Below are positions 1 to 64,000 of a DNA stretch of 64,000 nt, one piece after another (the stretch's first letter is position 1; each line of letters begins with the position of its first letter). Below the pieces are notes generated by a model that was not told where the DNA came from, did no database searches, and was given only the letters and a program-made list of their open reading frames with translations. The stretch covers positions 1 to 64,000 of the forward strand of contig PHBK01000010.1 in NCBI GenBank assembly GCA_002840565.1, read 5' to 3'. This stretch comes from Deltaproteobacteria bacterium HGW-Deltaproteobacteria-12 (GTDB lineage: Bacteria > Desulfobacterota > Syntrophia > Syntrophales > Smithellaceae). Made by a program: the position numbers and the translations under genes.

Positions 1-25
1 ACATTCATTCCCCCAAAATTAATTA

Positions 26-54
26 TTGAAATCTCTCAGCTTTCTGTTTACGAT
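26..54 (+). promoter_or_regulatory. Possible sigma-70 promoter
   Basis: TTGAAA (26-31) and TACGAT (49-54) are separated by 17 bases. The site lies about 160 bases ahead of the first gene, and no other gene is visible in 1-142. The -10 match is only fair. Confidence 0.3.
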
Positions 55-211
55 TATCTAAATGCCGCCTTTTATTAACAGCTAACTGCGGAAGGTGGGC
101 TAAATAAACCGTAGAAGTACAAATAGATACAAAATCAACGATTTGTTCCAGGACACTGGCATGAACTTCGCAGATCAAGAATCGGGTATTTACAGGAAGA
201 GGGGGTGCGGA

Positions 212-655
212 ATGATCATTTCAGCTGTCAGGATCGCAGCGGGGCCCAAGACAAGAGACGAAATTCTGGCGATCTTGTTTTCAGCGAAAGGGCCGACCGA
301 AAGCGAACCGGCGTGCATCAGCTGCCGCATCTACACGGAACCTCGAAACGATAAGCACATTACCTATGAAGAGGTGTGGCGGGATGAAGCCAGCCTCTGC
401 CGGCATCTCCGTTCGCCTCATTACCGCAAAGTACTGGCTGCAATGGACCTCTCCAGCGAGCCTCCTGAAGTTAAATTCAGCACGGTTTTGAGGACTGAGG
501 GAATGGAGGTTATACAAAGGGTACTGGGTAAAGCGGATCCTGTAGCGATGAGTTGGACAAAAGCGGCAGCCTCGCGGTCCGATCGCGAAGAACAAGATTC
601 TGATCGGGGTAATTACCCCGAAAAACAAGGAGGAAACGGAAATGACATATCCTAG
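212..655 (+). CDS. ABM-domain (antibiotic biosynthesis monooxygenase-like) protein
   Basis: Small protein of about 147 residues from the ATG at 212; an ATG at 143 in the same frame would add 23 residues that do not resemble the family. The body fits the dimeric alpha+beta-barrel ABM fold: a first strand (MIISAVRIAAG), a Cys-Arg strand after a small-residue helix, then the typical E-V-W-R-D-E stretch followed by a H-L-R-S-P-H helix. Members are cofactor-free monooxygenases, quinol oxygenases or binding proteins, so the substrate cannot be given. The last 35 residues are polar and low in structure. They overlap the next gene by 14 bases, and that gene's ribosome-binding site (AAGGAGG) lies inside this one, which suggests translational coupling. 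Confidence 0.6.
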   Translation: MIISAVRIAAGPKTRDEILAILFSAKGPTESEPACISCRIYTEPRNDKHITYEEVWRDEASLCRHLRSPHYRKVLAAMDLSSEPPEVKFSTVLRTEGMEVIQRVLGKADPVAMSWTKAAASRSDREEQDSDRGNYPEKQGGNGNDIS

Positions 656-2087
656 CATTTACCCCACGGGGGCGACCATCTACAATCCTGACAAGTGTTG
701 GAATGGCTATACTATCTATCAGGCAAGGGAACTGGGGGCTCTCCTCGTCGACATGAACGGAAGCGAGGTGAAGTTGTGGAAGGGGCTTCACGGTTTTCCC
801 AACCAGATCCTGCCGGGCGGCTACGTTATGGGTCACACGGGGCTCAGGCCCACTGCCTTTTCCTCGCAGGATCAGACCGACCTCGTGCAGGTGGATTTCA
901 ATGGAAAGATTGTGTGGAAGTTCGATAAATGGGAATTCATTGAGGACCCGGGCGAGAAGCCCCGATGGATGGCTCGCCAACACCACGATTTTCAGCGTCA
1001 GGGAAACCCGGTCGGTTATTACGTCCCGGGTATGGACCCCTGCGTCGATTGCGGCAATACCTGGATTCTCTCTCACAAGAATGTCATCAAAAAGGAGATT
1101 TCCGACAAGCGGCTTCTCGACGATGTCTTCCTGGAGGTGAACTGGGAAGGCGACGTGGTCTGGGAGTGGTCGTGCAGCGATCATTTCGAGGAGCTGGACT
1201 TCAGCGAGGAGGCCAGAAACATACTGGCCCGCAACCCCAACATGGTGTCCTCGGGCGGCGGAATGGGGGACTGGATGCACATAAACTGCATGTCACTGCT
1301 GGGGCCGAACAGGTGGTACGACGGAGGGGATCAGCGCTTCCACCCCGACAACATCATCTGGGACGCCCGCGAGAGCAACATCCTTGCCATTACCAGCAAG
1401 AAGACCGGCGAGATCGTCTGGAAGGTGGGCCCGGACTATAATGCCAGCAAGGCCTTGAAGAAGCTCGGCTGGATTATCGGACAGCATCACACCCACATGA
1501 TCCCCAGGGGACTTCCGGGGGAAGGGAACATTCTGGTTTATGACAACGGCGGATGGGCGGGCTACGGTGCGCCCAACCCCGGTGCTCTCATGGGCATCAA
1601 GAATGCGCTCAGGGACTATTCGCGAGTGCTGGAATTCGATCCGGTCACACTGGAGATCGTCTGGCAACACACACCCAAGGAGGCGGGGCTGCTCCACCCC
1701 ACGGACAGCAATCGCTATTACAGTCCTTTCATCAGCTCAGCCCAGCGGCTGCCGAACGGCAACACCCTGATTACGGAAGGCTCGGGCGGCCGGGTCATCG
1801 AAGTTACGCCGGAACATGAGCTGGTGTGGGAATACATCACACCCTATTGGGGTTCCCTGTTGCACATGAATATGATTTATCGGGCATACCGTGTGCCTTA
1901 TGAATGGGTCCCCCAGTTGGAGCGGCCCAAGCAAACCCCCATCCGGCCGATCGATGTGACCACCTTCCGCGTGCCGGGTGCCGCGGCGCCCGGTCATAGG
2001 CAGGTCACCGAAGTTGAAGGGGTTGAACCGTACCAGGGCGATGCGGCTTTGTGCGTACAAGTCGATGTGGAAACCGAAAGAAAGTAA
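642..2087 (+). CDS. Arylsulfotransferase (ASST)-family protein
   Basis: A 481-residue beta-propeller-type protein of the aryl-sulfate sulfotransferase family, which moves sulfuryl groups between phenolic compounds through a histidine. Family-like histidine clusters are visible: R-Q-H-H-D near 112-116, DWMHINC at 210-216, GQHHTHMIPRG at 280-290 and LLHMNM near 407. Repeated strands of the V-W-K-F / I-V-W-K / L-V-W-E-Y type mark the propeller blades. No signal peptide is present, so it is probably cytoplasmic, unlike the periplasmic enterobacterial enzymes. An AAGGAGG site precedes the ATG. It sits between the ABM-domain gene and a TRAP transporter, suggesting use of an imported acid or sulfo-compound. 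The true reaction is uncertain because many proteins of this family are untested. Confidence 0.75.
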   Translation: MTYPSIYPTGATIYNPDKCWNGYTIYQARELGALLVDMNGSEVKLWKGLHGFPNQILPGGYVMGHTGLRPTAFSSQDQTDLVQVDFNGKIVWKFDKWEFIEDPGEKPRWMARQHHDFQRQGNPVGYYVPGMDPCVDCGNTWILSHKNVIKKEISDKRLLDDVFLEVNWEGDVVWEWSCSDHFEELDFSEEARNILARNPNMVSSGGGMGDWMHINCMSLLGPNRWYDGGDQRFHPDNIIWDARESNILAITSKKTGEIVWKVGPDYNASKALKKLGWIIGQHHTHMIPRGLPGEGNILVYDNGGWAGYGAPNPGALMGIKNALRDYSRVLEFDPVTLEIVWQHTPKEAGLLHPTDSNRYYSPFISSAQRLPNGNTLITEGSGGRVIEVTPEHELVWEYITPYWGSLLHMNMIYRAYRVPYEWVPQLERPKQTPIRPIDVTTFRVPGAAAPGHRQVTEVEGVEPYQGDAALCVQVDVETERK

Positions 2088-2131
2088 AATAAAAACCGAA
2101 ACAATAACAAAACAGTAAGGAGGATATAGCG

Positions 2132-3193
2132 ATGAGACATATTTACAGGTACCTTTTTATCTTGACCCTGAGTGCGGCCATAATCTTTTCCGGCATAGTT
2201 GCCGGATGGTCTGCGGAAAAGTTCGAGCTTAAACTTGCATGCGAGTATATGGAAAGACATCCTACATCCATAAATGCGTTTATCCCCTGGACCAAGCAAA
2301 TGGGAGAACTAAGCCAGGGAAGGCTCCAGATCCAGTTCTACAATCCCAACTCCATCTGCCCGAATAATCAAGCCTATGCCAGCACCGTAGCCGGGGCCGT
2401 GGACATCGGCGCGGGCGGAACACTCTATAATGTAGGCAAGTTCAATCTCGCGGAAATCACTGAACTGCCTTTTCTCTTCAACGGGGCAGAGTCCGCCAGC
2501 ATGACAATGTGGGAACTCTACAATCGCTTCCCTGAGTGGAGAAATGAGTACAAGGAAGTGAAGATGCTCTGGCAATGGGCGAGCGCACTATACCAGCTTC
2601 ACACGGTAAAGAAGCCGGTCCGTACTCTGGAGGATCTCAAAGGCCTCAAGATCATCACGTGGAGCGCGTCCGGCAGCAACCTGATCCGAACGCTTGGCGC
2701 AAACGCGATCGAAGGGAAACCCACAGACACCTATCTGGCTCTAGAGCGGGGCATGGCGGACGGCGTTCTATGCCCTCTTGCACCCTTGCGATCTTTCAAA
2801 ATTTCGGATGCAGCAAAGTACCACACAATAGTAAACCTGAATGCCAGCGGTTTCTGGGCCGGGATGAACCAGGCCAAGTGGGACAGCCTTCCGCCCGACC
2901 TACAGAAGCTCATCAGCAATAGTACCGGGAAGAAGATGGCTCAACTGGCCGGCAAGACCCTGGACGATGGCGCCATCCAGGATTCTCAGCTTCTGAAGCA
3001 ACAGAAGCATCAATTCTTCGTCCTGAGCCCGGCCGAGCAGGAGAAATGGCGTGCGAAGCTCCAGCCCGTCACCGAGGAATGGCTCAAGAAGATGGAAAAG
3101 AAGGGTTACAAGAACGTCAGAGAGATCTATAAAACGACGGTCAGCCTGAGCAAGGAATACAATCAAAAAACCAAAGGCGGTTACGCGGAGTAA
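2132..3193 (+). CDS. dctP: TRAP transporter substrate-binding protein (DctP family)
   Basis: A 353-residue periplasmic binding protein. It starts with a signal peptide (basic R-H-I-Y-R, hydrophobic core, likely cut after the W-S-A near residue 28) and continues with the DctP pattern: an early K-L-A-C-E strand, a central G-A-V-D-I-G-A-G segment, and L-E-D-L-K-G-L-K-I followed by the R-T-L-G-A-N-A segment that lines the acid-binding cleft. DctP proteins capture carboxylates or sulfonates for a sodium-driven membrane carrier. AAGGAGG lies just ahead of the ATG. The stop codon touches the start of the fused membrane gene, so the two form an operon. The ligand cannot be read from sequence; the neighbouring ASST-like gene hints at an aromatic or sulfur-containing acid. 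Confidence 0.9.
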   Translation: MRHIYRYLFILTLSAAIIFSGIVAGWSAEKFELKLACEYMERHPTSINAFIPWTKQMGELSQGRLQIQFYNPNSICPNNQAYASTVAGAVDIGAGGTLYNVGKFNLAEITELPFLFNGAESASMTMWELYNRFPEWRNEYKEVKMLWQWASALYQLHTVKKPVRTLEDLKGLKIITWSASGSNLIRTLGANAIEGKPTDTYLALERGMADGVLCPLAPLRSFKISDAAKYHTIVNLNASGFWAGMNQAKWDSLPPDLQKLISNSTGKKMAQLAGKTLDDGAIQDSQLLKQQKHQFFVLSPAEQEKWRAKLQPVTEEWLKKMEKKGYKNVREIYKTTVSLSKEYNQKTKGGYAE

Positions 3194-5107
3194 GTGAGAA
3201 ACAGAATGACTTCAGGATTTTTCGACTCGACAGCGGCTGTTCTGGAAAAGGGAGTAAAGCCGGCCTCCAGATTCTTCAATTACATTGCCTGTGCAGTCCT
3301 TTGCATTATGCCCATCCCGGTGGTTTTGGATATCTTCCTCAGGTATGCATTTTCCTATTCCCTTCCGGGGGGAATCGAGGCCCAGGAATTCCTGATGTTG
3401 ATCCTCGTGTTCTTCGGGTTCGCTGCTGTAGCACAGGAGGGAGGCGGGCATATCCAGATCGACCTGTTGCTTGGAAAGCTTAAAGGGCGGGCAAAGAATG
3501 CCCTCGAGAGCTTTATCTACAGTATTTCCTTTCTGATCATGCTCCTTATCTCCTCTCAGCTCGTGAGCCAGGGCATCACAAAGTTCCAGGGCGGTGAAGT
3601 GAGCAGATCCCTGGAGCTGCCGACAGGGGTGTTTTTTTTCCTGGCTGCCCTGGCCGTCTTTCTGCTGGCCCTGGTTCTGCTCGTGAAACTCCTGAATGCC
3701 CTCGGACGCACATCGCAGGAAGGCGAGTGGGGATGGTCCATTCTGGCAATCCTGGTGGCCTGTGCCCTGATCTTTGCGCCCATGGCGGGGTTCATCCCCA
3801 CAGGATTGAGCTCCTCTACCTGCGGGTTCCTGGGCATGCTTTTTCTCTTTGCCCTCCTCTTTCTGGGGGTGCCCATCGGGTTCGGCATGGCCATTACGGG
3901 TTTCGTGGGCATGATCGTGCTCAACAAGTGCCTCCCCCCTTCCCTGGCCATGCTGGGGATCGGGCCTTATGAAACAGGGGCTAGCTATATGCTCACCGTC
4001 GTGCCCATGTTCATCCTCATGGGCGAGTTGGCCTTTCACTCCGGGATCAGCAGCGATCTCTTTGAGGCGGCCAGCAAGTGGTTCGGCCGTATGCGGGGCG
4101 GCATTGCCATGTCCGCGGTGGCGGGTTGCGCCGGTTTTGCAGCTATCTGCGGCGACAGCCTGGCCACGGCCGTCACCATGGGTTCAATCTCCATCCCGGA
4201 GATGAAGAAGAAAAAATACGATATGGCCCTGGCCACCGGCTCCCTGGCAGCCGGGGGCACTTTGGGCATCCTCATTCCTCCGAGCGTAGGGTTTATATTC
4301 TATGCCATTGTAACAGAGGAATCCATCGGCAAGCTCTTTGTGGCCGGCGTCATTCCAGGCATCCTGCTGGCCTGCCTCTTTGTCCTCTACATCGCCGTCA
4401 TCACCCGGATCAGGCCCCAATTGGCACCCGAGGGGGAACCATACACAATCCGGGAGAAGCTCATCGGTTTGAAAGGGGTCCTGGGCATGCTGATGCTCTT
4501 TGTCGTGGTCCTGGGCGGAATAATGACCGGACTCTTCACTGCCATCGAAGGGGGCGCTGTAGGAGCAGTCGGGGCCTTCATCTTCGCACTCGCGAAACGC
4601 CGCCTGAGCTTCGCCATACTGATAGCTGCCCTCAAGAGCTCGCTCAATATCACCTGCAAGCTGCTCATGATTCTAATGGGCGTGGGTATCCTTGGATACT
4701 TCCTGGCAGGCACCCGGCTCCCCTTTTTTCTGGCCGATCTTATCAGTGGGCTGGGGGTAAACCGTTACGTCGTCTTTATCTTTATCATCATTTTCTTCCT
4801 CATCCTAGGGTGCCTGCTGAACGTCATTCCCATGATCCTGCTTGTTCTACCCACGATCTTCCCCATGATCATAGCCCTGGGTTTTGACCCGATCTGGTTC
4901 GGCGTGGTTTGCGTTCTCATGATGGAGGCAGGCCAGATCACACCGCCCATCGGCGTGAACGTCTTCGCCATTTCCACCGCGTCCGGGATTCCCATGTACA
5001 CGGTCTTCCGGGGAATTTTTCCCTTTTTCCTGTGTATGATACTCCTGGTTGTGCTTCTGGTCATCTTCCCCGGACTGGCCACGTGGCTGCCCAGTTTGAT
5101 GTTCTAA
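3194..5107 (+). CDS. dctQM: TRAP transporter fused permease (DctQ-DctM)
   Basis: A 637-residue integral membrane protein combining the small and large TRAP subunits. Residues about 1-165 carry four hydrophobic helices with the DctQ pattern, including R-Y-A-F-S and the A-Q-E-G-G-G-H-I-Q segment after helix 2. From about 190 on is the 12-helix DctM part, with G-V-P-I-G-F-G, the glycine-rich G-D-S-L-A-T-A-V-T segment, I-P-P-S-V and Q-I-T-P-P-I-G-V-N-V. The GTG at 3194 follows the dctP stop directly; an ATG at 3206 is an alternative start. It uses the ion gradient to import the acid delivered by DctP. Fused QM proteins are known; nothing here looks broken. Confidence 0.9.
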   Translation: MRNRMTSGFFDSTAAVLEKGVKPASRFFNYIACAVLCIMPIPVVLDIFLRYAFSYSLPGGIEAQEFLMLILVFFGFAAVAQEGGGHIQIDLLLGKLKGRAKNALESFIYSISFLIMLLISSQLVSQGITKFQGGEVSRSLELPTGVFFFLAALAVFLLALVLLVKLLNALGRTSQEGEWGWSILAILVACALIFAPMAGFIPTGLSSSTCGFLGMLFLFALLFLGVPIGFGMAITGFVGMIVLNKCLPPSLAMLGIGPYETGASYMLTVVPMFILMGELAFHSGISSDLFEAASKWFGRMRGGIAMSAVAGCAGFAAICGDSLATAVTMGSISIPEMKKKKYDMALATGSLAAGGTLGILIPPSVGFIFYAIVTEESIGKLFVAGVIPGILLACLFVLYIAVITRIRPQLAPEGEPYTIREKLIGLKGVLGMLMLFVVVLGGIMTGLFTAIEGGAVGAVGAFIFALAKRRLSFAILIAALKSSLNITCKLLMILMGVGILGYFLAGTRLPFFLADLISGLGVNRYVVFIFIIIFFLILGCLLNVIPMILLVLPTIFPMIIALGFDPIWFGVVCVLMMEAGQITPPIGVNVFAISTASGIPMYTVFRGIFPFFLCMILLVVLLVIFPGLATWLPSLMF

Positions 5108-5176
5108 GGAGAAGGAGACAACAGGCGACGGCACATAGCGAAGGCGCATCAATATTTATGAAAAGGTCTACGAAGC

Positions 5177-6559
5177 ATGAAGGATTATGATGTAGTTATT
5201 ATCGGTGGTGGTCCAGGCGGGTATGCCGCTGCCGTCAGGGCCAGCCAACTGGGACTGAAAGTGGCGCTGGTCGAAAAAGAACACCTGGGTGGTGTCTGCC
5301 TGAACTGGGGTTGCATTCCCACCAAGTCCCTGCTGCAGAACGCAGAAGTGATTTATCTGCTGTCAAAGGGCAGAGCCTTTGGTTTTAAGTTCGATAATCT
5401 ATCTTTGGATTATGCCGAGGCCCAGCGCCGCAGCCGCAGTGTGGTGAGTCGTCAGGCCAGAAGAGTCAGCATCCTCTTGAAGAACTATGGTATTGACGTC
5501 CATGAGGGCATGGGCAGGCTCAGGAACGCCCGGGAGGTAGTGATTGAGCCTTCAGGTGAGACGCTGAAGGCCAGAAATATCATCCTTGCCGGCGGGGCGA
5601 AACCTCGCCCTCTGCCGGGAATACCTTTTGACGGCCAGAGGGTGGTCAATTTCAGGCAAGCTCTGGAGCTAACGGAAGTGCCGCGGGACCTTTTGATCGT
5701 GGGCGCAGGTCCGATCGGCATGGAGTTCGCCACGCTCTGGAGTCGCTACGGTGCAAAGGTGACCGTGGTGGAGATGATGCCCCATGCCCTGCCCCTGGAG
5801 GATGAAGAGGTCTCCGCCGAGGCCGAAAAGCAGTTCAAACGGATGGGGATCAGGATTATGACGGGCAGCCGGGTAGAAGGCATCGTCTATCAGAGGGAAG
5901 CCGTTGATGTGACGGTGGCAACAGGAGAGAAAACGGAGCTGCTTTCGGTGCAGAAGGTACTGACTGCCATTGGCTTTACCCCCGGGACCGAAGATATTGG
6001 ACTCGAGACGGCGGGAGTCAAAACCTCTCACGGGCGTATCGAGATCGATGAGCGGATGTCTACGTCGATACCCACCATTTACGCAATCGGCGATATTACA
6101 GGAAAACTGGGATTGGCCCACACGGCCTCTGCCCAGGCCATGATTGCCGTAGAGGCGATTGCCGGGTGTAAAACAGAAGCCTTGACATACGCTAACATTC
6201 CGCGCTGCACCTATGCCTATCCGGAGATAGCTTCAGTGGGGCTTACCGAAAAGCAGGCAAGACAGCAGGGTCATGACGTGATCACGGCCAAGTGCCCCTT
6301 TGCCGCCAACGGCAAGGCAGTAGCCATGGATGAGAATTTCGGATTTGTTAAAATTGTGGCCCAGGCCGGGGACAAGAAGATCCTGGGGGTGCACCTTATA
6401 GGCGCGCATGTGACGGAATTGATTGCCGGGCCGGCATGCCTGATCAGGATAGGGGCAACAGCCGAACAATTGGGCCTCACCGTTCATCCACACCCCTCGC
6501 TGAGTGAGGCCCTCATGGAGGCGGCGCATGCACTCATGGGTCACGCGATTCATCTATGA
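5177..6559 (+). CDS. lpdA: Dihydrolipoyl dehydrogenase
   Basis: A 460-residue FAD disulfide oxidoreductase that reoxidises dihydrolipoyl groups with NAD+. Visible: the FAD motif G-G-G-P-G-G-Y near 10-16, redox-active cysteines 41 and 46 (CLNWGC), the NAD-binding G-A-G-P-I-G-M-E-F stretch, a second FAD contact in A-I-G-D-I-T-G, and the C-terminal HPHPSLSEA with the His acid/base. Length and all key residues are normal. It stands ahead of a glutaredoxin-like fusion gene and gcvH, so its likely partner is the GcvH lipoyl protein encoded two genes downstream, as in a glycine cleavage operon. A partner in another lipoyl complex is possible. Confidence 0.93.
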   Translation: MKDYDVVIIGGGPGGYAAAVRASQLGLKVALVEKEHLGGVCLNWGCIPTKSLLQNAEVIYLLSKGRAFGFKFDNLSLDYAEAQRRSRSVVSRQARRVSILLKNYGIDVHEGMGRLRNAREVVIEPSGETLKARNIILAGGAKPRPLPGIPFDGQRVVNFRQALELTEVPRDLLIVGAGPIGMEFATLWSRYGAKVTVVEMMPHALPLEDEEVSAEAEKQFKRMGIRIMTGSRVEGIVYQREAVDVTVATGEKTELLSVQKVLTAIGFTPGTEDIGLETAGVKTSHGRIEIDERMSTSIPTIYAIGDITGKLGLAHTASAQAMIAVEAIAGCKTEALTYANIPRCTYAYPEIASVGLTEKQARQQGHDVITAKCPFAANGKAVAMDENFGFVKIVAQAGDKKILGVHLIGAHVTELIAGPACLIRIGATAEQLGLTVHPHPSLSEALMEAAHALMGHAIHL

Positions 6560-6620
6560 TACAGTGGCCCACGTTTCAGAGTGCAGGGTAGAAGCAAATC
6601 AGGAATAAGGAGATAACGTC

Positions 6621-7469
6621 ATGAGCAACACCATCTATACGGCCACAGGTTGCAGTCGCTGTAAAATCGCCAAGAAGTTCATGGATGAACGGGGCATTGC
6701 CTACCGGGACCTCGACATCAAGGCTGACGGGAAGGAATCCTTCGGGCAGTTTTACAGGAACAACCGGAGCGCCGTCTATCGCGGCAAGGAAGGGATTGAG
6801 TTCCCGGTATTTACCGATGAGACGATCATCCGCCAGGGCGTGGGCGTAGTCATCGCATTCCTCCATGCAGGTACGAGGCTGGACGGCTTTATTGGCCGGA
6901 GCGAACTCTCCCATGGCTGGATGGACGGGATCCATGTTTCCGAAGGCGACCCCGCATTGACTGATGACCTGGTGGCGGTGCTGGGCTATATCAAGAGGCA
7001 GGGGATGAATCTGCAGCTGGATACGGACGGAAGGAATCCGCAGGTGCTGGATAGGCTGCTGGCGGAGAAGTTGGGAGACCGCGTGCTGATGGAGGTCAAG
7101 GGGCCCTTGGGTATTTATGGAAGGATACCGGGCCGGGAGATTGAAACTGCAGAAATGAAGAAAACGATCGGGATTGTAATCCGATTCCCGGAGTACCAGT
7201 TCCGGACAACCGTTGGCCCTGTTGTCCGAACGAAAGAAGAACCGCCGGAAATCAGTTACCTCACACCGGAAGAAGTTACAGAAACAGCCAGGCTCATCCA
7301 GGAGTCGACCGGGAGCTACAAGCAGCCCTATGTGCTAAGGATCTTCGAACCGGAGAGCGCTGCCGATGAACGTATGAGGTCCATCGGGAAATTGACCTCA
7401 AACGACCTGCTCCGGCACCGTTCTGCGGCCAGGAACTTCCAGGTACTGACAGATATCGAAAAGGTCTAG
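6621..7469 (+). CDS. Glutaredoxin fused to a degenerate PflA/NrdG-like domain
   Basis: A 282-residue protein. Residues 1-85 form a glutaredoxin-like thioredoxin fold with the redox pair C11-S-R-C14 and a cis-Pro region (E-F-P-V-F). From about 94 on, the sequence follows the core of radical-SAM activases of the PflA/NrdG type: a G-I-H-V-S-E-G-D-P segment where those enzymes have the S-G-G-E-P loop, then Q-L-D-T-D-G-R-N-P, an M-E-V-K-G-P-L strand and a F-R-T-T-V-G-P strand. The Cys-x3-Cys-x2-Cys cluster motif is absent, so radical chemistry is unlikely. It lies between lpdA and gcvH with a good AAGGAG site. Inference: a thiol-redox helper, perhaps for the lipoyl protein. The fused half was recognised from pattern only. 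Confidence 0.6.
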   Translation: MSNTIYTATGCSRCKIAKKFMDERGIAYRDLDIKADGKESFGQFYRNNRSAVYRGKEGIEFPVFTDETIIRQGVGVVIAFLHAGTRLDGFIGRSELSHGWMDGIHVSEGDPALTDDLVAVLGYIKRQGMNLQLDTDGRNPQVLDRLLAEKLGDRVLMEVKGPLGIYGRIPGREIETAEMKKTIGIVIRFPEYQFRTTVGPVVRTKEEPPEISYLTPEEVTETARLIQESTGSYKQPYVLRIFEPESAADERMRSIGKLTSNDLLRHRSAARNFQVLTDIEKV

Positions 7470-7517
7470 AGAAGTTTTCCTAAAAAAGACAAAAATAATT
7501 GACTAAGGAGTGTTGGA

Positions 7518-7916
7518 GTGTCCAAAGCAAATCCCACCGACAGATTATATTCTAAAGATCACCAATGGATTAAAGACCAAGGCGACGGTACTGCCGTGGT
7601 CGGCATCACCGATTACGCTCAGGAAATGCTGACGGATATCGTGTTTGTGGAGCTCCCTCCGATCGGCAAGGTTGTTGGACAGAACGGGCTGCTGGCCGTT
7701 GTCGAATCCATTAAATCCGTATCCGATGTTTACGCGCCGGTGAGCGGCGAGGTCATCGACATCAACAAAACTTTGGAAGAAACGCCGGAGCTCATCAATC
7801 AGGACTCCTTCGGCGAGGGCTGGCTGGCCAGGTTGAAACCGGGAAATGCCGCCGAAGTGAAATCACTTCTCAATGCTGCCGATTATGAAGCTCTGATCAA
7901 AGAGGAAAAACACTAA
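7518..7916 (+). CDS. gcvH: Glycine cleavage system H protein (lipoyl carrier)
   Basis: A 132-residue lipoyl-domain protein of normal GcvH length. The lipoylated lysine is K66 within E-S-I-K-S-V-S-D-V-Y-A-P, the usual GcvH context. The N-terminal Y-S-K-D-H-Q-W and central G-I-T-D-Y-A-Q segments are also family-typical. It carries the methylamine group from glycine decarboxylase to the T protein and is reoxidised by Lpd. GTG start after an AAGGAG site. Directly downstream is the truncated beginning of gcvPA, so this copy has no complete P protein beside it, and no gcvT is in the window. It may serve a P protein encoded elsewhere or another lipoyl-dependent process. Confidence 0.92.
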   Translation: MSKANPTDRLYSKDHQWIKDQGDGTAVVGITDYAQEMLTDIVFVELPPIGKVVGQNGLLAVVESIKSVSDVYAPVSGEVIDINKTLEETPELINQDSFGEGWLARLKPGNAAEVKSLLNAADYEALIKEEKH

Positions 7917-7917
7917 C

Positions 7918-8016
7918 GTGGATTATTGTCCCCACAAATCTGACGATATTGCTCAAATACAGGCGGCAAGAGGCATAGGAAGCGTCGAAGAATTGTTTGC
8001 CCATATCCCGAAATGA
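7918..8016 (+). pseudogene. gcvPA: Truncated gcvPA (glycine dehydrogenase subunit 1), first 32 codons
   Basis: Begins with a GTG two bases after the gcvH stop and reads V-D-Y-C-P-H-K-S-D-D-I, then R-G-I-G-S-V-E-E-L-F-A-H-I-P-K before a TGA. This matches the usual start of GcvPA (Y-x-P-H-x(2-3)-D, then G-V-x-S-I-D-E-L-F-x-D-I-P). The normal protein has about 440 residues. The TGA (8014-8016) is formed at the first bases of the inverted repeat starting at 8015, so the gene was cut off where the repeat sits. The gene order gcvH-gcvPA is the usual one, which supports the call. Confidence 0.7.
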
Positions 8017-8090
8017 ATAAAGGGGACGGTTCTATTTAATTGATATCATCTCGAATAATCGAAAAAGAAATAGAACCGTCCCCTTTATTC
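8015..8090. repeat. Palindromic element with perfect 23-bp inverted arms
   Basis: Arms 8015-8037 and 8068-8090 are exact reverse complements (GAATAAAGGGGACGG... and its mirror), with a 30-base A+T-rich loop. The left arm supplies the stop of the gcvPA stump. The right arm supplies the stop and last codon of the convergent enoyl-CoA hydratase gene. Similar GGGGACGGTTCTATTT palindromes are known beside REP-type tyrosine transposase genes, but no transposase is present here. It could also act as a two-way terminator. Confidence 0.8.
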
Positions 8091-8897
8091 CATGTCGGGG
8101 AACAAGGGTTTTTGTTTGGATAGGAAGGCCGTAATGCCATGAATGCACTCTCCCGAAACGATGAGCGAGACCGCCTGCTCGCGCTCCAGTTTCAGGGCAG
8201 CGTTCATAGGCAATTCCGCAGCCTGCCGAATAACCACCAGCGCATGCCGAATAGCACGAGGACCGTTTTGGGCGATTGTCTCCGCCAGTTTTATCGCCTC
8301 CGAAAGTGCCATGCCTGTACCGCTTATGCGGTTGATGAGTCCGATGCTGAGAGCCTCTCCGGCACCGACCTTGCGGCCGGTGAGAATCATGTCCGCCGCT
8401 CTTGAAACGCCGATAAGCTTCGTAAGTCCCGGTCCACCTCCCCAGTCGGGCATGAGGCCCAAGCGTGCCTCGGAGAAACAGAACACGGCCGCAGGGTCCA
8501 TCACGCGCAAATCGCAGCGCGACGCCAGCTCAGCCCCGCCTCCATAGGCGTCACCGTTTACGGCGGCGATTACCGGCACAGGCAGGCTCACCAAAGCGTG
8601 CACCGTTTCCTGCAGGAGTCGGATCAAAGCCTCGACCGGTTCCCTTTCCCGTCTCTCCACCGCGCCAATCAGGCCGCTGACCTGCGGATTATCCGGATTG
8701 ACGTCAAAACCGGCGCAGAAAGCCTGCCCCGCCCCGGTGACCACAACGACCCGCGGAGTTTGCGTTTGCAGTTGCGCGACGATCCGCTTCAGCCCGGCCC
8801 ACATTTGTTCATTGAAGGCGTTCCTGCGCTGCGGCCGGTTAAATGTGACGACGGCTACATGTCCCTTGTGTTCGAGAAGAACGTTATCATTTTGCAT
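8085..8897 (-). CDS. Enoyl-CoA hydratase/isomerase family protein
   Basis: A 270-residue crotonase-fold protein. It shows the N-terminal V-A-V-V-T-F-N-R-P-Q-R-R-N-A-F strand/turn, the A-F-C-A-G-F-D oxyanion-hole loop, and the A-A-V-N-G-D-A-Y-G-G-G-A-E-L-A helix with the second oxyanion glycine, followed by R-C-D-L-R-V. These bind an acyl-CoA and add water to, or isomerise, its double bond; the exact substrate is unknown. The final residues and stop codon come from the right arm of the palindrome at 8015-8090, so the original 3' end may have been replaced. It is the last gene of a catabolic group (liv importer, MFS, GlcD-type oxidase). Confidence 0.85.
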   Translation of the reverse strand: MQNDNVLLEHKGHVAVVTFNRPQRRNAFNEQMWAGLKRIVAQLQTQTPRVVVVTGAGQAFCAGFDVNPDNPQVSGLIGAVERREREPVEALIRLLQETVHALVSLPVPVIAAVNGDAYGGGAELASRCDLRVMDPAAVFCFSEARLGLMPDWGGGPGLTKLIGVSRAADMILTGRKVGAGEALSIGLINRISGTGMALSEAIKLAETIAQNGPRAIRHALVVIRQAAELPMNAALKLEREQAVSLIVSGECIHGITAFLSKQKPLFPDME

Positions 8898-8995
8898 ATT
8901 TTATTCTCCGTTATAGAGGATATTTCTCCGGCAACGAATTGTCTAAAGTATGATGATTAAAAATCTCTCCAGTGTTTATTCCGGAAATTTATTTC

Positions 8996-10363
8996 TCACG
9001 GAAAGAATTTTCCGGGATTCAACAGGTTATCCGGATCGAGTAATGCCTTGATCCGCTTCATGAGGAGAAGACTCTCGCCGTGTTCCTGCCGCATGAAACG
9101 GCTTTTGCCGATTCCGATGCCGTGCTCTCCGGTGGATGTTCCTTCAAACTCGAGCGCCTTCATAACGATGCTGTGGGTGGCTTTTTCTACGCGCGCCCAG
9201 CGTTTTTTATCCTGCGGGTCATCCATCACATGGACATGAATATTCCCGTCACCGGCATGACCGAAGAGATAGGCCTTAAGATCCTGAACTTCTTTTTTGC
9301 TGAATTCCACCATCTCGGTGTAGCGCGAAAGCGGCACCGCGACATCCATGATCAGCGGAGAAAGGCCGATGTGATAACGCTTGATGGATTCATAGGTATA
9401 ATGCCTTATTTCCCACAAACGCGCCCTTTCCTCCGGTCCGATGCCTTTATCGAGCGAAAGCGCTCCGTTGGCTTGGCAGATCTCTTCCACAAAGGACATT
9501 TCTTCCCGCAGCCCCTGTTCACTGTATCCGGAAAATTCCATCAACAGCGTCGGATTTTCTTCCAGGGCCAGCCCTTTATCGGCATTGAGCACCTGGACTA
9601 CGTTGGCATCCAGGAACTCCATGGCGGCAGGCAAAAGCCCCGCGCGCATGATTGCATAAACCGTATCGGTGGCGTTGCGGATGGCGGGAAAAGTGCCCCT
9701 CACGGCCATAAAGTTGACCGGCAGGCCAGCCAGTTTCAAAGTGGCCTCGGTGACGATGCCCAGGGTTCCTTCCGATCCGGTGAATAGCGCCGCCAGGTTA
9801 TAACCGGATGAACTTTTCCGCGCCCGATTGCCCACCGCAATCATATCACCCCCCGGCAGCACGACAGTGAGCCGCATTATGTAATCCTTTGTTGCTCCGT
9901 AGCGAACCGAGCGGCTGCCGCTGGCGTTGTTGCCGATCATTCCGCCAATCGTGGCTGCCGCTCCCGGATCGGGCGGAAAAAAGAGACCATCATGAGCGAG
10001 CGTTTTGTTGAGTTCCTTGTAAATCACGCCGGCCTGAACATCAACCTGGAAGTCCTCCGGACGGACGGCAATAATTTTATTCATTTCATTGAAATCGATA
10101 ACCATCCCGCCTTGCACAGGGATCGGATTTCCTTCCAGACTGGTTCCCGCGCCCCAGGCAGTGACAGGCATTTTGCTGCGGCAGGCCCAGAGGACAAGAC
10201 GGCTGACCTCTTCGGTGGTATGGGGCCATACCACAACATCCGGAAGAACCGGCGCATGAAACGATTCATCATGGGAATGAAGCACACGGACGGACTCGCC
10301 GGTGGAAACCCGGCGGTCGTCAAGAATACTTTTCAGTTCACTACAATCAAAGCTTCTCATCAC
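8996..10363 (-). CDS. glcD: FAD-linked oxidase, GlcD / D-lactate dehydrogenase type
   Basis: A 455-residue flavoprotein of the vanillyl-alcohol-oxidase fold. The FAD-binding PCMH half (about 35-215) shows V-V-W-P-H-T-T-E-E-V, G-A-G-T-S-L-E-G and the G-G-M-I-G-N-N-A-S-G loop; the C-terminal half shows G-H-A-G-D-G-N-I-H-V and S-T-G-E-H-G-I-G-I-G. Such enzymes oxidise 2-hydroxy acids (D-lactate, glycolate, 2-hydroxyglutarate), passing electrons to an Fe-S partner or flavoprotein. No GlcE/GlcF or EtfAB gene is adjacent, so the acceptor is unknown. AAGGAGG precedes the GTG at 10363; an ATG one codon later is equally likely as start. Confidence 0.88.
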   Translation of the reverse strand: MMRSFDCSELKSILDDRRVSTGESVRVLHSHDESFHAPVLPDVVVWPHTTEEVSRLVLWACRSKMPVTAWGAGTSLEGNPIPVQGGMVIDFNEMNKIIAVRPEDFQVDVQAGVIYKELNKTLAHDGLFFPPDPGAAATIGGMIGNNASGSRSVRYGATKDYIMRLTVVLPGGDMIAVGNRARKSSSGYNLAALFTGSEGTLGIVTEATLKLAGLPVNFMAVRGTFPAIRNATDTVYAIMRAGLLPAAMEFLDANVVQVLNADKGLALEENPTLLMEFSGYSEQGLREEMSFVEEICQANGALSLDKGIGPEERARLWEIRHYTYESIKRYHIGLSPLIMDVAVPLSRYTEMVEFSKKEVQDLKAYLFGHAGDGNIHVHVMDDPQDKKRWARVEKATHSIVMKALEFEGTSTGEHGIGIGKSRFMRQEHGESLLLMKRIKALLDPDNLLNPGKFFP

Positions 10364-10434
10364 GTATTTCCTCCTTAATAACTATTCGCTCTATATCACC
10401 AGTCTACCACTTCGACCTTTTACCTTTTGCCTTT

Positions 10435-10458
10435 GCCTTCAGCCTTCAGTCTTCAGCC
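10435..10458. repeat. CTTCAG-type intergenic repeat copy
   Basis: Contains GCCTTCAGTCTTCAGCC preceded by another CTTCAG unit. The same pattern recurs near 41999, 42321, 56951, 57914, 60197 and 60599. Here it supplies the TGA (10453-10455) that would end the full-length MFS reading frame. Confidence 0.6.
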
Positions 10459-11649
10459 CTTTACCTTCTCTTCTCCACTGTGCACGGTCATATACATAAT
10501 CATGCCTGCCAGCATTACAATAGCCGCTCCATAGTAAAGTGCCACGTACCCGAAACGGTCGATCATAAATCCGGCGATGACCGGCCCGAGCTAAAGCGTC
10601 CCGTTCTGGCAGGCCAGATATAGTCCGACAAATCCGGCGGTATTTCCCTCCGGCACCAGGCTCAGGAAGAACGGGTAAGATACGGCCAGCACTGTCCCGT
10701 ATCCCGCTCCGGCTATGATCACAAAAAAGAGCAGCGTCTCATATGTCTTGACGAAAGGGATACAACAAAAACAGATTATCAGAATCGCCACCCCGCAAAT
10801 CGTTGTCCTTTTCAGTCCCAACTTTGTTGCCATCAATCCCGCTGGAAGTGCGCAGATAACGAAAGAAGCATTAAGAGTGAAAAAAGCTGTAACCGAGCGC
10901 TCCACGCTCAGACCGAGAAGCGCCATGCAGGTGATCACGAAAAAAGCACTCACCATCCACAGGCCGATCCATTGCAGAGTCATGCCGAAAAAGAATCTCT
11001 GCAGATTTTTTGCGCCGGCCAAACCGTGCAGAAGATTCTGGTGTTTAATTCCGCCGGGCGCCTTTGCCTCCTTTATTGATAAACACATGATCGCGACGGA
11101 AATAAAAATCGCCATCACAACCCAGACGAACGGACGGGCGCGGGATGTATCCCACAGGCGGGCGGCAAACAGCAGATAGCTCAGCATTCCGGTGCCCCCG
11201 ACCAGAAACATGATGCCCGAGGCGAAACTTCGCTGCTCTATGGGAACGGTGTCGGGGAGAAGCGCGAAATAGGGACCGATGGCAAAGAAGAATCCTGCGT
11301 AGGCGAGAACGATTACGGGCAGCGCCACACTGAGGGCATCGATCCGCATCAGCAGCAGCAGCATGATGCAGGCCAGAACCCATCCCGCAACAATCAGCGG
11401 CCGCCGGCGGCCCAGCGGCGTATTGATCCGGTCGGACAGCGCACCGGATATAACGGGCAGAAACAGACCGGTGATTCCGGTGGCCGATAGAATAATTCCT
11501 GTTACCGCATTCGAGCCGGTCAATTCTTTAAGATAGAGGGGCAGCGTTGCCCAGGTAAAACCCCAGAAGGATTGAACCGCAAACAGCCCCATGGCAAAAC
11601 CAACCAGTTTCAAAAGTGTAACCGGAGATAAAGAGACAGTACCCGGCAT
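10453..11649 (-). pseudogene. MFS transporter with an internal in-frame amber codon
   Basis: Reading from 11649, the frame encodes a major facilitator with the signature D-R-I-N-T-P-L-G-R-R-R-P between helices 2 and 3. It stops at a TAG (10591-10593) after residue 352. Past that codon the same frame continues with L-G-P-V-I-A-G-F-M-I-D-R-F-G-Y, an excellent last-helix-pair sequence, to a TGA at 10453, giving about 398 residues, the normal MFS length. So a single codon interrupts an otherwise intact gene. A nonsense mutation or base error is most likely. Suppression or pyrrolysine insertion is possible but has no other support here. It resembles sugar or organic-acid carriers and lies between livF and the GlcD-type oxidase. 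Confidence 0.75.
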
Positions 11650-11771
11650 AACAATCTTTCCTGCTAACCCATATAATTTTTATTCTGCTTCAGGATAGAC
11701 CCTGGAAGTTCCTCGGATCATTTCATCAACCGGCCTAAAGCTTCGGTTGCCTTTTCCCGGGTAGTCTTTGC

Positions 11772-12491
11772 CTATCCTCCCAGGTAAGCCTCTTTGACCC
11801 GCGGATTGCCCATCAGTTCGCGGCCTGTGCCCGACAGCACAATAGAGCCGGTTTCCAGAACATATCCGCGCGAAGCTATGTGCAAAGACATGTTGGCGTT
11901 TTGTTCCACCAGCAGGATGGTTTTGCCCATGGAATTGATGTTCCGGATAATCTGAAATATTTCCCGCACCAGAACAGGCGAAAGCCCCATGGAAGGCTCG
12001 TCCAGAAGCAGCATTTGCGCATCGGTCATGAGCGCCCTTCCCACTGCCAGCATCTGCTGCTCGCCGCCGGAGAGCATGCCGCCCAACTGCTTTCTTCTTT
12101 CCTGCAGACGGGGAAATAACTCCAACACGTGTTTCAGGTCTGCGGCTATTTTGGCCTTGTCCTTGCGCTGCCAGGTGGCAAGGATGAGATTTTCCTGTAC
12201 CGTCAGATTGCCGAAGATGCCCCGGCCTTCGGGAACATGGGCAATACCGGCGGCGACAATCGCATCTGCGGCCATATTTCTTAAGTCCCTTCCCGCGTAT
12301 GTTATGCCGCCCTCGGACGGAATAAGGCCGGTGATCGCGCGCAGGATTGATGATTTTCCCGCGCCGTTGGCGCCGATCAGCGTTACAATTTCTCCGCGCG
12401 CAACAGTAAAAGAAATATTATTCACAGCCAAAATGCTGTCGTAGGAAACGCTCAAACGCGAGACGTCAAGAAGAATGCCGGCTTTGGTCAT
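11772..12491 (-). CDS. livF: Branched-chain amino acid ABC transporter ATPase LivF
   Basis: A 239-residue ATPase with Walker A G-A-N-G-A-G-K-S-S, the signature L-S-G-G-E-Q-Q-M-L-A, Walker B L-L-L-D-E-P-S-M-G-L and the usual LivF ending E-A-Y-L-G-G. It forms a heterodimer with LivG to power uptake of leucine-type amino acids, or of other acids and amides in many related systems. Its start overlaps the livG stop by 4 bases (translational coupling). It is the last gene of the liv operon. Confidence 0.95.
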   Translation of the reverse strand: MTKAGILLDVSRLSVSYDSILAVNNISFTVARGEIVTLIGANGAGKSSILRAITGLIPSEGGITYAGRDLRNMAADAIVAAGIAHVPEGRGIFGNLTVQENLILATWQRKDKAKIAADLKHVLELFPRLQERRKQLGGMLSGGEQQMLAVGRALMTDAQMLLLDEPSMGLSPVLVREIFQIIRNINSMGKTILLVEQNANMSLHIASRGYVLETGSIVLSGTGRELMGNPRVKEAYLGG

Positions 12492-13258
12492 GGCGCGACC
12501 TCCACACCGAGATACGCTTCCATAACCTTCGGGTTATTTTGAATTTCTGAACAGATGCCGGCCGCAATTGTCGCGCCAAAATCCAGCACCACCAGACGCT
12601 CGCAAATGCCCATCACCAGGCGCATCTGATGTTCGATCAGCATAATCGTTACGGAAAAAGTCCGGCGAATCCAACGGATAAATTCCATGAGCTGAATAAT
12701 TTCATTGGGGTTCATTCCGGCAGCCGGTTCATCCAGGAGCAGTAGTTTCGGCCCAGTGGCCAGTGCCCGGGTAATCTCCAAACGGCGCTGCAAACCATAG
12801 GGCAGGTTTTTTGCTTTTTCACCGGCCATTTCGACGAGTTTGAAAACCGAAAGCAGATCAAGCGCTATGTTCGTGATGCGTTTTTCTTCGCTGCGGAAAC
12901 GGCCGATGTGCAAAAGAGCTTCAACCGGCGTATAACCAATCCGGCCGTAGTGCGCGATGCGGACGTTATCCAGTACGCTCAGTTCCTTGAAAAGCCTGAT
13001 GTTCTGAAAAGTCCTGGCTATACCCAGGGAAGTAATTGCGTGCGGTGTCAGGCCCACCAGTTCAGCTTCACCCAACCGGATACTGCCTTCACTGGCTTTA
13101 TAGACACCGGTAATTAAATTAAATACGGTCGTTTTCCCCGCACCGTTCGGGCCGATAAGGCCGACCAGTTCCTGCGGTTCGATCGAGAAGTTGAAATCAG
13201 CAACCGCGCAAAGTCCGGCAAAGCGGTGGGTGAGTCCGGATATTTCAAGCAGAGGCAT
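12488..13258 (-). CDS. livG: Branched-chain amino acid ABC transporter ATPase LivG
   Basis: A 256-residue ATPase. Walker A is G-P-N-G-A-G-K-T-T, the Q-loop region includes A-R-T-F-Q-N-I-R-L-F (typical of LivG), the signature region is L-P-Y-G-L-Q-R-R-L-E, and Walker B is L-L-L-D-E-P-A-A-G-M. The C-terminal end A-Y-L-G-V-E is characteristic. It pairs with LivF on the cytoplasmic side of LivH-LivM. Its start lies inside the end of livM (14-base overlap), so the genes are co-translated. Confidence 0.95.
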   Translation of the reverse strand: MPLLEISGLTHRFAGLCAVADFNFSIEPQELVGLIGPNGAGKTTVFNLITGVYKASEGSIRLGEAELVGLTPHAITSLGIARTFQNIRLFKELSVLDNVRIAHYGRIGYTPVEALLHIGRFRSEEKRITNIALDLLSVFKLVEMAGEKAKNLPYGLQRRLEITRALATGPKLLLLDEPAAGMNPNEIIQLMEFIRWIRRTFSVTIMLIEHQMRLVMGICERLVVLDFGATIAAGICSEIQNNPKVMEAYLGVEVAP

Positions 13259-14288
13259 CGGGGGTCTCCTTTTTCTTCTGCCGCCATATTTTTTCCGTCA
13301 GCAGGTCACGCAACGGCATAAACATACGTGATTCCTTCATCCCCATAATACCGCGCGGACGATAGATCATCAGCAAAACCAGCATCAGCGGCATAAGCAC
13401 CATCCGCCAGATGCCCAAAGGCCGCAGGATCTCCAGCAGGATTGTATAAATAACCGCGCCGATAATCGATCCGGCAATGGAGGCGATGCCGCCCAGATAA
13501 ACCATGATCAGAATATCGGTGGATTTGATGATGTCGAACATGCGGGGGTTGATAAACTGGAGCGCATGGGCAAAAAGCCCTCCGGCAATGCCCGCAAAAA
13601 AAGACGAAACCACAAAGGCTATTATTTTCACCTGCCGTGTGTTCACGCTCATCAGGTCGCTGGCAATTTCATCCTCCCGGATGGACAGCACACCGCGCCC
13701 GAACTTGGAATAAACCAGGTTGCGGATCACCCAGACGGAAAGCGCCGTCCAGAAAAAGACCCACGGCAGCGTGGTGAGCTTTTCCATTCCCAAAAGCCCC
13801 CGCGGCCCGCCGACGGCGTCGATATTTTCCAAAACGGACTTAACGATCATGCAAAAGGCCAGCGTGACAATCGCCAGATAATCACCCCGGGTTTTAAAAG
13901 ACGGTATCGCGACGAGAAAACCGATTCCGGCCGCAGCAATGCCTCCGGCCAGGATCGCCAGCGGAAAAATAATTTTTACCAAGGCCGGCGGAATAATATG
14001 TACTGTCAGGAGTGAAGCAACATAAGCACCGACAGCCATGAACCCGGCATGACCGACGGAAAACTCGCCCATGTATCCATTGATTAAATTCAGGCTGACA
14101 GTCAGGATAATGTTGATGCCGACATAAATTAATATCAGCTGAAGGTATAAATCCAGAAATTCAAAAGCCGTGGCGGCGGCACAAAACACCAGTCCGGCAA
14201 TCATGAAGAATGGCCAGAAATATTTGTATTCCGTAAGCGCTCGCCAGCGTTTACCTATTGCAGCATATATGCCGGCCAGTTTTTCCAT
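13245..14288 (-). CDS. livM: Branched-chain amino acid ABC transporter permease LivM
   Basis: A 347-residue membrane protein with about nine hydrophobic helices. It has the family motifs G-Y-M-G-E-F-S-V-G-H-A-G-F and F-K-T-R-G-D-Y-L-A-I-V-T-L-A-F, and the coupling-loop segment S-I-R-E-D-E-I-A-S. The C-terminal tail after the last helix is hydrophilic (K-K-K-E-T-P-D). It forms the channel with LivH. Two bases separate it from the livH stop. Confidence 0.93.
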   Translation of the reverse strand: MEKLAGIYAAIGKRWRALTEYKYFWPFFMIAGLVFCAAATAFEFLDLYLQLILIYVGINIILTVSLNLINGYMGEFSVGHAGFMAVGAYVASLLTVHIIPPALVKIIFPLAILAGGIAAAGIGFLVAIPSFKTRGDYLAIVTLAFCMIVKSVLENIDAVGGPRGLLGMEKLTTLPWVFFWTALSVWVIRNLVYSKFGRGVLSIREDEIASDLMSVNTRQVKIIAFVVSSFFAGIAGGLFAHALQFINPRMFDIIKSTDILIMVYLGGIASIAGSIIGAVIYTILLEILRPLGIWRMVLMPLMLVLLMIYRPRGIMGMKESRMFMPLRDLLTEKIWRQKKKETPDASA

Positions 14289-14290
14289 GT

Positions 14291-15166
14291 TTATACCTTT
14301 TGCGGCTGGGGTTTGCCCAGGATACCATAAGGCCGGACAATTAACAGAATAAGAAGCAGGGTAAAGGCCACAAAATCACGGTAGGTAGAGGGAAAAAACG
14401 CGGCCACAAGAATTTCCACCGCACCCAGAATAAAACCGCCGATCATCGCGCCGCGGACATTGCCGATGCCCCCGACCACAGCGGAAATGAACGCTTTCCA
14501 GCCGACCATAATCCCCATGTAAGGATCAATCACAGGATAGGCCAGCGCATACATCATTCCGGCGGCACCGCCCAAACCCGTGCCAATCGCAAATGTCAGG
14601 GAGATGATTTTATTTACCTGGACGCCCATCAGCGGAACAATGGTCTTATCCCAGGAAATGGCTCGCATGGCCATGCCGGCTTTGGTCCGCTGGACGATAA
14701 AATCAAGAATCAGCATCAGGACCAGCGAAAGGACAATGACTATAATCTGCAGGGAAGAAATGGAAAGCGCGCCGAATGTCCAGGTCGTATTTTCCAGCAG
14801 AGGCGGAATATGCTTGGGATAGGGAGAAAGCGCCAGGGTAAAATTTTCCAGAAAAAGACCGACGCCCAATGCGGTGATAATGGCGGAGACGCGCGGGGCA
14901 TTGCGCAGAGGCTTGTAGGCCATCCGCTCGATCACCACCCCCAGACAGGCCACTCCCAGCATTGATAAAAGCAATGTCGGAACAAAGGATAGCTGCAGAT
15001 AGACGGCAATCAGAAAACATAAAAAAGCGCCGATCATAAACAAATCGCCGTGCGCGAAGTTGATCATCGTCAAAATGCCATAGACCATTGTGTAGCCCAG
15101 GGCAATCAGAGCATAAATACTGCCCAGCTGCAAGGCGTTGAGAGCTTGCTGGAATATATAGACCAT
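14291..15166 (-). CDS. livH: Branched-chain amino acid ABC transporter permease LivH
   Basis: A 291-residue membrane protein with the LivH hallmarks: an early G-S-I-Y-A-L-I-A-L-G-Y-T-M-V-Y-G-I-L segment, F-A-H-G-D-L-F-M-I-G-A, the coupling helix M-A-M-R-A-I, and a late G-G-I-G-N-V-R-G-A-M-I-G-G loop. It partners LivM in the membrane. It follows the binding-protein gene by 9 bases, in the standard livJ-H-M-G-F order. Confidence 0.95.
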   Translation of the reverse strand: MVYIFQQALNALQLGSIYALIALGYTMVYGILTMINFAHGDLFMIGAFLCFLIAVYLQLSFVPTLLLSMLGVACLGVVIERMAYKPLRNAPRVSAIITALGVGLFLENFTLALSPYPKHIPPLLENTTWTFGALSISSLQIIVIVLSLVLMLILDFIVQRTKAGMAMRAISWDKTIVPLMGVQVNKIISLTFAIGTGLGGAAGMMYALAYPVIDPYMGIMVGWKAFISAVVGGIGNVRGAMIGGFILGAVEILVAAFFPSTYRDFVAFTLLLILLIVRPYGILGKPQPQKV

Positions 15167-15175
15167 AGACTCCGG

Positions 15176-16342
15176 TTATGGTTTGGCATTCGCAAACCAG
15201 GTGAACTTTCCATCCTTTATTTTTAAAATCACGGCGCTCTTTACCGGATCGCCGGAGCCTTCCTTAAATTGCATATTGCCGGTCACACCGTCGTAGAGCG
15301 GAATTTTGGCAAGATTGTCACGCACAGCCTCGCGGTCGTTTTTTCCCGCGGTTTTCAGCGCCTGCCACAAAAGGCCGAACGAATCGTAAGTCAGCGCAGC
15401 CACATCATCCGGAGTAGTCCCATATTTTGCTTTATAACCCGCAATGAATTTCTTTGTCGCGTCAGTCGACGCATCGGCTGCATAATGGGTGCTGAAATAA
15501 TAATCGTTGCAGTCTTTGCCGCAGAGCTTGATCAGTTCTTCGGATCCCCAGGAATCGGAACCGATAAAAGGCACGGTTATCCCCAGGCGTTTGGCCTGCT
15601 GGATTTGCAGGGGCACTTCGCTGTAATAGTTGGGCAGGAAAATAACTTCCGGTGCGGCTTTCTTGATTTTGGTCAACTGGGATGAAAAATCCTTATCATT
15701 AGTGGTGTAGGTTTCAAAGGCGACTATCCTGCCGCCGTTTTGCTCATAAACTTCCTTGAATATTTCGGCGATGCCCTTGTTGTATTCGGAGGCGACATCG
15801 TAAAGAACGGCCGCTTTCTTCAGTTTTAGATTGTCCAGCGTGAATTTTGCCAGGACGCGTCCCTGGAACGGATCGATGAAGCAGGCGCGGAAAACGTATT
15901 TTTTGGCAGCACCCGTCTTGGAATCCAGAGTGGCTTTGGGGGCCGTTGACCAGGGGGTGATGAGAACAACTTTGCTTGTTTCGGCGATTTCCGCCGCCGG
16001 CAATGCATAGCGGCTGGCGTTGGGTCCGATAATCGCCGTAACTTTTTGCTGCGTTATCAGCTTTTGCGCGGACGATGCCGACTGATCGGCTTTTCCCGCG
16101 TTATCCTCGATAATCAATTTGATTTTATATTGTTTGTCGCCCAATAAAATGCCGCCGGCATCGTTGATTTCGGCTGCGGCCATTTCCGCAGCATTCTTGC
16201 AGGAGGCTCCTACAGCGGGAATATCACCGGTCAGCTCGGCAATGACACCGACTTTAATCTGGGAAGAATCGTCTTTGCCGCAGCCGCAAATAACTAAAGA
16301 GATAATCGCAAAAAGAACAATAAAAATTGCTGATTTTTTCAT
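15176..16342 (-). CDS. livJ: Branched-chain amino acid-type ABC transporter binding lipoprotein
   Basis: A 388-residue periplasmic binding protein anchored as a lipoprotein: the signal core I-F-I-V-L-F-A-I-I-S-L-V is followed by the lipobox V-I-C-G-C. The mature part starts I-K-V-G-V-I-A-E-L-T-G-D and includes I-G-P-N-A-S and the late N-M-Q-F-K-E-G-S-G-D loop, all usual for the peripla_6 fold. The ATG at 16342 was chosen because AAAGGAG precedes it; a longer frame to 16573 would run into the FmdE gene. Ligand unknown: this family also binds aromatic and short-chain acids or amides, and the enoyl-CoA hydratase downstream makes an acid substrate plausible. Confidence 0.93.
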   Translation of the reverse strand: MKKSAIFIVLFAIISLVICGCGKDDSSQIKVGVIAELTGDIPAVGASCKNAAEMAAAEINDAGGILLGDKQYKIKLIIEDNAGKADQSASSAQKLITQQKVTAIIGPNASRYALPAAEIAETSKVVLITPWSTAPKATLDSKTGAAKKYVFRACFIDPFQGRVLAKFTLDNLKLKKAAVLYDVASEYNKGIAEIFKEVYEQNGGRIVAFETYTTNDKDFSSQLTKIKKAAPEVIFLPNYYSEVPLQIQQAKRLGITVPFIGSDSWGSEELIKLCGKDCNDYYFSTHYAADASTDATKKFIAGYKAKYGTTPDDVAALTYDSFGLLWQALKTAGKNDREAVRDNLAKIPLYDGVTGNMQFKEGSGDPVKSAVILKIKDGKFTWFANAKP

Positions 16343-16382
16343 CGTAACGTCTCCTTTTATGCTTCGATATTGTGCTCTTAAG

Positions 16383-16411
16383 TTTATAAGGGAAGGATAT
16401 TTCCCTGTCAA
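16383..16411 (-). promoter_or_regulatory. Near-consensus sigma-70 promoter of the liv operon
   Basis: On the minus strand TTGACA (16411-16406) and TATAAA (16388-16383) are separated by 17 bases and sit about 40 bases ahead of the livJ start. The match to consensus is very strong. An A+T-rich stretch lies just upstream. Confidence 0.75.
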
Positions 16412-16479
16412 TTTAAATATAGCGACGCCGAACTGCCAATGCCGACCTGGATGCTTGTAACCGGCCGCAACGTCTCCGC

Positions 16480-17097
16480 TCAGCCTTTCTGTGAGCAGGG
16501 GATGCAGGCCTGCCGCCCGTCGCTTAACCTGACCATTTTGGCCGCCATCGTCATCTCGCCGCAGCAGGCGCAAGGTTCAGATCGATCAAGCTGTGCGTAG
16601 AGAGGCTCGACAAAAGGAATCTCAGCAGTGGTAAATATATCCCCGAAGGGACGCGCCAACAGATCGTCCACCTTCAAACGCTTTAAATTCTGTCGATCAG
16701 CAGCGGATGCCGTTCCGGCGGACATGGCTGCCTCCAGCCGGTCATAATCGGCTTTCGCCTCTCCGCGGTATTCGTAATTCGTCGTGCGGAAAAATCTGTA
16801 GGCCTGGCGCCCGGAGCGGTTCAGAACCGTGTAGGCATTCTTCCCAAAATCCTTTATTATCAGATTGCCCTTGCCTGCCACAGTACCCAGCAAAACCTGA
16901 AGAGCGTCAATGGCACAGGAATCGTTTTCGCAGATGGCAACCACCTCCTCATCAACTGCCCGACCCAGATCCATCAGCCGCATTGCCTCTTTTGCCACCC
17001 GGTAACCATACACCAAACCGGGACAGATATGGCCGTGAAATTCCATGCATCTTTTCAGATCATCCGTCATCTGTTTTTTACTTTCTGTAGTTGGCAT
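16480..17097 (-). CDS. FmdE-family protein (formylmethanofuran dehydrogenase subunit E-like)
   Basis: A 205-residue protein. The N-terminal domain carries F-H-G-H-I-C-P-G-L-V-Y-G-Y-R and a later C-E-N-D-S-C-A-I-D-A-L-Q-V segment, the metal/ligand site of the FmdE family. The C-terminus is a treble-clef zinc ribbon with two C-x2-C pairs (C-A-C-C near 173-176 and C-I-P-C near 199-202). In bacteria these proteins are not tied to methanogenesis; roles in molybdenum-enzyme assembly or metal trafficking are only suggestions. An ATG about nine codons in is an alternative start. It is transcribed in the same direction as the liv operon, ahead of the liv promoter. Confidence 0.8.
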   Translation of the reverse strand: MPTTESKKQMTDDLKRCMEFHGHICPGLVYGYRVAKEAMRLMDLGRAVDEEVVAICENDSCAIDALQVLLGTVAGKGNLIIKDFGKNAYTVLNRSGRQAYRFFRTTNYEYRGEAKADYDRLEAAMSAGTASAADRQNLKRLKVDDLLARPFGDIFTTAEIPFVEPLYAQLDRSEPCACCGEMTMAAKMVRLSDGRQACIPCSQKG

Positions 17098-17272
17098 AAT
17101 TCATCCTTCCTGACAATATAATGACATCTTTTGTAAGCATTCTGTGGAAAATCTTACAATATTAAAGTGTTTTTGTAAATTATTCGTTAATTGTGAAGAT
17201 AAATAATGTCAATTAAAGGTTTATTTGTCGGCACCATTTTTGTTTTGCAGAAGTTGCAATAATGGAAAAATC

Positions 17273-17301
17273 TTGACGCTTAGAATCTATCTTTGTATAG
17301 T
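17273..17301 (+). promoter_or_regulatory. Sigma-70 promoter for the secreted coiled-coil protein
   Basis: TTGACG (17273-17278) and TATAGT (17296-17301) are spaced by 17 bases, about 50 bases before the ATG at 17354. This gives the following gene its own promoter in a divergent intergenic region. Confidence 0.65.
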
Positions 17302-17353
17302 TATAAAGAAAAAATAAACGACAATAAAATTCAATTTCTGCAGGTGATGAAAA

Positions 17354-18322
17354 ATGAAGAAGATTTTTTTTGTGCTGATCATCCTTTGCTTTGCGTCTCC
17401 GGCCGCCGCCCAGACAACACCGGAATCTTATCTTAAGATCATTCCTGCACCGCCTAAAAACGCGTGTAATCCGAAAGCCGCCGACAAATCGTCGTACCAG
17501 ACAAACATCCATGAACTTCTGGACAAAATGGATAAGGATATCCGGCAAAGGAAAAAAGATTCTCAGGCTTATGCTGATGCCAACAGGGATAAGATAGCCG
17601 CCAACATGATGTCGCAGGCAGGACAGGAGGCAATCGTCGTCCCGAAAAAAGGCAAAATGAGCAAGGAAGAAAGAAAAGCCCTGGCTGAGCAGATGATGCA
17701 GCAGCAATACGGCGTTTCCCCGGAAGACACAAAAAAACTGAAAAAGATGACCAAGGAAGAAAAAACGGCATGGGCTCAGGGTTATGGAGCGGATGCCGCC
17801 GCGAAAGCACAGGCCGATCCGCAGCGCTATCAGAATGCCCAAAAGCAGGCCGCATCAATATACAATCTGCAGATTGAGCAAAAAGACATCCTTGCCAGAA
17901 TTGATGCCCGGAAAGCCGATCTGACCGGCAGAATCATGATCTTGGATCAGAATGCCGCAGCGGCAAAAGCCAGGGACATAGATCCTCTGCAGCGCGAATC
18001 ATCCTCACTTATGGGTCTGGTTATAAGCAAAATACAGGAGGCCCGTATTGATCAGGCCAGTAATCGCCTGAAGGCCGCTAAAAAGAGCTACTGCGAGACA
18101 TATTCACCGCAGTATCTCGCCATAGTTGATGAATACCTGACATATGTCAAAACGTCTCTGCCGGATTACCGGAGACTGGAAGAAATTATTGCCAAAACGC
18201 AATTGGGTCTTGATCGGCCGATCGAAGCCAATAAAGGCCTGCTGGAAATTCAGGCCGTGCGCGATTACGCCGGGTTACTGAGAAATGTTTTCAAATACAA
18301 TCTTCTGACCGAAGAGCAATAA
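17354..18322 (+). CDS. Secreted alpha-helical protein of unknown function
   Basis: A 322-residue protein I do not recognise. It has a clear signal peptide (M-K-K-I-F-F-V-L-I-I-L-C-F-A, probable cut after P-A-A-A-Q near residue 20). The rest is highly charged and helix-forming: Lys/Glu-rich from 50 to 145, with a T-K-K-L-K-K-M-T-K-E-E-K segment and many Ala/Gln, so an extended periplasmic coiled coil is likely. Two cysteines remain in the mature chain (near residues 38 and 240) and could form a disulfide. It stands alone between divergent and convergent neighbours with its own promoter. A periplasmic chaperone or adapter role is only a guess. Confidence 0.8.
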   Translation: MKKIFFVLIILCFASPAAAQTTPESYLKIIPAPPKNACNPKAADKSSYQTNIHELLDKMDKDIRQRKKDSQAYADANRDKIAANMMSQAGQEAIVVPKKGKMSKEERKALAEQMMQQQYGVSPEDTKKLKKMTKEEKTAWAQGYGADAAAKAQADPQRYQNAQKQAASIYNLQIEQKDILARIDARKADLTGRIMILDQNAAAAKARDIDPLQRESSSLMGLVISKIQEARIDQASNRLKAAKKSYCETYSPQYLAIVDEYLTYVKTSLPDYRRLEEIIAKTQLGLDRPIEANKGLLEIQAVRDYAGLLRNVFKYNLLTEEQ

Positions 18323-18354
18323 GACGACCCTTTAGAGACATTATATTTTTAATA

Positions 18355-18855
18355 TCATTCTGTTTCGTAGCAAGCCAGTATCTCGCCAAAGTAAAGGGTA
18401 TGGTAATCCTTTTGCGGATAAAGGAAGGAATCATAATTTTTATCCAGATGAGCCGGGTGCATGGCGGACTTGTACACTATTTTACACTCGTAATGATGCC
18501 CCCGGATTTTAATAATCGGCGACGCAACCTTTTGGCTGTTAAATATTTCCAGGTTGCAAATTTTGAACTTATCGACATCCCGGCCGGATTTTGAACCGCA
18601 GAAGGCAGTTTCCTTACCCATGTCACCTGCCGGAACGGTAACGGTAAAATCAGCGGCTCTCTCTATAATACCAAAGGTGTGCCGCGTCGATCGCACCGCT
18701 ACCATCATGATCGGCTTTTGCCAGACAACCCCGAAAGTGGCCCAACCAATCGTCATGGTGTTGAGTTCATTTCCGGTTTTTACAGTCAGGAAAGCACCCT
18801 TTTTGATCTTCTTCATGGCATCTTCAGCAATGCTCATATAGTTTAAATCTACCAT
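18355..18855 (-). CDS. Flavin reductase-like FMN-binding protein
   Basis: A 166-residue split-barrel flavoprotein of the flavin reductase/flavoredoxin family. Family traits include the early K-K-G-A-F-L-T-V-K-T-G-N strand, the N-T-M-T-I-G-W-A-T-F-G FMN-phosphate loop, R-S-T-R-H-T, F-T-V-T-V-P and a conserved cysteine in E-T-A-F-C-G-S-K-S-G-R-D-V-D-K-F. Such proteins reduce FMN or carry electrons in anaerobes. It is convergent with the secreted-protein gene (32 bases between stops) and follows the NUDIX gene with a 63-base gap. Confidence 0.85.
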   Translation of the reverse strand: MVDLNYMSIAEDAMKKIKKGAFLTVKTGNELNTMTIGWATFGVVWQKPIMMVAVRSTRHTFGIIERAADFTVTVPAGDMGKETAFCGSKSGRDVDKFKICNLEIFNSQKVASPIIKIRGHHYECKIVYKSAMHPAHLDKNYDSFLYPQKDYHTLYFGEILACYETE

Positions 18856-18918
18856 GGCCAGCTCCTTTCTTCCTTACGCCGTGTGATATAATCTTAGCAT
18901 TCCAGTGCATAACCGTTC

Positions 18919-19761
18919 TTACTTTTTGCGGTCCGGGCAGGAATAGACCGGCGGCCGGATTTCCCAAAAAGTCCCATCGGGCATAACCTCCACATCCTGG
19001 CCGTCAATATGCCTGATCCTGGTCAAATTAGCGGCTATATTGCGCTGTCCTGATGCAGCGATAGTTTCGGCAACCGTTTGGAACCGGGAAAGTTCGGCCA
19101 GCGTCATAATCTGGGGCAGAACCATCCCGATCCTGCCCGCCTCATAGTCCGCAAGCGCCGCGGAAGGCCGCAGCCAGATATGATCGGTCAGCTCAACGCC
19201 GTCGCAAACAACTTCCTGACCGGAAGGCGCCTCCGCTAAAAAGAATCGCACGTCATAGCGCAGGGGCAGAGGTTCGGGAGTAATCCAGTGCGAAAAATAG
19301 TGCAGGCAATCTCCGGCCAGAAAGATTTGTTCCGCTTCCAGTATTTGTGAAAATTTAATTTCTCCTTTGCCGAGCGCACGCCTGTAATTCAGGAAGCGCC
19401 GGCGTTCCTCCTGTGTCCGGATGGTAACAAACGCGCCGTCCTTTTTCCGGGCAATCAACACCCCCACCTCCTCAAATGTTTCGCGGATTGCGGCGAACCA
19501 TGCCCCCAGAGTTTTTGCGGGATGGGACATATCGGTGATAATCCGCCCGGCCTGCCTGCCATCGATTCCCCTGATAAAACGCTCCGTGCCGGGGTCGTAA
19601 TCTTCCGGGTCAATCACGCCGCCCGGGAATACGTAATAACCGGGAACAAAGCTGCTCCGACGATTCCTCCGCACCAGGAGAACCTCTATATCCTTGATAC
19701 CGGTTTCCGGACAAGGCCTCAGAAGTATTGCTGTCGCGGCATCAACAGGAATTGTAGCCAT
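18919..19761 (-). CDS. NUDIX hydrolase, NUDT19/CoA-diphosphatase type
   Basis: A 280-residue NUDIX protein. The G-G-V-I-D-P-E-D start of the box and the R-E-T-F-E-E-V-G helix are both present but separated by about 40 extra residues, as in the eukaryotic NUDT19 and related bacterial proteins that cleave CoA or acyl-CoA diphosphates. The metal-binding R-E-x2-E-E core is intact. The N-terminal V-D-A-A-T-A-I-L-L-R-P strand fits the fold. Substrate uncertain. It may share a transcript with the flavin reductase downstream. Confidence 0.82.
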   Translation of the reverse strand: MATIPVDAATAILLRPCPETGIKDIEVLLVRRNRRSSFVPGYYVFPGGVIDPEDYDPGTERFIRGIDGRQAGRIITDMSHPAKTLGAWFAAIRETFEEVGVLIARKKDGAFVTIRTQEERRRFLNYRRALGKGEIKFSQILEAEQIFLAGDCLHYFSHWITPEPLPLRYDVRFFLAEAPSGQEVVCDGVELTDHIWLRPSAALADYEAGRIGMVLPQIMTLAELSRFQTVAETIAASGQRNIAANLTRIRHIDGQDVEVMPDGTFWEIRPPVYSCPDRKK

Positions 19762-19911
19762 TTTTGTGCGCCCTTCCCGCTTTGTTAGTAAAATTCATCG
19801 TTAATCTTCAACACAGAAGCACTTTACTGGAGCATTGTGCAAGAAATATCTTTATGGCCATAAATTGATAATCTTAAGATTTATTTCTCCGTCTCAATCT
19901 TCCACCGGCCT

Positions 19912-20370
19912 TTACCATGTGCAGTAAGGATGGTTACAGAGATTAGAGTTGAAGTATCTGGGATCATCGGTAACTTCTTCCCCCAGCCAAGCCGGTCTTT
20001 TCCAGTATTGATTTTCCCGTTCCAGTTCTATTTCCGCCACAATCAGACCTTCATTTGCTCCAGAAAATTCATCGATTTCCCATAGCATACCGGCATCGGC
20101 AACGGTATGCCGAATTTTTTCAATTAACGGACCTTCGCAAATGAGCAGCAATTGTTCTGCGTCAACCACGGGAATCTCGTATTCGAACTCTGTGCGACTG
20201 GCTCCGGTATTAACACCCTTAACAGTCAGGAATGCTTTGCTGCCGGCAATGCGCACGCGCACGGTTCGCTCTTTATCCCGGTTGAGATAGCCCTGCCTGA
20301 TGCGCACACCCTGATCTGTCCTCCAGGCATCGCCCTGCACCAGAAACTTGCGCTCGATCTCAATACGCAT
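19912..20370 (-). CDS. CYTH-domain protein (triphosphate tunnel enzyme, CyaB/YgiF-like)
   Basis: A 152-residue protein from the ATG at 20370, preceded by GGGAGG. It starts with M-R-I-E-I-E-R-K-F-L-V, the E-x-E-x-K signature of the tunnel fold, and continues with R-I-R-Q-G-Y-L, R-V-R-I and F-L-T-V-K-G, with alternating Arg/Lys and Glu lining the tunnel and a late E-I-E-L. These enzymes hydrolyse inorganic triphosphate or, rarely, make cAMP. The short single-domain form favours inorganic triphosphatase. It is unlinked to its neighbours in function as far as can be seen. Confidence 0.85.
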   Translation of the reverse strand: MRIEIERKFLVQGDAWRTDQGVRIRQGYLNRDKERTVRVRIAGSKAFLTVKGVNTGASRTEFEYEIPVVDAEQLLLICEGPLIEKIRHTVADAGMLWEIDEFSGANEGLIVAEIELERENQYWKRPAWLGEEVTDDPRYFNSNLCNHPYCTW

Positions 20371-20479
20371 GAACAACCTCCCGCTGTTAATCAAACTGTT
20401 TATATATTTGAGACTTCATAAGGCGAGCTCAATATTGGGAAAACCGACAGATCAGAGACTGTCCGCGTGAGCTGAATTT

Positions 20480-20821
20480 TCAGGCAACCGATCTTTTCTG
20501 CCGCCCGTTAATTGAATATTGCGGACACAGCTCCGATGACCCCGGCTTATAACTCCGGCAAACTCGAGGTCTTGTCTCGTATATGGAGCAAAGCCATTTT
20601 TGCCCGGCGTTGATGAGAAAAGGACATTCCCGCGGGTAGTTCCCGGTGTCGGTAGAAATCATTCTATCTCCCGACCAGGTGAGATGGCGTTGCTCGATAA
20701 ATTTTAGAATGTCCTGCCTGTTTTCGGTGCGCCAGCGGTCAAAATCACTTGGCTCGGCATAGGCCGTCAAATCGACGAAACAGCATTTGCCGCATTGCAG
20801 ACAGGTAAGCGGCTCTTCCAT
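20480..20821 (-). CDS. YkgJ-family cysteine cluster protein
   Basis: A small protein of about 113 residues from the ATG at 20821; a TTG at 20857 would add 12 residues. It carries C-L-Q-C-G-K-C-C near the start, R-E-C-P-F-L in the middle and C-S-I-Y-E-T-R-P-R-V-C-R-S-Y near the end, the CxxCxxCC...C...C...C pattern of the UPF0153/YkgJ family, thought to bind zinc or an Fe-S cluster. Function unknown. It is followed at 20971-21030 by short tandem repeats. Confidence 0.8.
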   Translation of the reverse strand: MEEPLTCLQCGKCCFVDLTAYAEPSDFDRWRTENRQDILKFIEQRHLTWSGDRMISTDTGNYPRECPFLINAGQKWLCSIYETRPRVCRSYKPGSSELCPQYSINGRQKRSVA

Positions 20822-20970
20822 AACCTCTGTCTTTATCCCGGTATTGAGAAAAATCAAATATCATGGTTGTTAATAATTCATGGCATTTCAATATGTCAAG
20901 ACGATTTTTCATCAGTATTTTCAATGTGACTATTCTGAAATTACATCGCACTTTCGACTAATAGTTTCTA

Positions 20971-21030
20971 TACTCCTTACTCCTTACTCCTTACTCCTCA
21001 TTCCTCATTCCTCATTCCTCATTCCTCACT
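20971..21030. repeat. Tandem 7-bp repeats (TACTCCT and CATTCCT units)
   Basis: About three copies of a TACTCCT-type unit followed by four of a CATTCCT-type unit, between the YkgJ-family gene and radC. They are too short and too regular for a CRISPR. They lie just beyond the radC stop and could vary in number between strains. Confidence 0.75.
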
Positions 21031-21039
21031 GGCAATCTG

Positions 21040-21744
21040 CTACCTGGCCATCAGCCCTTCATCCGCAAAACTAAAAAAGTTACCGTCGCCAATGATGATG
21101 TGATCCAGGACATTGACGCCCAGAAGTTTGCCCGCAGCTGACAGTTCACCGGTAAACTTTTTATCTTCAGGGCTGGGGACAATATTTGCGCTGGGATGAT
21201 TGTGGACGCAAATAATCGCCGCGGCAAATTTTTGCAGGGCGGCATGGATGATCTCCCGCACAATCGGCATGGCCTGATTTACCGTACCGGCGGCGGCATC
21301 GGAAATTTCAATGATGCGATTATTGCTGTTGAGATAGACCACCTTGAATACTTCCGTCTTGAGGTCGCGCATTTGAGGCATAATCATATTCACAACATCT
21401 TGCGCGGAAGTAATCTTTTGCTGCGTTGGTCTCAGTTCGTCTTCCCGGAAACGTTTGCCAATCTCCAGAGCAGCTTGAATCTGCGCAATTTTGGCTGGTC
21501 CGAGGCCTTTGAATTTCTTCCATTCCCGCATATCGATGTGGCTCATATTGCGGAAGGTGCCAAACTTTTCCATAATCTGCCGCGCCAGATCAATGGCGCT
21601 GTTGCCTTCAACACCTGTGCGCAGTAAAATTGCCAGCAGCTCCGAACTGCTCAGCGCCCCGGCGCCTTTCTGGAGCAGTTTTTCCCGGGGCCGGTCGTCC
21701 TGCGGCCAGCTTTTAATTCCGGCTGATTTACTTTTTTCAGGCAT
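21040..21744 (-). CDS. radC: RadC-family JAB-domain protein
   Basis: A 234-residue protein with an N-terminal helix-hairpin-helix region (E-L-L-A-I-L-L-R-T-G and F-K-G-L-G-P-A-K) and a C-terminal JAMM-type metal site H-N-H-P-S-x(6-8)-D in V-H-N-H-P-S-A-N-I-V-P-S-P-E-D. Length and motifs are normal. Despite the name, a direct role in DNA repair is not established; RadC proteins are often found near mobile DNA. It starts 27 bases after the glycerate kinase stop region on the same strand. Confidence 0.92.
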   Translation of the reverse strand: MPEKSKSAGIKSWPQDDRPREKLLQKGAGALSSSELLAILLRTGVEGNSAIDLARQIMEKFGTFRNMSHIDMREWKKFKGLGPAKIAQIQAALEIGKRFREDELRPTQQKITSAQDVVNMIMPQMRDLKTEVFKVVYLNSNNRIIEISDAAAGTVNQAMPIVREIIHAALQKFAAAIICVHNHPSANIVPSPEDKKFTGELSAAGKLLGVNVLDHIIIGDGNFFSFADEGLMAR

Positions 21745-21771
21745 ATAATGTCCTTCGATAAACGAAAGATG

Positions 21772-23091
21772 TCATTTTTCCAAAAGTATAAGTTGTATAT
21801 CCATCACGTTTGTTCCCGTGGGTCCGGTTATAACGAGCCCGTCGATGCCTTTAAAAAAAGAATAAGAGTCATTGCGGGAAAGATAATTATGCGGCTCCAT
21901 GCCCCGTGCAGATGCCTTTGCCGCCATTTGACCGGTAGCAACTGCTCCGGCGGCATCGGTCGGGCCGTCCGTTCCGTCGGTCCCCGCCGACAGGAATGTA
22001 ATGCCGGGACAATCCCGAATTGCCATGCCAAACACCAGTGCCATCTCGGTGTTGCGCCCTCCTTTGCCCTCCCCTTTTACCGTAACGGTTGTCTCGCCCC
22101 CGGCAATAAGGCATATTTTTTCACCGGGACGCAGCATTTTCCTTTGCTCCAGAGCTTCCCGGGCCAGATATTCTGCAGCCTTTGCTGCTTCGCCCTGAAG
22201 TTCGGCGGCAATGATGGTTGTTACGTAACCCGCGTGTTCCGCCGCTTTTTTTGCCGCCGCGAGCGCCAGGGCATTGCTGCCGATTATTCGATTGTGGACT
22301 CTGCTGAAAAACAGCGCATCTTTCTTCGGGGTTTCCGGAACATTCCCCTGCCTGCCTTGGGTAAGGATGTCCATGACACTTCCCGGCATTCTGGCCGCCA
22401 GATCATATTTGGCAATCACCTCCAGCGCATCGGCAAAAGTTGATGTATCCGGCGCTGTGGGGCCGGAAGCAATAACATCCAGCGGATCGCCGATTACGTC
22501 GGAGAGGATAAGTGAAATCATCTTAGAGTGCCCTGCAATTTGCGCCAGGCGCCCTCCCTTAATCGCCGAAATGTGTTTTCTTAAAGCATTAAGCTCCTGA
22601 ATATTGGCGCCGGCCTTCAGCAGCAGCTCTGTAACCGTCTGTTTTTCCGCAAGGGTAATTCCCCCATAAGGGCAGGAAAGCAAAGCCGATCCTCCACCCG
22701 ATATCAGAAAGACGACCAGCGTATTCCGATCCGACTGCCGTAACAGCTTTACGGCTTCCCCCGCAGCCTGCACTCCTCTTTCATCGGGAACAGGATGTCC
22801 GGCCTCACGCACCGCTATGTTGGCGGCGAAACAATGTCGCCCGACATGGCCGTATTTTGTGATCACAATCCCATGCGCAATTAAATTGCCGAAGTCGTCC
22901 GCCAATGCTCCGGCCATCGGCGCCGCGGCTTTTCCAAAACTGACAAAAAAGATCTTTTGCGATTTATCCCCTTCATACACAGAGCACAGATAATCTCTGT
23001 GCCGATGCACCGCCGCATAGGGGTCAACTGCCCGAAGAGCTTCTTCAAAAATATATTTTATTGTCTGCAGGGACACATCGGGTAAGATCAT
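21772..23091 (-). CDS. Glycerate 2-kinase (MOFRL family)
   Basis: A 439-residue type II glycerate kinase. The N-terminal domain shows V-S-F-G-K-A-A-A-P-M and the central L-I-S-G-G-G-S-A-L-L loop with L-N-x-L-R-K-H-I-S-A-I-K-G-G-R. The C-terminal MOFRL part has G-G-E-T-T-V-T-V-K-G-x-G-K-G-G-R-N and S-A-G-T-D-G-T-D-G-P-T-D-A-A-G. It phosphorylates D-glycerate at C2, feeding lower glycolysis or the serine pathway. Normal length. Confidence 0.92.
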   Translation of the reverse strand: MILPDVSLQTIKYIFEEALRAVDPYAAVHRHRDYLCSVYEGDKSQKIFFVSFGKAAAPMAGALADDFGNLIAHGIVITKYGHVGRHCFAANIAVREAGHPVPDERGVQAAGEAVKLLRQSDRNTLVVFLISGGGSALLSCPYGGITLAEKQTVTELLLKAGANIQELNALRKHISAIKGGRLAQIAGHSKMISLILSDVIGDPLDVIASGPTAPDTSTFADALEVIAKYDLAARMPGSVMDILTQGRQGNVPETPKKDALFFSRVHNRIIGSNALALAAAKKAAEHAGYVTTIIAAELQGEAAKAAEYLAREALEQRKMLRPGEKICLIAGGETTVTVKGEGKGGRNTEMALVFGMAIRDCPGITFLSAGTDGTDGPTDAAGAVATGQMAAKASARGMEPHNYLSRNDSYSFFKGIDGLVITGPTGTNVMDIQLILLEK

Positions 23092-23169
23092 AAGTATTAC
23101 GTCATGCTCCCCAAAAGATATTAAAGAGTTTATCGCAGATGATTGTGGGAATATTGTTGCAGCTCTTTA

Positions 23170-25497
23170 TTACATATAGTTGCGATGCTGGATGGATTCA
23201 ATATACCCAACCGTCCCCTCAGAAATCTGGGCGGCATTGGCTTCATCCGTATCCAGATGCATATCCATCCGGAAACTGGGATGCACACGGACTAAAACAT
23301 CACCGAAAATCAGTTCCCTGACCCCTTTGATTTTAACCATGACCACATCTTTATCCCGCAATCCCAGGCTCAGAGCTTCTTCCGGTGACATGTGGATATG
23401 GCGTTTGGCGCAGATCACACCCTTGCTCAACTTAACGGTACCGACCTCCCCCTCAATAGTGATGCCCGGAGTTCCTTCCAGATCGCCGGAATCTCTCACA
23501 GGGGGGTCAATACCCAGCTTGAACTGCTCCGTGCGGGATATTTCCACCTGGGACTCTTTCCGGGCCGGTCCGATGATCCGGACACGATCGATCCTGCCCT
23601 TCGGGCCGATCAGATTAACCGCTTCCGCAGCGGCAAATTGTCCGTCTTGACTCAGAGCGGAACGCTGCATCATTGTTCGTCCGGCGCCGAAAAGAATTTC
23701 AAAATGATCCTGGCTAAGATGAACGTGACGAGCTGATGTAGACAAGGGTATCGGCCGCGAATGAAGTTTCATGATATCATCTTTGGTTCTCACCCTATCC
23801 AGGGCATGAATAGTTTCCCGGGCGATCATTTTTTCTTCATCCGCCGGAATCACGAGAATTCTGGTTTTGGAACCGTGCTCGGAAATATCGGCAATCCGGC
23901 CGCGCTGGGAGCGCGTCTTTTTGTTCAGGTCATCATAAATAAGCATCCCGAAGGCTCCCATGCGCTGACAGATGCGGGCGCGAATTTCCGCGGAGTTTTC
24001 TCCAATTCCACCGGTAAAGATGAGGGCATCCAGACCGCCCAGTGCCGCGATATACGCTCCGATATATTTTCTGGCCCGATAGCAGAAAGTACTGATAGCC
24101 CTTTCACATCTGAGGTCTCCTGCTTCCGCAGCTGTCAGAATCGTTCTCATATCATTGCTCAAGCCGGTGATCCCCAAAAGACCGCTTTTCTTGTTGAGCA
24201 TCTGATCGACGTCATCGGCGCTCATTTTGCGCTTCAGCAGCAAATGCATAATAACTCCGGGATCAACGTCTCCGGCCCTTGTGCCCATAATTAAGCCTTC
24301 CAGCGGCGTCATCCCCATACTCGTATCCACACTTTTGCCATGATCAATGGCGCAAATAGAGGCGCCGCTGCCCAAATGGCAGGAAATAAGTCTCAACTCA
24401 CCCAGCGGACGTTTCAGGAACGATGCCGCACTGAGAGCAACAAACTTATGGTTGGTTCCGTGAAAGCCGTAGCGGCGAATTTGTTCTTCCTCGCAGACAT
24501 CGTGTGGCAGCGCGTAGGTATATGCATTTTCCGGCATCCCCAGGTGAAAAGAGGTATCAAAAACGGCGACCTGAGGGGCGGCAGGAAAAAGCTTCTGCAT
24601 TAACTTGATCCCTTCCAGATTATAAGGATTGTGCAATGGCGCCAGGAAAGCCAGATCCTTAATTGCGGCGGACACTTCATCGGTTATCATGGCCGCACTG
24701 GGAAACTTGGCGCCACCGTGGACAACACGATGTCCAACAGCCTTAATTTCGTTCAGATCACTCATGCCCGTATAAGCTTTGTCGGTAATAGTTGAAACCA
24801 TCAGATCAAAAGCGCTTTCAATAGCCATGATGTTTTTGACCTGATGCTCTCTTTTATCGTCCGGTGTTTTGATAATATGGGAGGAATCGCCGGAACCGAT
24901 CTTTTCTATCATCCCTTCAATGACCGGCTCCGATTTGGTCGTATCGAACAAGGTATATTTCAGTGATGAACTGCCGCAATTCACTGTAATTATCTTCATT
25001 GGATCAGAGAGAGAAGTGAAATTCAGGTCGTAAGGATCTTCATTTTCCTTATGCGCTTTTTCCAGACGATTCCGGGCGTCATCCTGTTCATTGCGCAGCA
25101 TTCTTTTAGTCACCAGGCGGGTGAATTTGCCCAGGGTTTTTGGATTTCCCGCGATAATCTGGGAAAATATTTTTCGGGGAATGCGAATAATTTTAGCGGA
25201 TCTGCCCGCGAGGACATCCAGAACCGCCAGTTCTCCGGTCAACAGGGCCATTTCGCCGAATATTTGCCCCCGCTCTAAAGAGGCTACAATCCGCCGGCTG
25301 CCGTCATCCTCCGTACGCAGCACTTCAACTTCTCCATCGTAAACAACCCACAGGAAACGGCCCGGCTCTCCCCTTTTAATAATCGCGCTGCCATCTGGAA
25401 AATTCAGCAGCTGGGCATTTTCGGCAATGAGCGCCAGTTCGTCTTTTTGCAAATCTGCCAGCATTTCAACGCCTGCAAGAAACAGCTGAAGTTCCAT
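23170..25497 (-). CDS. Three-part fusion: cNMP-binding domain - acetate kinase - PduL phosphotransacylase
   Basis: A 775-residue protein from an ATG preceded by CAGGAGGGG (a longer frame to 25560 lacks such a site). Residues 1-125 form a cyclic-nucleotide-binding-type beta-roll with I-F-G-E-M-A-L-L, but the arginine that usually holds the cNMP phosphate is not seen (T-G-E-L-A-V-L-D), so it may bind another ligand. From 167 there is a full acetate kinase: N-C-G-S-S-S-L-K, R-V-V-H-G-G, F-D-T-S-F-H, Y-G-F-H-G-T-N-H-K, G-G-I-G-E-N-S. From about 581 to 775 there is a two-barrel PduL domain with A-R-H-V-H-L-S, A-K-R-H-I-H-M-S and a D-M-H-L-D-T-D-E-A-N-A end, including zinc-binding histidines. Together these would turn acyl-CoA into acid plus ATP, or the reverse, on one chain under allosteric control. 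Confidence 0.93.
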   Translation of the reverse strand: MELQLFLAGVEMLADLQKDELALIAENAQLLNFPDGSAIIKRGEPGRFLWVVYDGEVEVLRTEDDGSRRIVASLERGQIFGEMALLTGELAVLDVLAGRSAKIIRIPRKIFSQIIAGNPKTLGKFTRLVTKRMLRNEQDDARNRLEKAHKENEDPYDLNFTSLSDPMKIITVNCGSSSLKYTLFDTTKSEPVIEGMIEKIGSGDSSHIIKTPDDKREHQVKNIMAIESAFDLMVSTITDKAYTGMSDLNEIKAVGHRVVHGGAKFPSAAMITDEVSAAIKDLAFLAPLHNPYNLEGIKLMQKLFPAAPQVAVFDTSFHLGMPENAYTYALPHDVCEEEQIRRYGFHGTNHKFVALSAASFLKRPLGELRLISCHLGSGASICAIDHGKSVDTSMGMTPLEGLIMGTRAGDVDPGVIMHLLLKRKMSADDVDQMLNKKSGLLGITGLSNDMRTILTAAEAGDLRCERAISTFCYRARKYIGAYIAALGGLDALIFTGGIGENSAEIRARICQRMGAFGMLIYDDLNKKTRSQRGRIADISEHGSKTRILVIPADEEKMIARETIHALDRVRTKDDIMKLHSRPIPLSTSARHVHLSQDHFEILFGAGRTMMQRSALSQDGQFAAAEAVNLIGPKGRIDRVRIIGPARKESQVEISRTEQFKLGIDPPVRDSGDLEGTPGITIEGEVGTVKLSKGVICAKRHIHMSPEEALSLGLRDKDVVMVKIKGVRELIFGDVLVRVHPSFRMDMHLDTDEANAAQISEGTVGYIESIQHRNYM

Positions 25498-25688
25498 TTT
25501 CCCCTCCTGATGGGTAATTAAAGTATCATGAATAATACATTTTTGCAAATTCGCCGTCACTGGAGGCGCAAGAAAGAAGCTTCATGATATCTTGAAGATT
25601 AATTGTCACTCTTCCCTATGTAGGTTTGCCGGCATTTCGAAACAATCATCACCCCTTCCCCGCCTTTCTATTTCAGCAGTGCATAAAT

Positions 25689-25727
25689 AAAAGGCCGCCC
25701 TCGTCATAATCACGAAGGTGGCCTTTT
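25689..25727 (-). terminator. Rho-independent terminator after the OFA transporter
   Basis: Arms 25689-25704 and 25712-25727 (AAAAGGCC... / ...GGCCTTTT) form a 16-bp stem with two weak pairs and a 7-base loop. On the minus strand it is followed by TTTTATTTAT, 36 bases past the transporter stop. Confidence 0.7.
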
Positions 25728-25762
25728 GTGTTAAATAATTCTGATCAGCACATCAAATACTG

Positions 25763-26998
25763 TCAGGCTTTCTTCGGCGGCCTCACAAAAACAAAAGCCA
25801 TCACCAATCCGACAATTGCCAATACAGCCGTGGGATAGAAGGCGAAAGTATAGGTTCCAAAAAGGTCTTTTGCCTGACCGGAAATGATGCCGCTGATGAT
25901 GGCACCAATGCCATACGCAAAAAACAAAACACCATAGTTACGGGCATAATTCTTCATGCCGAAGAATACTGCTGTTGCGGTCGGCATAATGGCCAGCCAG
26001 CCGCCAAGGCAAAGCCAGAAACCGATAAAACTGAAGACATAAGTATAATTACTTCCTTCGCCTGCAGTAATCATTAAAATCGAAACCAGGAGAATAAGCG
26101 CCAGATTCAGCATTGATGCATTGCGGGGATTAATCTTGTCTGTCAGCAATCCGAAAAGCGGGCGGCCGACAGCATTGAAACAGGCAAAAACACCAACCAG
26201 CGTTGCGGCCGTTTCACCCGAGATTTTAATAATTTCATTGCCTACCGGTTTGGAGATGCCGATGGCCATTAATCCGGCAATCGAACCGATCAGGAAGCAA
26301 AAAAACAAGCCCCAATATGTACCGGTTTTGACCATTTCCCCCGGTGTAAAATCAACGGCCACAGGAGTTCCCGCAGGCGGTTTCCAACCGGCAGGAACCC
26401 AACCGGCAACAGGAAAGCGGAAAGGTAAAGATAAAACAACAAGAATAATACCGAAAGCGATACCAAAATACATAAAAGTAGCCGGCAATCCGACGGATGG
26501 TATCAGCACACTGGCCAGTTTACCTGTAATCAGCGCTGATCCTCCAAAGCCCGCCAGAATAAGACCAACCGCAAGTCCCTTCCTGTCGGGAAACCAGCGC
26601 GCACCCATGGCAACCGGACAGCCATAGACCAAACCGACACCCGACCCGGCAATAACACCATAAGTAAGCGTCAGCATCCAGATGTTCGTAGCAAAACTGG
26701 AGAGCAGCCACCCCAATCCGACAATGATACCACCGATAATGCTCAAATTACGCGGGCCGAGTTTTTCCATGAGGCGCCCGCCAAAAAACATGGTAACGGC
26801 AAAAAAAGCTAAAAAGACCATAAAAGGGAAATTGGCCTGAAAAGCAGACACACCGGCAAACGCTGCCCTGACCGGTCCCAGAAAAATGCTGTAAGCATAT
26901 ACAGCCCCCAGACATACACACATGATGAGCCCCAGAATCACGAACCCCCACCGGCCGCTTTCCGCCGGCATACCAAACACTTTTTCTTGCTTACCCAT
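25763..26998 (-). CDS. OFA-family MFS transporter (oxalate/formate antiporter-like)
   Basis: A 411-residue carrier with twelve predicted helices. OFA traits: an early G-A-V-Y-A-Y-S-I-F segment, G-R-L-M-E-K-L-G-P-R between helices 2 and 3, G-S-G-V-G-L-V-Y-G-C-P in helix 4-5, and a late N-Y-G-V-L-F-F-A-Y-G-I-G-A segment. These carriers exchange or symport small monocarboxylates or dicarboxylates (oxalate, formate, lactate). The gene has its own promoter with an overlapping palindrome and its own terminator, so it is a single-gene unit. It is next to the AckA-PduL gene, which would fit acid export or import. Confidence 0.88.
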   Translation of the reverse strand: MGKQEKVFGMPAESGRWGFVILGLIMCVCLGAVYAYSIFLGPVRAAFAGVSAFQANFPFMVFLAFFAVTMFFGGRLMEKLGPRNLSIIGGIIVGLGWLLSSFATNIWMLTLTYGVIAGSGVGLVYGCPVAMGARWFPDRKGLAVGLILAGFGGSALITGKLASVLIPSVGLPATFMYFGIAFGIILVVLSLPFRFPVAGWVPAGWKPPAGTPVAVDFTPGEMVKTGTYWGLFFCFLIGSIAGLMAIGISKPVGNEIIKISGETAATLVGVFACFNAVGRPLFGLLTDKINPRNASMLNLALILLVSILMITAGEGSNYTYVFSFIGFWLCLGGWLAIMPTATAVFFGMKNYARNYGVLFFAYGIGAIISGIISGQAKDLFGTYTFAFYPTAVLAIVGLVMAFVFVRPPKKA

Positions 26999-27030
26999 TT
27001 AGTATACCCCCTCGAAAAAAATTAAAAACA

Positions 27031-27065
27031 TTGTAATTGTTACAAGTTTCTCTTACGAGTGTCAA
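27031..27065 (-). promoter_or_regulatory. Promoter and overlapping palindromic operator of the OFA transporter gene
   Basis: On the minus strand TTGACA (27065-27060) and TAACAA (27042-27037) are 17 bases apart. A 15-base palindrome TTGTAACAATTACAA (27031-27045) covers the -10 box, as expected for a repressor site. No regulator gene is adjacent. Confidence 0.55.
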
Positions 27066-27143
27066 TAAAAATATAAGTTTTATTCCTCTAGATTATTGAA
27101 TTATTTGCTTGTTATGGGAGAAATAGTTTAACTGTAAAAGGGC

Positions 27144-27256
27144 TTTAATTACGGCCTCTCGTTCACTTCATTCGGTCTGGCCGGATTCGTCGGTCCTTGG
27201 TTGGCGGCGTGCTTAAAGATATCCTGTATCAGGTTAAATCGCTTTTGGAGGAACTG
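27144..27256 (+). pseudogene. Relic of a second OFA-type transporter gene
   Basis: The + strand frame at 27144 reads F-N-Y-G-L-S-F-T-S-F-G-L-A-G-F-V-G-P-W-L, close to the N-Y-G-x-x-F-T-x-x-G-x-A-G-x-x-G-P segment in the last third of OFA carriers. After about 20 codons the match moves to another frame (G-G-V-L-K-D), then is lost. There are no start codon, no flanking helices and no intact neighbour. It lies in the intergenic space between the OFA transporter and the J-domain gene and points to an older, decayed copy on the opposite strand. Confidence 0.5.
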
Positions 27257-27259
27257 AAT

Positions 27260-28006
27260 TTACTTACTGACGGGCATCGGCTGTACCCACCTTTTATTTT
27301 CTCCATCATAAAACCATTTATCAGGAAAGCCGCGTCGGCGGATAAATGTGGGGTTGTCCGCCCAGTGCAGCAGCTCTTTATAAGCATCATGCAGTTTACG
27401 AAAACCACCCGCCTGGCCGCCGCCGTCCGGATGATGAATTTTCGCCTGGCTGCGGTAGGCATTTTTAATAATTTTGCGCAAATCGGCAGAGCGCAAATCA
27501 TTCTTGTCAATTTGCAGAAAATCGAGCGATTCTGTTTTCACAGTGGGAATTTTGATAACAGATGGCCGGACCGACAGCAGCGATACCGTATGTCTTGTTG
27601 CCAGACTCAGGACCTGTCTGGAGGCCAGATATTTCTTGTTTGTTCTTTTTTCTTCCTCCCACCAGGCATTACCGAGCATATTGGTCATTTGGCTGAATTC
27701 CTCGGCGGGCGTTAGCCCGGAAGACCGCGTTCGCGTGTAACGGAATATCTCCTTGTGTCCGCGGGGAAGAACATCCATAATGATAACTGCATCGGAAAAG
27801 TAAAATGTCGCGTAGCGAGCGTTCAGGACCTGCAGCAGACCGTTTCGGGTGTTGAGCTTCTGCCGCAGGTTCTGCCGGCAATGAATCGAACAGTACTTGC
27901 GTTTATGCATGTTTTCCGCAGTCCCACAGGAAAGACAGCGATTTTGCTTCTTATCGCAGGTTCGAATGATCTCCTTCATGGTTGCTGCTTCTCTCATATA
28001 CTGCAA
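27260..28006 (-). CDS. J-domain (DnaJ-like) protein with an N-terminal cysteine cluster
   Basis: A 248-residue protein. Near the start is C-L-S-C-G-T and, 11 residues later, Y-C-S-I-H-C-R-Q, a likely small zinc site. Residues about 160-225 form a J domain with the K-I-H-H-P-D-G-G-G turn that carries the HPD motif needed to stimulate DnaK-type ATPases; helix II precedes it (I-I-K-N-A-Y-R-S-Q-A). The middle part (60-155) is not recognised. Start: TTG at 28006 has an AGGA site; ATGs at 27997 and 27979 are alternatives. Client specificity unknown. Confidence 0.8.
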   Translation of the reverse strand: MQYMREAATMKEIIRTCDKKQNRCLSCGTAENMHKRKYCSIHCRQNLRQKLNTRNGLLQVLNARYATFYFSDAVIIMDVLPRGHKEIFRYTRTRSSGLTPAEEFSQMTNMLGNAWWEEEKRTNKKYLASRQVLSLATRHTVSLLSVRPSVIKIPTVKTESLDFLQIDKNDLRSADLRKIIKNAYRSQAKIHHPDGGGQAGGFRKLHDAYKELLHWADNPTFIRRRGFPDKWFYDGENKRWVQPMPVSK

Positions 28007-28035
28007 TTCATCTTCCTGTGGATTATAACAACTGG

Positions 28036-28653
28036 CTATTTTCCCCCTGCGGCTATATATCCGCGCGCCAGATTGACATTAACATGGACGACGCCCTTAT
28101 TCAGATCTTTCATCGGGTAACTATCAGTAACAACCGGAAGATTATCGGCATCGGCCTGGGTTTTAATAACCGATCCGGCGGGCACATAACGCCCATCGGC
28201 GACTTTAACACCCATGAGGACTGATGCCGGCTCCACAACGCAATTTGCTCCGATAAAAGACCGGAACACCAGTGATTGCATTCCGACAAATGTATTATCC
28301 AGCACGACGGCCGGCCCGTGAATCTGCACCTGATGGGCCAGGGAGACCCGGCTGCCGACGTAGACGGCATATTTCTTCCCGTTAACATCCATCAGGTTCT
28401 TTTCTATCGGATTACCGTTCATTTCCGTTTCCAGGGCGTGAATCACAACACCGTCCTGCACATTGGAATCATCGCCAATGAACAGGGGCTGCCCTTCGTC
28501 CCCGCGCACTGAAGCAGCTGGTGACACCATTACATTTTTTCCCAGAACGACATTGCCGATAACCGCCGCCAGGGGATGAACATAGCTGGTGGGATCGACA
28601 ACGGGCACAGAAGCCTGTGCGCTGAAATCAGTTACAACATTTTTTTCAATCAT
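28036..28653 (-). CDS. cam: Gamma-class carbonic anhydrase, Cam type
   Basis: A 205-residue left-handed beta-helix protein with hexapeptide repeats. It follows the archaeal Cam enzyme closely: metal-binding histidines at 72 (V-I-H-A-L-E), 107 (S-L-A-H-Q) and 112 (I-H-G-P), spaced 35 and 5 apart; the acidic loop E-T-E-M-N-G-N-P-I-E-K-N; then G-K-K-Y-A-V-Y-V-G and the late P-D-G-R-Y-type segment (A-D-G-R-Y-V-P-A-G). This is a better match to true Cam than to the shorter CamH/YrdA proteins common in bacteria. It hydrates CO2. No signal peptide, so cytoplasmic. In Methanosarcina, Cam is induced on acetate; the AckA-PduL fusion lies about 2.5 kb away here. Confidence 0.85.
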   Translation of the reverse strand: MIEKNVVTDFSAQASVPVVDPTSYVHPLAAVIGNVVLGKNVMVSPAASVRGDEGQPLFIGDDSNVQDGVVIHALETEMNGNPIEKNLMDVNGKKYAVYVGSRVSLAHQVQIHGPAVVLDNTFVGMQSLVFRSFIGANCVVEPASVLMGVKVADGRYVPAGSVIKTQADADNLPVVTDSYPMKDLNKGVVHVNVNLARGYIAAGGK

Positions 28654-28724
28654 TTTTTCCGCCTCCGCATTATTTATTTCCTAACAGCCACTGTTCCCAT
28701 TGGCTTGACATTGACAGATAAATA

Positions 28725-29345
28725 TCATCTGTTGGACTTCAGTTTTTCGCGCCTGCGCAGTTCCTGCCAGACTTCTTCCACCTTCTTTGCAGTTTCTTCA
28801 ACCGTTCCCTGGTTATCGATGACAATATCCGCCAGGGGGATCTTGTCATTAATAGGCATCTGACACTTGAGCCTGGCCTCGGCTTCTTCTTGCGTAAAGC
28901 TGTTGCGCGCTTTGAGCCGGTTAATTTGTTCCAGAGCCGGAATTCTCACCAGAATCGTCAGTTCAAATAAAGACTGCATGCGCCCTTCAAATAAAAGAGG
29001 AACATCAGACAGAACAATTGCCTGGGGCTCACTTGCTTTTATCTTTTCCAGCCGGACATGCCATTCCTGATAGACGCGTGGATGGACTATAGCATTAAGG
29101 GCTTTGAGCTTTTCGGGATGGTTAAAAACAATGGCCGCTATTTTATTGCGGTCTATTTTTTCCCCCGGCCCTAAAATACCGCGCCCGAAATGATCGACGA
29201 TTTCCTGCCAGGCGGGACTTCCCGGTTCCTGAACTTCATGCGCGATTTTATCGAAGTCAATCAGATAACAGCCCAAACGGACAAATATTTCCGCAACAGT
29301 AGATTTCCCGCAGGCGATGCCGCCAGTTAAGCCGACGTTCAGCAT
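28725..29345 (-). CDS. coaE: Dephospho-CoA kinase
   Basis: A 206-residue P-loop kinase doing the last step of CoA synthesis. The Walker A motif G-G-I-A-C-G-K-S-T, the D-F-D-K-I-A-H lid region, the H-P-R-V-Y-Q-E-W segment and V-P-L-L-F-E are all in place. Its ATG overlaps the end of coaX by 7 bases, so the two CoA genes are coupled. Confidence 0.95.
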
Positions 29346-30121
29346 GGTTTAGTATTGAGCTCGTGAATCAGACGCAGACCTTCCAGTGTCAGCATTTCTT
29401 CTATTTTATCAATGCTTTTTGCCTCCTTGGCCACAATGCGTGCCAACCCTCCTGTCGCAATCACTATGGGATTGGATTTTATTTCCGTTTTCATCCGTTC
29501 CACAATGCCGTCGACCAATCCAGCGTAACCATACATGATGCCTGCCTGAATGGCGCTCACGGTGTCTTTGGTAATTACGGTTTTCGGTTTGCTGAACTCA
29601 ACCCGGGGTAATTTGGAGGCCCTTTTAAAGAGAGCTTCGCTGGAGATTACTATTCCCGGGGCAATGCAACCGCCCATATATTCGCCTTTGGGTGAGACAT
29701 AGTCAAAAGTGGTCGCTGTGCCGAAATCAATAATAATTGATTCCTTGCGATACTTGTCGAAAGCGGCAACAGCGTTGACGATTCGATCGGCACCGACCTC
29801 TTTCGGATTATCATAGAAGATGGGCATCCCTGTTTTAATTCCCGGTCCCACAATTACAGGCTTAATATTGAAATACTTCATGCAAAGAGGTTCCAGAATA
29901 TTCAGCATCGGCGGAACAACACAGGAAATGATAATCGCCGAAACGGATTTGATTTCCTTGGCTCTCATCCTGCTGGACTGATACAGATTGGAAATAAGAA
30001 CACCGTATTCATCAACGGTATGATCTATCTCGGTACGAATGCGCCAGTCATACATCAGTTTATCACCATCATACAGTCCCAGAACCGTATTGGTGTTTCC
30101 TACATCAACCACTAACAGCAT
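29339..30121 (-). CDS. coaX: Type III pantothenate kinase
   Basis: A 260-residue ASKHA-fold kinase for the first step of CoA synthesis. It begins [15 protein letters not shown] and shows [21 protein letters not shown] and I-A-P-G-I sites for substrate and phosphate. Type III enzymes need no feedback by CoA and use a monovalent cation. It follows birA with a gap of about 70 bases. Confidence 0.95.
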
Positions 30122-30194
30122 ATTTCTAACTCCTTTATTAAAATCGTTTTATCGGCATGGAACAAGTGGCTTGGCCGCTCCTTTGCGGCTGCTG

Positions 30195-31025
30195 CTAACT
30201 CTTCTTCATTATTGTTGCGTCTCCCGCAGTAATTTTCAACTTTTCGTTCTTCCCATTAACAATTATTAAAGAACCATCTTCATCAAGATCGATAGCTTTG
30301 CCGGCCACCTTTTCATTCAGAAAAAGAATCTGAACATCCTGTCCGATCATCGGCGCCAGACTAAGCCACTTTTTTTTAATGACAGCAAAGTCATTTTGCA
30401 ATAGTTTATTATACCATTTGGCAAAATTTTCATACAGTTCGATTATCAGATCCTGCCGGGAAATTTCCTTTCCTGTCTCTGAGATTAAAGACGTAGCATT
30501 TTCAATGATTTCTGCCGGAAATTGCTGTTTTGAGATATTCACATTAATACCAATGCCCACCACCACAAAATCAACATTTTCCGCCGCTGTTTTCATTTGC
30601 GCCAGAATGCCGCAGATTTTTTTGCCGTTAATCAGAACATCATTGGGCCATTTCAGTTCAACCCTGCCGGGGCAGTATTGCTCCAAGAGTTCAGCCACAG
30701 CAACGCCGGCGGCAAGTGAAATTTGCGGCGCAGCGGACGGTGGAAGATGAGGGCGCAAAATCAGCGAAGTGTAAATGTTGGCGGCGGCCGGCGAATGCCA
30801 GTCTCTCTGCATGCGCCCTCTGCCTTGCGTCTGGCTTTCGGCCAGAACCACGGTTCCTTCCGGCGCCCCGGCAATACCCAGCCGGAAAGCGTCGTCATTG
30901 GTAGAACCGGTTTCCGGCAAATAATAAAGCTTATGGCCGATTAATTTGCCGGCCAGTTTTTTCTCTAGAAGTATTTCCTGTATCTCCGGAAACTTTCCGC
31001 TATCGACTGTATCCATTTTCCCCAT
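30195..31025 (-). CDS. birA: Biotin--[acetyl-CoA-carboxylase] ligase (no regulatory HTH)
   Basis: A 276-residue biotin protein ligase. The catalytic part shows S-T-N-D-D-A, the biotinyl-AMP loop G-R-G-R-M-Q-R-D-W, and L-K-W-P-N-D-V-L-I-N-G-K-K-I-C-G-I-L. The N-terminal winged helix of BirA repressors is missing, so it should only attach biotin. The small C-terminal SH3-like domain (A-I-D-L-D-E-D-G-S-L-I) is present. It sits in the valS-nadC-birA-coaX-coaE run. Confidence 0.93.
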   Translation of the reverse strand: MGKMDTVDSGKFPEIQEILLEKKLAGKLIGHKLYYLPETGSTNDDAFRLGIAGAPEGTVVLAESQTQGRGRMQRDWHSPAAANIYTSLILRPHLPPSAAPQISLAAGVAVAELLEQYCPGRVELKWPNDVLINGKKICGILAQMKTAAENVDFVVVGIGINVNISKQQFPAEIIENATSLISETGKEISRQDLIIELYENFAKWYNKLLQNDFAVIKKKWLSLAPMIGQDVQILFLNEKVAGKAIDLDEDGSLIIVNGKNEKLKITAGDATIMKKS

Positions 31026-31041
31026 GAGGAGATTTAGTTTA

Positions 31042-31896
31042 TCATGTTATCTTTAAGGAAATATCGGCGGCACGCACGGAATGGGTCAGCTCCCCGACGG
31101 AAATTAGATCCACCCCGGTGGCGGCAATGGCGGCAACGTTGCGCAGACTGACATTACCGGAAGCTTCTACAAGCGCCCGGCCGCCAATGAGCTTCACCGC
31201 TTTTTTCATTTCCTCAGGAGTCATGTTATCGAGCATGATGATGTCAACGCCGCACCGGAGAGCTTCCTGAACTTCCGGCAGATTTTTTGTTTCCACTTCG
31301 ATTTTCAATGCCTGCGGCAGGCTTCTTTTCTGCGCTGCGACCGCCGCGGTAATACCGCCGGCGGCGGCTATGTGATTATCCTTAATCAGGACACCGTCAT
31401 AGAGGCCCATGCGGTGATTAAATCCGCCGCCCAGGCTTACGGCCATTTTATCGAGCAGGCGCAGGCCGGGTTGAGTCTTGCGGGTATCGAGAATTTTCGC
31501 CCCGGTGTTGCCTACCGCTTCTACGTATTTTCGAGTCAGAGTGGCAATGCCGCACATCCGCTGGAAGATATTGAGAGCTACACGCTCGGCCTGGAGAATA
31601 TAAAACAAGCTGCCGGTAACTTCCGCAATTACATCACCGTTTTTCACCGCTCGGCCATCGGCAACCGGAAATTTAAATTGGGTCTGTTCATCGAGAAAGA
31701 CAAATACACTGCAAAAGACATCAAGACCGGCCACGATAAAATCATCTTTGGCAACAGCTTGCGCCTTGCCTTTCAGATCGCGGCTGACTATGGCCTTTGT
31801 CGTAATGTCGCCTGTGCCGATGTCTTCAATGATCGCCGTTTCTATGATCTTGCGAATTTTTTCGGAGACCACTTTCGCCTCACTACTCTTGTGCAA
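31042..31896 (-). CDS. nadC: Nicotinate-nucleotide pyrophosphorylase (carboxylating)
   Basis: A 284-residue quinolinate phosphoribosyltransferase of NAD synthesis. Typical segments: E-D-I-G-T-G-D-I-T-T, R-M-C-G-I-A-T-L-T, D-T-R-K-T-Q-P-G-L-R, H-R-M-G-L-Y-D-G-V-L-I-K-D-N-H-I and I-M-L-D-N-M. All key Arg/His/Lys residues for quinolinate and PRPP are there. It begins 3 bases after the valS stop. No nadA or nadB is in the window. Confidence 0.95.
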   Translation of the reverse strand: MHKSSEAKVVSEKIRKIIETAIIEDIGTGDITTKAIVSRDLKGKAQAVAKDDFIVAGLDVFCSVFVFLDEQTQFKFPVADGRAVKNGDVIAEVTGSLFYILQAERVALNIFQRMCGIATLTRKYVEAVGNTGAKILDTRKTQPGLRLLDKMAVSLGGGFNHRMGLYDGVLIKDNHIAAAGGITAAVAAQKRSLPQALKIEVETKNLPEVQEALRCGVDIIMLDNMTPEEMKKAVKLIGGRALVEASGNVSLRNVAAIAATGVDLISVGELTHSVRAADISLKIT

Positions 31897-31899
31897 TAA

Positions 31900-34557
31900 T
31901 CAATTTTGTATGTCATTGAGCTTATTGACCGCCTTCATCAAGGCTGCGTGGCGATCCTGAGATTCCTTTAATTTATCTTCTTCCTTTTTTATGGCGGCGG
32001 GAGCGGCCTTTTCACGAAAATCTCGGTTGGCCAGTTTTCGCGAACTCTGATCCAAATCCTTTTGCGCCTTGGCAATCTCTTTTTCCAGACGCGCTTTTTC
32101 ACCGGCAATGTCCACAATCCCGGAGAGCGGAACAAAAATCAACACGGAGCCGACCACTCCCGTGGCCACTCCTTTAGGTTCCGCCAGTTTTATTTCCACA
32201 ACCACATCCTCCAGATTTGCCAGATTGAGGACATAATTATTTGCCGCCTCTACAATATTCTTCAATTTTTCGTCAGGAACGGAAACAATAACCTGCAGCT
32301 TGCGGGAAGGCGGTATTTGCATTTCTCCGCGAATATTGCGGATACTGGTAATTATATCCATCACCAGTTCCATTTCTTTTTCGGCGGAGGAGTCTTCCCG
32401 CGAGTTATCGGGAGCGGGAAAAGAGCTGATCATGATCGATTTTTCATCACTCTTATGGAACACCTGCCAGAGTTCTTCGGTGACAAAGGGCATAAACGGG
32501 TGCAGCAGAAGCAACATGTTCTGAAATACGTCATGCAGGGTGCGTTGTGTGGCGAGTCTTTGTTCCGGGCTGACCTTGCCATAGAACGCGGGCTTGCTTA
32601 ATTCCAGATACCAGTCGCAGAATTCATGCCATATAAAACGATAGATGGCGGCGGCGGCTTCATTGAATTGATATTCATCCAGACTACGCGTGACTTCGGC
32701 AATGGCACGGTTGAGTCTGGCTTTAATCCATTTATCGGCAAGAGAATCTGCCGCGGTAACCGTGCTTTGAACATCGTAGTCTTCCAGGTTAGAGAATGTC
32801 AGCTTGGAGGCATTCCATATCTTATTGACAAAAAATTTGTAGCCCTCAATTCTCTCGGGAGACATACGGACATCACGCCCCTGAGCAGTGTAGGCCGCCA
32901 GCGTAAAACGAAAAGCATCCGTGCCGTACTGGTCGATCATCAAGAGCGGATCAATACTATTACCCTTTGATTTGCTCATCTTCTCGCCTTTCTCGTCACG
33001 GACCAGGGCATGAAGATAAACATCCTTAAATGGGACATCTTTCATCACGTATATTCCCATCATCATCATCCGGGCAACCCAGAAAAAAAGAATATCGAAA
33101 CCGGTAATAAGCAGCGAGGTCGGGTAAAAGGTTTTCAGGGCTTTGGTCTTTGCGGGCCAGCCTAAGGTGGAAAAGGGCCAGAGTGCAGAGCTGAACCAGG
33201 TATCGAGTACGTCTTCGTCCTGCTTTAAAGATGCACCGCTGCAATCCGGGCATTTGTCGGGATCAGTCATGGATACAATAACTTTACCGCAGCCGGCGCA
33301 ATACCAGACGGGAATCCGGTGTCCCCACCAGAGCTGCCGGGAGATACACCAGTCGCGGATGTTGTTCATCCACTCAAAATAAGTAGCCTCCCAGGTGCCG
33401 GGAACTATTCTTGTTTTTCCTTTGATGACTGCGGCAATCGCCTGTTTGGCCAGTGGTTTTATTTTTACAAACCATTGTTTGGAAACCATTGGCTCAATGT
33501 CCGTTTTACAGCGGTAGCACTGGCCGATACTATGAGCATAAGGCTCCTTTTTAACGAGATAGCCGCCCTGCTCCAGATCGGCAACAACTTGATCGCGTGC
33601 TGCATAACGATCCAGGCCTTTATAAATTCCCCCGAATTCATTAATATTGCCGAGGCCGTCGATAACGGTGATTATTTCCAGATTGTGCCGCTGAGCAATA
33701 GCGAAATCGTTGGGGTCGGAGGCCGGTGTAATTTTGACGGCTCCGGAACCGAAATCAGTCGTAACGTAATCATCGGCAATTATCGGAATTTTTTTATTGA
33801 CCAACGGCAGAATTACATACTTGCCGACAACATTCTTGTATCTGTCATCATTGGGGTTCACAGCTACAGCGGTATCACCCAGCATCGTTTCCGGACGGGT
33901 GGTAGCAACTATTATTTCCCCGTCACCATCGGCAAAGGGATAGCGGATATCCCAGAGGAAGCTTTGCTCCTGCTTGAATTCCACTTCTAAATCCGAGATG
34001 GCGGTATGACAGCGCGGACACCAGTTGACAATATAATCACCCTGATAAATCATGCCTTCATTATAAAGCCGCACAAACACTTCGCGCACGGCTTTGGACA
34101 GACCTTCATCCATGGTGAAACGCTCGCGCTCCCAATCACAGGAGCAACCCAGACGTTTGAGTTGGTTGATAATGACTCCACCGTACTTTTCCTTCCATTC
34201 CCAAACCCGGTCAATAAATTTTTCCCGCCCCAAGTCATGCCGCGATTTTCCTTCTTTGGCCAACTCCTGCTCGACAACATTCTGGGTGGCAATCCCCGCA
34301 TGATCCATGCCCGGCATCCAGAGAGTGTTGTAGCCTTGCATTCTTTTAAAGCGGATAATAACATCCTGCAGCGTATTATTCAGGGCATGCCCCATGTGCA
34401 GCATTCCGGTCACATTGGGAGGCGGAATAACGATGGAATAAGGCTTAGCCTCGCTCTTGTCTTGGGCATGAAATAGCTTATTGCGCATCCAATACTCGTA
34501 TAATCTCTTTTCTGTTTCCTGCGGTTCAAACGCTTTGCTCAGCTCTCTTGTTGCCAT
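31900..34557 (-). CDS. valS: Valine--tRNA ligase
   Basis: An 885-residue class I synthetase of normal length. P-P-N-V-T-G-M-L-H-M-G-H is the HIGH motif, G-E-K-M-S-K-S-K-G-N the KMSKS loop, and the editing domain includes T-T-R-P-E-T-M-L-G-D-T-A. A zinc-like C-x2-C pair set (C-A-G-C, C-P-D-C) is present. The last 65 residues make the C-terminal coiled coil (K-A-R-L-E-K-E-I-A-K-A-Q). It heads the nadC-birA-coaX-coaE run; two stem-loops lie upstream. Confidence 0.97.
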   Translation of the reverse strand: MATRELSKAFEPQETEKRLYEYWMRNKLFHAQDKSEAKPYSIVIPPPNVTGMLHMGHALNNTLQDVIIRFKRMQGYNTLWMPGMDHAGIATQNVVEQELAKEGKSRHDLGREKFIDRVWEWKEKYGGVIINQLKRLGCSCDWERERFTMDEGLSKAVREVFVRLYNEGMIYQGDYIVNWCPRCHTAISDLEVEFKQEQSFLWDIRYPFADGDGEIIVATTRPETMLGDTAVAVNPNDDRYKNVVGKYVILPLVNKKIPIIADDYVTTDFGSGAVKITPASDPNDFAIAQRHNLEIITVIDGLGNINEFGGIYKGLDRYAARDQVVADLEQGGYLVKKEPYAHSIGQCYRCKTDIEPMVSKQWFVKIKPLAKQAIAAVIKGKTRIVPGTWEATYFEWMNNIRDWCISRQLWWGHRIPVWYCAGCGKVIVSMTDPDKCPDCSGASLKQDEDVLDTWFSSALWPFSTLGWPAKTKALKTFYPTSLLITGFDILFFWVARMMMMGIYVMKDVPFKDVYLHALVRDEKGEKMSKSKGNSIDPLLMIDQYGTDAFRFTLAAYTAQGRDVRMSPERIEGYKFFVNKIWNASKLTFSNLEDYDVQSTVTAADSLADKWIKARLNRAIAEVTRSLDEYQFNEAAAAIYRFIWHEFCDWYLELSKPAFYGKVSPEQRLATQRTLHDVFQNMLLLLHPFMPFVTEELWQVFHKSDEKSIMISSFPAPDNSREDSSAEKEMELVMDIITSIRNIRGEMQIPPSRKLQVIVSVPDEKLKNIVEAANNYVLNLANLEDVVVEIKLAEPKGVATGVVGSVLIFVPLSGIVDIAGEKARLEKEIAKAQKDLDQSSRKLANRDFREKAAPAAIKKEEDKLKESQDRHAALMKAVNKLNDIQN

Positions 34558-34586
34558 GTTCTGTTAATCTCCAATCTAATTAAACG

Positions 34587-34615
34587 AAAAGGGCTTTTCG
34601 CCCTTTTTATTTTGC
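34587..34615 (-). terminator. Short GC-rich stem-loop ahead of valS
   Basis: AAAAGGGC and GCCCTTTT arms with a 4-5 base loop and T runs on both sides, about 30 bases before the valS ATG. It probably ends transcripts from the upstream lipoprotein gene, or acts as an attenuator for valS. No T-box features are visible. Confidence 0.5.
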
Positions 34616-34643
34616 CAATTTCGAACCCCGATAAACGGGATAA

Positions 34644-34700
34644 GTAAGTTTACGAAATTATTTTCTGCCATGAAAACGCAGAAAACAATTTCTAACTTAC
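34644..34700. repeat. Long imperfect inverted repeat between valS and the TPR/SLH lipoprotein
   Basis: Arms 34644-34667 and 34679-34700 (GTAAGTTTACGAAAT... and its near mirror) pair over about 22 bases with few mismatches around an 11-base loop. No gene is present. It may be a small mobile palindrome or an RNA structure. Confidence 0.55.
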
Positions 34701-34719
34701 TAAAAGTGCAAATCAAATT

Positions 34720-34750
34720 ACAGGCGGAGCATAAGTTATGTCCCGCCTGT
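34720..34750 (-). terminator. Stem-loop after the TPR/SLH lipoprotein gene
   Basis: ACAGGCGG (34720-34727) pairs with CCGCCTGT (34743-34750). It lies 26 bases past the lipoprotein stop on the minus strand and is followed by an A+T-rich stretch. A terminator is likely, though the T run is weak. Confidence 0.45.
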
Positions 34751-34775
34751 ATTTAATCAATTTGTTTATTTGAAA

Positions 34776-35942
34776 TTAATCAAATTTTAACTCTTGCTTA
34801 AATTTTCTTATAATCAAAAGAGCATCCACGCCGGGAACCGGATTCAAAGGCGCAAATTCTCCGGAAGTCATCTCTTTAGCCTCCATAATGCCGCGGGATG
34901 TCACAACCATAATCGCATTGAAATAGGGCAAATCAGCCCGCAAATCGGGGAAAGGCGAGGTGGAACCGATGAATTTCGTGGCGAGCGAATTATCACCGGT
35001 AACCTTGATCAGGATATCTTCCAGCATCATGGCATAGGCGGCTCTGGTGACTATTTCCGCCGGATGAAAATTGCCATCGGGATAATTTTCCAGACCGCGC
35101 ACTCCAATTTCCAGAATTCCTTCAATGTCCGCCCTCAGGGGATGAGCGGCAATATCCTTAGCCGTTACCGCGGCCGGTTTAACTGCGGCCTTTTCCGGAT
35201 CTTTGAAAGACGTGTCAAAGGACTTGAGCGTCCTTTTCTTGTAGAGAACATCAATTTTCAATTCTTCCATCAGCAATGCCGAGGCATCGGCGCGGGTAAT
35301 GCGGTCAACAATGGCAATTATCTTACCATTGATTGTGCCGGGCATGGCGCGTTGAATTTTCTGGATGAGGTTCCACTGAACGTCAGCTTCGCTGATGTAA
35401 TCAGTTTTCAGATCGAGCACTTTAGCAAACATCTTCCCGGCCAACTCGAATTCCAAACCGGCCTTATAAGCCAGTCCCATGAAATAGTATGCCGGGGCAT
35501 GTTTTGCATCCATGAGGATGACATTATCAAATTCATCTTTAGCCAGATCGAGCCATTTCTTTTCCAGTTTGCCGGAAGTATAGTAGCGGATGCGGCTGAC
35601 ATAAACAAAGATCTTTTCATCATCGGCCTTGGCATATTTCCAACCCTTCTTAAGGTTGTCCCAGGCGGCGTCGAATTCTCCGGTAGCAGTTTTGACCAGC
35701 GCAATACCTGTATAAGCCTTGGAATATTTAGGATCAAGCGAAGTGGCCAGCTCAAATTCCCGCTGCGCGTCAGCATATTTAGCCTGATCAAGGAGACGTA
35801 AACCGGTATAAGTATGATGTTCCGGAGTGTCCAGCTGACTGGTCGGTATTCTGGCCTTAGGACCGCAGGAAATCAATAATAAAACTGCTGTCAAAAGCAT
35901 CAAGAAAGTTAGTGTTTTATTTATTTTCATTTGATGTATCAT
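34776..35942 (-). CDS. Lipoprotein with TPR repeats and an SLH-like C-terminus
   Basis: A 388-residue outer-envelope protein. The signal L-L-T-A-V-L-L-L-I-S-C-G has a lipobox cysteine. TPR-like pairs follow (A-K-Y-A-D-A-Q-R-E-F-E-L-A-T-S-L-D-P-K-Y and A-P-A-Y-Y-F-M-G-L-A-Y-K-A-G). From about 280 there is an S-layer-homology-like segment (I-L-E-I-G-V-R-G-L-E, F-H-P-A-E-I-V-T-R-A-A-Y-A), and a second half-unit at the end. SLH modules bind the cell wall or secondary polymers; in Gram-negatives they can link outer membrane to peptidoglycan. An ATG at 35930 is an alternative start. Role unknown. Confidence 0.75.
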   Translation of the reverse strand: MIHQMKINKTLTFLMLLTAVLLLISCGPKARIPTSQLDTPEHHTYTGLRLLDQAKYADAQREFELATSLDPKYSKAYTGIALVKTATGEFDAAWDNLKKGWKYAKADDEKIFVYVSRIRYYTSGKLEKKWLDLAKDEFDNVILMDAKHAPAYYFMGLAYKAGLEFELAGKMFAKVLDLKTDYISEADVQWNLIQKIQRAMPGTINGKIIAIVDRITRADASALLMEELKIDVLYKKRTLKSFDTSFKDPEKAAVKPAAVTAKDIAAHPLRADIEGILEIGVRGLENYPDGNFHPAEIVTRAAYAMMLEDILIKVTGDNSLATKFIGSTSPFPDLRADLPYFNAIMVVTSRGIMEAKEMTSGEFAPLNPVPGVDALLIIRKFKQELKFD

Positions 35943-36040
35943 ATAATTCTCCTTTCATCGAAGGCTGTAATCTCCACTTCATAAACATGCATTATTATGA
36001 CTCAAACTCCTCGTATAATTAGCCTTAGAGACTTCCGAAG

Positions 36041-36997
36041 TCAAGTAATATTGCATTTTCCGCCGGCTTTTCCTGTCCCTTCATTTATAAATGATCGCAC
36101 GTCTTTAATTATTTCATCTGATAATTCAGGCTGATACCAGATAATTTCTTTATCCGCGGCAAACCAGGTCTTTTGCCGCTTGGCGTAGAACCAGGTTTCC
36201 TGCTTGATAAGATTTACAGTCTTTTCCCAATCATATTTTCCCTTTAGAAAATCGACAACTTGCCGATAGCCTAATGATTGCATCGGCTTAAGATTCTCTC
36301 CGTAACCGCGCTCCAGCAGGCCCTGAACTTCCTGAAGCAGCCCCGCTGCCATCATTTTGTCCGTTCTTGCGGCAATTCTCTTTTGAAGCTCCTCGCGGTC
36401 CAGTTTCAAGCCGATTTTATAAGCGTTATATTGCTTCCCGCTAAAAGAATGCCGCTTTTGAATGGCCACAATTGATTCACCGGTTTGTTCCAGTACTTCC
36501 AGCGCCCGGATTACCCTCACTGAATCATTGGGATTTATGCGCCGGGCCGCCTCCTTATCCCTTTGCCGCAACAAATTATGAAGATACTCCCTGCCCAGCG
36601 AATTGCGCAGGCCGCGGTAATAGTTTCTGATGTTTTCATCAACTTTCGGTGTTTCGATAATACCTTGAAGCAATGCCCGGATGTAAAGACCAGTGCCGCC
36701 GGAAATGAAAACGGGCTTTCCTGAACGGGCCATATTTTCGATGATTATTTTGGTCTGTTCCACGAAAATGGCGGCATTGAATTCCTCGTCCGGATCGACC
36801 ACATCAATCAAATGATGTTTGATTTTACTTCTTTCCTCAATAGTTGGTTTTGCCGTACCAATATCCAGATATCGATATACTTGCAGGGAATCGGCGCTGA
36901 TGATTTCGCCGCCAAAGGCTGAGGCCAAATCTATGGCCAATTTTGTTTTGCCTGTTGCTGTGGGCGAACAGATAATGACCAGAGGCAGTTTATCCAT
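36041..36997 (-). CDS. miaA: tRNA dimethylallyltransferase
   Basis: A 318-residue enzyme that prenylates A37 of tRNAs reading UNN codons. It has S-P-T-A-T-G-K-T-K-L-A, the S-A-D-S-L-Q-V-Y-R-Y-L-D-I-G-T-A-K-P segment, H-H-L-I-D-V-V-D-P and G-G-T-G-L-Y-I-R-A-L. Normal length. It lies directly after mutL on the same strand, a common pairing. Confidence 0.95.
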   Translation of the reverse strand: MDKLPLVIICSPTATGKTKLAIDLASAFGGEIISADSLQVYRYLDIGTAKPTIEERSKIKHHLIDVVDPDEEFNAAIFVEQTKIIIENMARSGKPVFISGGTGLYIRALLQGIIETPKVDENIRNYYRGLRNSLGREYLHNLLRQRDKEAARRINPNDSVRVIRALEVLEQTGESIVAIQKRHSFSGKQYNAYKIGLKLDREELQKRIAARTDKMMAAGLLQEVQGLLERGYGENLKPMQSLGYRQVVDFLKGKYDWEKTVNLIKQETWFYAKRQKTWFAADKEIIWYQPELSDEIIKDVRSFINEGTGKAGGKCNIT

Positions 36998-37047
36998 TTA
37001 CTTCCTATTAATAAATTCTAAAGATAGCAACTACTGGACGCCGTCAT

Positions 37048-38832
37048 TTACTTCCTCTTAAACATCCTTTCTATTTCACCCAGAGAAAAATTTACGATGA
37101 CCGGACGCCCATGCGGGCAGGTGGCATTGAAAGGTGCAGTTTCCAGATCGCGGCATAGCGCCGCTACTTCTTCCTCACTCAGAGCACTATTGGCCTTGAT
37201 CGCGGCCCGGCAGGCCAGTGCCGCCAGTATTTTTTCTTTTCTTTCCTGAAGATCAGGCTTTGAATTTTGATCGACCAGTTGTTCGGCAATATCGGCGATT
37301 ATCTCGCGCGATGAAATTTGCGGCAAAATCGCCGGAAGGGCTTTGACGACAATCGCATCGCGGCCGAAGATTTCAATTTGCAGGCCGACGTCCTGCAAAA
37401 AATCGATGTATCCGGAGAAAAGGAATATCTGTCCGGGGCTCAAACTGACAACTTCGGGCAAAAGCAAGGGCTGTGAAACGATCCCCTCTCCCGATGATTT
37501 CTTCAATTTCTCGAAAACAATCCTTTCATGCGCGGCATGTTGATCGATTAAGATAAAACCTTCTCTGCCGGCAAAGATAAGAAAGGTATTGGCAAATTGT
37601 CCTAAATACCGGAAGCCGGTAAAATTTATTGGTTCTTTTTTAGCATAATTCCCGCCGGTTATTGGAGGTTGTTCCGATCCGGAGCGTAATAATAAATCAG
37701 CAGATATCGCCTGCTGCATGTTTTGCCGGGAATATTTTCCGGCATTATCAGCCAAAAAACTTGGCCGGGGCCGGAAAAAGTCCGGTGCGGGCATTTTCTC
37801 GCGGGGCGACAACCGGTAAACAAAACCGTCTTTGGGCGTATTATCGGCAGCCAGGCTCCGGGCGATTGTGCGGGAGACTAAATCGTGGATACTGCGGGAG
37901 TCTTTAAACCTTACTTCCATCTTGGCCGGATGGACATTAACGTCAACATCATCACCGGGCAAGTCCAGAAACAAAACGGCGGCAGGGTATCGTCTTGCTT
38001 CAATAATCTGGCGATAAGCCGACAAAACTGCATGACTTACATTGTTGTCCCGCACATAGCGCCTGTTGACAAACAAAAATATATTGCGGGAATTGGACCG
38101 GGTAAATTCCGGTCGGGAAATAAAGCCGAATAGCTTAACATTCTGCTGCTCCCCATTGACAGCCAGGCAATGACCGGAAAAATCAGATCCCATGACCATA
38201 GCGATTCTTGCGGATATATCCAAAGCTTGCGGTGCGGCCAATATTTCCCGTCCATTAGCGAAAACATTAAAACGAATTTCCGGATGAGCGAGGGCCAGGC
38301 GCGTGATGGCATCCAGACACAAACCCTGCTCCGTCGGTTCAGTTTTTAAAAATTTCCGGCGCGCCGGAACATTTTCAAATATCTTCGTGACCTTTATTTG
38401 CGTCCCGGCGGAACAACCGGCAGGCAAAATTTCCTTAATTGCACCCCCTTCAACAACAACTCTTGTCCCGGCCAGGTCTTCCGGACGGCGTGTTAACATC
38501 TCTACCCGGGCAACCGAGGCAATACTGGGCATAGCTTCACCGCGGAAGCCAAAAGAAGCCACCCGGTAGATATCTTCAAAGTGATGGATTTTGCTGGTGG
38601 CATGCCTCTCAAAAACCAGGGCAACATCTTCGTACTCGATCCCCGAGCCATTGTCGGTGATCGCAATTGACGCACAGCCGCCTTTCTCCAGTTCCACCCG
38701 AACATCTGTCGCCCCGGCATCGATTGAATTTTCCACCAGTTCCTTGACGATGGATGCGGGCCGCTCGACAACTTCGCCGGCGGCGATTTTATTGGCTATA
38801 TCTTCGGTTAAAACTACAATTCGTCCTGACAA
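37048..38832 (-). CDS. mutL: DNA mismatch repair protein MutL
   Basis: A 594-residue GHKL ATPase. The N-terminal half shows [24 protein letters not shown] and R-H-A-T-S-K-I. The C-terminal half has the endonuclease motif D-Q-H-A-A-H-E-R-I-V-F-E and the zinc/endonuclease C-P-H-G-R-P, so this MutL should nick DNA, as in bacteria lacking MutH. Start: a TTG at 38832 with AGGAG eight bases ahead; no in-frame ATG fits the family start. A second, diverged copy of this 5' end, including its AGGAG and TTG, lies 2.4 kb upstream (41104-41253). Confidence 0.95.
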   Translation of the reverse strand: MSGRIVVLTEDIANKIAAGEVVERPASIVKELVENSIDAGATDVRVELEKGGCASIAITDNGSGIEYEDVALVFERHATSKIHHFEDIYRVASFGFRGEAMPSIASVARVEMLTRRPEDLAGTRVVVEGGAIKEILPAGCSAGTQIKVTKIFENVPARRKFLKTEPTEQGLCLDAITRLALAHPEIRFNVFANGREILAAPQALDISARIAMVMGSDFSGHCLAVNGEQQNVKLFGFISRPEFTRSNSRNIFLFVNRRYVRDNNVSHAVLSAYRQIIEARRYPAAVLFLDLPGDDVDVNVHPAKMEVRFKDSRSIHDLVSRTIARSLAADNTPKDGFVYRLSPREKMPAPDFFRPRPSFLADNAGKYSRQNMQQAISADLLLRSGSEQPPITGGNYAKKEPINFTGFRYLGQFANTFLIFAGREGFILIDQHAAHERIVFEKLKKSSGEGIVSQPLLLPEVVSLSPGQIFLFSGYIDFLQDVGLQIEIFGRDAIVVKALPAILPQISSREIIADIAEQLVDQNSKPDLQERKEKILAALACRAAIKANSALSEEEVAALCRDLETAPFNATCPHGRPVIVNFSLGEIERMFKRK

Positions 38833-38962
38833 TTTCTATCTCCTGTTAGGAACCTCTGAAGTTATGCTGATATATACTTTCCCTGAGCAATCTATTAATG
38901 TTCGGTCAGTTTATACATGATTTTGATTCATAAACAAATAAAATGAATCTTTGCCGGCATAA

Positions 38963-41066
38963 CTATTCCTCTTTGTTTCCGGCCAGACGGCTGCGGAATT
39001 TTTCCATTAGCGGGTGGAGCACATTGACGTAATCATCAGTCCATGGGGCCATAGCTGCAAAACCATCCGTCTTTTCCAGTGCCACCCAGCCGCGCCGGAA
39101 AAGAGGATCGAGCCGTACCGGATCCCTGGCCAGGGCTACACATTTCGCCGCATTTTGATGAGGCTTCAGTTTGTCTTTAGGGATCGGGATATTCCTGGCC
39201 CCGGACAGTTTTAAATCACGGGCTATTGATTTTATGACCGGGCGAACTTCATAGTTGCGGTTAGAAACATGAAAAACAATTATTCCTTTGGGAGATAGAC
39301 GACTCAGGTAAACTTCGACAGCCTCCCGGGTTAAAAGGTTCGTGGGAATACCGTCTCCGCTGAAAGCATCTACAATAATAAGATCGTACAAGTATCCTGT
39401 CTTAACTTTATTTTGCAGTGATAGCCGGCCGTCTCCGGCAACGAAGTCAATTTTCCCCGGGCATTGTTCCCAAAAGGTAAAACACAACTGCGCAATCTCT
39501 AAATTATACTGGTCCAACTCATAAAAAGTAATAGAATCTTCCTTTTTGATATAGGCGGACATAACCCCCGAACCAAGACCGATCACCGCCGTACGACCCG
39601 GTGATTCTCCGGTTTCAAAAACATCCCCGATAGGCCCTCCTTTATGATAGTATGTTGTCGGTTCATATAAGGCATTGAGGATTTGCGACCCATGCAGGGT
39701 CATCCCGTTAGCCAGTTTCCGGATGACCGTTGGAGATCCGTTATAAAAAAAAGGAGCATCGATGATGCGATAGATTCCGTAAAAATTGCGGTGACGATAG
39801 ACGATATGCTCCCTCGTGGAATTCCAGATACCAAGGAAGACAAAATAGATAAGTATGCAGGCGGCTGATATCCGGGCAAAGCCAAAAACATTAAAGGCTT
39901 TAGGACGGAAAAAAATAACTGCTTCCGGATAACGATCCCAGAAGAGAATAGCCAGTAAGGCAATCAGGATCGGGTATTCAAAAAGGCCGAGAAATACGAG
40001 CGGCGCCAGAATACTTACGAAAGCGCCACCGACCCATCCGGCCAGAGCGATAATGAGATAAAATTTCGTTAACTGGTTTTTATGGGGACGAAGCAGGTAC
40101 AGGTTGCCGTGAGCCAGGCAACAGACCATAAACAGAGTCGCCAGAATCCCGAAAACAGCAAATCCGAAATGCCTGGGATCGATAAAATAACACAGCAGAG
40201 CTGCCAGCAATATTTCGGGCCAAAAACGGCTCAGCAGCCGCTGTGCACCGCCGGACGTCCGAAAGGTAACAACAAAACTGGCCAGATAGAGAGCCAGAGG
40301 GAATACCCAGGTCATGGGAACAGACCCGATTTCTAAAGTGATCATATTGGTAACCGCCAGAAGAAAAGCCGAGGGAAGACTGCTTAAAGCAAACCAGCGC
40401 AGATAAGTATTGGGTTTTATTGCTGTGCATTGGGCGCTTGCTGTTTCTGCCGGCACTTCCTGATCCTGCTTCCCGGGGCGCAGGATAAACCAGGCTGCCA
40501 CTACCAAAAGAGCATAAACTATGTAAACGCCGGTCCAGGCCAGCGATAACCTTTTCAAGCCCAGCAAAGGTTCGGCTATAAAAGTGTAGCCGAGCAAAGC
40601 CAGGAGAGCCCCGGCATTGGATACCGCATAGAGAGGATAAGGTTCATAATACTTGCCTGTCGGGGAGCTGGAAAGCCAAAATTGCGCAATGACAGCCGTC
40701 GTGGAAAGCAACAAGAACGGCAAGGCAACATTTTTCAACAGTGTTAAAAGTACATTCCATAAAGGGGCTTGGATATTGTATTCTGCCTGGAGGCTCAGGG
40801 GCAAATTGATGAACGGCAGCAAAAGAAAAAGCAAATGATAAGGTCCGACTTTTCTCGCCAGGAGATAGAGCATAGAGATAACCCAGGAAAAGCATCGCCT
40901 GAAAAAACATCAGGCATAACAGCCAGACGTTTGCGGCTCCTCCGAAATAAGGGGTAAGCATCCTACCCACAAGCGGTTCCATCCAGAAGAGAAGGATGGC
41001 CGCCAGGAAGACCATTGCGGTAAGTAAAACCATCCCGATTTTATGGATACGATTTTTTCCCTGCAA
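38963..41066 (-). pseudogene. Fused MFS/spermidine synthase-like membrane protein, frameshifted
   Basis: About 700 codons in two frames. From a TTG at 41066 (GGAGG eight bases ahead) the frame gives M-V-L-L-T-A-M-V-F-L-A-A, P-L-V-G-R-M-L-T-P-Y-F-G-G and L-G-Y-L-Y-A, then loses sense. One base later, at about 40868, the neighbouring frame continues Y-L-L-A-R-K-V-G-P-Y-H and runs to 38963. Removing a single base (a G on + at 40868) restores the expected L-G-Y-L-Y-A-Y-L-L-A-R. The first part has about twelve membrane helices. The last 250 residues form a spermidine-synthase-like Rossmann domain (V-I-G-L-G-S-G-V-M-S-A-Y, Y-D-L-I-I-V-D-A-F-S-G-D-G-I-P) without obvious polyamine specificity. Base error or real decay cannot be separated here. 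Confidence 0.75.
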
Positions 41067-41103
41067 GTTATTTGCCTCCAGTAAATGTTTTCCGTCCCGC
41101 CTT

Positions 41104-41253
41104 TTAGCGCTTTGAAGAAATGACCGGTTCCCAGGCATCAATTGAATTGACCACAATTTCTTTGGCAATAGATGCGGGCCGTTCGACAACTTCGCCGGCA
41201 GCGATTTTATCCCCTGTATCTTCGGATAAAACTGCAACAATACGACCGGACAA
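41104..41253 (-). pseudogene. Partial duplicate of the 5' end of mutL
   Basis: A 49-codon frame from TTG at 41253 with an AGGAG site. It reads [11 protein letters not shown] then [14 protein letters not shown] and N-S-I-D-A, after which the similarity to MutL ends and a stop follows at 41104. Bases match the true mutL start (38714-38835) at roughly 80-85%, with one 3-base insertion. Both copies point the same way and flank the spermidine-synthase-like gene as direct repeats. Confidence 0.8.
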
Positions 41254-41323
41254 TTTTAAGCTCCTGCAGCAGGGTGATGGCTGATCACCTCTAGGTGATA
41301 TGAGGCTAAATGGGGTTTCTAAT

Positions 41324-41647
41324 TCAGAGCAATCTGTTCAGCAGGATGTCTTCAACATTTTGCCTTGAATCAATAACTGTTAAAACAAAAACTGAGTCAT
41401 CTGATATACGATAGACAATCCTCCACGGAGCTACAATCAATTCCCGGTAGATGTTTATTCCTTGACCTTGTAATTCGGGAACTATTCGTCCGCGTTCAGG
41501 AAAAACATAAAGACTTGATACCTTTTGCCGAATTGTCTTAAGTATTTGTAAAGCATTGCCTGGGCTATCCGCTGCCACGTAATCGATAATCTGTTTTAAA
41601 TCCGCTTCCGCAACAGCCGCCCATTCAACCTTGTACTTTTTATTCAT
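41324..41647 (-). CDS. parE: ParE/RelE-type toxin
   Basis: A 107-residue protein of the RelE/ParE fold. It shows the early [17 protein letters not shown] pattern, a central [10 protein letters not shown] and the late [14 protein letters not shown] strand typical of ParE toxins. ParE members poison gyrase, RelE members cut mRNA on ribosomes; the sequence looks closer to ParE. Its start overlaps the antitoxin stop by 4 bases. Confidence 0.9.
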
Positions 41648-41925
41648 TTAAGCCTTTCTCTTAATGAGGCCTCGATTTCTTTAAACATATTTTCTTGTGG
41701 TTTCGTCTTGCCACATCGAACATCAGCTTCCCCTTGTGAAACAAGTTTCAATATGCCGATGGCGTTGCGCATATTTTCATAACTTTTCGGATCTTGCAGT
41801 ACAGCTCTCGGTTCACCGTTTTGGGTAATAATTACAGGTCTCTGTGTTTCATTGATTTGATTGAGTAAATCTGCAGCTCTTGATTTTAAATAAGTGACTG
41901 GTTTTATATCGTCTATGATCTTCAT
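41644..41925 (-). CDS. Phd/YefM-family antitoxin
   Basis: A 93-residue antitoxin. The N-terminal half (P-V-T-Y-L-K-S-R-A-A-D-L-L, R-P-V-I-I-T-Q-N-G-E-P-R-A-V-L) is the Phd/YefM DNA-binding fold. The C-terminal [12 protein letters not shown] helix should wrap the toxin. It is first in the operon, as usual, and expected to repress its own promoter. The pairing Phd-ParE is a known mixed combination. Confidence 0.9.
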   Translation of the reverse strand: MKIIDDIKPVTYLKSRAADLLNQINETQRPVIITQNGEPRAVLQDPKSYENMRNAIGILKLVSQGEADVRCGKTKPQENMFKEIEASLRERLK

Positions 41926-41948
41926 GACATTAACCTCCGGTTTGAAAA

Positions 41949-41975
41949 TGGTACCAAAATCGGACCGAAAGTCAA
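41949..41975 (-). promoter_or_regulatory. Possible promoter and operator of the toxin-antitoxin pair
   Basis: On the minus strand TTGACT (41975-41970) is followed after about 16 bases by TACCAT. The -10 area lies in the 8-base palindrome TGGTACCA (41949-41956), a plausible antitoxin-binding site about 25 bases before the antitoxin ATG. Confidence 0.4.
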
Positions 41976-42365
41976 GTTGTTTATATTGTGCAGGCGAAAG
42001 GCTGAAGCGACTGAGGGCTGAAGACTCGCAGACCGGCAGGCAACCCCGGCAAATGCCTGGGCATGCCGGTGAAGACTTTTAGCTGGTTCAATCGTCCTTC
42101 GATTAAACCATATATTTTTGTGTCTTGTTTTTGTTACCGCGTCTAGCACAGCAAGTAGTTATAGTCAGCGCGCTTTGTTTTCAAACTTTACGGAGAAATA
42201 CAAAGTCTCATTGATAAAGGATTGAGGTGTTTCATCTTCATTAAAATTAACGATTTGTTTCTTTCAAAGAAGAAAGAGAGTGGTCGCCAGAATGCATCAA
42301 ACGGGCCATATTAATTATCCACTTCAGGCTTCAGCCTTTATCTTTAGGCCATTGCCCTGCACCAA

Positions 42366-42406
42366 AAAGAAAAGCCGCAGCCACTGATAGATCTCGTGAC
42401 TGCGGC
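42366..42406 (-). terminator. Rho-independent terminator of the envelope operon
   Basis: GCCGCAG (42374-42380) pairs with CTGCGGC (42400-42406), extended by an inner CAC/GTG. On the minus strand it is followed by TTTTCTTTTT. It lies about 30 bases after the LPP20-like gene stop, closing the five-gene operon. Confidence 0.75.
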
Positions 42407-42436
42407 CCTTTGGTCTACATTGCCTGCGGCCTTAAA

Positions 42437-43300
42437 TCAATCCAGTACAATCATGACGCGGCATTTCTTCATGAAGGAAGCATTGTCAGCCGAAGCGCGA
42501 ATCTGCTGGGCATCGGCATTGCTGATAACGAGATCCGCTTTCCCGGCACCGCTCGTCTTCAACGCTTTGACTGTAACGGGGCTGTTTGTTACTCTCTGGT
42601 TGCTCTGGGCAGCCGTCAGGTCGCGGGCATAACCGCTCATGCCCTGCTGAACAGCGTATTCACGGTCAACGTTGGCAGAGCCGTAAACCTCTTTGCCGTC
42701 CTCATCAAAAACCCGGGGCGACATCGCCGGACGAGCTGCAATACCGCGGGCATCGATAACCAGCCCGGTATAGGTCATGGGAGGTCCGGCCGGTGCCGGA
42801 GCAGCGGGCGGCTCGGGCGGTCTCAAATCCTTGCGTTTTTCAATGGAAGCCGGAATGATAACCTGGGAAAGGTTGCCGTAAAGAGGCATTCTTATTCGAA
42901 CTTCAACCGTCCCATCGGACATATATTGCTGATCCACAATAACTGCGCCTTTTACCAGACCGTCTACCTGTGTATTAATAACATCGCTTTCCACGGTGAA
43001 GTCTTTTATCGTTGTCGTGGAATCAACCCGTACGCCTTTGGTAATTTCCAATAAATTCCGGTAGGCATCAATTTTGGCGGCGCGCAGAGCCATCGGCCGG
43101 GCATTAGCCTTGCCGATTGATTTATCAGCCGGAGCACCGATTCCCAGTGCTTCAATATAACCTGCAGACCAGTTAACTGCACCTTGACCGATTTTTTCCG
43201 TCCATTCGGATGCGCTGATCTTATCCTGACAAATACCTGCTCCGGCAAAAAGGAGCAACAAACCGGTAATTGCTGCTACGGAAATGAATCTTAGCTTCAT
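42437..43300 (-). CDS. LPP20/FlgP-like secreted protein
   Basis: A 287-residue exported protein: signal peptide 1-24 ending G-A-G-I-C-Q. The LPP20-type core follows (A-R-P-M-A-L-R-A-A-K-I-D-A-Y-R-N-L-L-E, then V-D-G-L-V-K-G-A-V-I-V-D and V-E-V-R-I-R-M-P-L-Y-G). This alanine-rich helix plus two strands is the fold shared by Helicobacter Lpp20 and flagellar FlgP. A proline-rich linker (P-P-E-P-P-A-A-P-A-P) leads to a C-terminal domain with Y-T-G-L-V-I-D-A-R-G, P-R-V-F-D-E-D-G-K-E-V-Y-G, common in such proteins. Last gene of the operon. Confidence 0.8.
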   Translation of the reverse strand: MKLRFISVAAITGLLLLFAGAGICQDKISASEWTEKIGQGAVNWSAGYIEALGIGAPADKSIGKANARPMALRAAKIDAYRNLLEITKGVRVDSTTTIKDFTVESDVINTQVDGLVKGAVIVDQQYMSDGTVEVRIRMPLYGNLSQVIIPASIEKRKDLRPPEPPAAPAPAGPPMTYTGLVIDARGIAARPAMSPRVFDEDGKEVYGSANVDREYAVQQGMSGYARDLTAAQSNQRVTNSPVTVKALKTSGAGKADLVISNADAQQIRASADNASFMKKCRVMIVLD

Positions 43301-43420
43301 AAATATCCTCCTTTGGTTGTTTACCGGAGATCGATTATCCCGGAAAACAAGTCATTCGTTCTCTAGTTCATAAATAAAAAATAGCAAAATCCCCTTAATG
43401 TTGCAATAAGAATTGCACTA

Positions 43421-46168
43421 TTATTTTTTACCCGAGAAAGCCTGGGGCTCTTCTTTAACAAGCCAGGGTTTTATATTGACATTATCTCCCCAAATCATGT
43501 TCTGATCCGGCGGGTTAGCTCCCCACCAATTATTGCGGGCATCAATATAGATCGTAGAAAAACTTTGCAGCGCCACTGTGTTGCCAACGAAATTATTGAA
43601 ATTAATCTTCGGATTGGCCATACCGACGCATTTAATGGCACCTTCGCCATGGTTTTCGGCCAATGTATTATAGAACAGAACAGGTGCGGCATCCTTGCGG
43701 CAGAAAACTGCATTTTGCGCCGAATAAAGTATCTGGCAATAAGAAATTTCCGGCGATCCGGCATAAATATCAAAGGCCGTGGTGGCATATTTAATAATGC
43801 AGTAGGCAAAAGAGCTGTTCACTTTTGTTTGTTTGGATAAACGCACGGCATTGTTATAAAAACCAGGTGACGGCGAAGAAGCCGCCGCTGTAAATATTAT
43901 GGGGTTTTCTTTTGTGCCGCGGGCAATGATACCGCCATCTTCGGCAATCAACGAAGTTTTTTGTTCAAATTCGACAACAACTCCCGGCTCGATGTAAAGT
44001 GTCGCCCCGCCGTCAATCACCACATCCTTAGTCACTCGATAAGGACTGTTGGACAGGATCAAATAGGAATCGGTCTGTATTCTGCCGCTTAAACTCTTGC
44101 CCAGCGCATTTATGGCCAGAGATTTCCCCTGCGGGTAAGGGCAGTCCAGTACAGAGGAGATATCCACTCTCCCCTGAATGCCGGCCAGTACTTCCAGAAT
44201 TTTCGCGCTCCCCCACCAGTTGTCCAGGGCTTTAACCGCTGCCCCGGACATATTGCCGACAATGTTATACGGCTTGTTATCGACGATATTGTTCCGGCTG
44301 ATATTTATGCCGGCTCCTTTCACGATGATGCCATTGTTGCTGTTCCTGGCCAGAGTATTCTGGACGAACTCCGGCGCGGCGGATTGAACCAGCAAACCGG
44401 TATTATCATTATCCTGAATAGAGTTTTCGATAATTACCGGTGCGGCCCCGTCGCTGACCGAAACAGCAATCCCCCTGTTCTTGTAGAGGGAATTCTTATT
44501 AATTTCCGGCTTGGAGAATGCTCCCTGAATTTTCAAAACTTCATTATTTTGCGTAAACTCGGACATTTCAATCTTCGGCGAAGAAGCCTGGAGATTGATT
44601 GCGGTCAGGGCATTCTTAATTCGCACAAATTTAATTATGTTCTCTTTATCTTTAACATTGGCAAAAAGGATTCCCGGCCAGGATTGACCTTCGCCCAGTG
44701 CATCAAAATTGATGATATGATCGTTATCTCCCGAGGCGTTAATCCTCCCTTCGATAATCAGCGCCCCGCCCTTTGATTTAATTTCCGTGCCCGGTTCGAT
44801 TGTCAACAGAGCTTTGTCTTTAACAATAACATCCTTTTCCAGAATATAGGGGCTGGCACCGGAATACCAGATCGTATCGGCTTCAATTACTCCGGCGACA
44901 GCAGTAGGTCCCGGTGCTACGGGCATTCCCGTTATTTGTGCCATTTCGCTTTCATTACCGGCAATGTCGTAAGCGGAAACCCGATAATAATATTTCTGTG
45001 AATTGATCAGTGCGGGTCCGGCATCGCGATAATCGTTAACTTCCGTCTTGGCGATCTCCGCATACCCGCTGAGCGGCGTATTGGAACGATAAATCTTATA
45101 ACCGGCAAGATAAGGCGCAGCCGATTTTTCCCAATTTAACAAAACCAGGGCACTGCGTCCCACACCGTTTAGATTCTTGGGTTTGGGCGGAGGAGTCGTC
45201 AGCAGGGTCACGGAACTGATGGCATCCACCCACTGTGCCGTATTGCCGGCATCATCCCGAAGGTAACCGGTAATAATGGCCTTTTCGATGTTATCTCCCG
45301 GCACCACTTTATAAACACCGTAATACCCGCCCGGTTCAATTTCCTGCATCTCAATATTTTTCTTATGATCGCCGATGTCAAAATAAGCCTGCATTTTAGG
45401 CGTACCCTGAATGACTACTTTGATTTCCGCGCCGGCTTTTTTCGGCAGGCCTTTGGAGTCCTGAGTAAGCAGAGTGATTGTTGGCGGCCGCAGCACGTCC
45501 GCAATCCGCGGCACCGGAATCGTTTTAACCATATCGCGGAACAGATCGTCATTGGCGCGCAGCAGCTGAATATCGCGCACGTTCATCGCCGTGGCAATGA
45601 CCGTGGCAATTATGCCAATCGGGTTCGTCGATATGCCGCCTTCGTGCTTCCGTACAATGTGTTTGCCGCTCCAAAGGAAATTGCCTGTTTTGGTATCGTA
45701 CATCTTAATTTCCGCGCCGACGGAAACCTGGGAATACATCACGGCAAACAACTTATCAAAGTTCGAAATCTCACCAAAAACGACGGCATCAACACCCAGG
45801 ATTTTGCCCAATTCCTGCGGGGGCATCTTGCTGATTGCTTCAGGATCGGTCAGTCCGGCTTTTCTCAATAAATTATCTATCCGGTAGAGCTCCAGATCCT
45901 TAAAAGGAAGAGAGCTGAAGTGATTGTAAAACCCCCGCCGCATTGTATCAAAACCTTCCTTGCTTTTAGACAAATCAACAAACGGCATGACGGCGACTGA
46001 TTGAGGAATATGATCTTTCATGTAAGGATCAATTTTGTAGTCTCCTTCATATAAAGATCTAATTTCAGGAGTTATTACAGTAGTTTGCGTGGCCACAAGA
46101 CAGCTTTGCAAGGAAATAAAGATCGGCAGTAGTAGCAAAAGAGTTAACAATTTGAAATACTTTTGCAT
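43421..46168 (-). CDS. GNA1162-like lipoprotein with FN3 domain and right-handed beta-helix
   Basis: A 915-residue lipoprotein (lipobox cysteine at 23, S-L-Q-S-C). Residues about 50-230 match the GNA1162/DUF799 family, a CsgG relative: S-V-A-V-M-P-F-V-D, E-L-G-K-I-L-G-V-D-A-V-V-F-G-E-I and T-K-T-G-N-F-L-W-S-G. Next come a linker, one fibronectin type III domain (about 330-420; W-E-K-S-A-A-P-Y-L-A-G-Y-K-I-Y-R-S) and two tracts of parallel beta-helix (about 430-900) with N-N-x-G-I-x-V and N-W-W-G signatures, like NosD/periplasmic copper-binding repeats. The Cys anchor and repeats suggest a large surface or periplasmic structure. The joining of these three modules is unusual. Confidence 0.8.
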   Translation of the reverse strand: MQKYFKLLTLLLLLPIFISLQSCLVATQTTVITPEIRSLYEGDYKIDPYMKDHIPQSVAVMPFVDLSKSKEGFDTMRRGFYNHFSSLPFKDLELYRIDNLLRKAGLTDPEAISKMPPQELGKILGVDAVVFGEISNFDKLFAVMYSQVSVGAEIKMYDTKTGNFLWSGKHIVRKHEGGISTNPIGIIATVIATAMNVRDIQLLRANDDLFRDMVKTIPVPRIADVLRPPTITLLTQDSKGLPKKAGAEIKVVIQGTPKMQAYFDIGDHKKNIEMQEIEPGGYYGVYKVVPGDNIEKAIITGYLRDDAGNTAQWVDAISSVTLLTTPPPKPKNLNGVGRSALVLLNWEKSAAPYLAGYKIYRSNTPLSGYAEIAKTEVNDYRDAGPALINSQKYYYRVSAYDIAGNESEMAQITGMPVAPGPTAVAGVIEADTIWYSGASPYILEKDVIVKDKALLTIEPGTEIKSKGGALIIEGRINASGDNDHIINFDALGEGQSWPGILFANVKDKENIIKFVRIKNALTAINLQASSPKIEMSEFTQNNEVLKIQGAFSKPEINKNSLYKNRGIAVSVSDGAAPVIIENSIQDNDNTGLLVQSAAPEFVQNTLARNSNNGIIVKGAGINISRNNIVDNKPYNIVGNMSGAAVKALDNWWGSAKILEVLAGIQGRVDISSVLDCPYPQGKSLAINALGKSLSGRIQTDSYLILSNSPYRVTKDVVIDGGATLYIEPGVVVEFEQKTSLIAEDGGIIARGTKENPIIFTAAASSPSPGFYNNAVRLSKQTKVNSSFAYCIIKYATTAFDIYAGSPEISYCQILYSAQNAVFCRKDAAPVLFYNTLAENHGEGAIKCVGMANPKINFNNFVGNTVALQSFSTIYIDARNNWWGANPPDQNMIWGDNVNIKPWLVKEEPQAFSGKK

Positions 46169-46184
46169 AGGAGGTCTCCCTTTC

Positions 46185-46244
46185 TTAGGAGCCGTTACAA
46201 AATAATTGTTACTTTCTGGTGGATCATTTCGTTACGGCTCCTTA
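46185..46244 (-). other. Intercistronic stem-loop inside the envelope operon
   Basis: AGGAGCCGT (46187-46195) pairs exactly with ACGGCTCCT (46234-46242) across a 38-base loop. It lies between the FN3 gene and the GNA1162-like gene, just before the latter's ribosome-binding site. It may set relative expression or RNA stability. Confidence 0.45.
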
Positions 46245-46309
46245 TGCCGTCTCTCTTTTTAAACGGCACACTTATTTTTTACGGCGGCTTAATTAAAAAA
46301 AAGAGCTCT

Positions 46310-48556
46310 TTATTTTGCGAATACGGTAATTTCTGCGCTGGGTGGACTTTCCAGGCCGTCGCGATCAACCGCCGTGATTACATATACCCTGTCTTTACCT
46401 TTAGCTATGGAACTGTCCGCATAGCTGTTTGATTTTACTTCGGCTAATTTTTCGAGGCTGAAAAAACGCTTTTCATAAATAATATACTGGGAAATATCTG
46501 CCTCTTTATTCTGTTCCCAGGTAATTAACGCCTTTCCCGTTTCATAGGCCCCCTTCAAACCAGACGGCGGCTGCGGCCTGGGCTTAGTGCTGACATTAAT
46601 AACCTCGGAAAAATCACTCAATAATTCATCTTTATCTTCAGCCTGGATTTTATAGCGGTACGCAACTCCATCTTTTAAGTTTTTATCGACATAGGAAGAT
46701 TTATTAACCTTGTCTATTTTGGAAAAATCATCTTTGTCTGCGGCAGCCCGGTATATATAATAAGTGTTGATATCTTTTTCCGGATTAGCCTGCCACTGCA
46801 GCGGCACTTCTTTGACTTTAAGCGCCTCCCCCCGCAAACCGGAAGGCTTTTGTGGTCTGGGTTTTGTTGTCGCCGAAGCCGCCACCGGCAAACTTTCCGC
46901 TGCCACTTTGTTAAAAGCGGTTAATTTATAATAGTATGTTTTGCTGTCGGCTAATTTATCAAAACCGCGCGAATCATCAAGATGTTTGCCATTTCCTCGG
47001 CCGCTGATTTTTTTCAGCAAATCATACCGGCCGTCTTTTTCGTGCGCCCAGTAAATGTTGTAACCCTCAACCTCTTCTTGGTTTGCCGGTGTCCAGGTAA
47101 GCTCTACCTTCTTCACGAGACCGCTTCGGGCGGAAAAATTCTCCGTAGACGGTGGAATATCTCTTGTGGTCGCCTTGGCAACAGGCGATGGGCTCGTTTC
47201 TATTCCCAGATCGTCTTCCGCAGTCACATAATAGTAATAATTTATTTTGTCGCCTAATCCTTCCAAATCCGTATAAAGAAAATTTTCTTTGAGTTCAGCT
47301 GCCTTTATCTTTGTAATTCTGTTAAAATTGCCGTCATTTTTCAGACTCCGATAAATATTATAAGCAGCAAGAAAAGGAGATTGCACACCAGCCCAGGTTA
47401 TTCTGACTTCGCGGATCAAATCGCTCTGAGCATTGGCTGACGAAACTGCCGCCATGGTTGTGCCCTTCAGGGGATGGCTGAGTTCACTTTCAATATCTTT
47501 TTCATTGAAGGCAGCCAGACGATAAAAATAGACACTGCCGTCAGGCAGCGCTTTATCGCGATAATATATTTTCCCGTCCGAGTTGTCCGCAGAGATGGCA
47601 TTTGCCGAAAGTTTAGCTATTTCTTGATAAGAACCCTCTTCAGCTTTTGACCGGTAGATTTTGTAACCGGCCAAACGGGATGAATCCTTGCTTTTGAGTG
47701 GATTAGGAGACCCAACAATCAAAACACTCTTGGCGCGCCCTTCTATCTTTAAAATTATCGGTGGATTGGGCGCAAAATCAGTGCTGGCGGAAAGGACCGG
47801 TGTAAAATCACTGACCTTGCCCATTTTGTCGATTGCCCTTACCTTATAATAATAAACTGTGACATTATCAACATTCTGATCAATGAATTCATTCTGATCG
47901 GTCCGCCCGGCCATGGCGAAAGGACCGGCAGAGTTGAGCGCACGATATACTTCATAGACGGCGCCGGCAAAGCCCGGCGTATCCTGCCAGCGCAATATAA
48001 TTTTTTTATTACCGGGAATTTTCTGGAAATTGGCCGGATAAACGGATCCCTTTTCACCGGCCCCTGATGCTCTGATTTCCGCGGAACTATTTCTTTTCAG
48101 GGCCGCCGAGATCAAAGAACCTAATTTACCGATTTCCGCCTGAATTGCGGATTCGCCGAACGTTCTTATCCGTTCAGAGTATACTTCTCTTTTTTTATCA
48201 ATAGAAATCAAACTGCAGTTTATATAAATAGCCGAGCCTCTTTTATCGACAGAACCTACAATGATAAAGTCAAGGCCCAGCCGCGTGCCTATGTTGACAA
48301 CATTATCCAACTGGTCATTTTGCTGCAGATCGTTGAAGTTCAGAAAGGCTTCCAGGTCTTTGCGATCGAGCAAAAATATAGATGCATCATTTTTTAATAC
48401 ATTGGTCAATAAGTTGGTTACAGTGGTGCCCAACCCGGAAGCTTCCAGATTGACGGTCCCAAAATTGAAAACAGATATCTTACTGGCATTTCCTTTTCCC
48501 GCGCCGATGAAGAATACGAGGGTCAACAACATCGCAATGAAGATTTTTTTGGGCAT
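46310..48556 (-). CDS. CsgG/FlgO-like protein with six FN3 domains
   Basis: A 748-residue exported protein. The signal peptide ends near 24 (G-A-G-K-G-N-A). Residues 25-155 form a CsgG/FlgO-like domain: I-S-V-F-N-F-G-T, F-L-L-D-R-K-D-L-E-A-F, and G-L-D-F-I-I-V-G-S-V-D-K. From about 168 to the end there are six fibronectin type III domains, each with a W near strand B, a Y-x-I-Y-R strand C and a Y-Y-Y-x-V/L-x-A strand F; linkers K-P-R-P-Q-P-P-S-G-L repeat. FN3 arrays act as spacers or protein-binding arms outside the cell. No lipobox. Confidence 0.8.
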   Translation of the reverse strand: MPKKIFIAMLLTLVFFIGAGKGNASKISVFNFGTVNLEASGLGTTVTNLLTNVLKNDASIFLLDRKDLEAFLNFNDLQQNDQLDNVVNIGTRLGLDFIIVGSVDKRGSAIYINCSLISIDKKREVYSERIRTFGESAIQAEIGKLGSLISAALKRNSSAEIRASGAGEKGSVYPANFQKIPGNKKIILRWQDTPGFAGAVYEVYRALNSAGPFAMAGRTDQNEFIDQNVDNVTVYYYKVRAIDKMGKVSDFTPVLSASTDFAPNPPIILKIEGRAKSVLIVGSPNPLKSKDSSRLAGYKIYRSKAEEGSYQEIAKLSANAISADNSDGKIYYRDKALPDGSVYFYRLAAFNEKDIESELSHPLKGTTMAAVSSANAQSDLIREVRITWAGVQSPFLAAYNIYRSLKNDGNFNRITKIKAAELKENFLYTDLEGLGDKINYYYYVTAEDDLGIETSPSPVAKATTRDIPPSTENFSARSGLVKKVELTWTPANQEEVEGYNIYWAHEKDGRYDLLKKISGRGNGKHLDDSRGFDKLADSKTYYYKLTAFNKVAAESLPVAASATTKPRPQKPSGLRGEALKVKEVPLQWQANPEKDINTYYIYRAAADKDDFSKIDKVNKSSYVDKNLKDGVAYRYKIQAEDKDELLSDFSEVINVSTKPRPQPPSGLKGAYETGKALITWEQNKEADISQYIIYEKRFFSLEKLAEVKSNSYADSSIAKGKDRVYVITAVDRDGLESPPSAEITVFAK

Positions 48557-48603
48557 TTACCGTCTCCAGTCCATTGAGTCAGTACTACTTCCGGCAGCGT
48601 GAT

Positions 48604-50592
48604 TTACTTATCAGCAACAAGCTTATCAATGGTCTCCAGTGACCTCTGCGTTATCGGTGTAGCAATCCCCTTCAGCTTCTCGTCAAAAACGGCATCGGTA
48701 TATTTTTCTACGGCCAAATCCAGATTGCGTCGTTTTTGCTGGGATTGGGCCTGATTATAATATTCAACCTCCAGGCTCTGGAAGTGTTTGAGAATTCCGC
48801 TGCCCATCTCCGATACCTTGGAATTAGTAATTTCGTCGAGAACTTCGGCTTCTGTGGGCAACTCGAGGGGATCCTGCGCAATTCCGGCAATCGGCACACC
48901 GTCCTGATATTTATCTTCCTTGATTAACTTGCCGGCCACTGTACTGGCAAAGATATTTTCCCCTGTCTGTGTATCCACCAGCTTAAATGATATTTCCAAC
49001 AGAGCATTGATTCTCGCCGCTCCCTGTTTATAGGATATCAGCTGGTAATTTCTCTTTTTAACTGTCCGGGGCGGAGCGTTTTTCAGATCCTCTGCTGACG
49101 GCTTGGGATTAATCATCAGCCAGTCGGAAAATTCCGGATTGCGCACATCTTCTTCGTCCACCAGCACTTTAACCTGATTGAGGCTGGGGGCATCCGTGTA
49201 TTTGGTCGAAAAATGCAAGACGTCGCCCATAATAAAAGTATCTATGCCACGCATCTTACCTACACTTTGAGCTGTCTTAATATCGACCAGGCCTGTCTGG
49301 CTGAGCTGCATTTCCTTTAAGATTGATTGCAGATTTTCCCGCTCAATAATACGCAAATCGGCACTGGCATTTTTATGGAGATAAGCGATCAGTTTGTTGG
49401 CGGCAATTTTACCGGCATCTTTTTCAGAACTCGGAGAACTGAAATCAAAGACGGCAATTGATTTGCGAATTCTTTTATTTATGGCATCTTTAACTTCAAT
49501 CATTTTTTGGAACAATTCCGGATAGTTGGGATTTACTGCTTCAACTTTCTGCATCCAAATCAACGCGTTTCCCCATAATTCTTTCTCTATTAATTTTTCC
49601 GCCCGCTTCATCAGCGCGTCACATGCAACAGTCAGATTTTCTTTATACAGCGGGTCATTCTGCATGGAAGGCATAAATTTACGCGCCATTTCCATTTTTT
49701 TCATGGCCGCATAAAGCTTCCCCTGCTTCACCAGTTTCACGGAATCATCCAGATAAATCTGGCCTAATTTTGCTCTTAGTTTTTCCAGTTTGGCGCCCAG
49801 AGCGGGATCGACAGACGGGTAGTCATGCGCTTTTTCATAAAGGATTACGGCCCGTTCCCAATTTTTCGCCGCCTCCGCCTTTGCTCCTTCAGACATGTAA
49901 TAGTTCAAGTTATCTTTGAGCCTGGCATCTTCATATCGCCTGGAAACATCGAGATAATTCGGGTTAATATCCATGGCCATTTTAAAAACATCAGCGGCCA
50001 TTTTCCAATCTTCCTGCCTGCCGAGATTGTTAGCCTGCTGATAAAGGGTCTTCACGCCCTCCTGCCGGCTTTTTACCAGCCTGCTGCCGGTATCTTCATA
50101 ATTAGGAAAAATTTTGTTGATCTGGTTTAACTTGGCAATCGCTGCAGTCCATTCTTCCTTTTGCATATCAATTTCGGCCTGCTGATATAGATTCTTCAAA
50201 GAAGACTTCAGGTCGTTTATTTTCCCGTTTACATTGTTGCGCACCGCTTTGATATCGGAATTCTCCGGATCCATGGCTGCCATGACATCAATATCCTTGG
50301 CAATCTTTTCCAGTGCCGGAAGATTTTGCTCGCCCGCACCAAGAGACTGTCTGACTTTAGCTAAGCGAGCCTTTGCCGCATCCTGTTTGGCGCGCGTAAG
50401 CGCGTCTTTGTATTCCTGATTTCCCGGTTCTTCATTGACAGCTTTTTCAAAATAAGCAATCGCTTCCTCCCAACGGTTATCTTTGACAAATTCCTGCCCC
50501 TGTTTATAGCTTTCATTAACCGCACCGCAGGCGGCAAGAAATGTGATAATAATTCCAATTGCAAACACCTTAGACAATTTTTTAGATTTCAT
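48604..50592 (-). CDS. TPR lipoprotein with a CsgG-type domain
   Basis: A 662-residue lipoprotein from the ATG at 50592 (GGAGG site just ahead). Lipobox F-L-A-A-C puts the anchor at residue 22. Residues 28-380 are tetratricopeptide repeats (E-G-x-E-A-I-A-Y-F-E-K-A type). From about 385 there is a CsgG-like domain: K-S-I-A-V-F-D-F-S, L-R-I-I-E-R-E-N-L-Q-S-I-L-K-E-M, R-G-I-D-T-F-I-M-G-D-V and A-L-L-E-I-S-F-K-L-V-D-T-Q-T-G-E. CsgG itself forms the curli export pore, but the long inserts and the absence of obvious transmembrane hairpins mean pore formation is unproven. Confidence 0.85.
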   Translation of the reverse strand: MKSKKLSKVFAIGIIITFLAACGAVNESYKQGQEFVKDNRWEEAIAYFEKAVNEEPGNQEYKDALTRAKQDAAKARLAKVRQSLGAGEQNLPALEKIAKDIDVMAAMDPENSDIKAVRNNVNGKINDLKSSLKNLYQQAEIDMQKEEWTAAIAKLNQINKIFPNYEDTGSRLVKSRQEGVKTLYQQANNLGRQEDWKMAADVFKMAMDINPNYLDVSRRYEDARLKDNLNYYMSEGAKAEAAKNWERAVILYEKAHDYPSVDPALGAKLEKLRAKLGQIYLDDSVKLVKQGKLYAAMKKMEMARKFMPSMQNDPLYKENLTVACDALMKRAEKLIEKELWGNALIWMQKVEAVNPNYPELFQKMIEVKDAINKRIRKSIAVFDFSSPSSEKDAGKIAANKLIAYLHKNASADLRIIERENLQSILKEMQLSQTGLVDIKTAQSVGKMRGIDTFIMGDVLHFSTKYTDAPSLNQVKVLVDEEDVRNPEFSDWLMINPKPSAEDLKNAPPRTVKKRNYQLISYKQGAARINALLEISFKLVDTQTGENIFASTVAGKLIKEDKYQDGVPIAGIAQDPLELPTEAEVLDEITNSKVSEMGSGILKHFQSLEVEYYNQAQSQQKRRNLDLAVEKYTDAVFDEKLKGIATPITQRSLETIDKLVADK

Positions 50593-50635
50593 AATGTCCT
50601 CCAACATTTAAGATATGCCGAAAAAATATAATTAC

Positions 50636-51748
50636 CTAAGGCAGAAGAACTGCCTCAACTCTGTTCGGACTTATTTCGACAACTTTTATTTTTTTGTTTT
50701 TAACTGTTATCTGCGCCACATCATGAGCAACAGCATCCGCATTCCCTTCAATTTCCAAATCTAATTCCACTTTGCCCCGGGAATAATAACGCTGATTCAA
50801 TGCCTTAAATCCCTTAATCTCTTCTGCCAGCAATGATTTGAATTCCTGAAGATCGGCATAAGAATTCAGGCCGCTCACCACTAATTTTACCGTAGCTGTA
50901 TTTGTTAATTCCGCAGACCAATTCTCCAGAACACTATCAACCAAATTACGGGCGAGTTTGGCGACCACTTCCTCAGTTAAAGCTTTGAAATCGCCTTTCA
51001 TGCCGGGAGCTGATTTCTGCTCGGTGCCGGTAGTTATTATGCTGCCGGTATCGCCATTGATAATTTTGCCGGAGATGACAACCTTATTATGATTCATTTC
51101 TACATCATTAATCTTAAAGGGATTACTTACAGCCTCAACAGTGTTTACAATGATAATTTCCGCCCCGTAGCGATGTGCTATCCCGGAAATAACTTTTTGT
51201 TCGGCAGCATCCTGCAGCCGCTCATAATCTTTATTTTTCTTTATTGTCCGGGCATCAACCAATTTAAAACCCTGGGCAATAAAATATTTGGACATTGCCG
51301 CTTCCGCAACAGCATCTTTGCTTGCCGTCCCCGTAAAAACCAGCATTACCCTGGGTTTTGATTTACGAATCATAATCAGGTTGATGGCTGTCATTTTGTC
51401 GCGCAATTTCCCCTGGCTGATTTGTGCTTCAATTGCCACTTCATAGTTGTCACCGGTTCTTTTTTCGGAAATTATCTTGTAAGAACTGATATAACCCTGA
51501 GACTCGGAAAGGATGCGGTCCATTTTCACTTGAAAATTCTCTACACTCGTTGCGCTGGTAATCATGACTCCTATAGCTTTTTCTACAGCATTGCGCTGTG
51601 CTTCATCGAGTGCTTTGCTCCGGGCAATGTCAACCATATTTTTCGATATTGTTGCCATACCTTTCGCTTGAACTTTGTGTTGGGCATAAACCGGCGTGGT
51701 CAAAACAGCAAAAAAAACAAGAACGAGAAAAATTATGGCTTTTTTCAT
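50636..51748 (-). CDS. FlgT-like envelope protein
   Basis: About 370 residues from the ATG at 51748 (one at 51757 is also possible). The signal peptide ends V-Y-A-Q. The N-terminal domain (25-115) resembles FlgT_N: V-Q-A-K-G-M-A, A-R-S-K-A-L-D-E-A-Q-R-N-A-V-E-K-A-I-G-V and a following Y-I-S-S-Y-K-I-I-S-E strand. A middle domain with M-L-V-F-T-G-T-A, A-H-R-Y-G-A-E-I-I-I-V-N-T and G-K-I-I-N-G-D-T-G fits the FlgT/CsgG-type middle fold. The last 80 residues form a small alpha/beta domain. First gene of the operon. No flagellar genes are nearby. Confidence 0.72.
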   Translation of the reverse strand: MKKAIIFLVLVFFAVLTTPVYAQHKVQAKGMATISKNMVDIARSKALDEAQRNAVEKAIGVMITSATSVENFQVKMDRILSESQGYISSYKIISEKRTGDNYEVAIEAQISQGKLRDKMTAINLIMIRKSKPRVMLVFTGTASKDAVAEAAMSKYFIAQGFKLVDARTIKKNKDYERLQDAAEQKVISGIAHRYGAEIIIVNTVEAVSNPFKINDVEMNHNKVVISGKIINGDTGSIITTGTEQKSAPGMKGDFKALTEEVVAKLARNLVDSVLENWSAELTNTATVKLVVSGLNSYADLQEFKSLLAEEIKGFKALNQRYYSRGKVELDLEIEGNADAVAHDVAQITVKNKKIKVVEISPNRVEAVLLP

Positions 51749-51782
51749 AATAGACACCTGTCGAAAACTTCCGGATATTTTA

Positions 51783-51812
51783 TTTTCCAGAACAATTTTT
51801 TATTCTGGAAAA
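51783..51812 (-). promoter_or_regulatory. Perfect inverted repeat in the leader of the envelope operon
   Basis: TTTTCCAGAA (51783-51792) and TTCTGGAAAA (51803-51812) are exact 10-bp arms around 10 bases. It lies between the promoter (51870-51898) and the first gene, so it could be a regulator-binding site or an mRNA hairpin. Confidence 0.6.
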
Positions 51813-51869
51813 ATGCAGCCAATAATAATCATATCGACTAAGTTTCCCCTAAAATCGGGACTGTAAAAA

Positions 51870-51898
51870 AATATACTTAAATTGTCTTACAGTGTCAA
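51870..51898 (-). promoter_or_regulatory. Consensus sigma-70 promoter of the envelope operon
   Basis: On the minus strand TTGACA (51898-51893) and TATATT (51875-51870) are spaced by 17 bases, about 120 bases ahead of the first ATG. The match is strong; the long leader contains the inverted repeat at 51783-51812. Confidence 0.75.
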
Positions 51899-51934
51899 GA
51901 CGAAAGAAACAGCCGGCAAGAAACAGCTTAATTA

Positions 51935-52294
51935 TCAGTCTATACCTTCATAAATACAGCCGGAATCCCGGCTTTCCTGAACAACTATTTTGCTTAAATA
52001 CGGCAGCGCCGGCTGCAGGCGCTGCCAAAGCCATTTGGCCAGATTTTCCGATGTGGGGTTGCTCAGACCGACAATATCATTCAAGTATTTATGATCAAGT
52101 TGATCGTGCAGCGGTTGAAAGGCTTTAGCAATATCGGCAAAATCGATTACCCAGCCCAGCTTCGAATCCACAGGACCATTTACATGAATCTCGATGAGGA
52201 AAGAATGTCCGTGCAGATTGCTGCATTTATGCTCCGCAGGTACATTGGGCAGGTGATGAGCGGCATTGATATGAAAAACTTTGAATATTTCCAT
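51935..52294 (-). CDS. queD: 6-carboxy-5,6,7,8-tetrahydropterin synthase
   Basis: A 119-residue T-fold enzyme for the second step of preQ0 synthesis. Zinc histidines are in F-H-I-N-A-A-H-H and C-S-N-L-H-G-H-S-F, with the catalytic L-D-H-K-Y-L-N segment and P-T-S-E-N-L-A near the end. Last gene of the queC-queE-queD run, 10 bases after queE. Confidence 0.95.
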   Translation of the reverse strand: MEIFKVFHINAAHHLPNVPAEHKCSNLHGHSFLIEIHVNGPVDSKLGWVIDFADIAKAFQPLHDQLDHKYLNDIVGLSNPTSENLAKWLWQRLQPALPYLSKIVVQESRDSGCIYEGID

Positions 52295-52304
52295 TGATGT
52301 TTAC

Positions 52305-52946
52305 CTATTTTATCTTTAAAATTTTATGCACCTGCAGACTGAGTCGCCACTTTGGATGAGCAAGCACATAATCGACTGTTATCTTTGTATTCCTCACCAG
52401 ATCGGACCCGTCTAACGGCTGTAAAAAAAAATTCTGAAAATCCAAACGGGCAAATTTTTCAGGATCGGCGCCTTTCTGGGGAAAAACCAACTTTAATTCC
52501 TGCCCTGAACGGACAACCAGTTCAGCACCAGCTTTGGGACTGACACACAGCCAATCAATATTTTCGGGCGGTAAAATGGTACCATTAGTCTCAACGGCAA
52601 TAAACAAGTTCTCCCGATGGAATGCATGCACCAGTTCTGAATCCAGCTGCAAAAGAGGTTCACCGCCGGTGCAGACAACGAAAGGTTGAATTGATCCGCT
52701 TTTTCCCGCTGGCCAGAACCGGGCCACCACTCCGGCCAGTTCTCCGGCGTTCGCAAATATTCCGCCCCCCGGGCCATCAGTGCCAATTATGTCCGTATCA
52801 CAAAAATTGCAGGCGGCAGCAGAGCGATCATCCTCCCGACCCGACCATAAATTGCATCCGGCAAAGCGACAGAAGACGGCAGGCCTGCCTGCATGAAAGC
52901 CTTCCCCCTGTAGAGAATAAAATATTTCTTTAACCGAATAACGCAC
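52305..52946 (-). CDS. queE: 7-carboxy-7-deazaguanine synthase
   Basis: A 213-residue short radical-SAM enzyme. It begins with S-L-Q-G-E-G-F-H-A-G-R-P and carries the cluster-binding cysteines in F-A-G-C-N-L-W and later C-N-F-C-D-T. The stretch between them is longer than the canonical C-x3-C-x2-C (about 14 residues), as in the QueE variant with a 14-residue spacing. V-C-T-G-G-E-P-L-L-Q follows. It rearranges the product of QueD to CDG. Confidence 0.93.
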   Translation of the reverse strand: MRYSVKEIFYSLQGEGFHAGRPAVFCRFAGCNLWSGREDDRSAAACNFCDTDIIGTDGPGGGIFANAGELAGVVARFWPAGKSGSIQPFVVCTGGEPLLQLDSELVHAFHRENLFIAVETNGTILPPENIDWLCVSPKAGAELVVRSGQELKLVFPQKGADPEKFARLDFQNFFLQPLDGSDLVRNTKITVDYVLAHPKWRLSLQVHKILKIK

Positions 52947-52961
52947 GGCATACCCTGTTTA

Positions 52962-53660
52962 TCAAGAAACTTTATAGACCGTAGGGTCGGGAATTCCCGC
53001 TTCCTTAAAGCCCTTCATTCGCAGCAGGCAGGAGTCACATTTCCCGCATGCTGCGCCATTTTCCGCCGGATCATAACAACTGTGCGTGAGCAGAAAATCG
53101 ACGCCCAGCTCCTGGCCACGCTGAATAATCTGCGCCTTGGAAAGTTCAATCAGCGGGGTGTGAATCTTGATCTTTTGCCTGCCTTCCACCGCGGCTTTCG
53201 TCGCCAGATTTGCCAAGTTCTCATAAGCTGTAATATATTCGGGACGGCAATCAGGATAGCCGCTATAGTCCAGGGCGTTCACGCCAATAAAGATATCATT
53301 GGATTCGAGCACTTCCGCCCAGGCCAGAGCAAAGGAGAGAAAAATTGTATTGCGTGCAGGAACATAAGTCACGGGAATTTCCCCGGCCATCTCGGCGATA
53401 TTCCTGCCCTTGGGAACGGCAATATTATCCGTCAGAGCGGAATTTCCGAAAAGGCGCAGATCAATATCAATGGTTATATGCTGGAGAACTCCATAGCGGC
53501 TTGCTATCTTCCCGGCCGCCTGCAGTTCAATCTTATGCCGCTGCCCATAATAAAAGCTCAAAGCATAGAGATCAAAACCCATTTCTCCGGCAATATACAA
53601 TGCCGTAGTTGAATCGATTCCTCCGCTTAATAAAACGACAGCTTTTTTGTTATTTTTCAT
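52962..53660 (-). CDS. queC: 7-cyano-7-deazaguanine synthase
   Basis: A 232-residue PP-loop ATPase turning CDG into preQ0. It has [10 protein letters not shown], the [11 protein letters not shown] segment, [22 protein letters not shown] and the C-terminal zinc set C-Y-x(8-9)-C-G-K-C-D-S-C. Leads the queC-queE-queD run. Confidence 0.96.
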
Positions 53661-53726
53661 TTTTTATCCTAAATCCTGTACTGCCCCGCTGACCGCCAAA
53701 AGGGCCCCGGGCAATAATTAAATATA

Positions 53727-54503
53727 CTAACTATGGAGAGAAGCCCCGATAGTAAAGAGGTCAAGAGTATTCTGAGCGGTGACTGCGGCCACTTCTTCCC
53801 GGGAAATTCCTTTGATTTCGGCTATTTTTTTCACAGTCTGGACAACATAAGCCGGTTCGTTCCTTTTACCGCGGTAAGGATCAGGCGCAAGATAGGGACA
53901 ATCGGTTTCCACCAGCAGTGAAGAAAGAGGAACCTTTTTCACTACGTTTTGAATTGTTGTTGCCTTGGCATAAGTCACGACACCGGGCACAGAAAGATAA
54001 AATCCCCAGTCCAGGCATTGCTTCGCCATTTCATAGTCACCGGAAAAACAATGAAAAACCCCGCGTCTAACACCCGAGGCCTTAACCATTTTTATCGATT
54101 GGTCATGTGCTTCACGGTCATGGATAATAACCGGCAGATGAAGTTCCTTGGCCAATTGGAGCTGCTCGCCAAATTTTTTTATTTGCTGTAACTGCGGAGC
54201 TATATTACGAAAGAAATCCAGGCCGATTTCCCCGAAAGCTACAACTTTTTTCCGGCCGGCGAGTTCCTTCAGCTCATCGTAAGTTGTGTTGCCGATCTTC
54301 CCCACATCATGAGGATGGACCCCGATGGACGCATAAATATTTTCATATTGGCCGGCCAGAGAAACGGCTTCCCGGCTTAAGCGCAGATTTGTTCCCACGG
54401 TGACAATTATATTTACACCGGCCAATTTTGCACGCTCAATCACTTCCGGGCGATCATTAGTGAACTCTTTCATTTCCAAATGAGCGTGCGAATCAATCAG
54501 CAT
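53727..54503 (-). CDS. tatD: TatD-family metal-dependent hydrolase
   Basis: A 258-residue TIM-barrel amidohydrolase-like nuclease. Metal ligands appear in L-I-D-S-H-A-H-L-E, F-G-E-I-G-L-D-F, V-I-I-H-D-R-E-A-H, V-F-H-C-F-S-G and V-E-T-D-C-P-Y-L-A-P-D-P-Y-R-G-K-R-N. TatD enzymes act as 3'-5' DNA/RNA exonucleases or deoxyaminoacyl hydrolases. It follows the small conserved gene by 6 bases. Confidence 0.93.
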   Translation of the reverse strand: MLIDSHAHLEMKEFTNDRPEVIERAKLAGVNIIVTVGTNLRLSREAVSLAGQYENIYASIGVHPHDVGKIGNTTYDELKELAGRKKVVAFGEIGLDFFRNIAPQLQQIKKFGEQLQLAKELHLPVIIHDREAHDQSIKMVKASGVRRGVFHCFSGDYEMAKQCLDWGFYLSVPGVVTYAKATTIQNVVKKVPLSSLLVETDCPYLAPDPYRGKRNEPAYVVQTVKKIAEIKGISREEVAAVTAQNTLDLFTIGASLHS

Positions 54504-54509
54504 AAAGCA

Positions 54510-54677
54510 CTATTTTTCTTTATCGTCCGGATTAACTTCTTCGGCATTATCGGAAACATCGGGAAGTTTTTTAGATAAATTCTGTAAATCCTTTTCATAT
54601 ATTTCCCCGGCTAATAATTTGCGGGAAATAATCCTCTTATCGATGCTCAATAATTCTGCATTAACTTTCTTCCCCAT
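54510..54677 (-). CDS. Small conserved protein of unknown function
   Basis: A 55-residue protein from the ATG at 54677, preceded by GAGGGAGG; a longer frame to 54734 lacks such a site. It reads M-G-K-K-V-N-A-E-L-L-S-I-D-K-R-I-I-S-R-K-L, then an L-P-D-V-S-D-N-A-E-E-V tail, with an acidic end. The first 35 residues are helix-forming and charged; no membrane segment or cysteine. It probably shares a transcript with tatD. I believe similar short proteins occur in other Desulfobacterota, but this is from memory. Confidence 0.7.
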   Translation of the reverse strand: MGKKVNAELLSIDKRIISRKLLAGEIYEKDLQNLSKKLPDVSDNAEEVNPDDKEK

Positions 54678-54911
54678 ATATAAAGTTTCCTCCCTCAAAT
54701 AAATAGGATGTGACCTGATCAATCCGTCAGGCATCGGCCGGATGAATATGGTAACATTATTTCACTTTGCCTGATGGTTGTATGATACATGTTTTTCAGA
54801 TTTGCTCCGGGCTGCCGCGAGGTATTAATATATTTTATGAACTTAAGCAAGCGCAGAGTGAATCCTGCCCCTTTTCGCAATCAATTACTTCCGGCTTGGT
54901 TCCCGAAAAGT

Positions 54912-55739
54912 TTACTTTTTCAAGCGCGGATCCAGTGCATCACGTATACCTTCGCCTAAAAGATTATAACCGACAACCGTCATCAGAATTGCCAGTCCGG
55001 GATAAAGCGAAAGCCACCAGGCAATATCAATATTGTCTTTACCGGCGGTCAATATGTTACCCCAGCTTGGCGTCGGCGGCTGAACGCCTATGCCCAAAAA
55101 ACTTAAAGCCGATTCGGTGAGAATAGCACCGGCAATTCCCAGCGTAGCCGCAACTAATATTGAGGCCATGGCATTAGGAAGAATATGCACAAAGATAATC
55201 CGCAGGTCGCCGGCGCCAATCACCCTGGCTGCCTGAACAAAATCCCTTTCCTTCAGGGAAATGAAATCGGCGCGCACCAGTCTGGTTACGCCCATCCACC
55301 CGGTCAGTCCAATAATGATCATAATATTCCAGATTGACGGTTCTAGAAAAGCGATGACTGCCAGAATTAAAAAGAAGGTGGGAAAGCAGAGCATAATATC
55401 AACAAAACGCATAATCACTGCATCTATCCAGCCGCCGTAATAGCCCGCAACTGCACCCAACAGAGTACCGAGAATAATGGCGAGACCTGTGGCCACAAAA
55501 CCGACTTTCAGGGAAATCCGCGCCCCCCAGATCATCCTGGACAGGACATCCCGACCGAGCTGATCCGTCCCCAATAAATGATTCAGCGAAGGCGCCATCA
55601 GTACATTCTCCAGATCAATATGTCCGGGATCATAAGGAGCAAACCATGGCGCAAAAAGTGAAACCAGAAACAGCAGCAATACAATTGCACAGCCGGTCAG
55701 CGCCAGTTTGTTTTTATAAAATGCTTCCCAAAAACCCAT
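54912..55739 (-). CDS. dppC: Oligopeptide/dipeptide ABC transporter permease, DppC/OppC type
   Basis: A 275-residue membrane protein with six helices. It has the early L-A-L-T-G-C-A-I-V-L-L-L segment, H-L-L-G-T-D-Q-L-G-R-D-V-L-S-R-M-I-W-G-A-R-I-S-L, and the coupling motif A-A-R-V-I-G-A-G near residue 195. It pairs with the DppB-type protein; no ATPase or binding-protein genes are in the window, so they must lie elsewhere. A 129-bp palindromic element separates it from its partner gene. Confidence 0.93.
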   Translation of the reverse strand: MGFWEAFYKNKLALTGCAIVLLLFLVSLFAPWFAPYDPGHIDLENVLMAPSLNHLLGTDQLGRDVLSRMIWGARISLKVGFVATGLAIILGTLLGAVAGYYGGWIDAVIMRFVDIMLCFPTFFLILAVIAFLEPSIWNIMIIIGLTGWMGVTRLVRADFISLKERDFVQAARVIGAGDLRIIFVHILPNAMASILVAATLGIAGAILTESALSFLGIGVQPPTPSWGNILTAGKDNIDIAWWLSLYPGLAILMTVVGYNLLGEGIRDALDPRLKK

Positions 55740-55798
55740 CTCGTCAACAACCTTAAGAAATTAGATCATCTTTAACAATTATATTTTTACAAGTTCAA

Positions 55799-55927
55799 GA
55801 CGGCTTTGGGAAAAAGCTCCAGATGCGAGGCGCGCAAGGCCATGAGAAGTGAGGCGTATTTTTAGCATACGCCGCAACGACGAAGGCCGCTGCGCAACAA
55901 AACAGATGGACTTTTTAACAAGCCGTC
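55799..55927. repeat. 129-bp palindromic MITE-like element
   Basis: Ends GACGGCTTTGGGAAAAAG and its near mirror (CTTTTTAACAAGCCGTC), with an inner hairpin GCGTATTTTTAGCATACGC. It encodes nothing. It sits between two permease genes that are normally adjacent, and its right end forms part of the dppB stop codon (TGA at 55928-55926). A similar repeat is, to my recollection, spread in other Desulfobacterota. Confidence 0.7.
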
Positions 55928-56900
55928 AAGATATGCGGATACGAGGATCAGCTGCCGCATACGAAACATCGGCAATCAAATTACCAACCAGCGTCAAAAT
56001 TGCACCGATAAGCAAAATGCCCATTACCGTCGGATAATCGCGGGCCATCACCGCCATATAAAAAAGCTGTCCCATGCCGGGAATGGCAAAGACCGTTTCA
56101 AAAATTACGCTGCCCCCGATCAGTCCGGGAATGGAAAGCCCTAAAATCGTTATGGCCGGCAACAGCGCATTGCGCAGTGCGTGTTTATAGATGACATCCC
56201 TTTCACTCAATCCCTTGGCCCGGGCAGTCATAATGTAATCCTGCCGGATAACTTCCAGCATATTAGCACGCATGTAGCGGGACAGGCCGGCCAGGCCGCC
56301 AAAAGCAGAGATAAAAACCGGCAGGACCAGATGTCTCACCAGATCAACAAATTGACCCCAGGTAGTCAAGTATTCATAGTTCAGCGAACGCAAGCCGGAA
56401 ATTGGCAGCCAGCCCAGCTGAATTCCAAAGAATATCATCAAAAGCAAAGCCAGCCAGAATGTCGGGATGGCAAAGCCGATAAAAACAAAGACTCCGGTGA
56501 TTTTGTCAAAAAGTGAATCCTGATGCACGGCGGATAAAACACCGATGGGGATGGCAATGGCAATGATAATCAGCAGGGACAGAAATTCCAGCAGGATGGT
56601 AATGGGGATACGTTCCATTATTTTTTCGGCTACGGGCCGGCGATCACTGGCAAATGAAATCCCTAAATCTCCGCGGCTGAGCTTTTTAAGCCACGACCAG
56701 TATTGCTGGTGAATCGGCTTATCCAGTTCATATAAAGCCTTCAGCCGTTCTTTCATTTCCACTGAAGATTTGGGATTCATCTGAGTTTCCAAATCAACAG
56801 GCGACCCGGGCGCCAGACGCATAACAAAAAAACAAATGACCGTAATCCCCAGCAGCAGAGGAATCATGAAGACTATTCTTTTGAGAATATATTGCAGCAA
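55926..56900 (-). CDS. dppB: Oligopeptide/dipeptide ABC transporter permease, DppB/OppB type
   Basis: A 324-residue permease. The N-terminal [17 protein letters not shown], the long periplasmic loop ending G-D-L-G-I-S, the coupling [16 protein letters not shown] and the C-terminal D-P-R-I-R end are standard. Normal length, although the palindromic element supplies part of its stop codon. Confidence 0.93.
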
Positions 56901-56950
56901 TTTTCCTGTTTCCTGATGGAATAATTTTACCGGAATTTTTCCGGCATTTT

Positions 56951-56990
56951 TCAGCCTCTTGTGACCTTTAGACTATCAGCCCTTAGCCTA
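56951..56990. repeat. Weak CTTCAG-type repeat copy
   Basis: TCAGCCTCTTGTGACCTTTA followed by GACTATCAGCCCTTAGCCT resembles the repeat seen at 10435 and 60599, with several changes. It covers the end of the TIM-barrel gene. Confidence 0.35.
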
Positions 56991-57777
56991 AATTATTCAA
57001 AATCCCCATCTTTTCAATATTTTCCAGCGACTGCCAAAGGTCCGCCTGGGTGTGAGCCTCCAATGTGATCAGCGGCCGGACCTTTATGTCCTTTAATGTT
57101 TGAAAAAATTCAGCAAAAGGAAAGGTGCCGGATCCTACCGGAAGATGTTCATCGAACCGGCCATGGTTATCGTGTAAATGCAGATGACCCAGATATTTTC
57201 CCATTTCGGCAAGCCAGGCGCGAAGCGGGACACGGCCAAATACGTTGAAATGCCCGGTATCAAAACAAAAACAGATATCATCCGAATTAATTAACTCGAA
57301 AAGACGGCGCAAAACTGACGGCTCTCTTTCATAAACATTTTCCAGCGCTATGATCGTTCCCGTTCCCCTGATCAGATTAATTAATTCCAGCCAGGTCGCT
57401 GCAGAATTTTCCAGCCATTCTTCATCACAGGACACATAGTAACGACTATCGTAGGAAGGGTGGCAGACAATCCGCAATGGATTAAAATAAGGAACAAGCT
57501 CAAATACTTGCTTTAATCTTTCGATGCTTACCCGGCGAATTTTGTCATCCAGGGCTCCGGGGCGCAAATCCATAAACGGGGCATGTAAGTTAACTTTGCA
57601 GGAGGCACTGTTCAGTAGTTCCGCTGTTTTCCGGCACTCAGCTTTATTTAATTGATTGAGTACATCAGAATTAAAATAAATTTCCACATTCATCTGTTTT
57701 TGGAGAACCAATCCCTGAAATTCCGGCAGGTAATGAAAAGGAATATGTACATGAACTTTTTTCAAAATATCTTGCAT
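56983..57777 (-). CDS. TIM-barrel protein of the sugar phosphate isomerase / AP endonuclease family
   Basis: A 264-residue xylose-isomerase-like barrel. Metal-site segments: K-V-N-L-H-A-P-F-M, R-I-V-C-H-P-S, I-I-A-L-E-N-V-Y-E, F-C-F-D-T-G-H-F-N, H-L-H-L-H-D-N-H-G-R-F-D-E-H and L-I-T-L-E-A-H. These Glu/His/Asp sets bind two or three metals. Substrate unknown: members isomerise sugars, cut AP sites or act on cobamides. Same strand and direction as the dppB-dppC pair (82-base gap), perhaps co-transcribed. Confidence 0.8.
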   Translation of the reverse strand: MQDILKKVHVHIPFHYLPEFQGLVLQKQMNVEIYFNSDVLNQLNKAECRKTAELLNSASCKVNLHAPFMDLRPGALDDKIRRVSIERLKQVFELVPYFNPLRIVCHPSYDSRYYVSCDEEWLENSAATWLELINLIRGTGTIIALENVYEREPSVLRRLFELINSDDICFCFDTGHFNVFGRVPLRAWLAEMGKYLGHLHLHDNHGRFDEHLPVGSGTFPFAEFFQTLKDIKVRPLITLEAHTQADLWQSLENIEKMGILNNLG

Positions 57778-57913
57778 AAATAAAAACCTTTATTGTTCCA
57801 GAATAAGAGTTGTCGGGAGGAATGATTTATCATAGGCCTTTTTTTTTCACAACTCTCAAATCGTACCCTAATTGCCGCATTGTCAACTTCCATGATTTAT
57901 GGCATAAGGAAAA

Positions 57914-57987
57914 TAAGACTGAAGGTATTTAGGCCGAAGACTGAAGGCTAAAGACTATTTATACCTTCATTATTCGGCCTCCAGTCT
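57914..57987. repeat. CTTCAG-type repeat pair forming a hairpin before rsfS
   Basis: On + AGACTGAAGG-TATTTAGGCCGAA-GACTGAAGGC is followed after a short space by the near mirror ATTCGGCCTCCAGTCT, so the transcript could fold. It lies just ahead of the rsfS start. Confidence 0.55.
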
Positions 57988-58010
57988 AATCCCCTAAAGT
58001 GAGGTTATAA

Positions 58011-58403
58011 TTGCCGGCAAAAAAAAAGGAGTCAACGGATCGTCTGCTATGGTGCATAAATGCCACACTACAGAAAAAAGCTAAAGACATCATAGTTCTA
58101 AATGTAAAAGAAATTTCTTCTTTTACCGATTACATGATCATTTGTTCAGGCACCACCGAACGTCAGACCCAAGCTGTTTGTGCAGCCATCCAACAATATT
58201 TAAAGAAAAAAGATATCCTGCCCCTGGGTATAGAGGGAGAAGCCAATGGACAGTGGATTCTTCTTGATTATGACGACGTGGTTATTTCTATTTTTCTGGA
58301 ATCGTTGCGATCTTTTTATGATATCGAAAACCTTTGGGATGCGCCCCGCATGAATATTGACGAAAATGCTACGGAGATAAAACGGCTCAGCAAAGGGATG
58401 TAG
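58011..58403 (+). CDS. rsfS: Ribosomal silencing factor RsfS
   Basis: A 130-residue Iojap/RsfS protein that binds L14 on the 50S subunit and blocks subunit joining in starvation. Core: I-V-L-N-V-K-E-I-S-S-F-T-D-Y-M-I-I-C-S-G-T-T-E-R-Q and G-Q-W-I-L-L-D-Y-D-D-V-V-I-S-I-F. Start TTG at 58011 with GTGAGG ahead; no ATG fits. First gene of rsfS-comF-hldE-type run. Confidence 0.92.
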   Translation: MPAKKKESTDRLLWCINATLQKKAKDIIVLNVKEISSFTDYMIICSGTTERQTQAVCAAIQQYLKKKDILPLGIEGEANGQWILLDYDDVVISIFLESLRSFYDIENLWDAPRMNIDENATEIKRLSKGM

Positions 58404-59134
58404 TGAACGCTAAAGATATTTTAAATTACGTCGGCGACATTATTTTCCCTCGCCAATGTCCGGCCTGTGCAGAAATACTGGACCAGCCGGCAAGACAGTT
58501 TTTCTGTTCTTCCTGTTCCGGCAGAATTAATTTCATTACCGACAATTTTTGCCCGATCTGCGGGATCCCTTTTTTTAGCAGCCCCGCCGGCAGCCACATT
58601 TGCGGAGATTGCCTGGGAAACAGGCCCTATTTCGCCCAGGCCCGGGCTGTTGCCGGTTTCGAAACAGTTATTATGGAGGCGATCCATAAATTCAAATACA
58701 GCCGCAGCCTATCCGCAGGTAATGCCCTGGGTTGTTTGATGGCCGATTTTTCTTTTCCTGATTTTGTTTTTTCCGAATATTCACTGTTGATTCCCGTTCC
58801 TCTGCACATCAAGAGGCTCCGAGAGCGAGGATTTAACCAGTCTCTGCTTCTGGCCAGAGAAATCGGCAAAAAACATGAACTGCCTGTAAATTTTTCCTTG
58901 CTAAAAAGGATTAAATTTACTTTAACTCAGACTGGCCTGAATAAAATCGAAAGAGAAAAAAATATTAAAGGGGCTTTTGCCGTTAAGGACAGGAAAAAAG
59001 TCGCTGGCAGAAATATTATTCTGATCGATGATGTTTATACGACGGGCGCAACAATCAATGAATGCTCCAGAGTATTACTGAAAGCCGGAGCACAGAAAGT
59101 CGCTGTCTTGACATTGTCCCGTGTCACACAGTAA
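58403..59134 (+). CDS. comF: ComF-family phosphoribosyltransferase-like protein
   Basis: A 243-residue protein. An N-terminal zinc-ribbon set (C-P-A-C, C-S-S-C, C-P-I-C, C-G-D-C) is followed by a type I phosphoribosyltransferase domain with F-K-Y-S-R-S, R-E-R-G-F-N-Q-S-L-L-L-A and the PRPP loop I-I-L-I-D-D-V-Y-T-T-G-A-T. ComF helps bring single-stranded DNA into the cell in competent species; in others its role is open. GTG start overlaps the rsfS stop by one base. Confidence 0.92.
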   Translation: MNAKDILNYVGDIIFPRQCPACAEILDQPARQFFCSSCSGRINFITDNFCPICGIPFFSSPAGSHICGDCLGNRPYFAQARAVAGFETVIMEAIHKFKYSRSLSAGNALGCLMADFSFPDFVFSEYSLLIPVPLHIKRLRERGFNQSLLLAREIGKKHELPVNFSLLKRIKFTLTQTGLNKIEREKNIKGAFAVKDRKKVAGRNIILIDDVYTTGATINECSRVLLKAGAQKVAVLTLSRVTQ

Positions 59135-59157
59135 AAACTATAAATATATGGAGTTGC

Positions 59158-59643
59158 ATGAATAAAATCCTGGATAGAAAAACACTCAAAGATCAACTCG
59201 ATACGCTGCGCACGCAGGGTAAGAAAATAGCTTTTACTAACGGCTGCTTCGATATTTTGCACGTGGGCCACGTGCGCTACCTCCGAGAAGCAAGAAAGAC
59301 CGCCGACGTTTTAGTCCTGGCGCTCAACAGCGACTTGTCGGTGCAGTCAATCAAAGGAGAAAAAAGGCCGCTGGTTGGCGAAGAAGAGCGGGCAGAAATT
59401 CTTGCTGCCCTGGAATTTGTTGATTTTGTTACTGTATTTCCGGAACTCACACCGCTGGAACTGATTAATTATCTAAAACCGGATATCCTCATTAAAGGTG
59501 GCGACTGGCCGGAAGACAAGGTCGTAGGCCGGAATGAAGTTAAAAAATGGGGCGGCCGCGTGATTCTGATTCCGGAGGTACAAGGAAAATCAACAACAAA
59601 TGTTGTGGAAAAGATAAAAAGAGTCTATTGTTCCGATAAATAG
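59158..59643 (+). CDS. hldE: D-glycero-beta-D-manno-heptose 1-phosphate adenylyltransferase
   Basis: A 161-residue nucleotidyltransferase corresponding to the C-terminal half of HldE (RfaE2). K-I-A-F-T-N-G-C-F-D-I-L-H-V-G-H-V-R-Y-L holds the HxGH motif, with V-L-A-L-N-S-D, S-V-Q-S-I-K-G-E-K-R-P-L and I-K-G-G-D-W later. It makes ADP-heptose for LPS core, so a Gram-negative envelope is implied. The kinase half is not fused, so it must be encoded elsewhere. Start ATG at 59158, after GGAG. Confidence 0.93.
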   Translation: MNKILDRKTLKDQLDTLRTQGKKIAFTNGCFDILHVGHVRYLREARKTADVLVLALNSDLSVQSIKGEKRPLVGEEERAEILAALEFVDFVTVFPELTPLELINYLKPDILIKGGDWPEDKVVGRNEVKKWGGRVILIPEVQGKSTTNVVEKIKRVYCSDK

Positions 59644-59679
59644 GGTAAGCGCTGATTTATCCGACATTAAATATTTTCC

Positions 59680-59708
59680 TTTACAAAAAAAATTGCATTA
59701 TGTATTAG
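59680..59708 (+). promoter_or_regulatory. Promoter of dksA
   Basis: TTTACA (59680-59685) and TATTAG (59703-59708) are 17 bases apart, about 40 bases before the dksA start. Surrounding DNA is A+T-rich. Confidence 0.5.
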
Positions 59709-59747
59709 AGGCCAAAATAACGCTGTCTACATAAGGGAGTGGTGCTT

Positions 59748-60128
59748 TTGGAAAAACAAATTACTTTAAAGCCAGAAAAACTGGACGTATTTCGAGCAAT
59801 GCTCATTCAGAAGATAAATGAACTTCTCAATGAAGCGGGGAAAACAGTTTCGGAAATGACCAGCGGAAAAGAAAATTTCCCCGATCCCAACGACAGGGCG
59901 TCTCTCGAATCTGACCGTAACTTTGAATTGCGCATCCGTGACCGGGAACGCAAGCTCATCATAAAAATGCAGGAAGCAATTAAGAGAATTGATGACGGAG
60001 TTTACGGCATTTGTGAATCTTGCGGCGGACCGATTTCCGAAAAAAGATTGATGGCCAGACCGGTGACGACTGATTGCATCGATTGCAAAACAAAGCAGGA
60101 AAAAATGGAAAAACTAAAAGGTGAATAG
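59748..60128 (+). CDS. dksA: DksA/TraR-family zinc-finger protein
   Basis: About 126 residues from a TTG at 59748 with GGGAG eight bases ahead; a GTG at 59739 would add three residues. A coiled coil (25-85) with N-D-R-A-S-L-E-S-D at its tip is followed by the four-cysteine finger C-E-S-C-G-G-P-I-S then C-I-D-C, and L-M-A-R-P. DksA enters the RNA polymerase channel and works with ppGpp. Tip residues D-x2-D/A are partly kept (D-P-N-D-R-A). A terminator follows. Confidence 0.93.
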   Translation: MEKQITLKPEKLDVFRAMLIQKINELLNEAGKTVSEMTSGKENFPDPNDRASLESDRNFELRIRDRERKLIIKMQEAIKRIDDGVYGICESCGGPISEKRLMARPVTTDCIDCKTKQEKMEKLKGE

Positions 60129-60150
60129 ATTTAATATAAATCTATGAATT

Positions 60151-60181
60151 AAAAAACGCTCCGGTTATGGGGCGTTTTTTG
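60151..60181 (+). terminator. Rho-independent terminator after dksA
   Basis: AAAAAACGCTCC pairs with GGGGCGTTTTTT around a 6-base loop, followed by T residues, 22 bases past the dksA stop. Confidence 0.8.
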
Positions 60182-60196
60182 TTAAAGGGATAAATT

Positions 60197-60227
60197 AGAC
60201 TGAAGGCTGAAGACTGATGGCTTTTAG
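60197..60227. repeat. CTTCAG-type repeat, left flank of the four-helix-bundle gene
   Basis: AGACTGAAGGCTGAAGACTG on the + strand, the mirror of the copy at 60599-60633. It forms the leader of the small gene that starts at 60236. Confidence 0.7.
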
Positions 60228-60235
60228 GGAAAAAC

Positions 60236-60592
60236 ATGCGGGATCATACAAAACTTAAAGCATTTGAGATGGCTGACGAGTTAGCAGTACTAATCTACCA
60301 AGTAACTTCAGTGTTTCCCAAAGAAGAGTTGTACGGACTTACTTCTCAAATGAGGCGTTCAGCGGTTTCCGTCCCTTCCAATATTGTAGAGGGTTGTGCA
60401 CGCGATAGCCAAGCAGATTACCTTCGATTTCTCATTATAGCCTTCGGATCGTTAAGGGAGCTGCATTATCAACTCGATTTGTCCAAGCGTTTAGGATTCT
60501 TAGGTGATCACAATCCACGTCCAGTTGAAACAAAAATTATAGAAACGGAGAAGATATTGAATGGCTTGATTCGGGCCTTGCGCAATGCTTGA
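60236..60592 (+). CDS. Four-helix-bundle protein, S23/IVP family
   Basis: A 118-residue protein of the family first found in 23S rRNA intervening sequences of spirochetes and related to the Avd protein of diversity-generating retroelements. Typical segments: K-L-K-A-F-E-M-A-D-E-L, Y-Q-V-T-S-V-F-P-K-E-E-L-Y-G-L-T-S-Q-M-R-R-S-A-V-S-V-P-S-N-I-V-E-G and L-R-F-L-I-I-A-F-G-S-L-R-E-L. Function unknown; nucleic-acid or reverse-transcriptase binding has been proposed for relatives. It is not within rRNA here. Inverted CTTCAG-type repeats bracket it within 10 bases on the left and 7 on the right. Ribosome-binding site weak. Confidence 0.85.
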   Translation: MRDHTKLKAFEMADELAVLIYQVTSVFPKEELYGLTSQMRRSAVSVPSNIVEGCARDSQADYLRFLIIAFGSLRELHYQLDLSKRLGFLGDHNPRPVETKIIETEKILNGLIRALRNA

Positions 60593-60598
60593 TATACT

Positions 60599-60633
60599 TA
60601 AGCCTTCAGCCTTCAGCCTTCAGTCTTCAACCT
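60599..60633. repeat. CTTCAG-type repeat, right flank of the four-helix-bundle gene
   Basis: Three CTTCAGC units followed by CTTCAGTCTTCAACC, in the opposite orientation to the copy at 60197. It starts 6 bases after the small gene's stop and ends 8 bases before the priA ATG. Confidence 0.75.
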
Positions 60634-60641
60634 AAACTCCT

Positions 60642-63050
60642 ATGTTTGTAAACATTGCCCTGAACATTCCCGCCGACAAGCTTTTCTCTTATGAAGTACC
60701 GCTGGAGTTGCAGGATCAGGTTGCGGTCGGCAAACGCGTCTTTGTATCTTTCGGCCGGCGAAAACGTACCGGATTTATCGTTGCCATAAATAACTCCTGC
60801 GGTCTGGAAAAAGTAAAATTTATCAGCGAGGTTCTGGATGAAGAACCGCTTTTCAGCGAAAAGGATCTTGCCTTTTATTCCTGGGTCGCCGATTATTTCA
60901 TTTACCCGATGGGCAAGGCGCTGTGCGAGATTATCCCTGCCGGCGCTGAAAAGAAAGACTTTCTCTGGGTTACGCCCCGGCCTTCGATGAAGAATATTGC
61001 CCTTACTCCGGCACAAAATAACCTTTTGCATCTATTGCAGCAATATCCGCAGGGGATTGCAGCAAACACCCTTGCCCGGGTCAGCGGTTCGAAGAGCATT
61101 TCCGCAATGATTTGCATCCTGCAACTGGCCGGGCTTCTGCAAATAGAGGAAAAGCAAAAAAAGCAGCTCGCCCTGCGCCGGGAAATATTTGTGACACTCA
61201 GCAGCAGCCGAATTCTTCCAGTGAAACTGACAAGAAAACAAGAAGAGCTGATTGCCTTTATGCAGGAAAGAGGAGCAATGTCTCTCTCTGATTTAGTCAG
61301 CCAATCCGGCGCCTCCCGCGCTGTTATTAAAAGACTTCAAGATCAAGGGATCATCGATCTTTCCGCTGCCGAAAAAATTCGCACTCCTGTTCTGAAATCC
61401 TTCAATGGCGAAAGCGAAACAAAATTTACTTTAAATTCCCTGCAGCAAAAGGCGCTGGACGAAATTTCTGTTAATCTGGGAAAAAATATTTTCACCCCCA
61501 TATTAATGCATGGCGTTACAGGAAGCGGAAAAACTGAAATTTATTTAAATGCCATTGCCCGGGTGCTGGAAAATGACGGCAGCGCCATTTATCTGGTACC
61601 GGAAATAGCCCTGACTCCACAGTTAATCTCGCGCATCCAATGGCGTTTTGACCAGGAGCAGATTGCCATAATGCATAGCGGCATTGCCGAAGCTATCCGC
61701 TATGACCAGTGGAGGCAAATCAAACGCGGTCAGATCAAATTGGTAATCGGCGCCCGGTCCGCCCTCTTTGCCCCGCTGCCAAATCTCCAGCTGATTATAG
61801 TTGATGAAGAACACGATGCTTCCTATAAGCAGGATGACCGGCTTTGCTATCATGGGCGCGATTTGGCGATTCTCAAAGCAAAACTTGATCAGGCTGTTGT
61901 GGTGTTGGGATCGGCGACACCGGGCATCCGTTCCTACTTCAATGCCCGAAACAAAAAATACCACTATCTGGAAATACCGCAGCGGGTGCAAAACAAGCCG
62001 CTGCCCGAAATTGAAATTGTTGATATGAAAGCTCAGTTGGAGGCTCAGGGCAAAGCTCCGATTCTTTCCGCTCACTTAATTGCCGCCATCGAGATGACAC
62101 TGCTGAAAAAAGAACAGGTCTTGCTTTTTCTCAACAAGCGCGGCTTTGACACATTTCTGATCTGCGCGGATTGCGGCTATAATTTCCGCTGCCCCAATTG
62201 TGCCGTATCTCTGAAGAACCATGCCGCCGAAGGGGTTGTCAAATGCCATTATTGCAATTACGCACAAAAAGCTCTGCCTGTTTGCCCCTCTTGCCGCGGC
62301 AGCCGCATCTTGAGCTACGGCGCCGGCACCCAAAAACTGGAGGCGGAAATAAAAAAGCTTTTCCCGGAAACACATGTTGCGAGAATGGATTCTGATACCA
62401 TGAAGACCAGGGGAGCACAGGAAAAAATATTGCAGAAACTCTGGCAAAGAGACATTGATATTCTGGTGGGTACGCAGATGATTACCAAAGGACATGATTT
62501 CCCTTTTATAACCCTGGTGGGCGTGATCTCGGCGGACACATCACTGAATATGCCCGATTTCTGCGCCGGCGAAAGAACTTTTCAGCAGCTCACGCAGGTT
62601 GCCGGACGCGGCGGACGAGGAAGCACGCCGGGCAGAGTTATTATTCAGACTTTTAATCCGCAGCATTACGCTTTAAAGCATGTCCAAAACCACGATTATA
62701 AATCTTTTTATGCCGAGGAGATCCAATTCCGGAAAGAATTTAAATATCCCCCTTTTGGCCGGCTGATCAACCTGCGCTTATCGGCGGCGAACAAGGACAC
62801 TCTTTGCGATCAGGCACAGCAAATAGGAAAGATGGCAAAAAGACTCAGTGCGCGATCAGGAAATGAAGTAGAAATAATCGGCCCTGCGGAATCGCCGGTG
62901 GCAAAAATCAAAGGACGCTATCGCTGGCAAATGTTACTCAAAAGCGAGAACGCCAAAGCACTGCATCAAACGGCCCGGGAACTTTTACACGCTGCGGGGA
63001 AAACCGCGGTGAAGATTACAATTGATGTTGATCCGGAAAATTTCATGTGA
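60642..63050 (+). CDS. priA: Primosomal protein N' (PriA helicase)
   Basis: An 802-residue replication-restart helicase. The N-terminal 3'-DNA-binding domain (V-P-L-E-L-Q-D-Q-V-A-V-G-K-R-V-F-V) leads to the helicase core with Walker A G-V-T-G-S-G-K-T-E, D-E-E-H-D-A-S-Y-K-Q, an internal zinc array (C-A-D-C-G-Y, C-P-N-C, C-H-Y-C, C-P-S-C) and G-T-Q-M-I-T-K-G-H-D-F. Slightly longer than the common 730 residues because of an insert (about 130-250) with a helix-turn-helix-like segment (S-L-S-D-L-V-S-Q-S-G-A-S-R). Its leader holds the repeat at 60599-60633. Confidence 0.95.
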   Translation: MFVNIALNIPADKLFSYEVPLELQDQVAVGKRVFVSFGRRKRTGFIVAINNSCGLEKVKFISEVLDEEPLFSEKDLAFYSWVADYFIYPMGKALCEIIPAGAEKKDFLWVTPRPSMKNIALTPAQNNLLHLLQQYPQGIAANTLARVSGSKSISAMICILQLAGLLQIEEKQKKQLALRREIFVTLSSSRILPVKLTRKQEELIAFMQERGAMSLSDLVSQSGASRAVIKRLQDQGIIDLSAAEKIRTPVLKSFNGESETKFTLNSLQQKALDEISVNLGKNIFTPILMHGVTGSGKTEIYLNAIARVLENDGSAIYLVPEIALTPQLISRIQWRFDQEQIAIMHSGIAEAIRYDQWRQIKRGQIKLVIGARSALFAPLPNLQLIIVDEEHDASYKQDDRLCYHGRDLAILKAKLDQAVVVLGSATPGIRSYFNARNKKYHYLEIPQRVQNKPLPEIEIVDMKAQLEAQGKAPILSAHLIAAIEMTLLKKEQVLLFLNKRGFDTFLICADCGYNFRCPNCAVSLKNHAAEGVVKCHYCNYAQKALPVCPSCRGSRILSYGAGTQKLEAEIKKLFPETHVARMDSDTMKTRGAQEKILQKLWQRDIDILVGTQMITKGHDFPFITLVGVISADTSLNMPDFCAGERTFQQLTQVAGRGGRGSTPGRVIIQTFNPQHYALKHVQNHDYKSFYAEEIQFRKEFKYPPFGRLINLRLSAANKDTLCDQAQQIGKMAKRLSARSGNEVEIIGPAESPVAKIKGRYRWQMLLKSENAKALHQTARELLHAAGKTAVKITIDVDPENFM

Positions 63051-63092
63051 TTGGGGCTGTTGAAAAACGCGTATCTAAGGTATAATTAATCC

Positions 63093-63545
63093 ATGGATAA
63101 ATCGAAAGAAGCTTTAATAGAGATTGTAGCGGCAATACCTTTTTTTGATTCTTTTGAAAAAATGGAAATCAGTTTGCTTTTGGATACGGGAACCTGGATC
63201 AAGGTCACTCCCGGAAAGCCGATCATTACCAAAGGAGAAATTGATCTGCGGATGTTTGTACTGGTGCAGGGACATGCCGAGGTTATTCTCCAGGAAAAGA
63301 TTTTGGCAGCGCTCGGTGTGGGGGACATATTTGGTGAAGTCGGCCTGATGGGCGCTCCCCGCATGGCTAACGTAGAGGCACAAACAGATTGCCTGCTTTT
63401 ATCCTTCGACGCCGAACAGCTGAACAGCCTTCCTTTAGAACTCCAGGTGAAATTTCTGAGGCGCATTCTGCTGGCCACCTTCGCCCGTCTTCAAAAAATC
63501 AACCAGTGGGATTGGCTGCGCCGCCATCCCAGAAAAAATTCGTAA
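63093..63545 (+). CDS. Cyclic nucleotide-binding-domain protein
   Basis: A 150-residue protein made of one cNMP-type beta-roll without a DNA-binding part: I-P-F-F-D-S-F, V-T-P-G-K-P-I-I-T-K-G, G-D-I-F-G-E-V-G-L-M and P-R-M-A-N-V-E-A. The F-G-E motif and the arginine before the last strand are kept, so ligand binding is plausible. The start is uncertain: the ribosome-binding site is weak and a TATAAT box lies at 63081-63086. It may signal to a separate partner. Confidence 0.75.
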   Translation: MDKSKEALIEIVAAIPFFDSFEKMEISLLLDTGTWIKVTPGKPIITKGEIDLRMFVLVQGHAEVILQEKILAALGVGDIFGEVGLMGAPRMANVEAQTDCLLLSFDAEQLNSLPLELQVKFLRRILLATFARLQKINQWDWLRRHPRKNS

Positions 63546-63609
63546 AGACCGATAGCTGTCTTGACAAGAGACGGTTATTGTGTGGTATTAAAACGGAAAA
63601 GGCAAAAAA

Positions 63610-64000
63610 ATGGCACAGAACGCACAGGTTTCCCGATACGAAGTCAACAGAAGCGTGAGGATGGTATTCGCACGCCACGATGCGGACCTGAGCAGGATAG
63701 ACTACTCCTTCACCGGTAATACGGTCTACCTCTCCGGAGATCTTGTCAAACCGGGCGGTGATTTTTCCGCCCAGGATGTCGATACCCTCGCCAGAGAAAT
63801 TTCGGCCCTGCCTCATGTGCGTGATATTCAATTTAACCTTAACAACTTAAAAGTGGTCTCTACCGGCGATTCCTGGCAAGTCACCAGGACGAAGAAATCC
63901 ATCGCGGCTGCAGGTGCGGTTCAACAGGCTGGTTCTCTGGGCGACTCCACCGTAGTCATCACCAAGGCGGAGGATTTAAAGACTGTGCTCGACGATCTTA
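63610..64000 (+). CDS. Partial gene, unknown protein with a BON-like start
   Basis: An open frame from the ATG at 63610 runs past the end of the window (at least 130 codons). It reads M-A-Q-N-A-Q-V-S-R-Y-E-V-N-R, then S-F-T-G-N-T-V-Y-L-S-G-D-L-V-K and L-P-H-V-R-D-I-Q-F-N-L-N-N-L-K-V-V. Two beta strands around a helix with this V-x-L-x-G pattern recall BON-type modules, but the match is weak. No signal peptide or membrane segment in the visible part. The rest lies beyond the window. Confidence 0.55.
   Translation, partial: MAQNAQVSRYEVNRSVRMVFARHDADLSRIDYSFTGNTVYLSGDLVKPGGDFSAQDVDTLAREISALPHVRDIQFNLNNLKVVSTGDSWQVTRTKKSIAAAGAVQQAGSLGDSTVVITKAEDLKTVLDDL

Follow-up and report, generated by a model that had tools for sequence, protein, structure and literature searches.

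The window, a stretch of 64,000 nucleotides from the genome of a Smithella-like member of the Syntrophales, carries five open reading frames on the minus strand that lie in the order P1-P2-P3-P4-P5 and span positions 42437-51748 (Table 1). All five were recovered where the original prediction had placed them, and its assertion that envelope genes of the CsgG, GNA1162, LPP20 and FlgT types occur here together was confirmed by Pfam searches and, for P5, by a family profile. Two start sites were revised: that of P1 was moved from GTG 51757 to ATG 51748, and that of P2 from 50607 to ATG 50592, with the motif GGAGG located upstream of the new start. When single sequences were searched against Pfam, two domains scored below their cut-offs, namely CsgG in P3 (14.9 versus 20.8 bits) and LPP20 in P5 (17.2 versus 25.9 bits). 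The predicted FN3, TPR and beta-helix parts were borne out by above-cut-off matches to fn3, TPR and Beta_helix. A regular expression combined with inspection by eye yielded six FN3-type repeats in P3 and one further repeat in P4, the regular expression alone finding five of the six. PHROG matches of P3 to tail fibres were attributed to FN3 resemblance and discounted.

Table 1. Genes and transcription signals at the locus, with positions in the window.
Feature	Position	Strand	Description
P1	50636..51748	-	FlgT-like secreted protein, 370 aa; Pfam FlgT_N 36.9 bits, over cut-off
P2	48604..50592	-	Lipoprotein with TPR superhelix and CsgG-family domain; Pfam TPR and CsgG (38.0 bits) over cut-off
P3	46310..48556	-	Weak CsgG-like domain and six FN3; Pfam fn3 57.8 bits, over cut-off
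P4	43421..46168	-	GNA1162-like lipoprotein with FN3 and two right-handed beta-helix regions
P5	42437..43300	-	FlgP/LPP20-type domain; C-terminal domain resembling second domain of 5jir
TPR-SLH lipoprotein	34776..35942	-	TPR and SLH; SLH 29.4 bits, over cut-off; downstream of P5
Promoter of P1-P4	51870..51898	-	TTGACA-17-TATATT; 11/12 consensus matches, top site of scanned region
Probable P5 promoter	43378..43406	-	TTGCAA-17-TATTTT, extended -10; 8/12 consensus matches
Intrinsic terminator after P5	42370..42410 (approx.)	-	Fold -26.1 kcal/mol, z -6.5

P4 has an N-terminal GNA1162 domain (59.2 bits versus a Pfam cut-off of 25.9) that is preceded by a lipobox, and further an Ig-like region, FN3 and beta-helix (Beta_helix, 50.7 bits, over cut-off). 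Across 16 loci the identity of P4 is 55-81% and its lipobox cysteine, Cys23, is invariant. P2 likewise has an invariant lipobox cysteine. A profile of the P4 family retrieves the GNA1162 structure 4hrv (E 3.6e-12), and P4 also shows a weak match to the LpoB model. P4 shares its N-terminal domain with the GNA1162 lipoproteins and differs from them in being four to five times longer, with its Ig-like, FN3 and two beta-helix regions; short GNA1162-like genes of about 200-230 aa also occur in many of these genomes.

The first and last proteins of the set resemble flagellar ring components. When an AlphaFold2 model of P1 (mean pLDDT 75.5, pTM 0.45) was compared with the PDB, full-length FlgT ranked first (3w1e, 408 columns aligned, E 2.5e-12), followed by a Vibrio LPHT-ring chain (8z5n) and by GNA1162, CsgG and PelC over shorter stretches. 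The TM-score against 3w1e is only 0.31 (rmsd 17.5 Å), probably as a result of domain orientation; in the model P1 has the three-domain FlgT fold. For P5, a profile built from 16 sequences retrieves solved FlgP-type chains with E-values between 2.6e-14 (9hmf) and 1.4e-6, including 8z5n_2 and 9yec at about 2e-8, and on the strength of these profile matches we classify P5 as a FlgP-type protein despite its sub-cut-off LPP20 score. The C-terminal domain of P5 is matched by the profile to 5jir (E 8.4e-7), a Treponema protein. In the FlgP/FlgT family, the members that form rings tend to be those in which a hairpin is inserted after the SHS2 helix and before the second strand (PMC12222027). P1 and P5 align without gaps with ring-forming FlgP chains across the segment between helix and second strand, which is where that study locates the ring-forming hairpin, and the aligned insert, together with homology, suggests that both proteins may form rings. 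A close comparison for P5 is the FlgP basal disk of Campylobacter (PMC12222027), which is built from the same SHS2-type domain family and has the hairpin insert that correlates with rings; however, the disk is part of the flagellar motor, whereas P5 lacks a lipobox and carries a second domain.

The AlphaFold2 model of P2 (mean pLDDT 82.5, pTM 0.47) places a TPR superhelix before a CsgG-type domain; a fold search with the whole model had only TPR and other helical-repeat proteins among its best matches, and is uninformative on the CsgG domain. A CsgG-type pore has two transmembrane beta-hairpins per subunit. In the CsgG-type domain of P2, strands of 33 and 31 residues are predicted to form one long hairpin, which, together with the above-cut-off CsgG score, would fit an export channel of the CsgG or PelB/PelC type in which P2 is the outer-membrane pore and the other proteins form its periplasmic collar. 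The pairing of TPRs with PelC-like domains resembles PelB/PelC, and the middle domain of P1 also matches the PelC and CsgG rings. Nevertheless, we consider such a channel unlikely. Residues 465-530 of the P2 hairpin include 19 charged residues out of 66, mostly with no clean amphipathic pattern, although the hairpins of E. coli CsgG, used as a control, are likewise charged and are not cleanly set apart by this pattern, and inspection of the sequences revealed no long hairpins in the CsgG-like domains of P3 and P4. The neighbourhood contains no conserved substrate or synthase gene, and CsgF was found in none of 149 Syntrophales genomes in a search that detected the E. coli control, by which a curli secretion system was rejected. 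The CsgG-family domains of P2 and, weakly, of P3 are what the set shares with the curli channel; it differs in occurring in genomes without CsgF and in that P2 is a TPR fusion whose pore function is not evident. Similarly, TPRs and a PelC/CsgG-like ring domain are held in common with the PelB/PelC exopolysaccharide exporter, whereas no Pel synthase genes were seen near P1-P5 and no PelB-type barrel was seen. The original prediction had offered an outer-membrane ring or export machine with long arms; a ring with arms is the best current reading, and export is not supported by the hairpin evidence.

A consensus promoter at one end of the set and a terminator at the other had also been predicted, and both stand: of four relatives examined, all but L079 have a close equivalent of the -35/-10 pair 5' of P1, and the terminator is strong (Table 1). 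A further promoter motif, in the gap between P4 and P5, recurs, slightly altered, when the window is aligned by eye with five relatives, and P5 is therefore probably also transcribed from its own promoter. The gene set would then comprise at least two transcription units, in agreement with the broader occurrence of P5 described below. No Rfam match was obtained when structural RNAs were sought in the intergenic gaps. The gap between P3 and P4 is filled by a palindromic element of ~100 bp (46180-46275, minus strand; fold z -6.5), which is missing in four relatives, where the gap measures ~20-45 bp, and of which ~19 partial copies (22-70 bp) are scattered through the same genome; because of this absence and dispersal it looks like a REP/MITE-type repeat. 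Another segment, at 38963-41925 on the minus strand between P5 and mutL, holds a Phd/YefM-ParE toxin-antitoxin pair together with a gene for a membrane protein of 636 aa that has no Pfam match and whose second half appears by eye to be spermidine-synthase-like. In many relatives P5 and mutL adjoin.

A sixth gene, encoding a lipoprotein with TPR and SLH domains, is associated with the set. In the window it is separated from P5 by the inserted segment, mutL and miaA, the mutL/miaA spacing being usual in the Syntrophales, and it directly follows P5 in loci of the Desulfobacterales and of family f59. The TPR-SLH protein is present in 61 of 66 P4-positive genomes and in 100 of the 149 Syntrophales genomes overall; since 30 of the latter are without P5, it is associated with the set rather than exclusive to it. 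We also considered binding of the SLH domain to a polymer pyruvylated by a CsaB-type enzyme (PF04230). This was rejected, as PF04230 occurs in only 31 of the 149 genomes, compared with the 100 that have the SLH protein; this genome does carry a single PF04230 gene, and the SLH domain may have a different ligand.

The five-gene set recurs well beyond this genome. In a set of 84,980 species genomes, the named relatives carry the labels Smithella, Smithellaceae, Syntrophaceae, Syntrophales and Desulfobacterales or are further deltaproteobacterial MAGs; two have no label beyond Proteobacteria or Pseudomonadota. The full P1-P2-P3-P4-P5 order is present in 20 of 40 inspected loci, representing 12 families, and in three further loci that are cut by contig ends. 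Of the 149 Syntrophales genomes, 47 have P2, 66 have P4 (score of at least 200 bits) and 85 have P5, and their presence is nested: 44 of the 47 P2-positive genomes also have P4 (p=1e-17) and P5 is found in every one of the 66 with P4 (p=4e-25), although these Fisher p-values ignore shared ancestry and, because the genomes are kin, overstate the independent evidence. Across 297 genomes of the phylum, with the same reservation, P4 accompanies P2 in 13 of 25 (p=1e-9) and P5 accompanies P4 in 25 of 25 (p=3e-19). Conversely, 19 Syntrophales genomes have P5 without P4 and 22 have P4 without P2.

Throughout the Desulfobacterota, P1-P2-P3 and P4-P5 behave as recurring blocks. The order P1-P2-P3 is kept in distant families in which P4 was not found nearby (L151-L160), and in the majority of distant genomes P4 and P5 lie on one contig, mostly adjacent. 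In one genus of the host's family, P1-P2-P3 and P4 are on different contigs and both are retained (L165-L168), while P5 remains with mutL-miaA-SLH. Since the two modules are separable, each must be of some use alone. The description of the locus as a five-gene operon consequently holds as regards a co-occurring set, and needs amending for the likely separate promoter of P5, the separability of the modules and the TPR-SLH partner that it had missed. Additional genes accompany the set in some relatives: between P3 and P4 there are genes for a small secreted protein and for one with a metallo-beta-lactamase fold, and near P5 there are FecR, FlgT-like, GNA1162-like and CsgG-like paralogues. The own genome contains a second cluster, with two CsgG-family proteins and one FlgT-like protein, at ~234-237 kb of contig C25 (L001, L181), which is possibly a paralogous assembly. 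Just upstream of P1-P2-P3 in a locus of family f59 (L151, 591-6904) lies a cluster of LPP20, TPR-SLH, FlgT-like, GNA1162-like, CsgG and FecR genes that amounts to a pared-down form of this inventory. P4 is split into several frames in L148 (10256-12376), from a genome that bears the label Syntrophus aciditrophicus, which suggests decay or an assembly error.

Conservation relative to the window was assessed in the ten loci from which none of the nine genes under comparison is missing. Median identities are 60.5% for P4, 60.4% for the SLH protein, 56.9% for P2, 55.0% for P5, 51.3% for P1 and 44.3% for P3, against 45.9% for MutL, 50.4% for MiaA and 69.7% for ValS. P2, P4, P5 and the SLH protein are therefore more conserved than the neighbouring MutL and MiaA. 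Because its identity exceeds that of both, P4 with its beta-helix is unlike a fast-changing adhesin, and a variable surface adhesin was ruled out.

The gene set is independent of flagella and curli, in keeping with the original remark that no flagellar or curli genes are near. Neither of the two observations named there as contradicting the prediction, a lack of co-occurrence in other genomes and clear links to a flagellar or curli locus in this one, was made. FlgI is missing from the own genome, whose estimated completeness is 100%; in all, 24 of the 47 P2-positive genomes lack it, several of them at 98-100% estimated completeness. FlgI is present in the other 23, and P2 and FlgI show no association (p=0.15). 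As three congeners are among the genomes with FlgI, its absence from the own genome could be a loss or an assembly gap, and flagellum independence rests on the whole genome set. A flagellar accessory ring encoded apart from the flagellar genes would account for the FlgT likeness of P1, the FlgP likeness of P5 and the FlgI-positive genomes; however, it is largely refuted by the genomes that have the P1-P5 set and no P-ring gene, and we regard it as very improbable. The resemblance to the Vibrio H-ring and T-ring proteins FlgT, FlgP and FlgO (3w1e, 8z5n) is nonetheless close: P1 has the predicted FlgT fold and P5 the FlgP-type domain, both align through the ring-forming insert, and both are accompanied by outer-membrane lipoproteins with CsgG/GNA1162-like folds. 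In contrast to the Vibrio rings, the set occurs without flagella, has TPR, FN3, beta-helix and SLH parts added, includes no FlgO-family match, and has an extra C-terminal domain in P5.

Alternatively, the products could be lipoproteins that serve envelope maintenance separately, as tethers and as LpoB/GNA1162-like regulators of peptidoglycan synthesis, and that are co-inherited and do not form one machine. The LpoB and GNA1162 folds are related, P4 has its weak LpoB match, and LpoB is also matched (2e-6) by a CsgG paralogue of one domain in L151; moreover, the modules are separable and a housekeeping neighbourhood (truA, rmlD, mutL, miaA, valS) persists in many genomes. Set against this, P1-P2-P3 keep the same order even in remote families and P2 occurs without P4 in just 3 of 47 Syntrophales genomes, which together indicate a joint function, and we find separate lipoproteins a rather doubtful explanation.

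We propose instead that P1-P5 and the TPR-SLH lipoprotein make up a scaffold, independent of flagella, between the outer membrane and the cell wall, with rings of P1 and P5 and arms of FN3 and beta-helix, a reading to which we give about an even chance. The separability of the modules, the occurrence of the SLH protein in genomes without P5 and the imperfect monomer models weigh against it. The scaffold would lie against the outer membrane on its inner side, where P5 and P1 would polymerise into rings through the beta-hairpin used by the FlgP and FlgT rings. The lipoproteins P2, P4 and TPR-SLH, contributing TPR and CsgG, GNA1162, and TPR and SLH domains, respectively, would anchor at the membrane and stack on the rings, with the SLH and C-terminal domains extending to the cell wall and P3 and P4 providing long, stiff arms. 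Because gene presence is nested, assembly may begin with P5 as the base, continue with P4 on P5, and end with P1-P2-P3 as an optional outer module. Its function could be to stiffen or tether the envelope, or to serve as a collar for some surface structure.

Flagella are where rings of FlgP/FlgT type are known to occur, and the individual domains described here are likewise known; what appears to be new, judging by the open-access literature searched, is how they are combined, how well the combination is conserved and that it exists without a flagellum. The suggestion that the assembly may be undescribed agrees with our search, in which no description of the P1-P5 combination was found in open-access publications, a body that misses most subscription journals. 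More tentatively, the locus may represent a previously undescribed envelope nanomachine of the Desulfobacterota, with FlgP/FlgT-type stacked rings below the outer membrane, an SLH-lipoprotein tie to the wall and FN3/beta-helix arms, that is flagellum-free and possibly reflects an ancestral use out of which flagellar H/T-rings and basal disks were recruited. A strongly conserved, multi-part version in lineages without flagella would show that such rings exist in their own right and would bear on the origin of flagellar accessory rings. Some of the densities that tomograms of anaerobic syntrophs leave unexplained would then have candidate proteins. Smithella-type bacteria belong to methane-producing communities and their outer envelope is poorly studied; a concrete gene set for it is now at hand.
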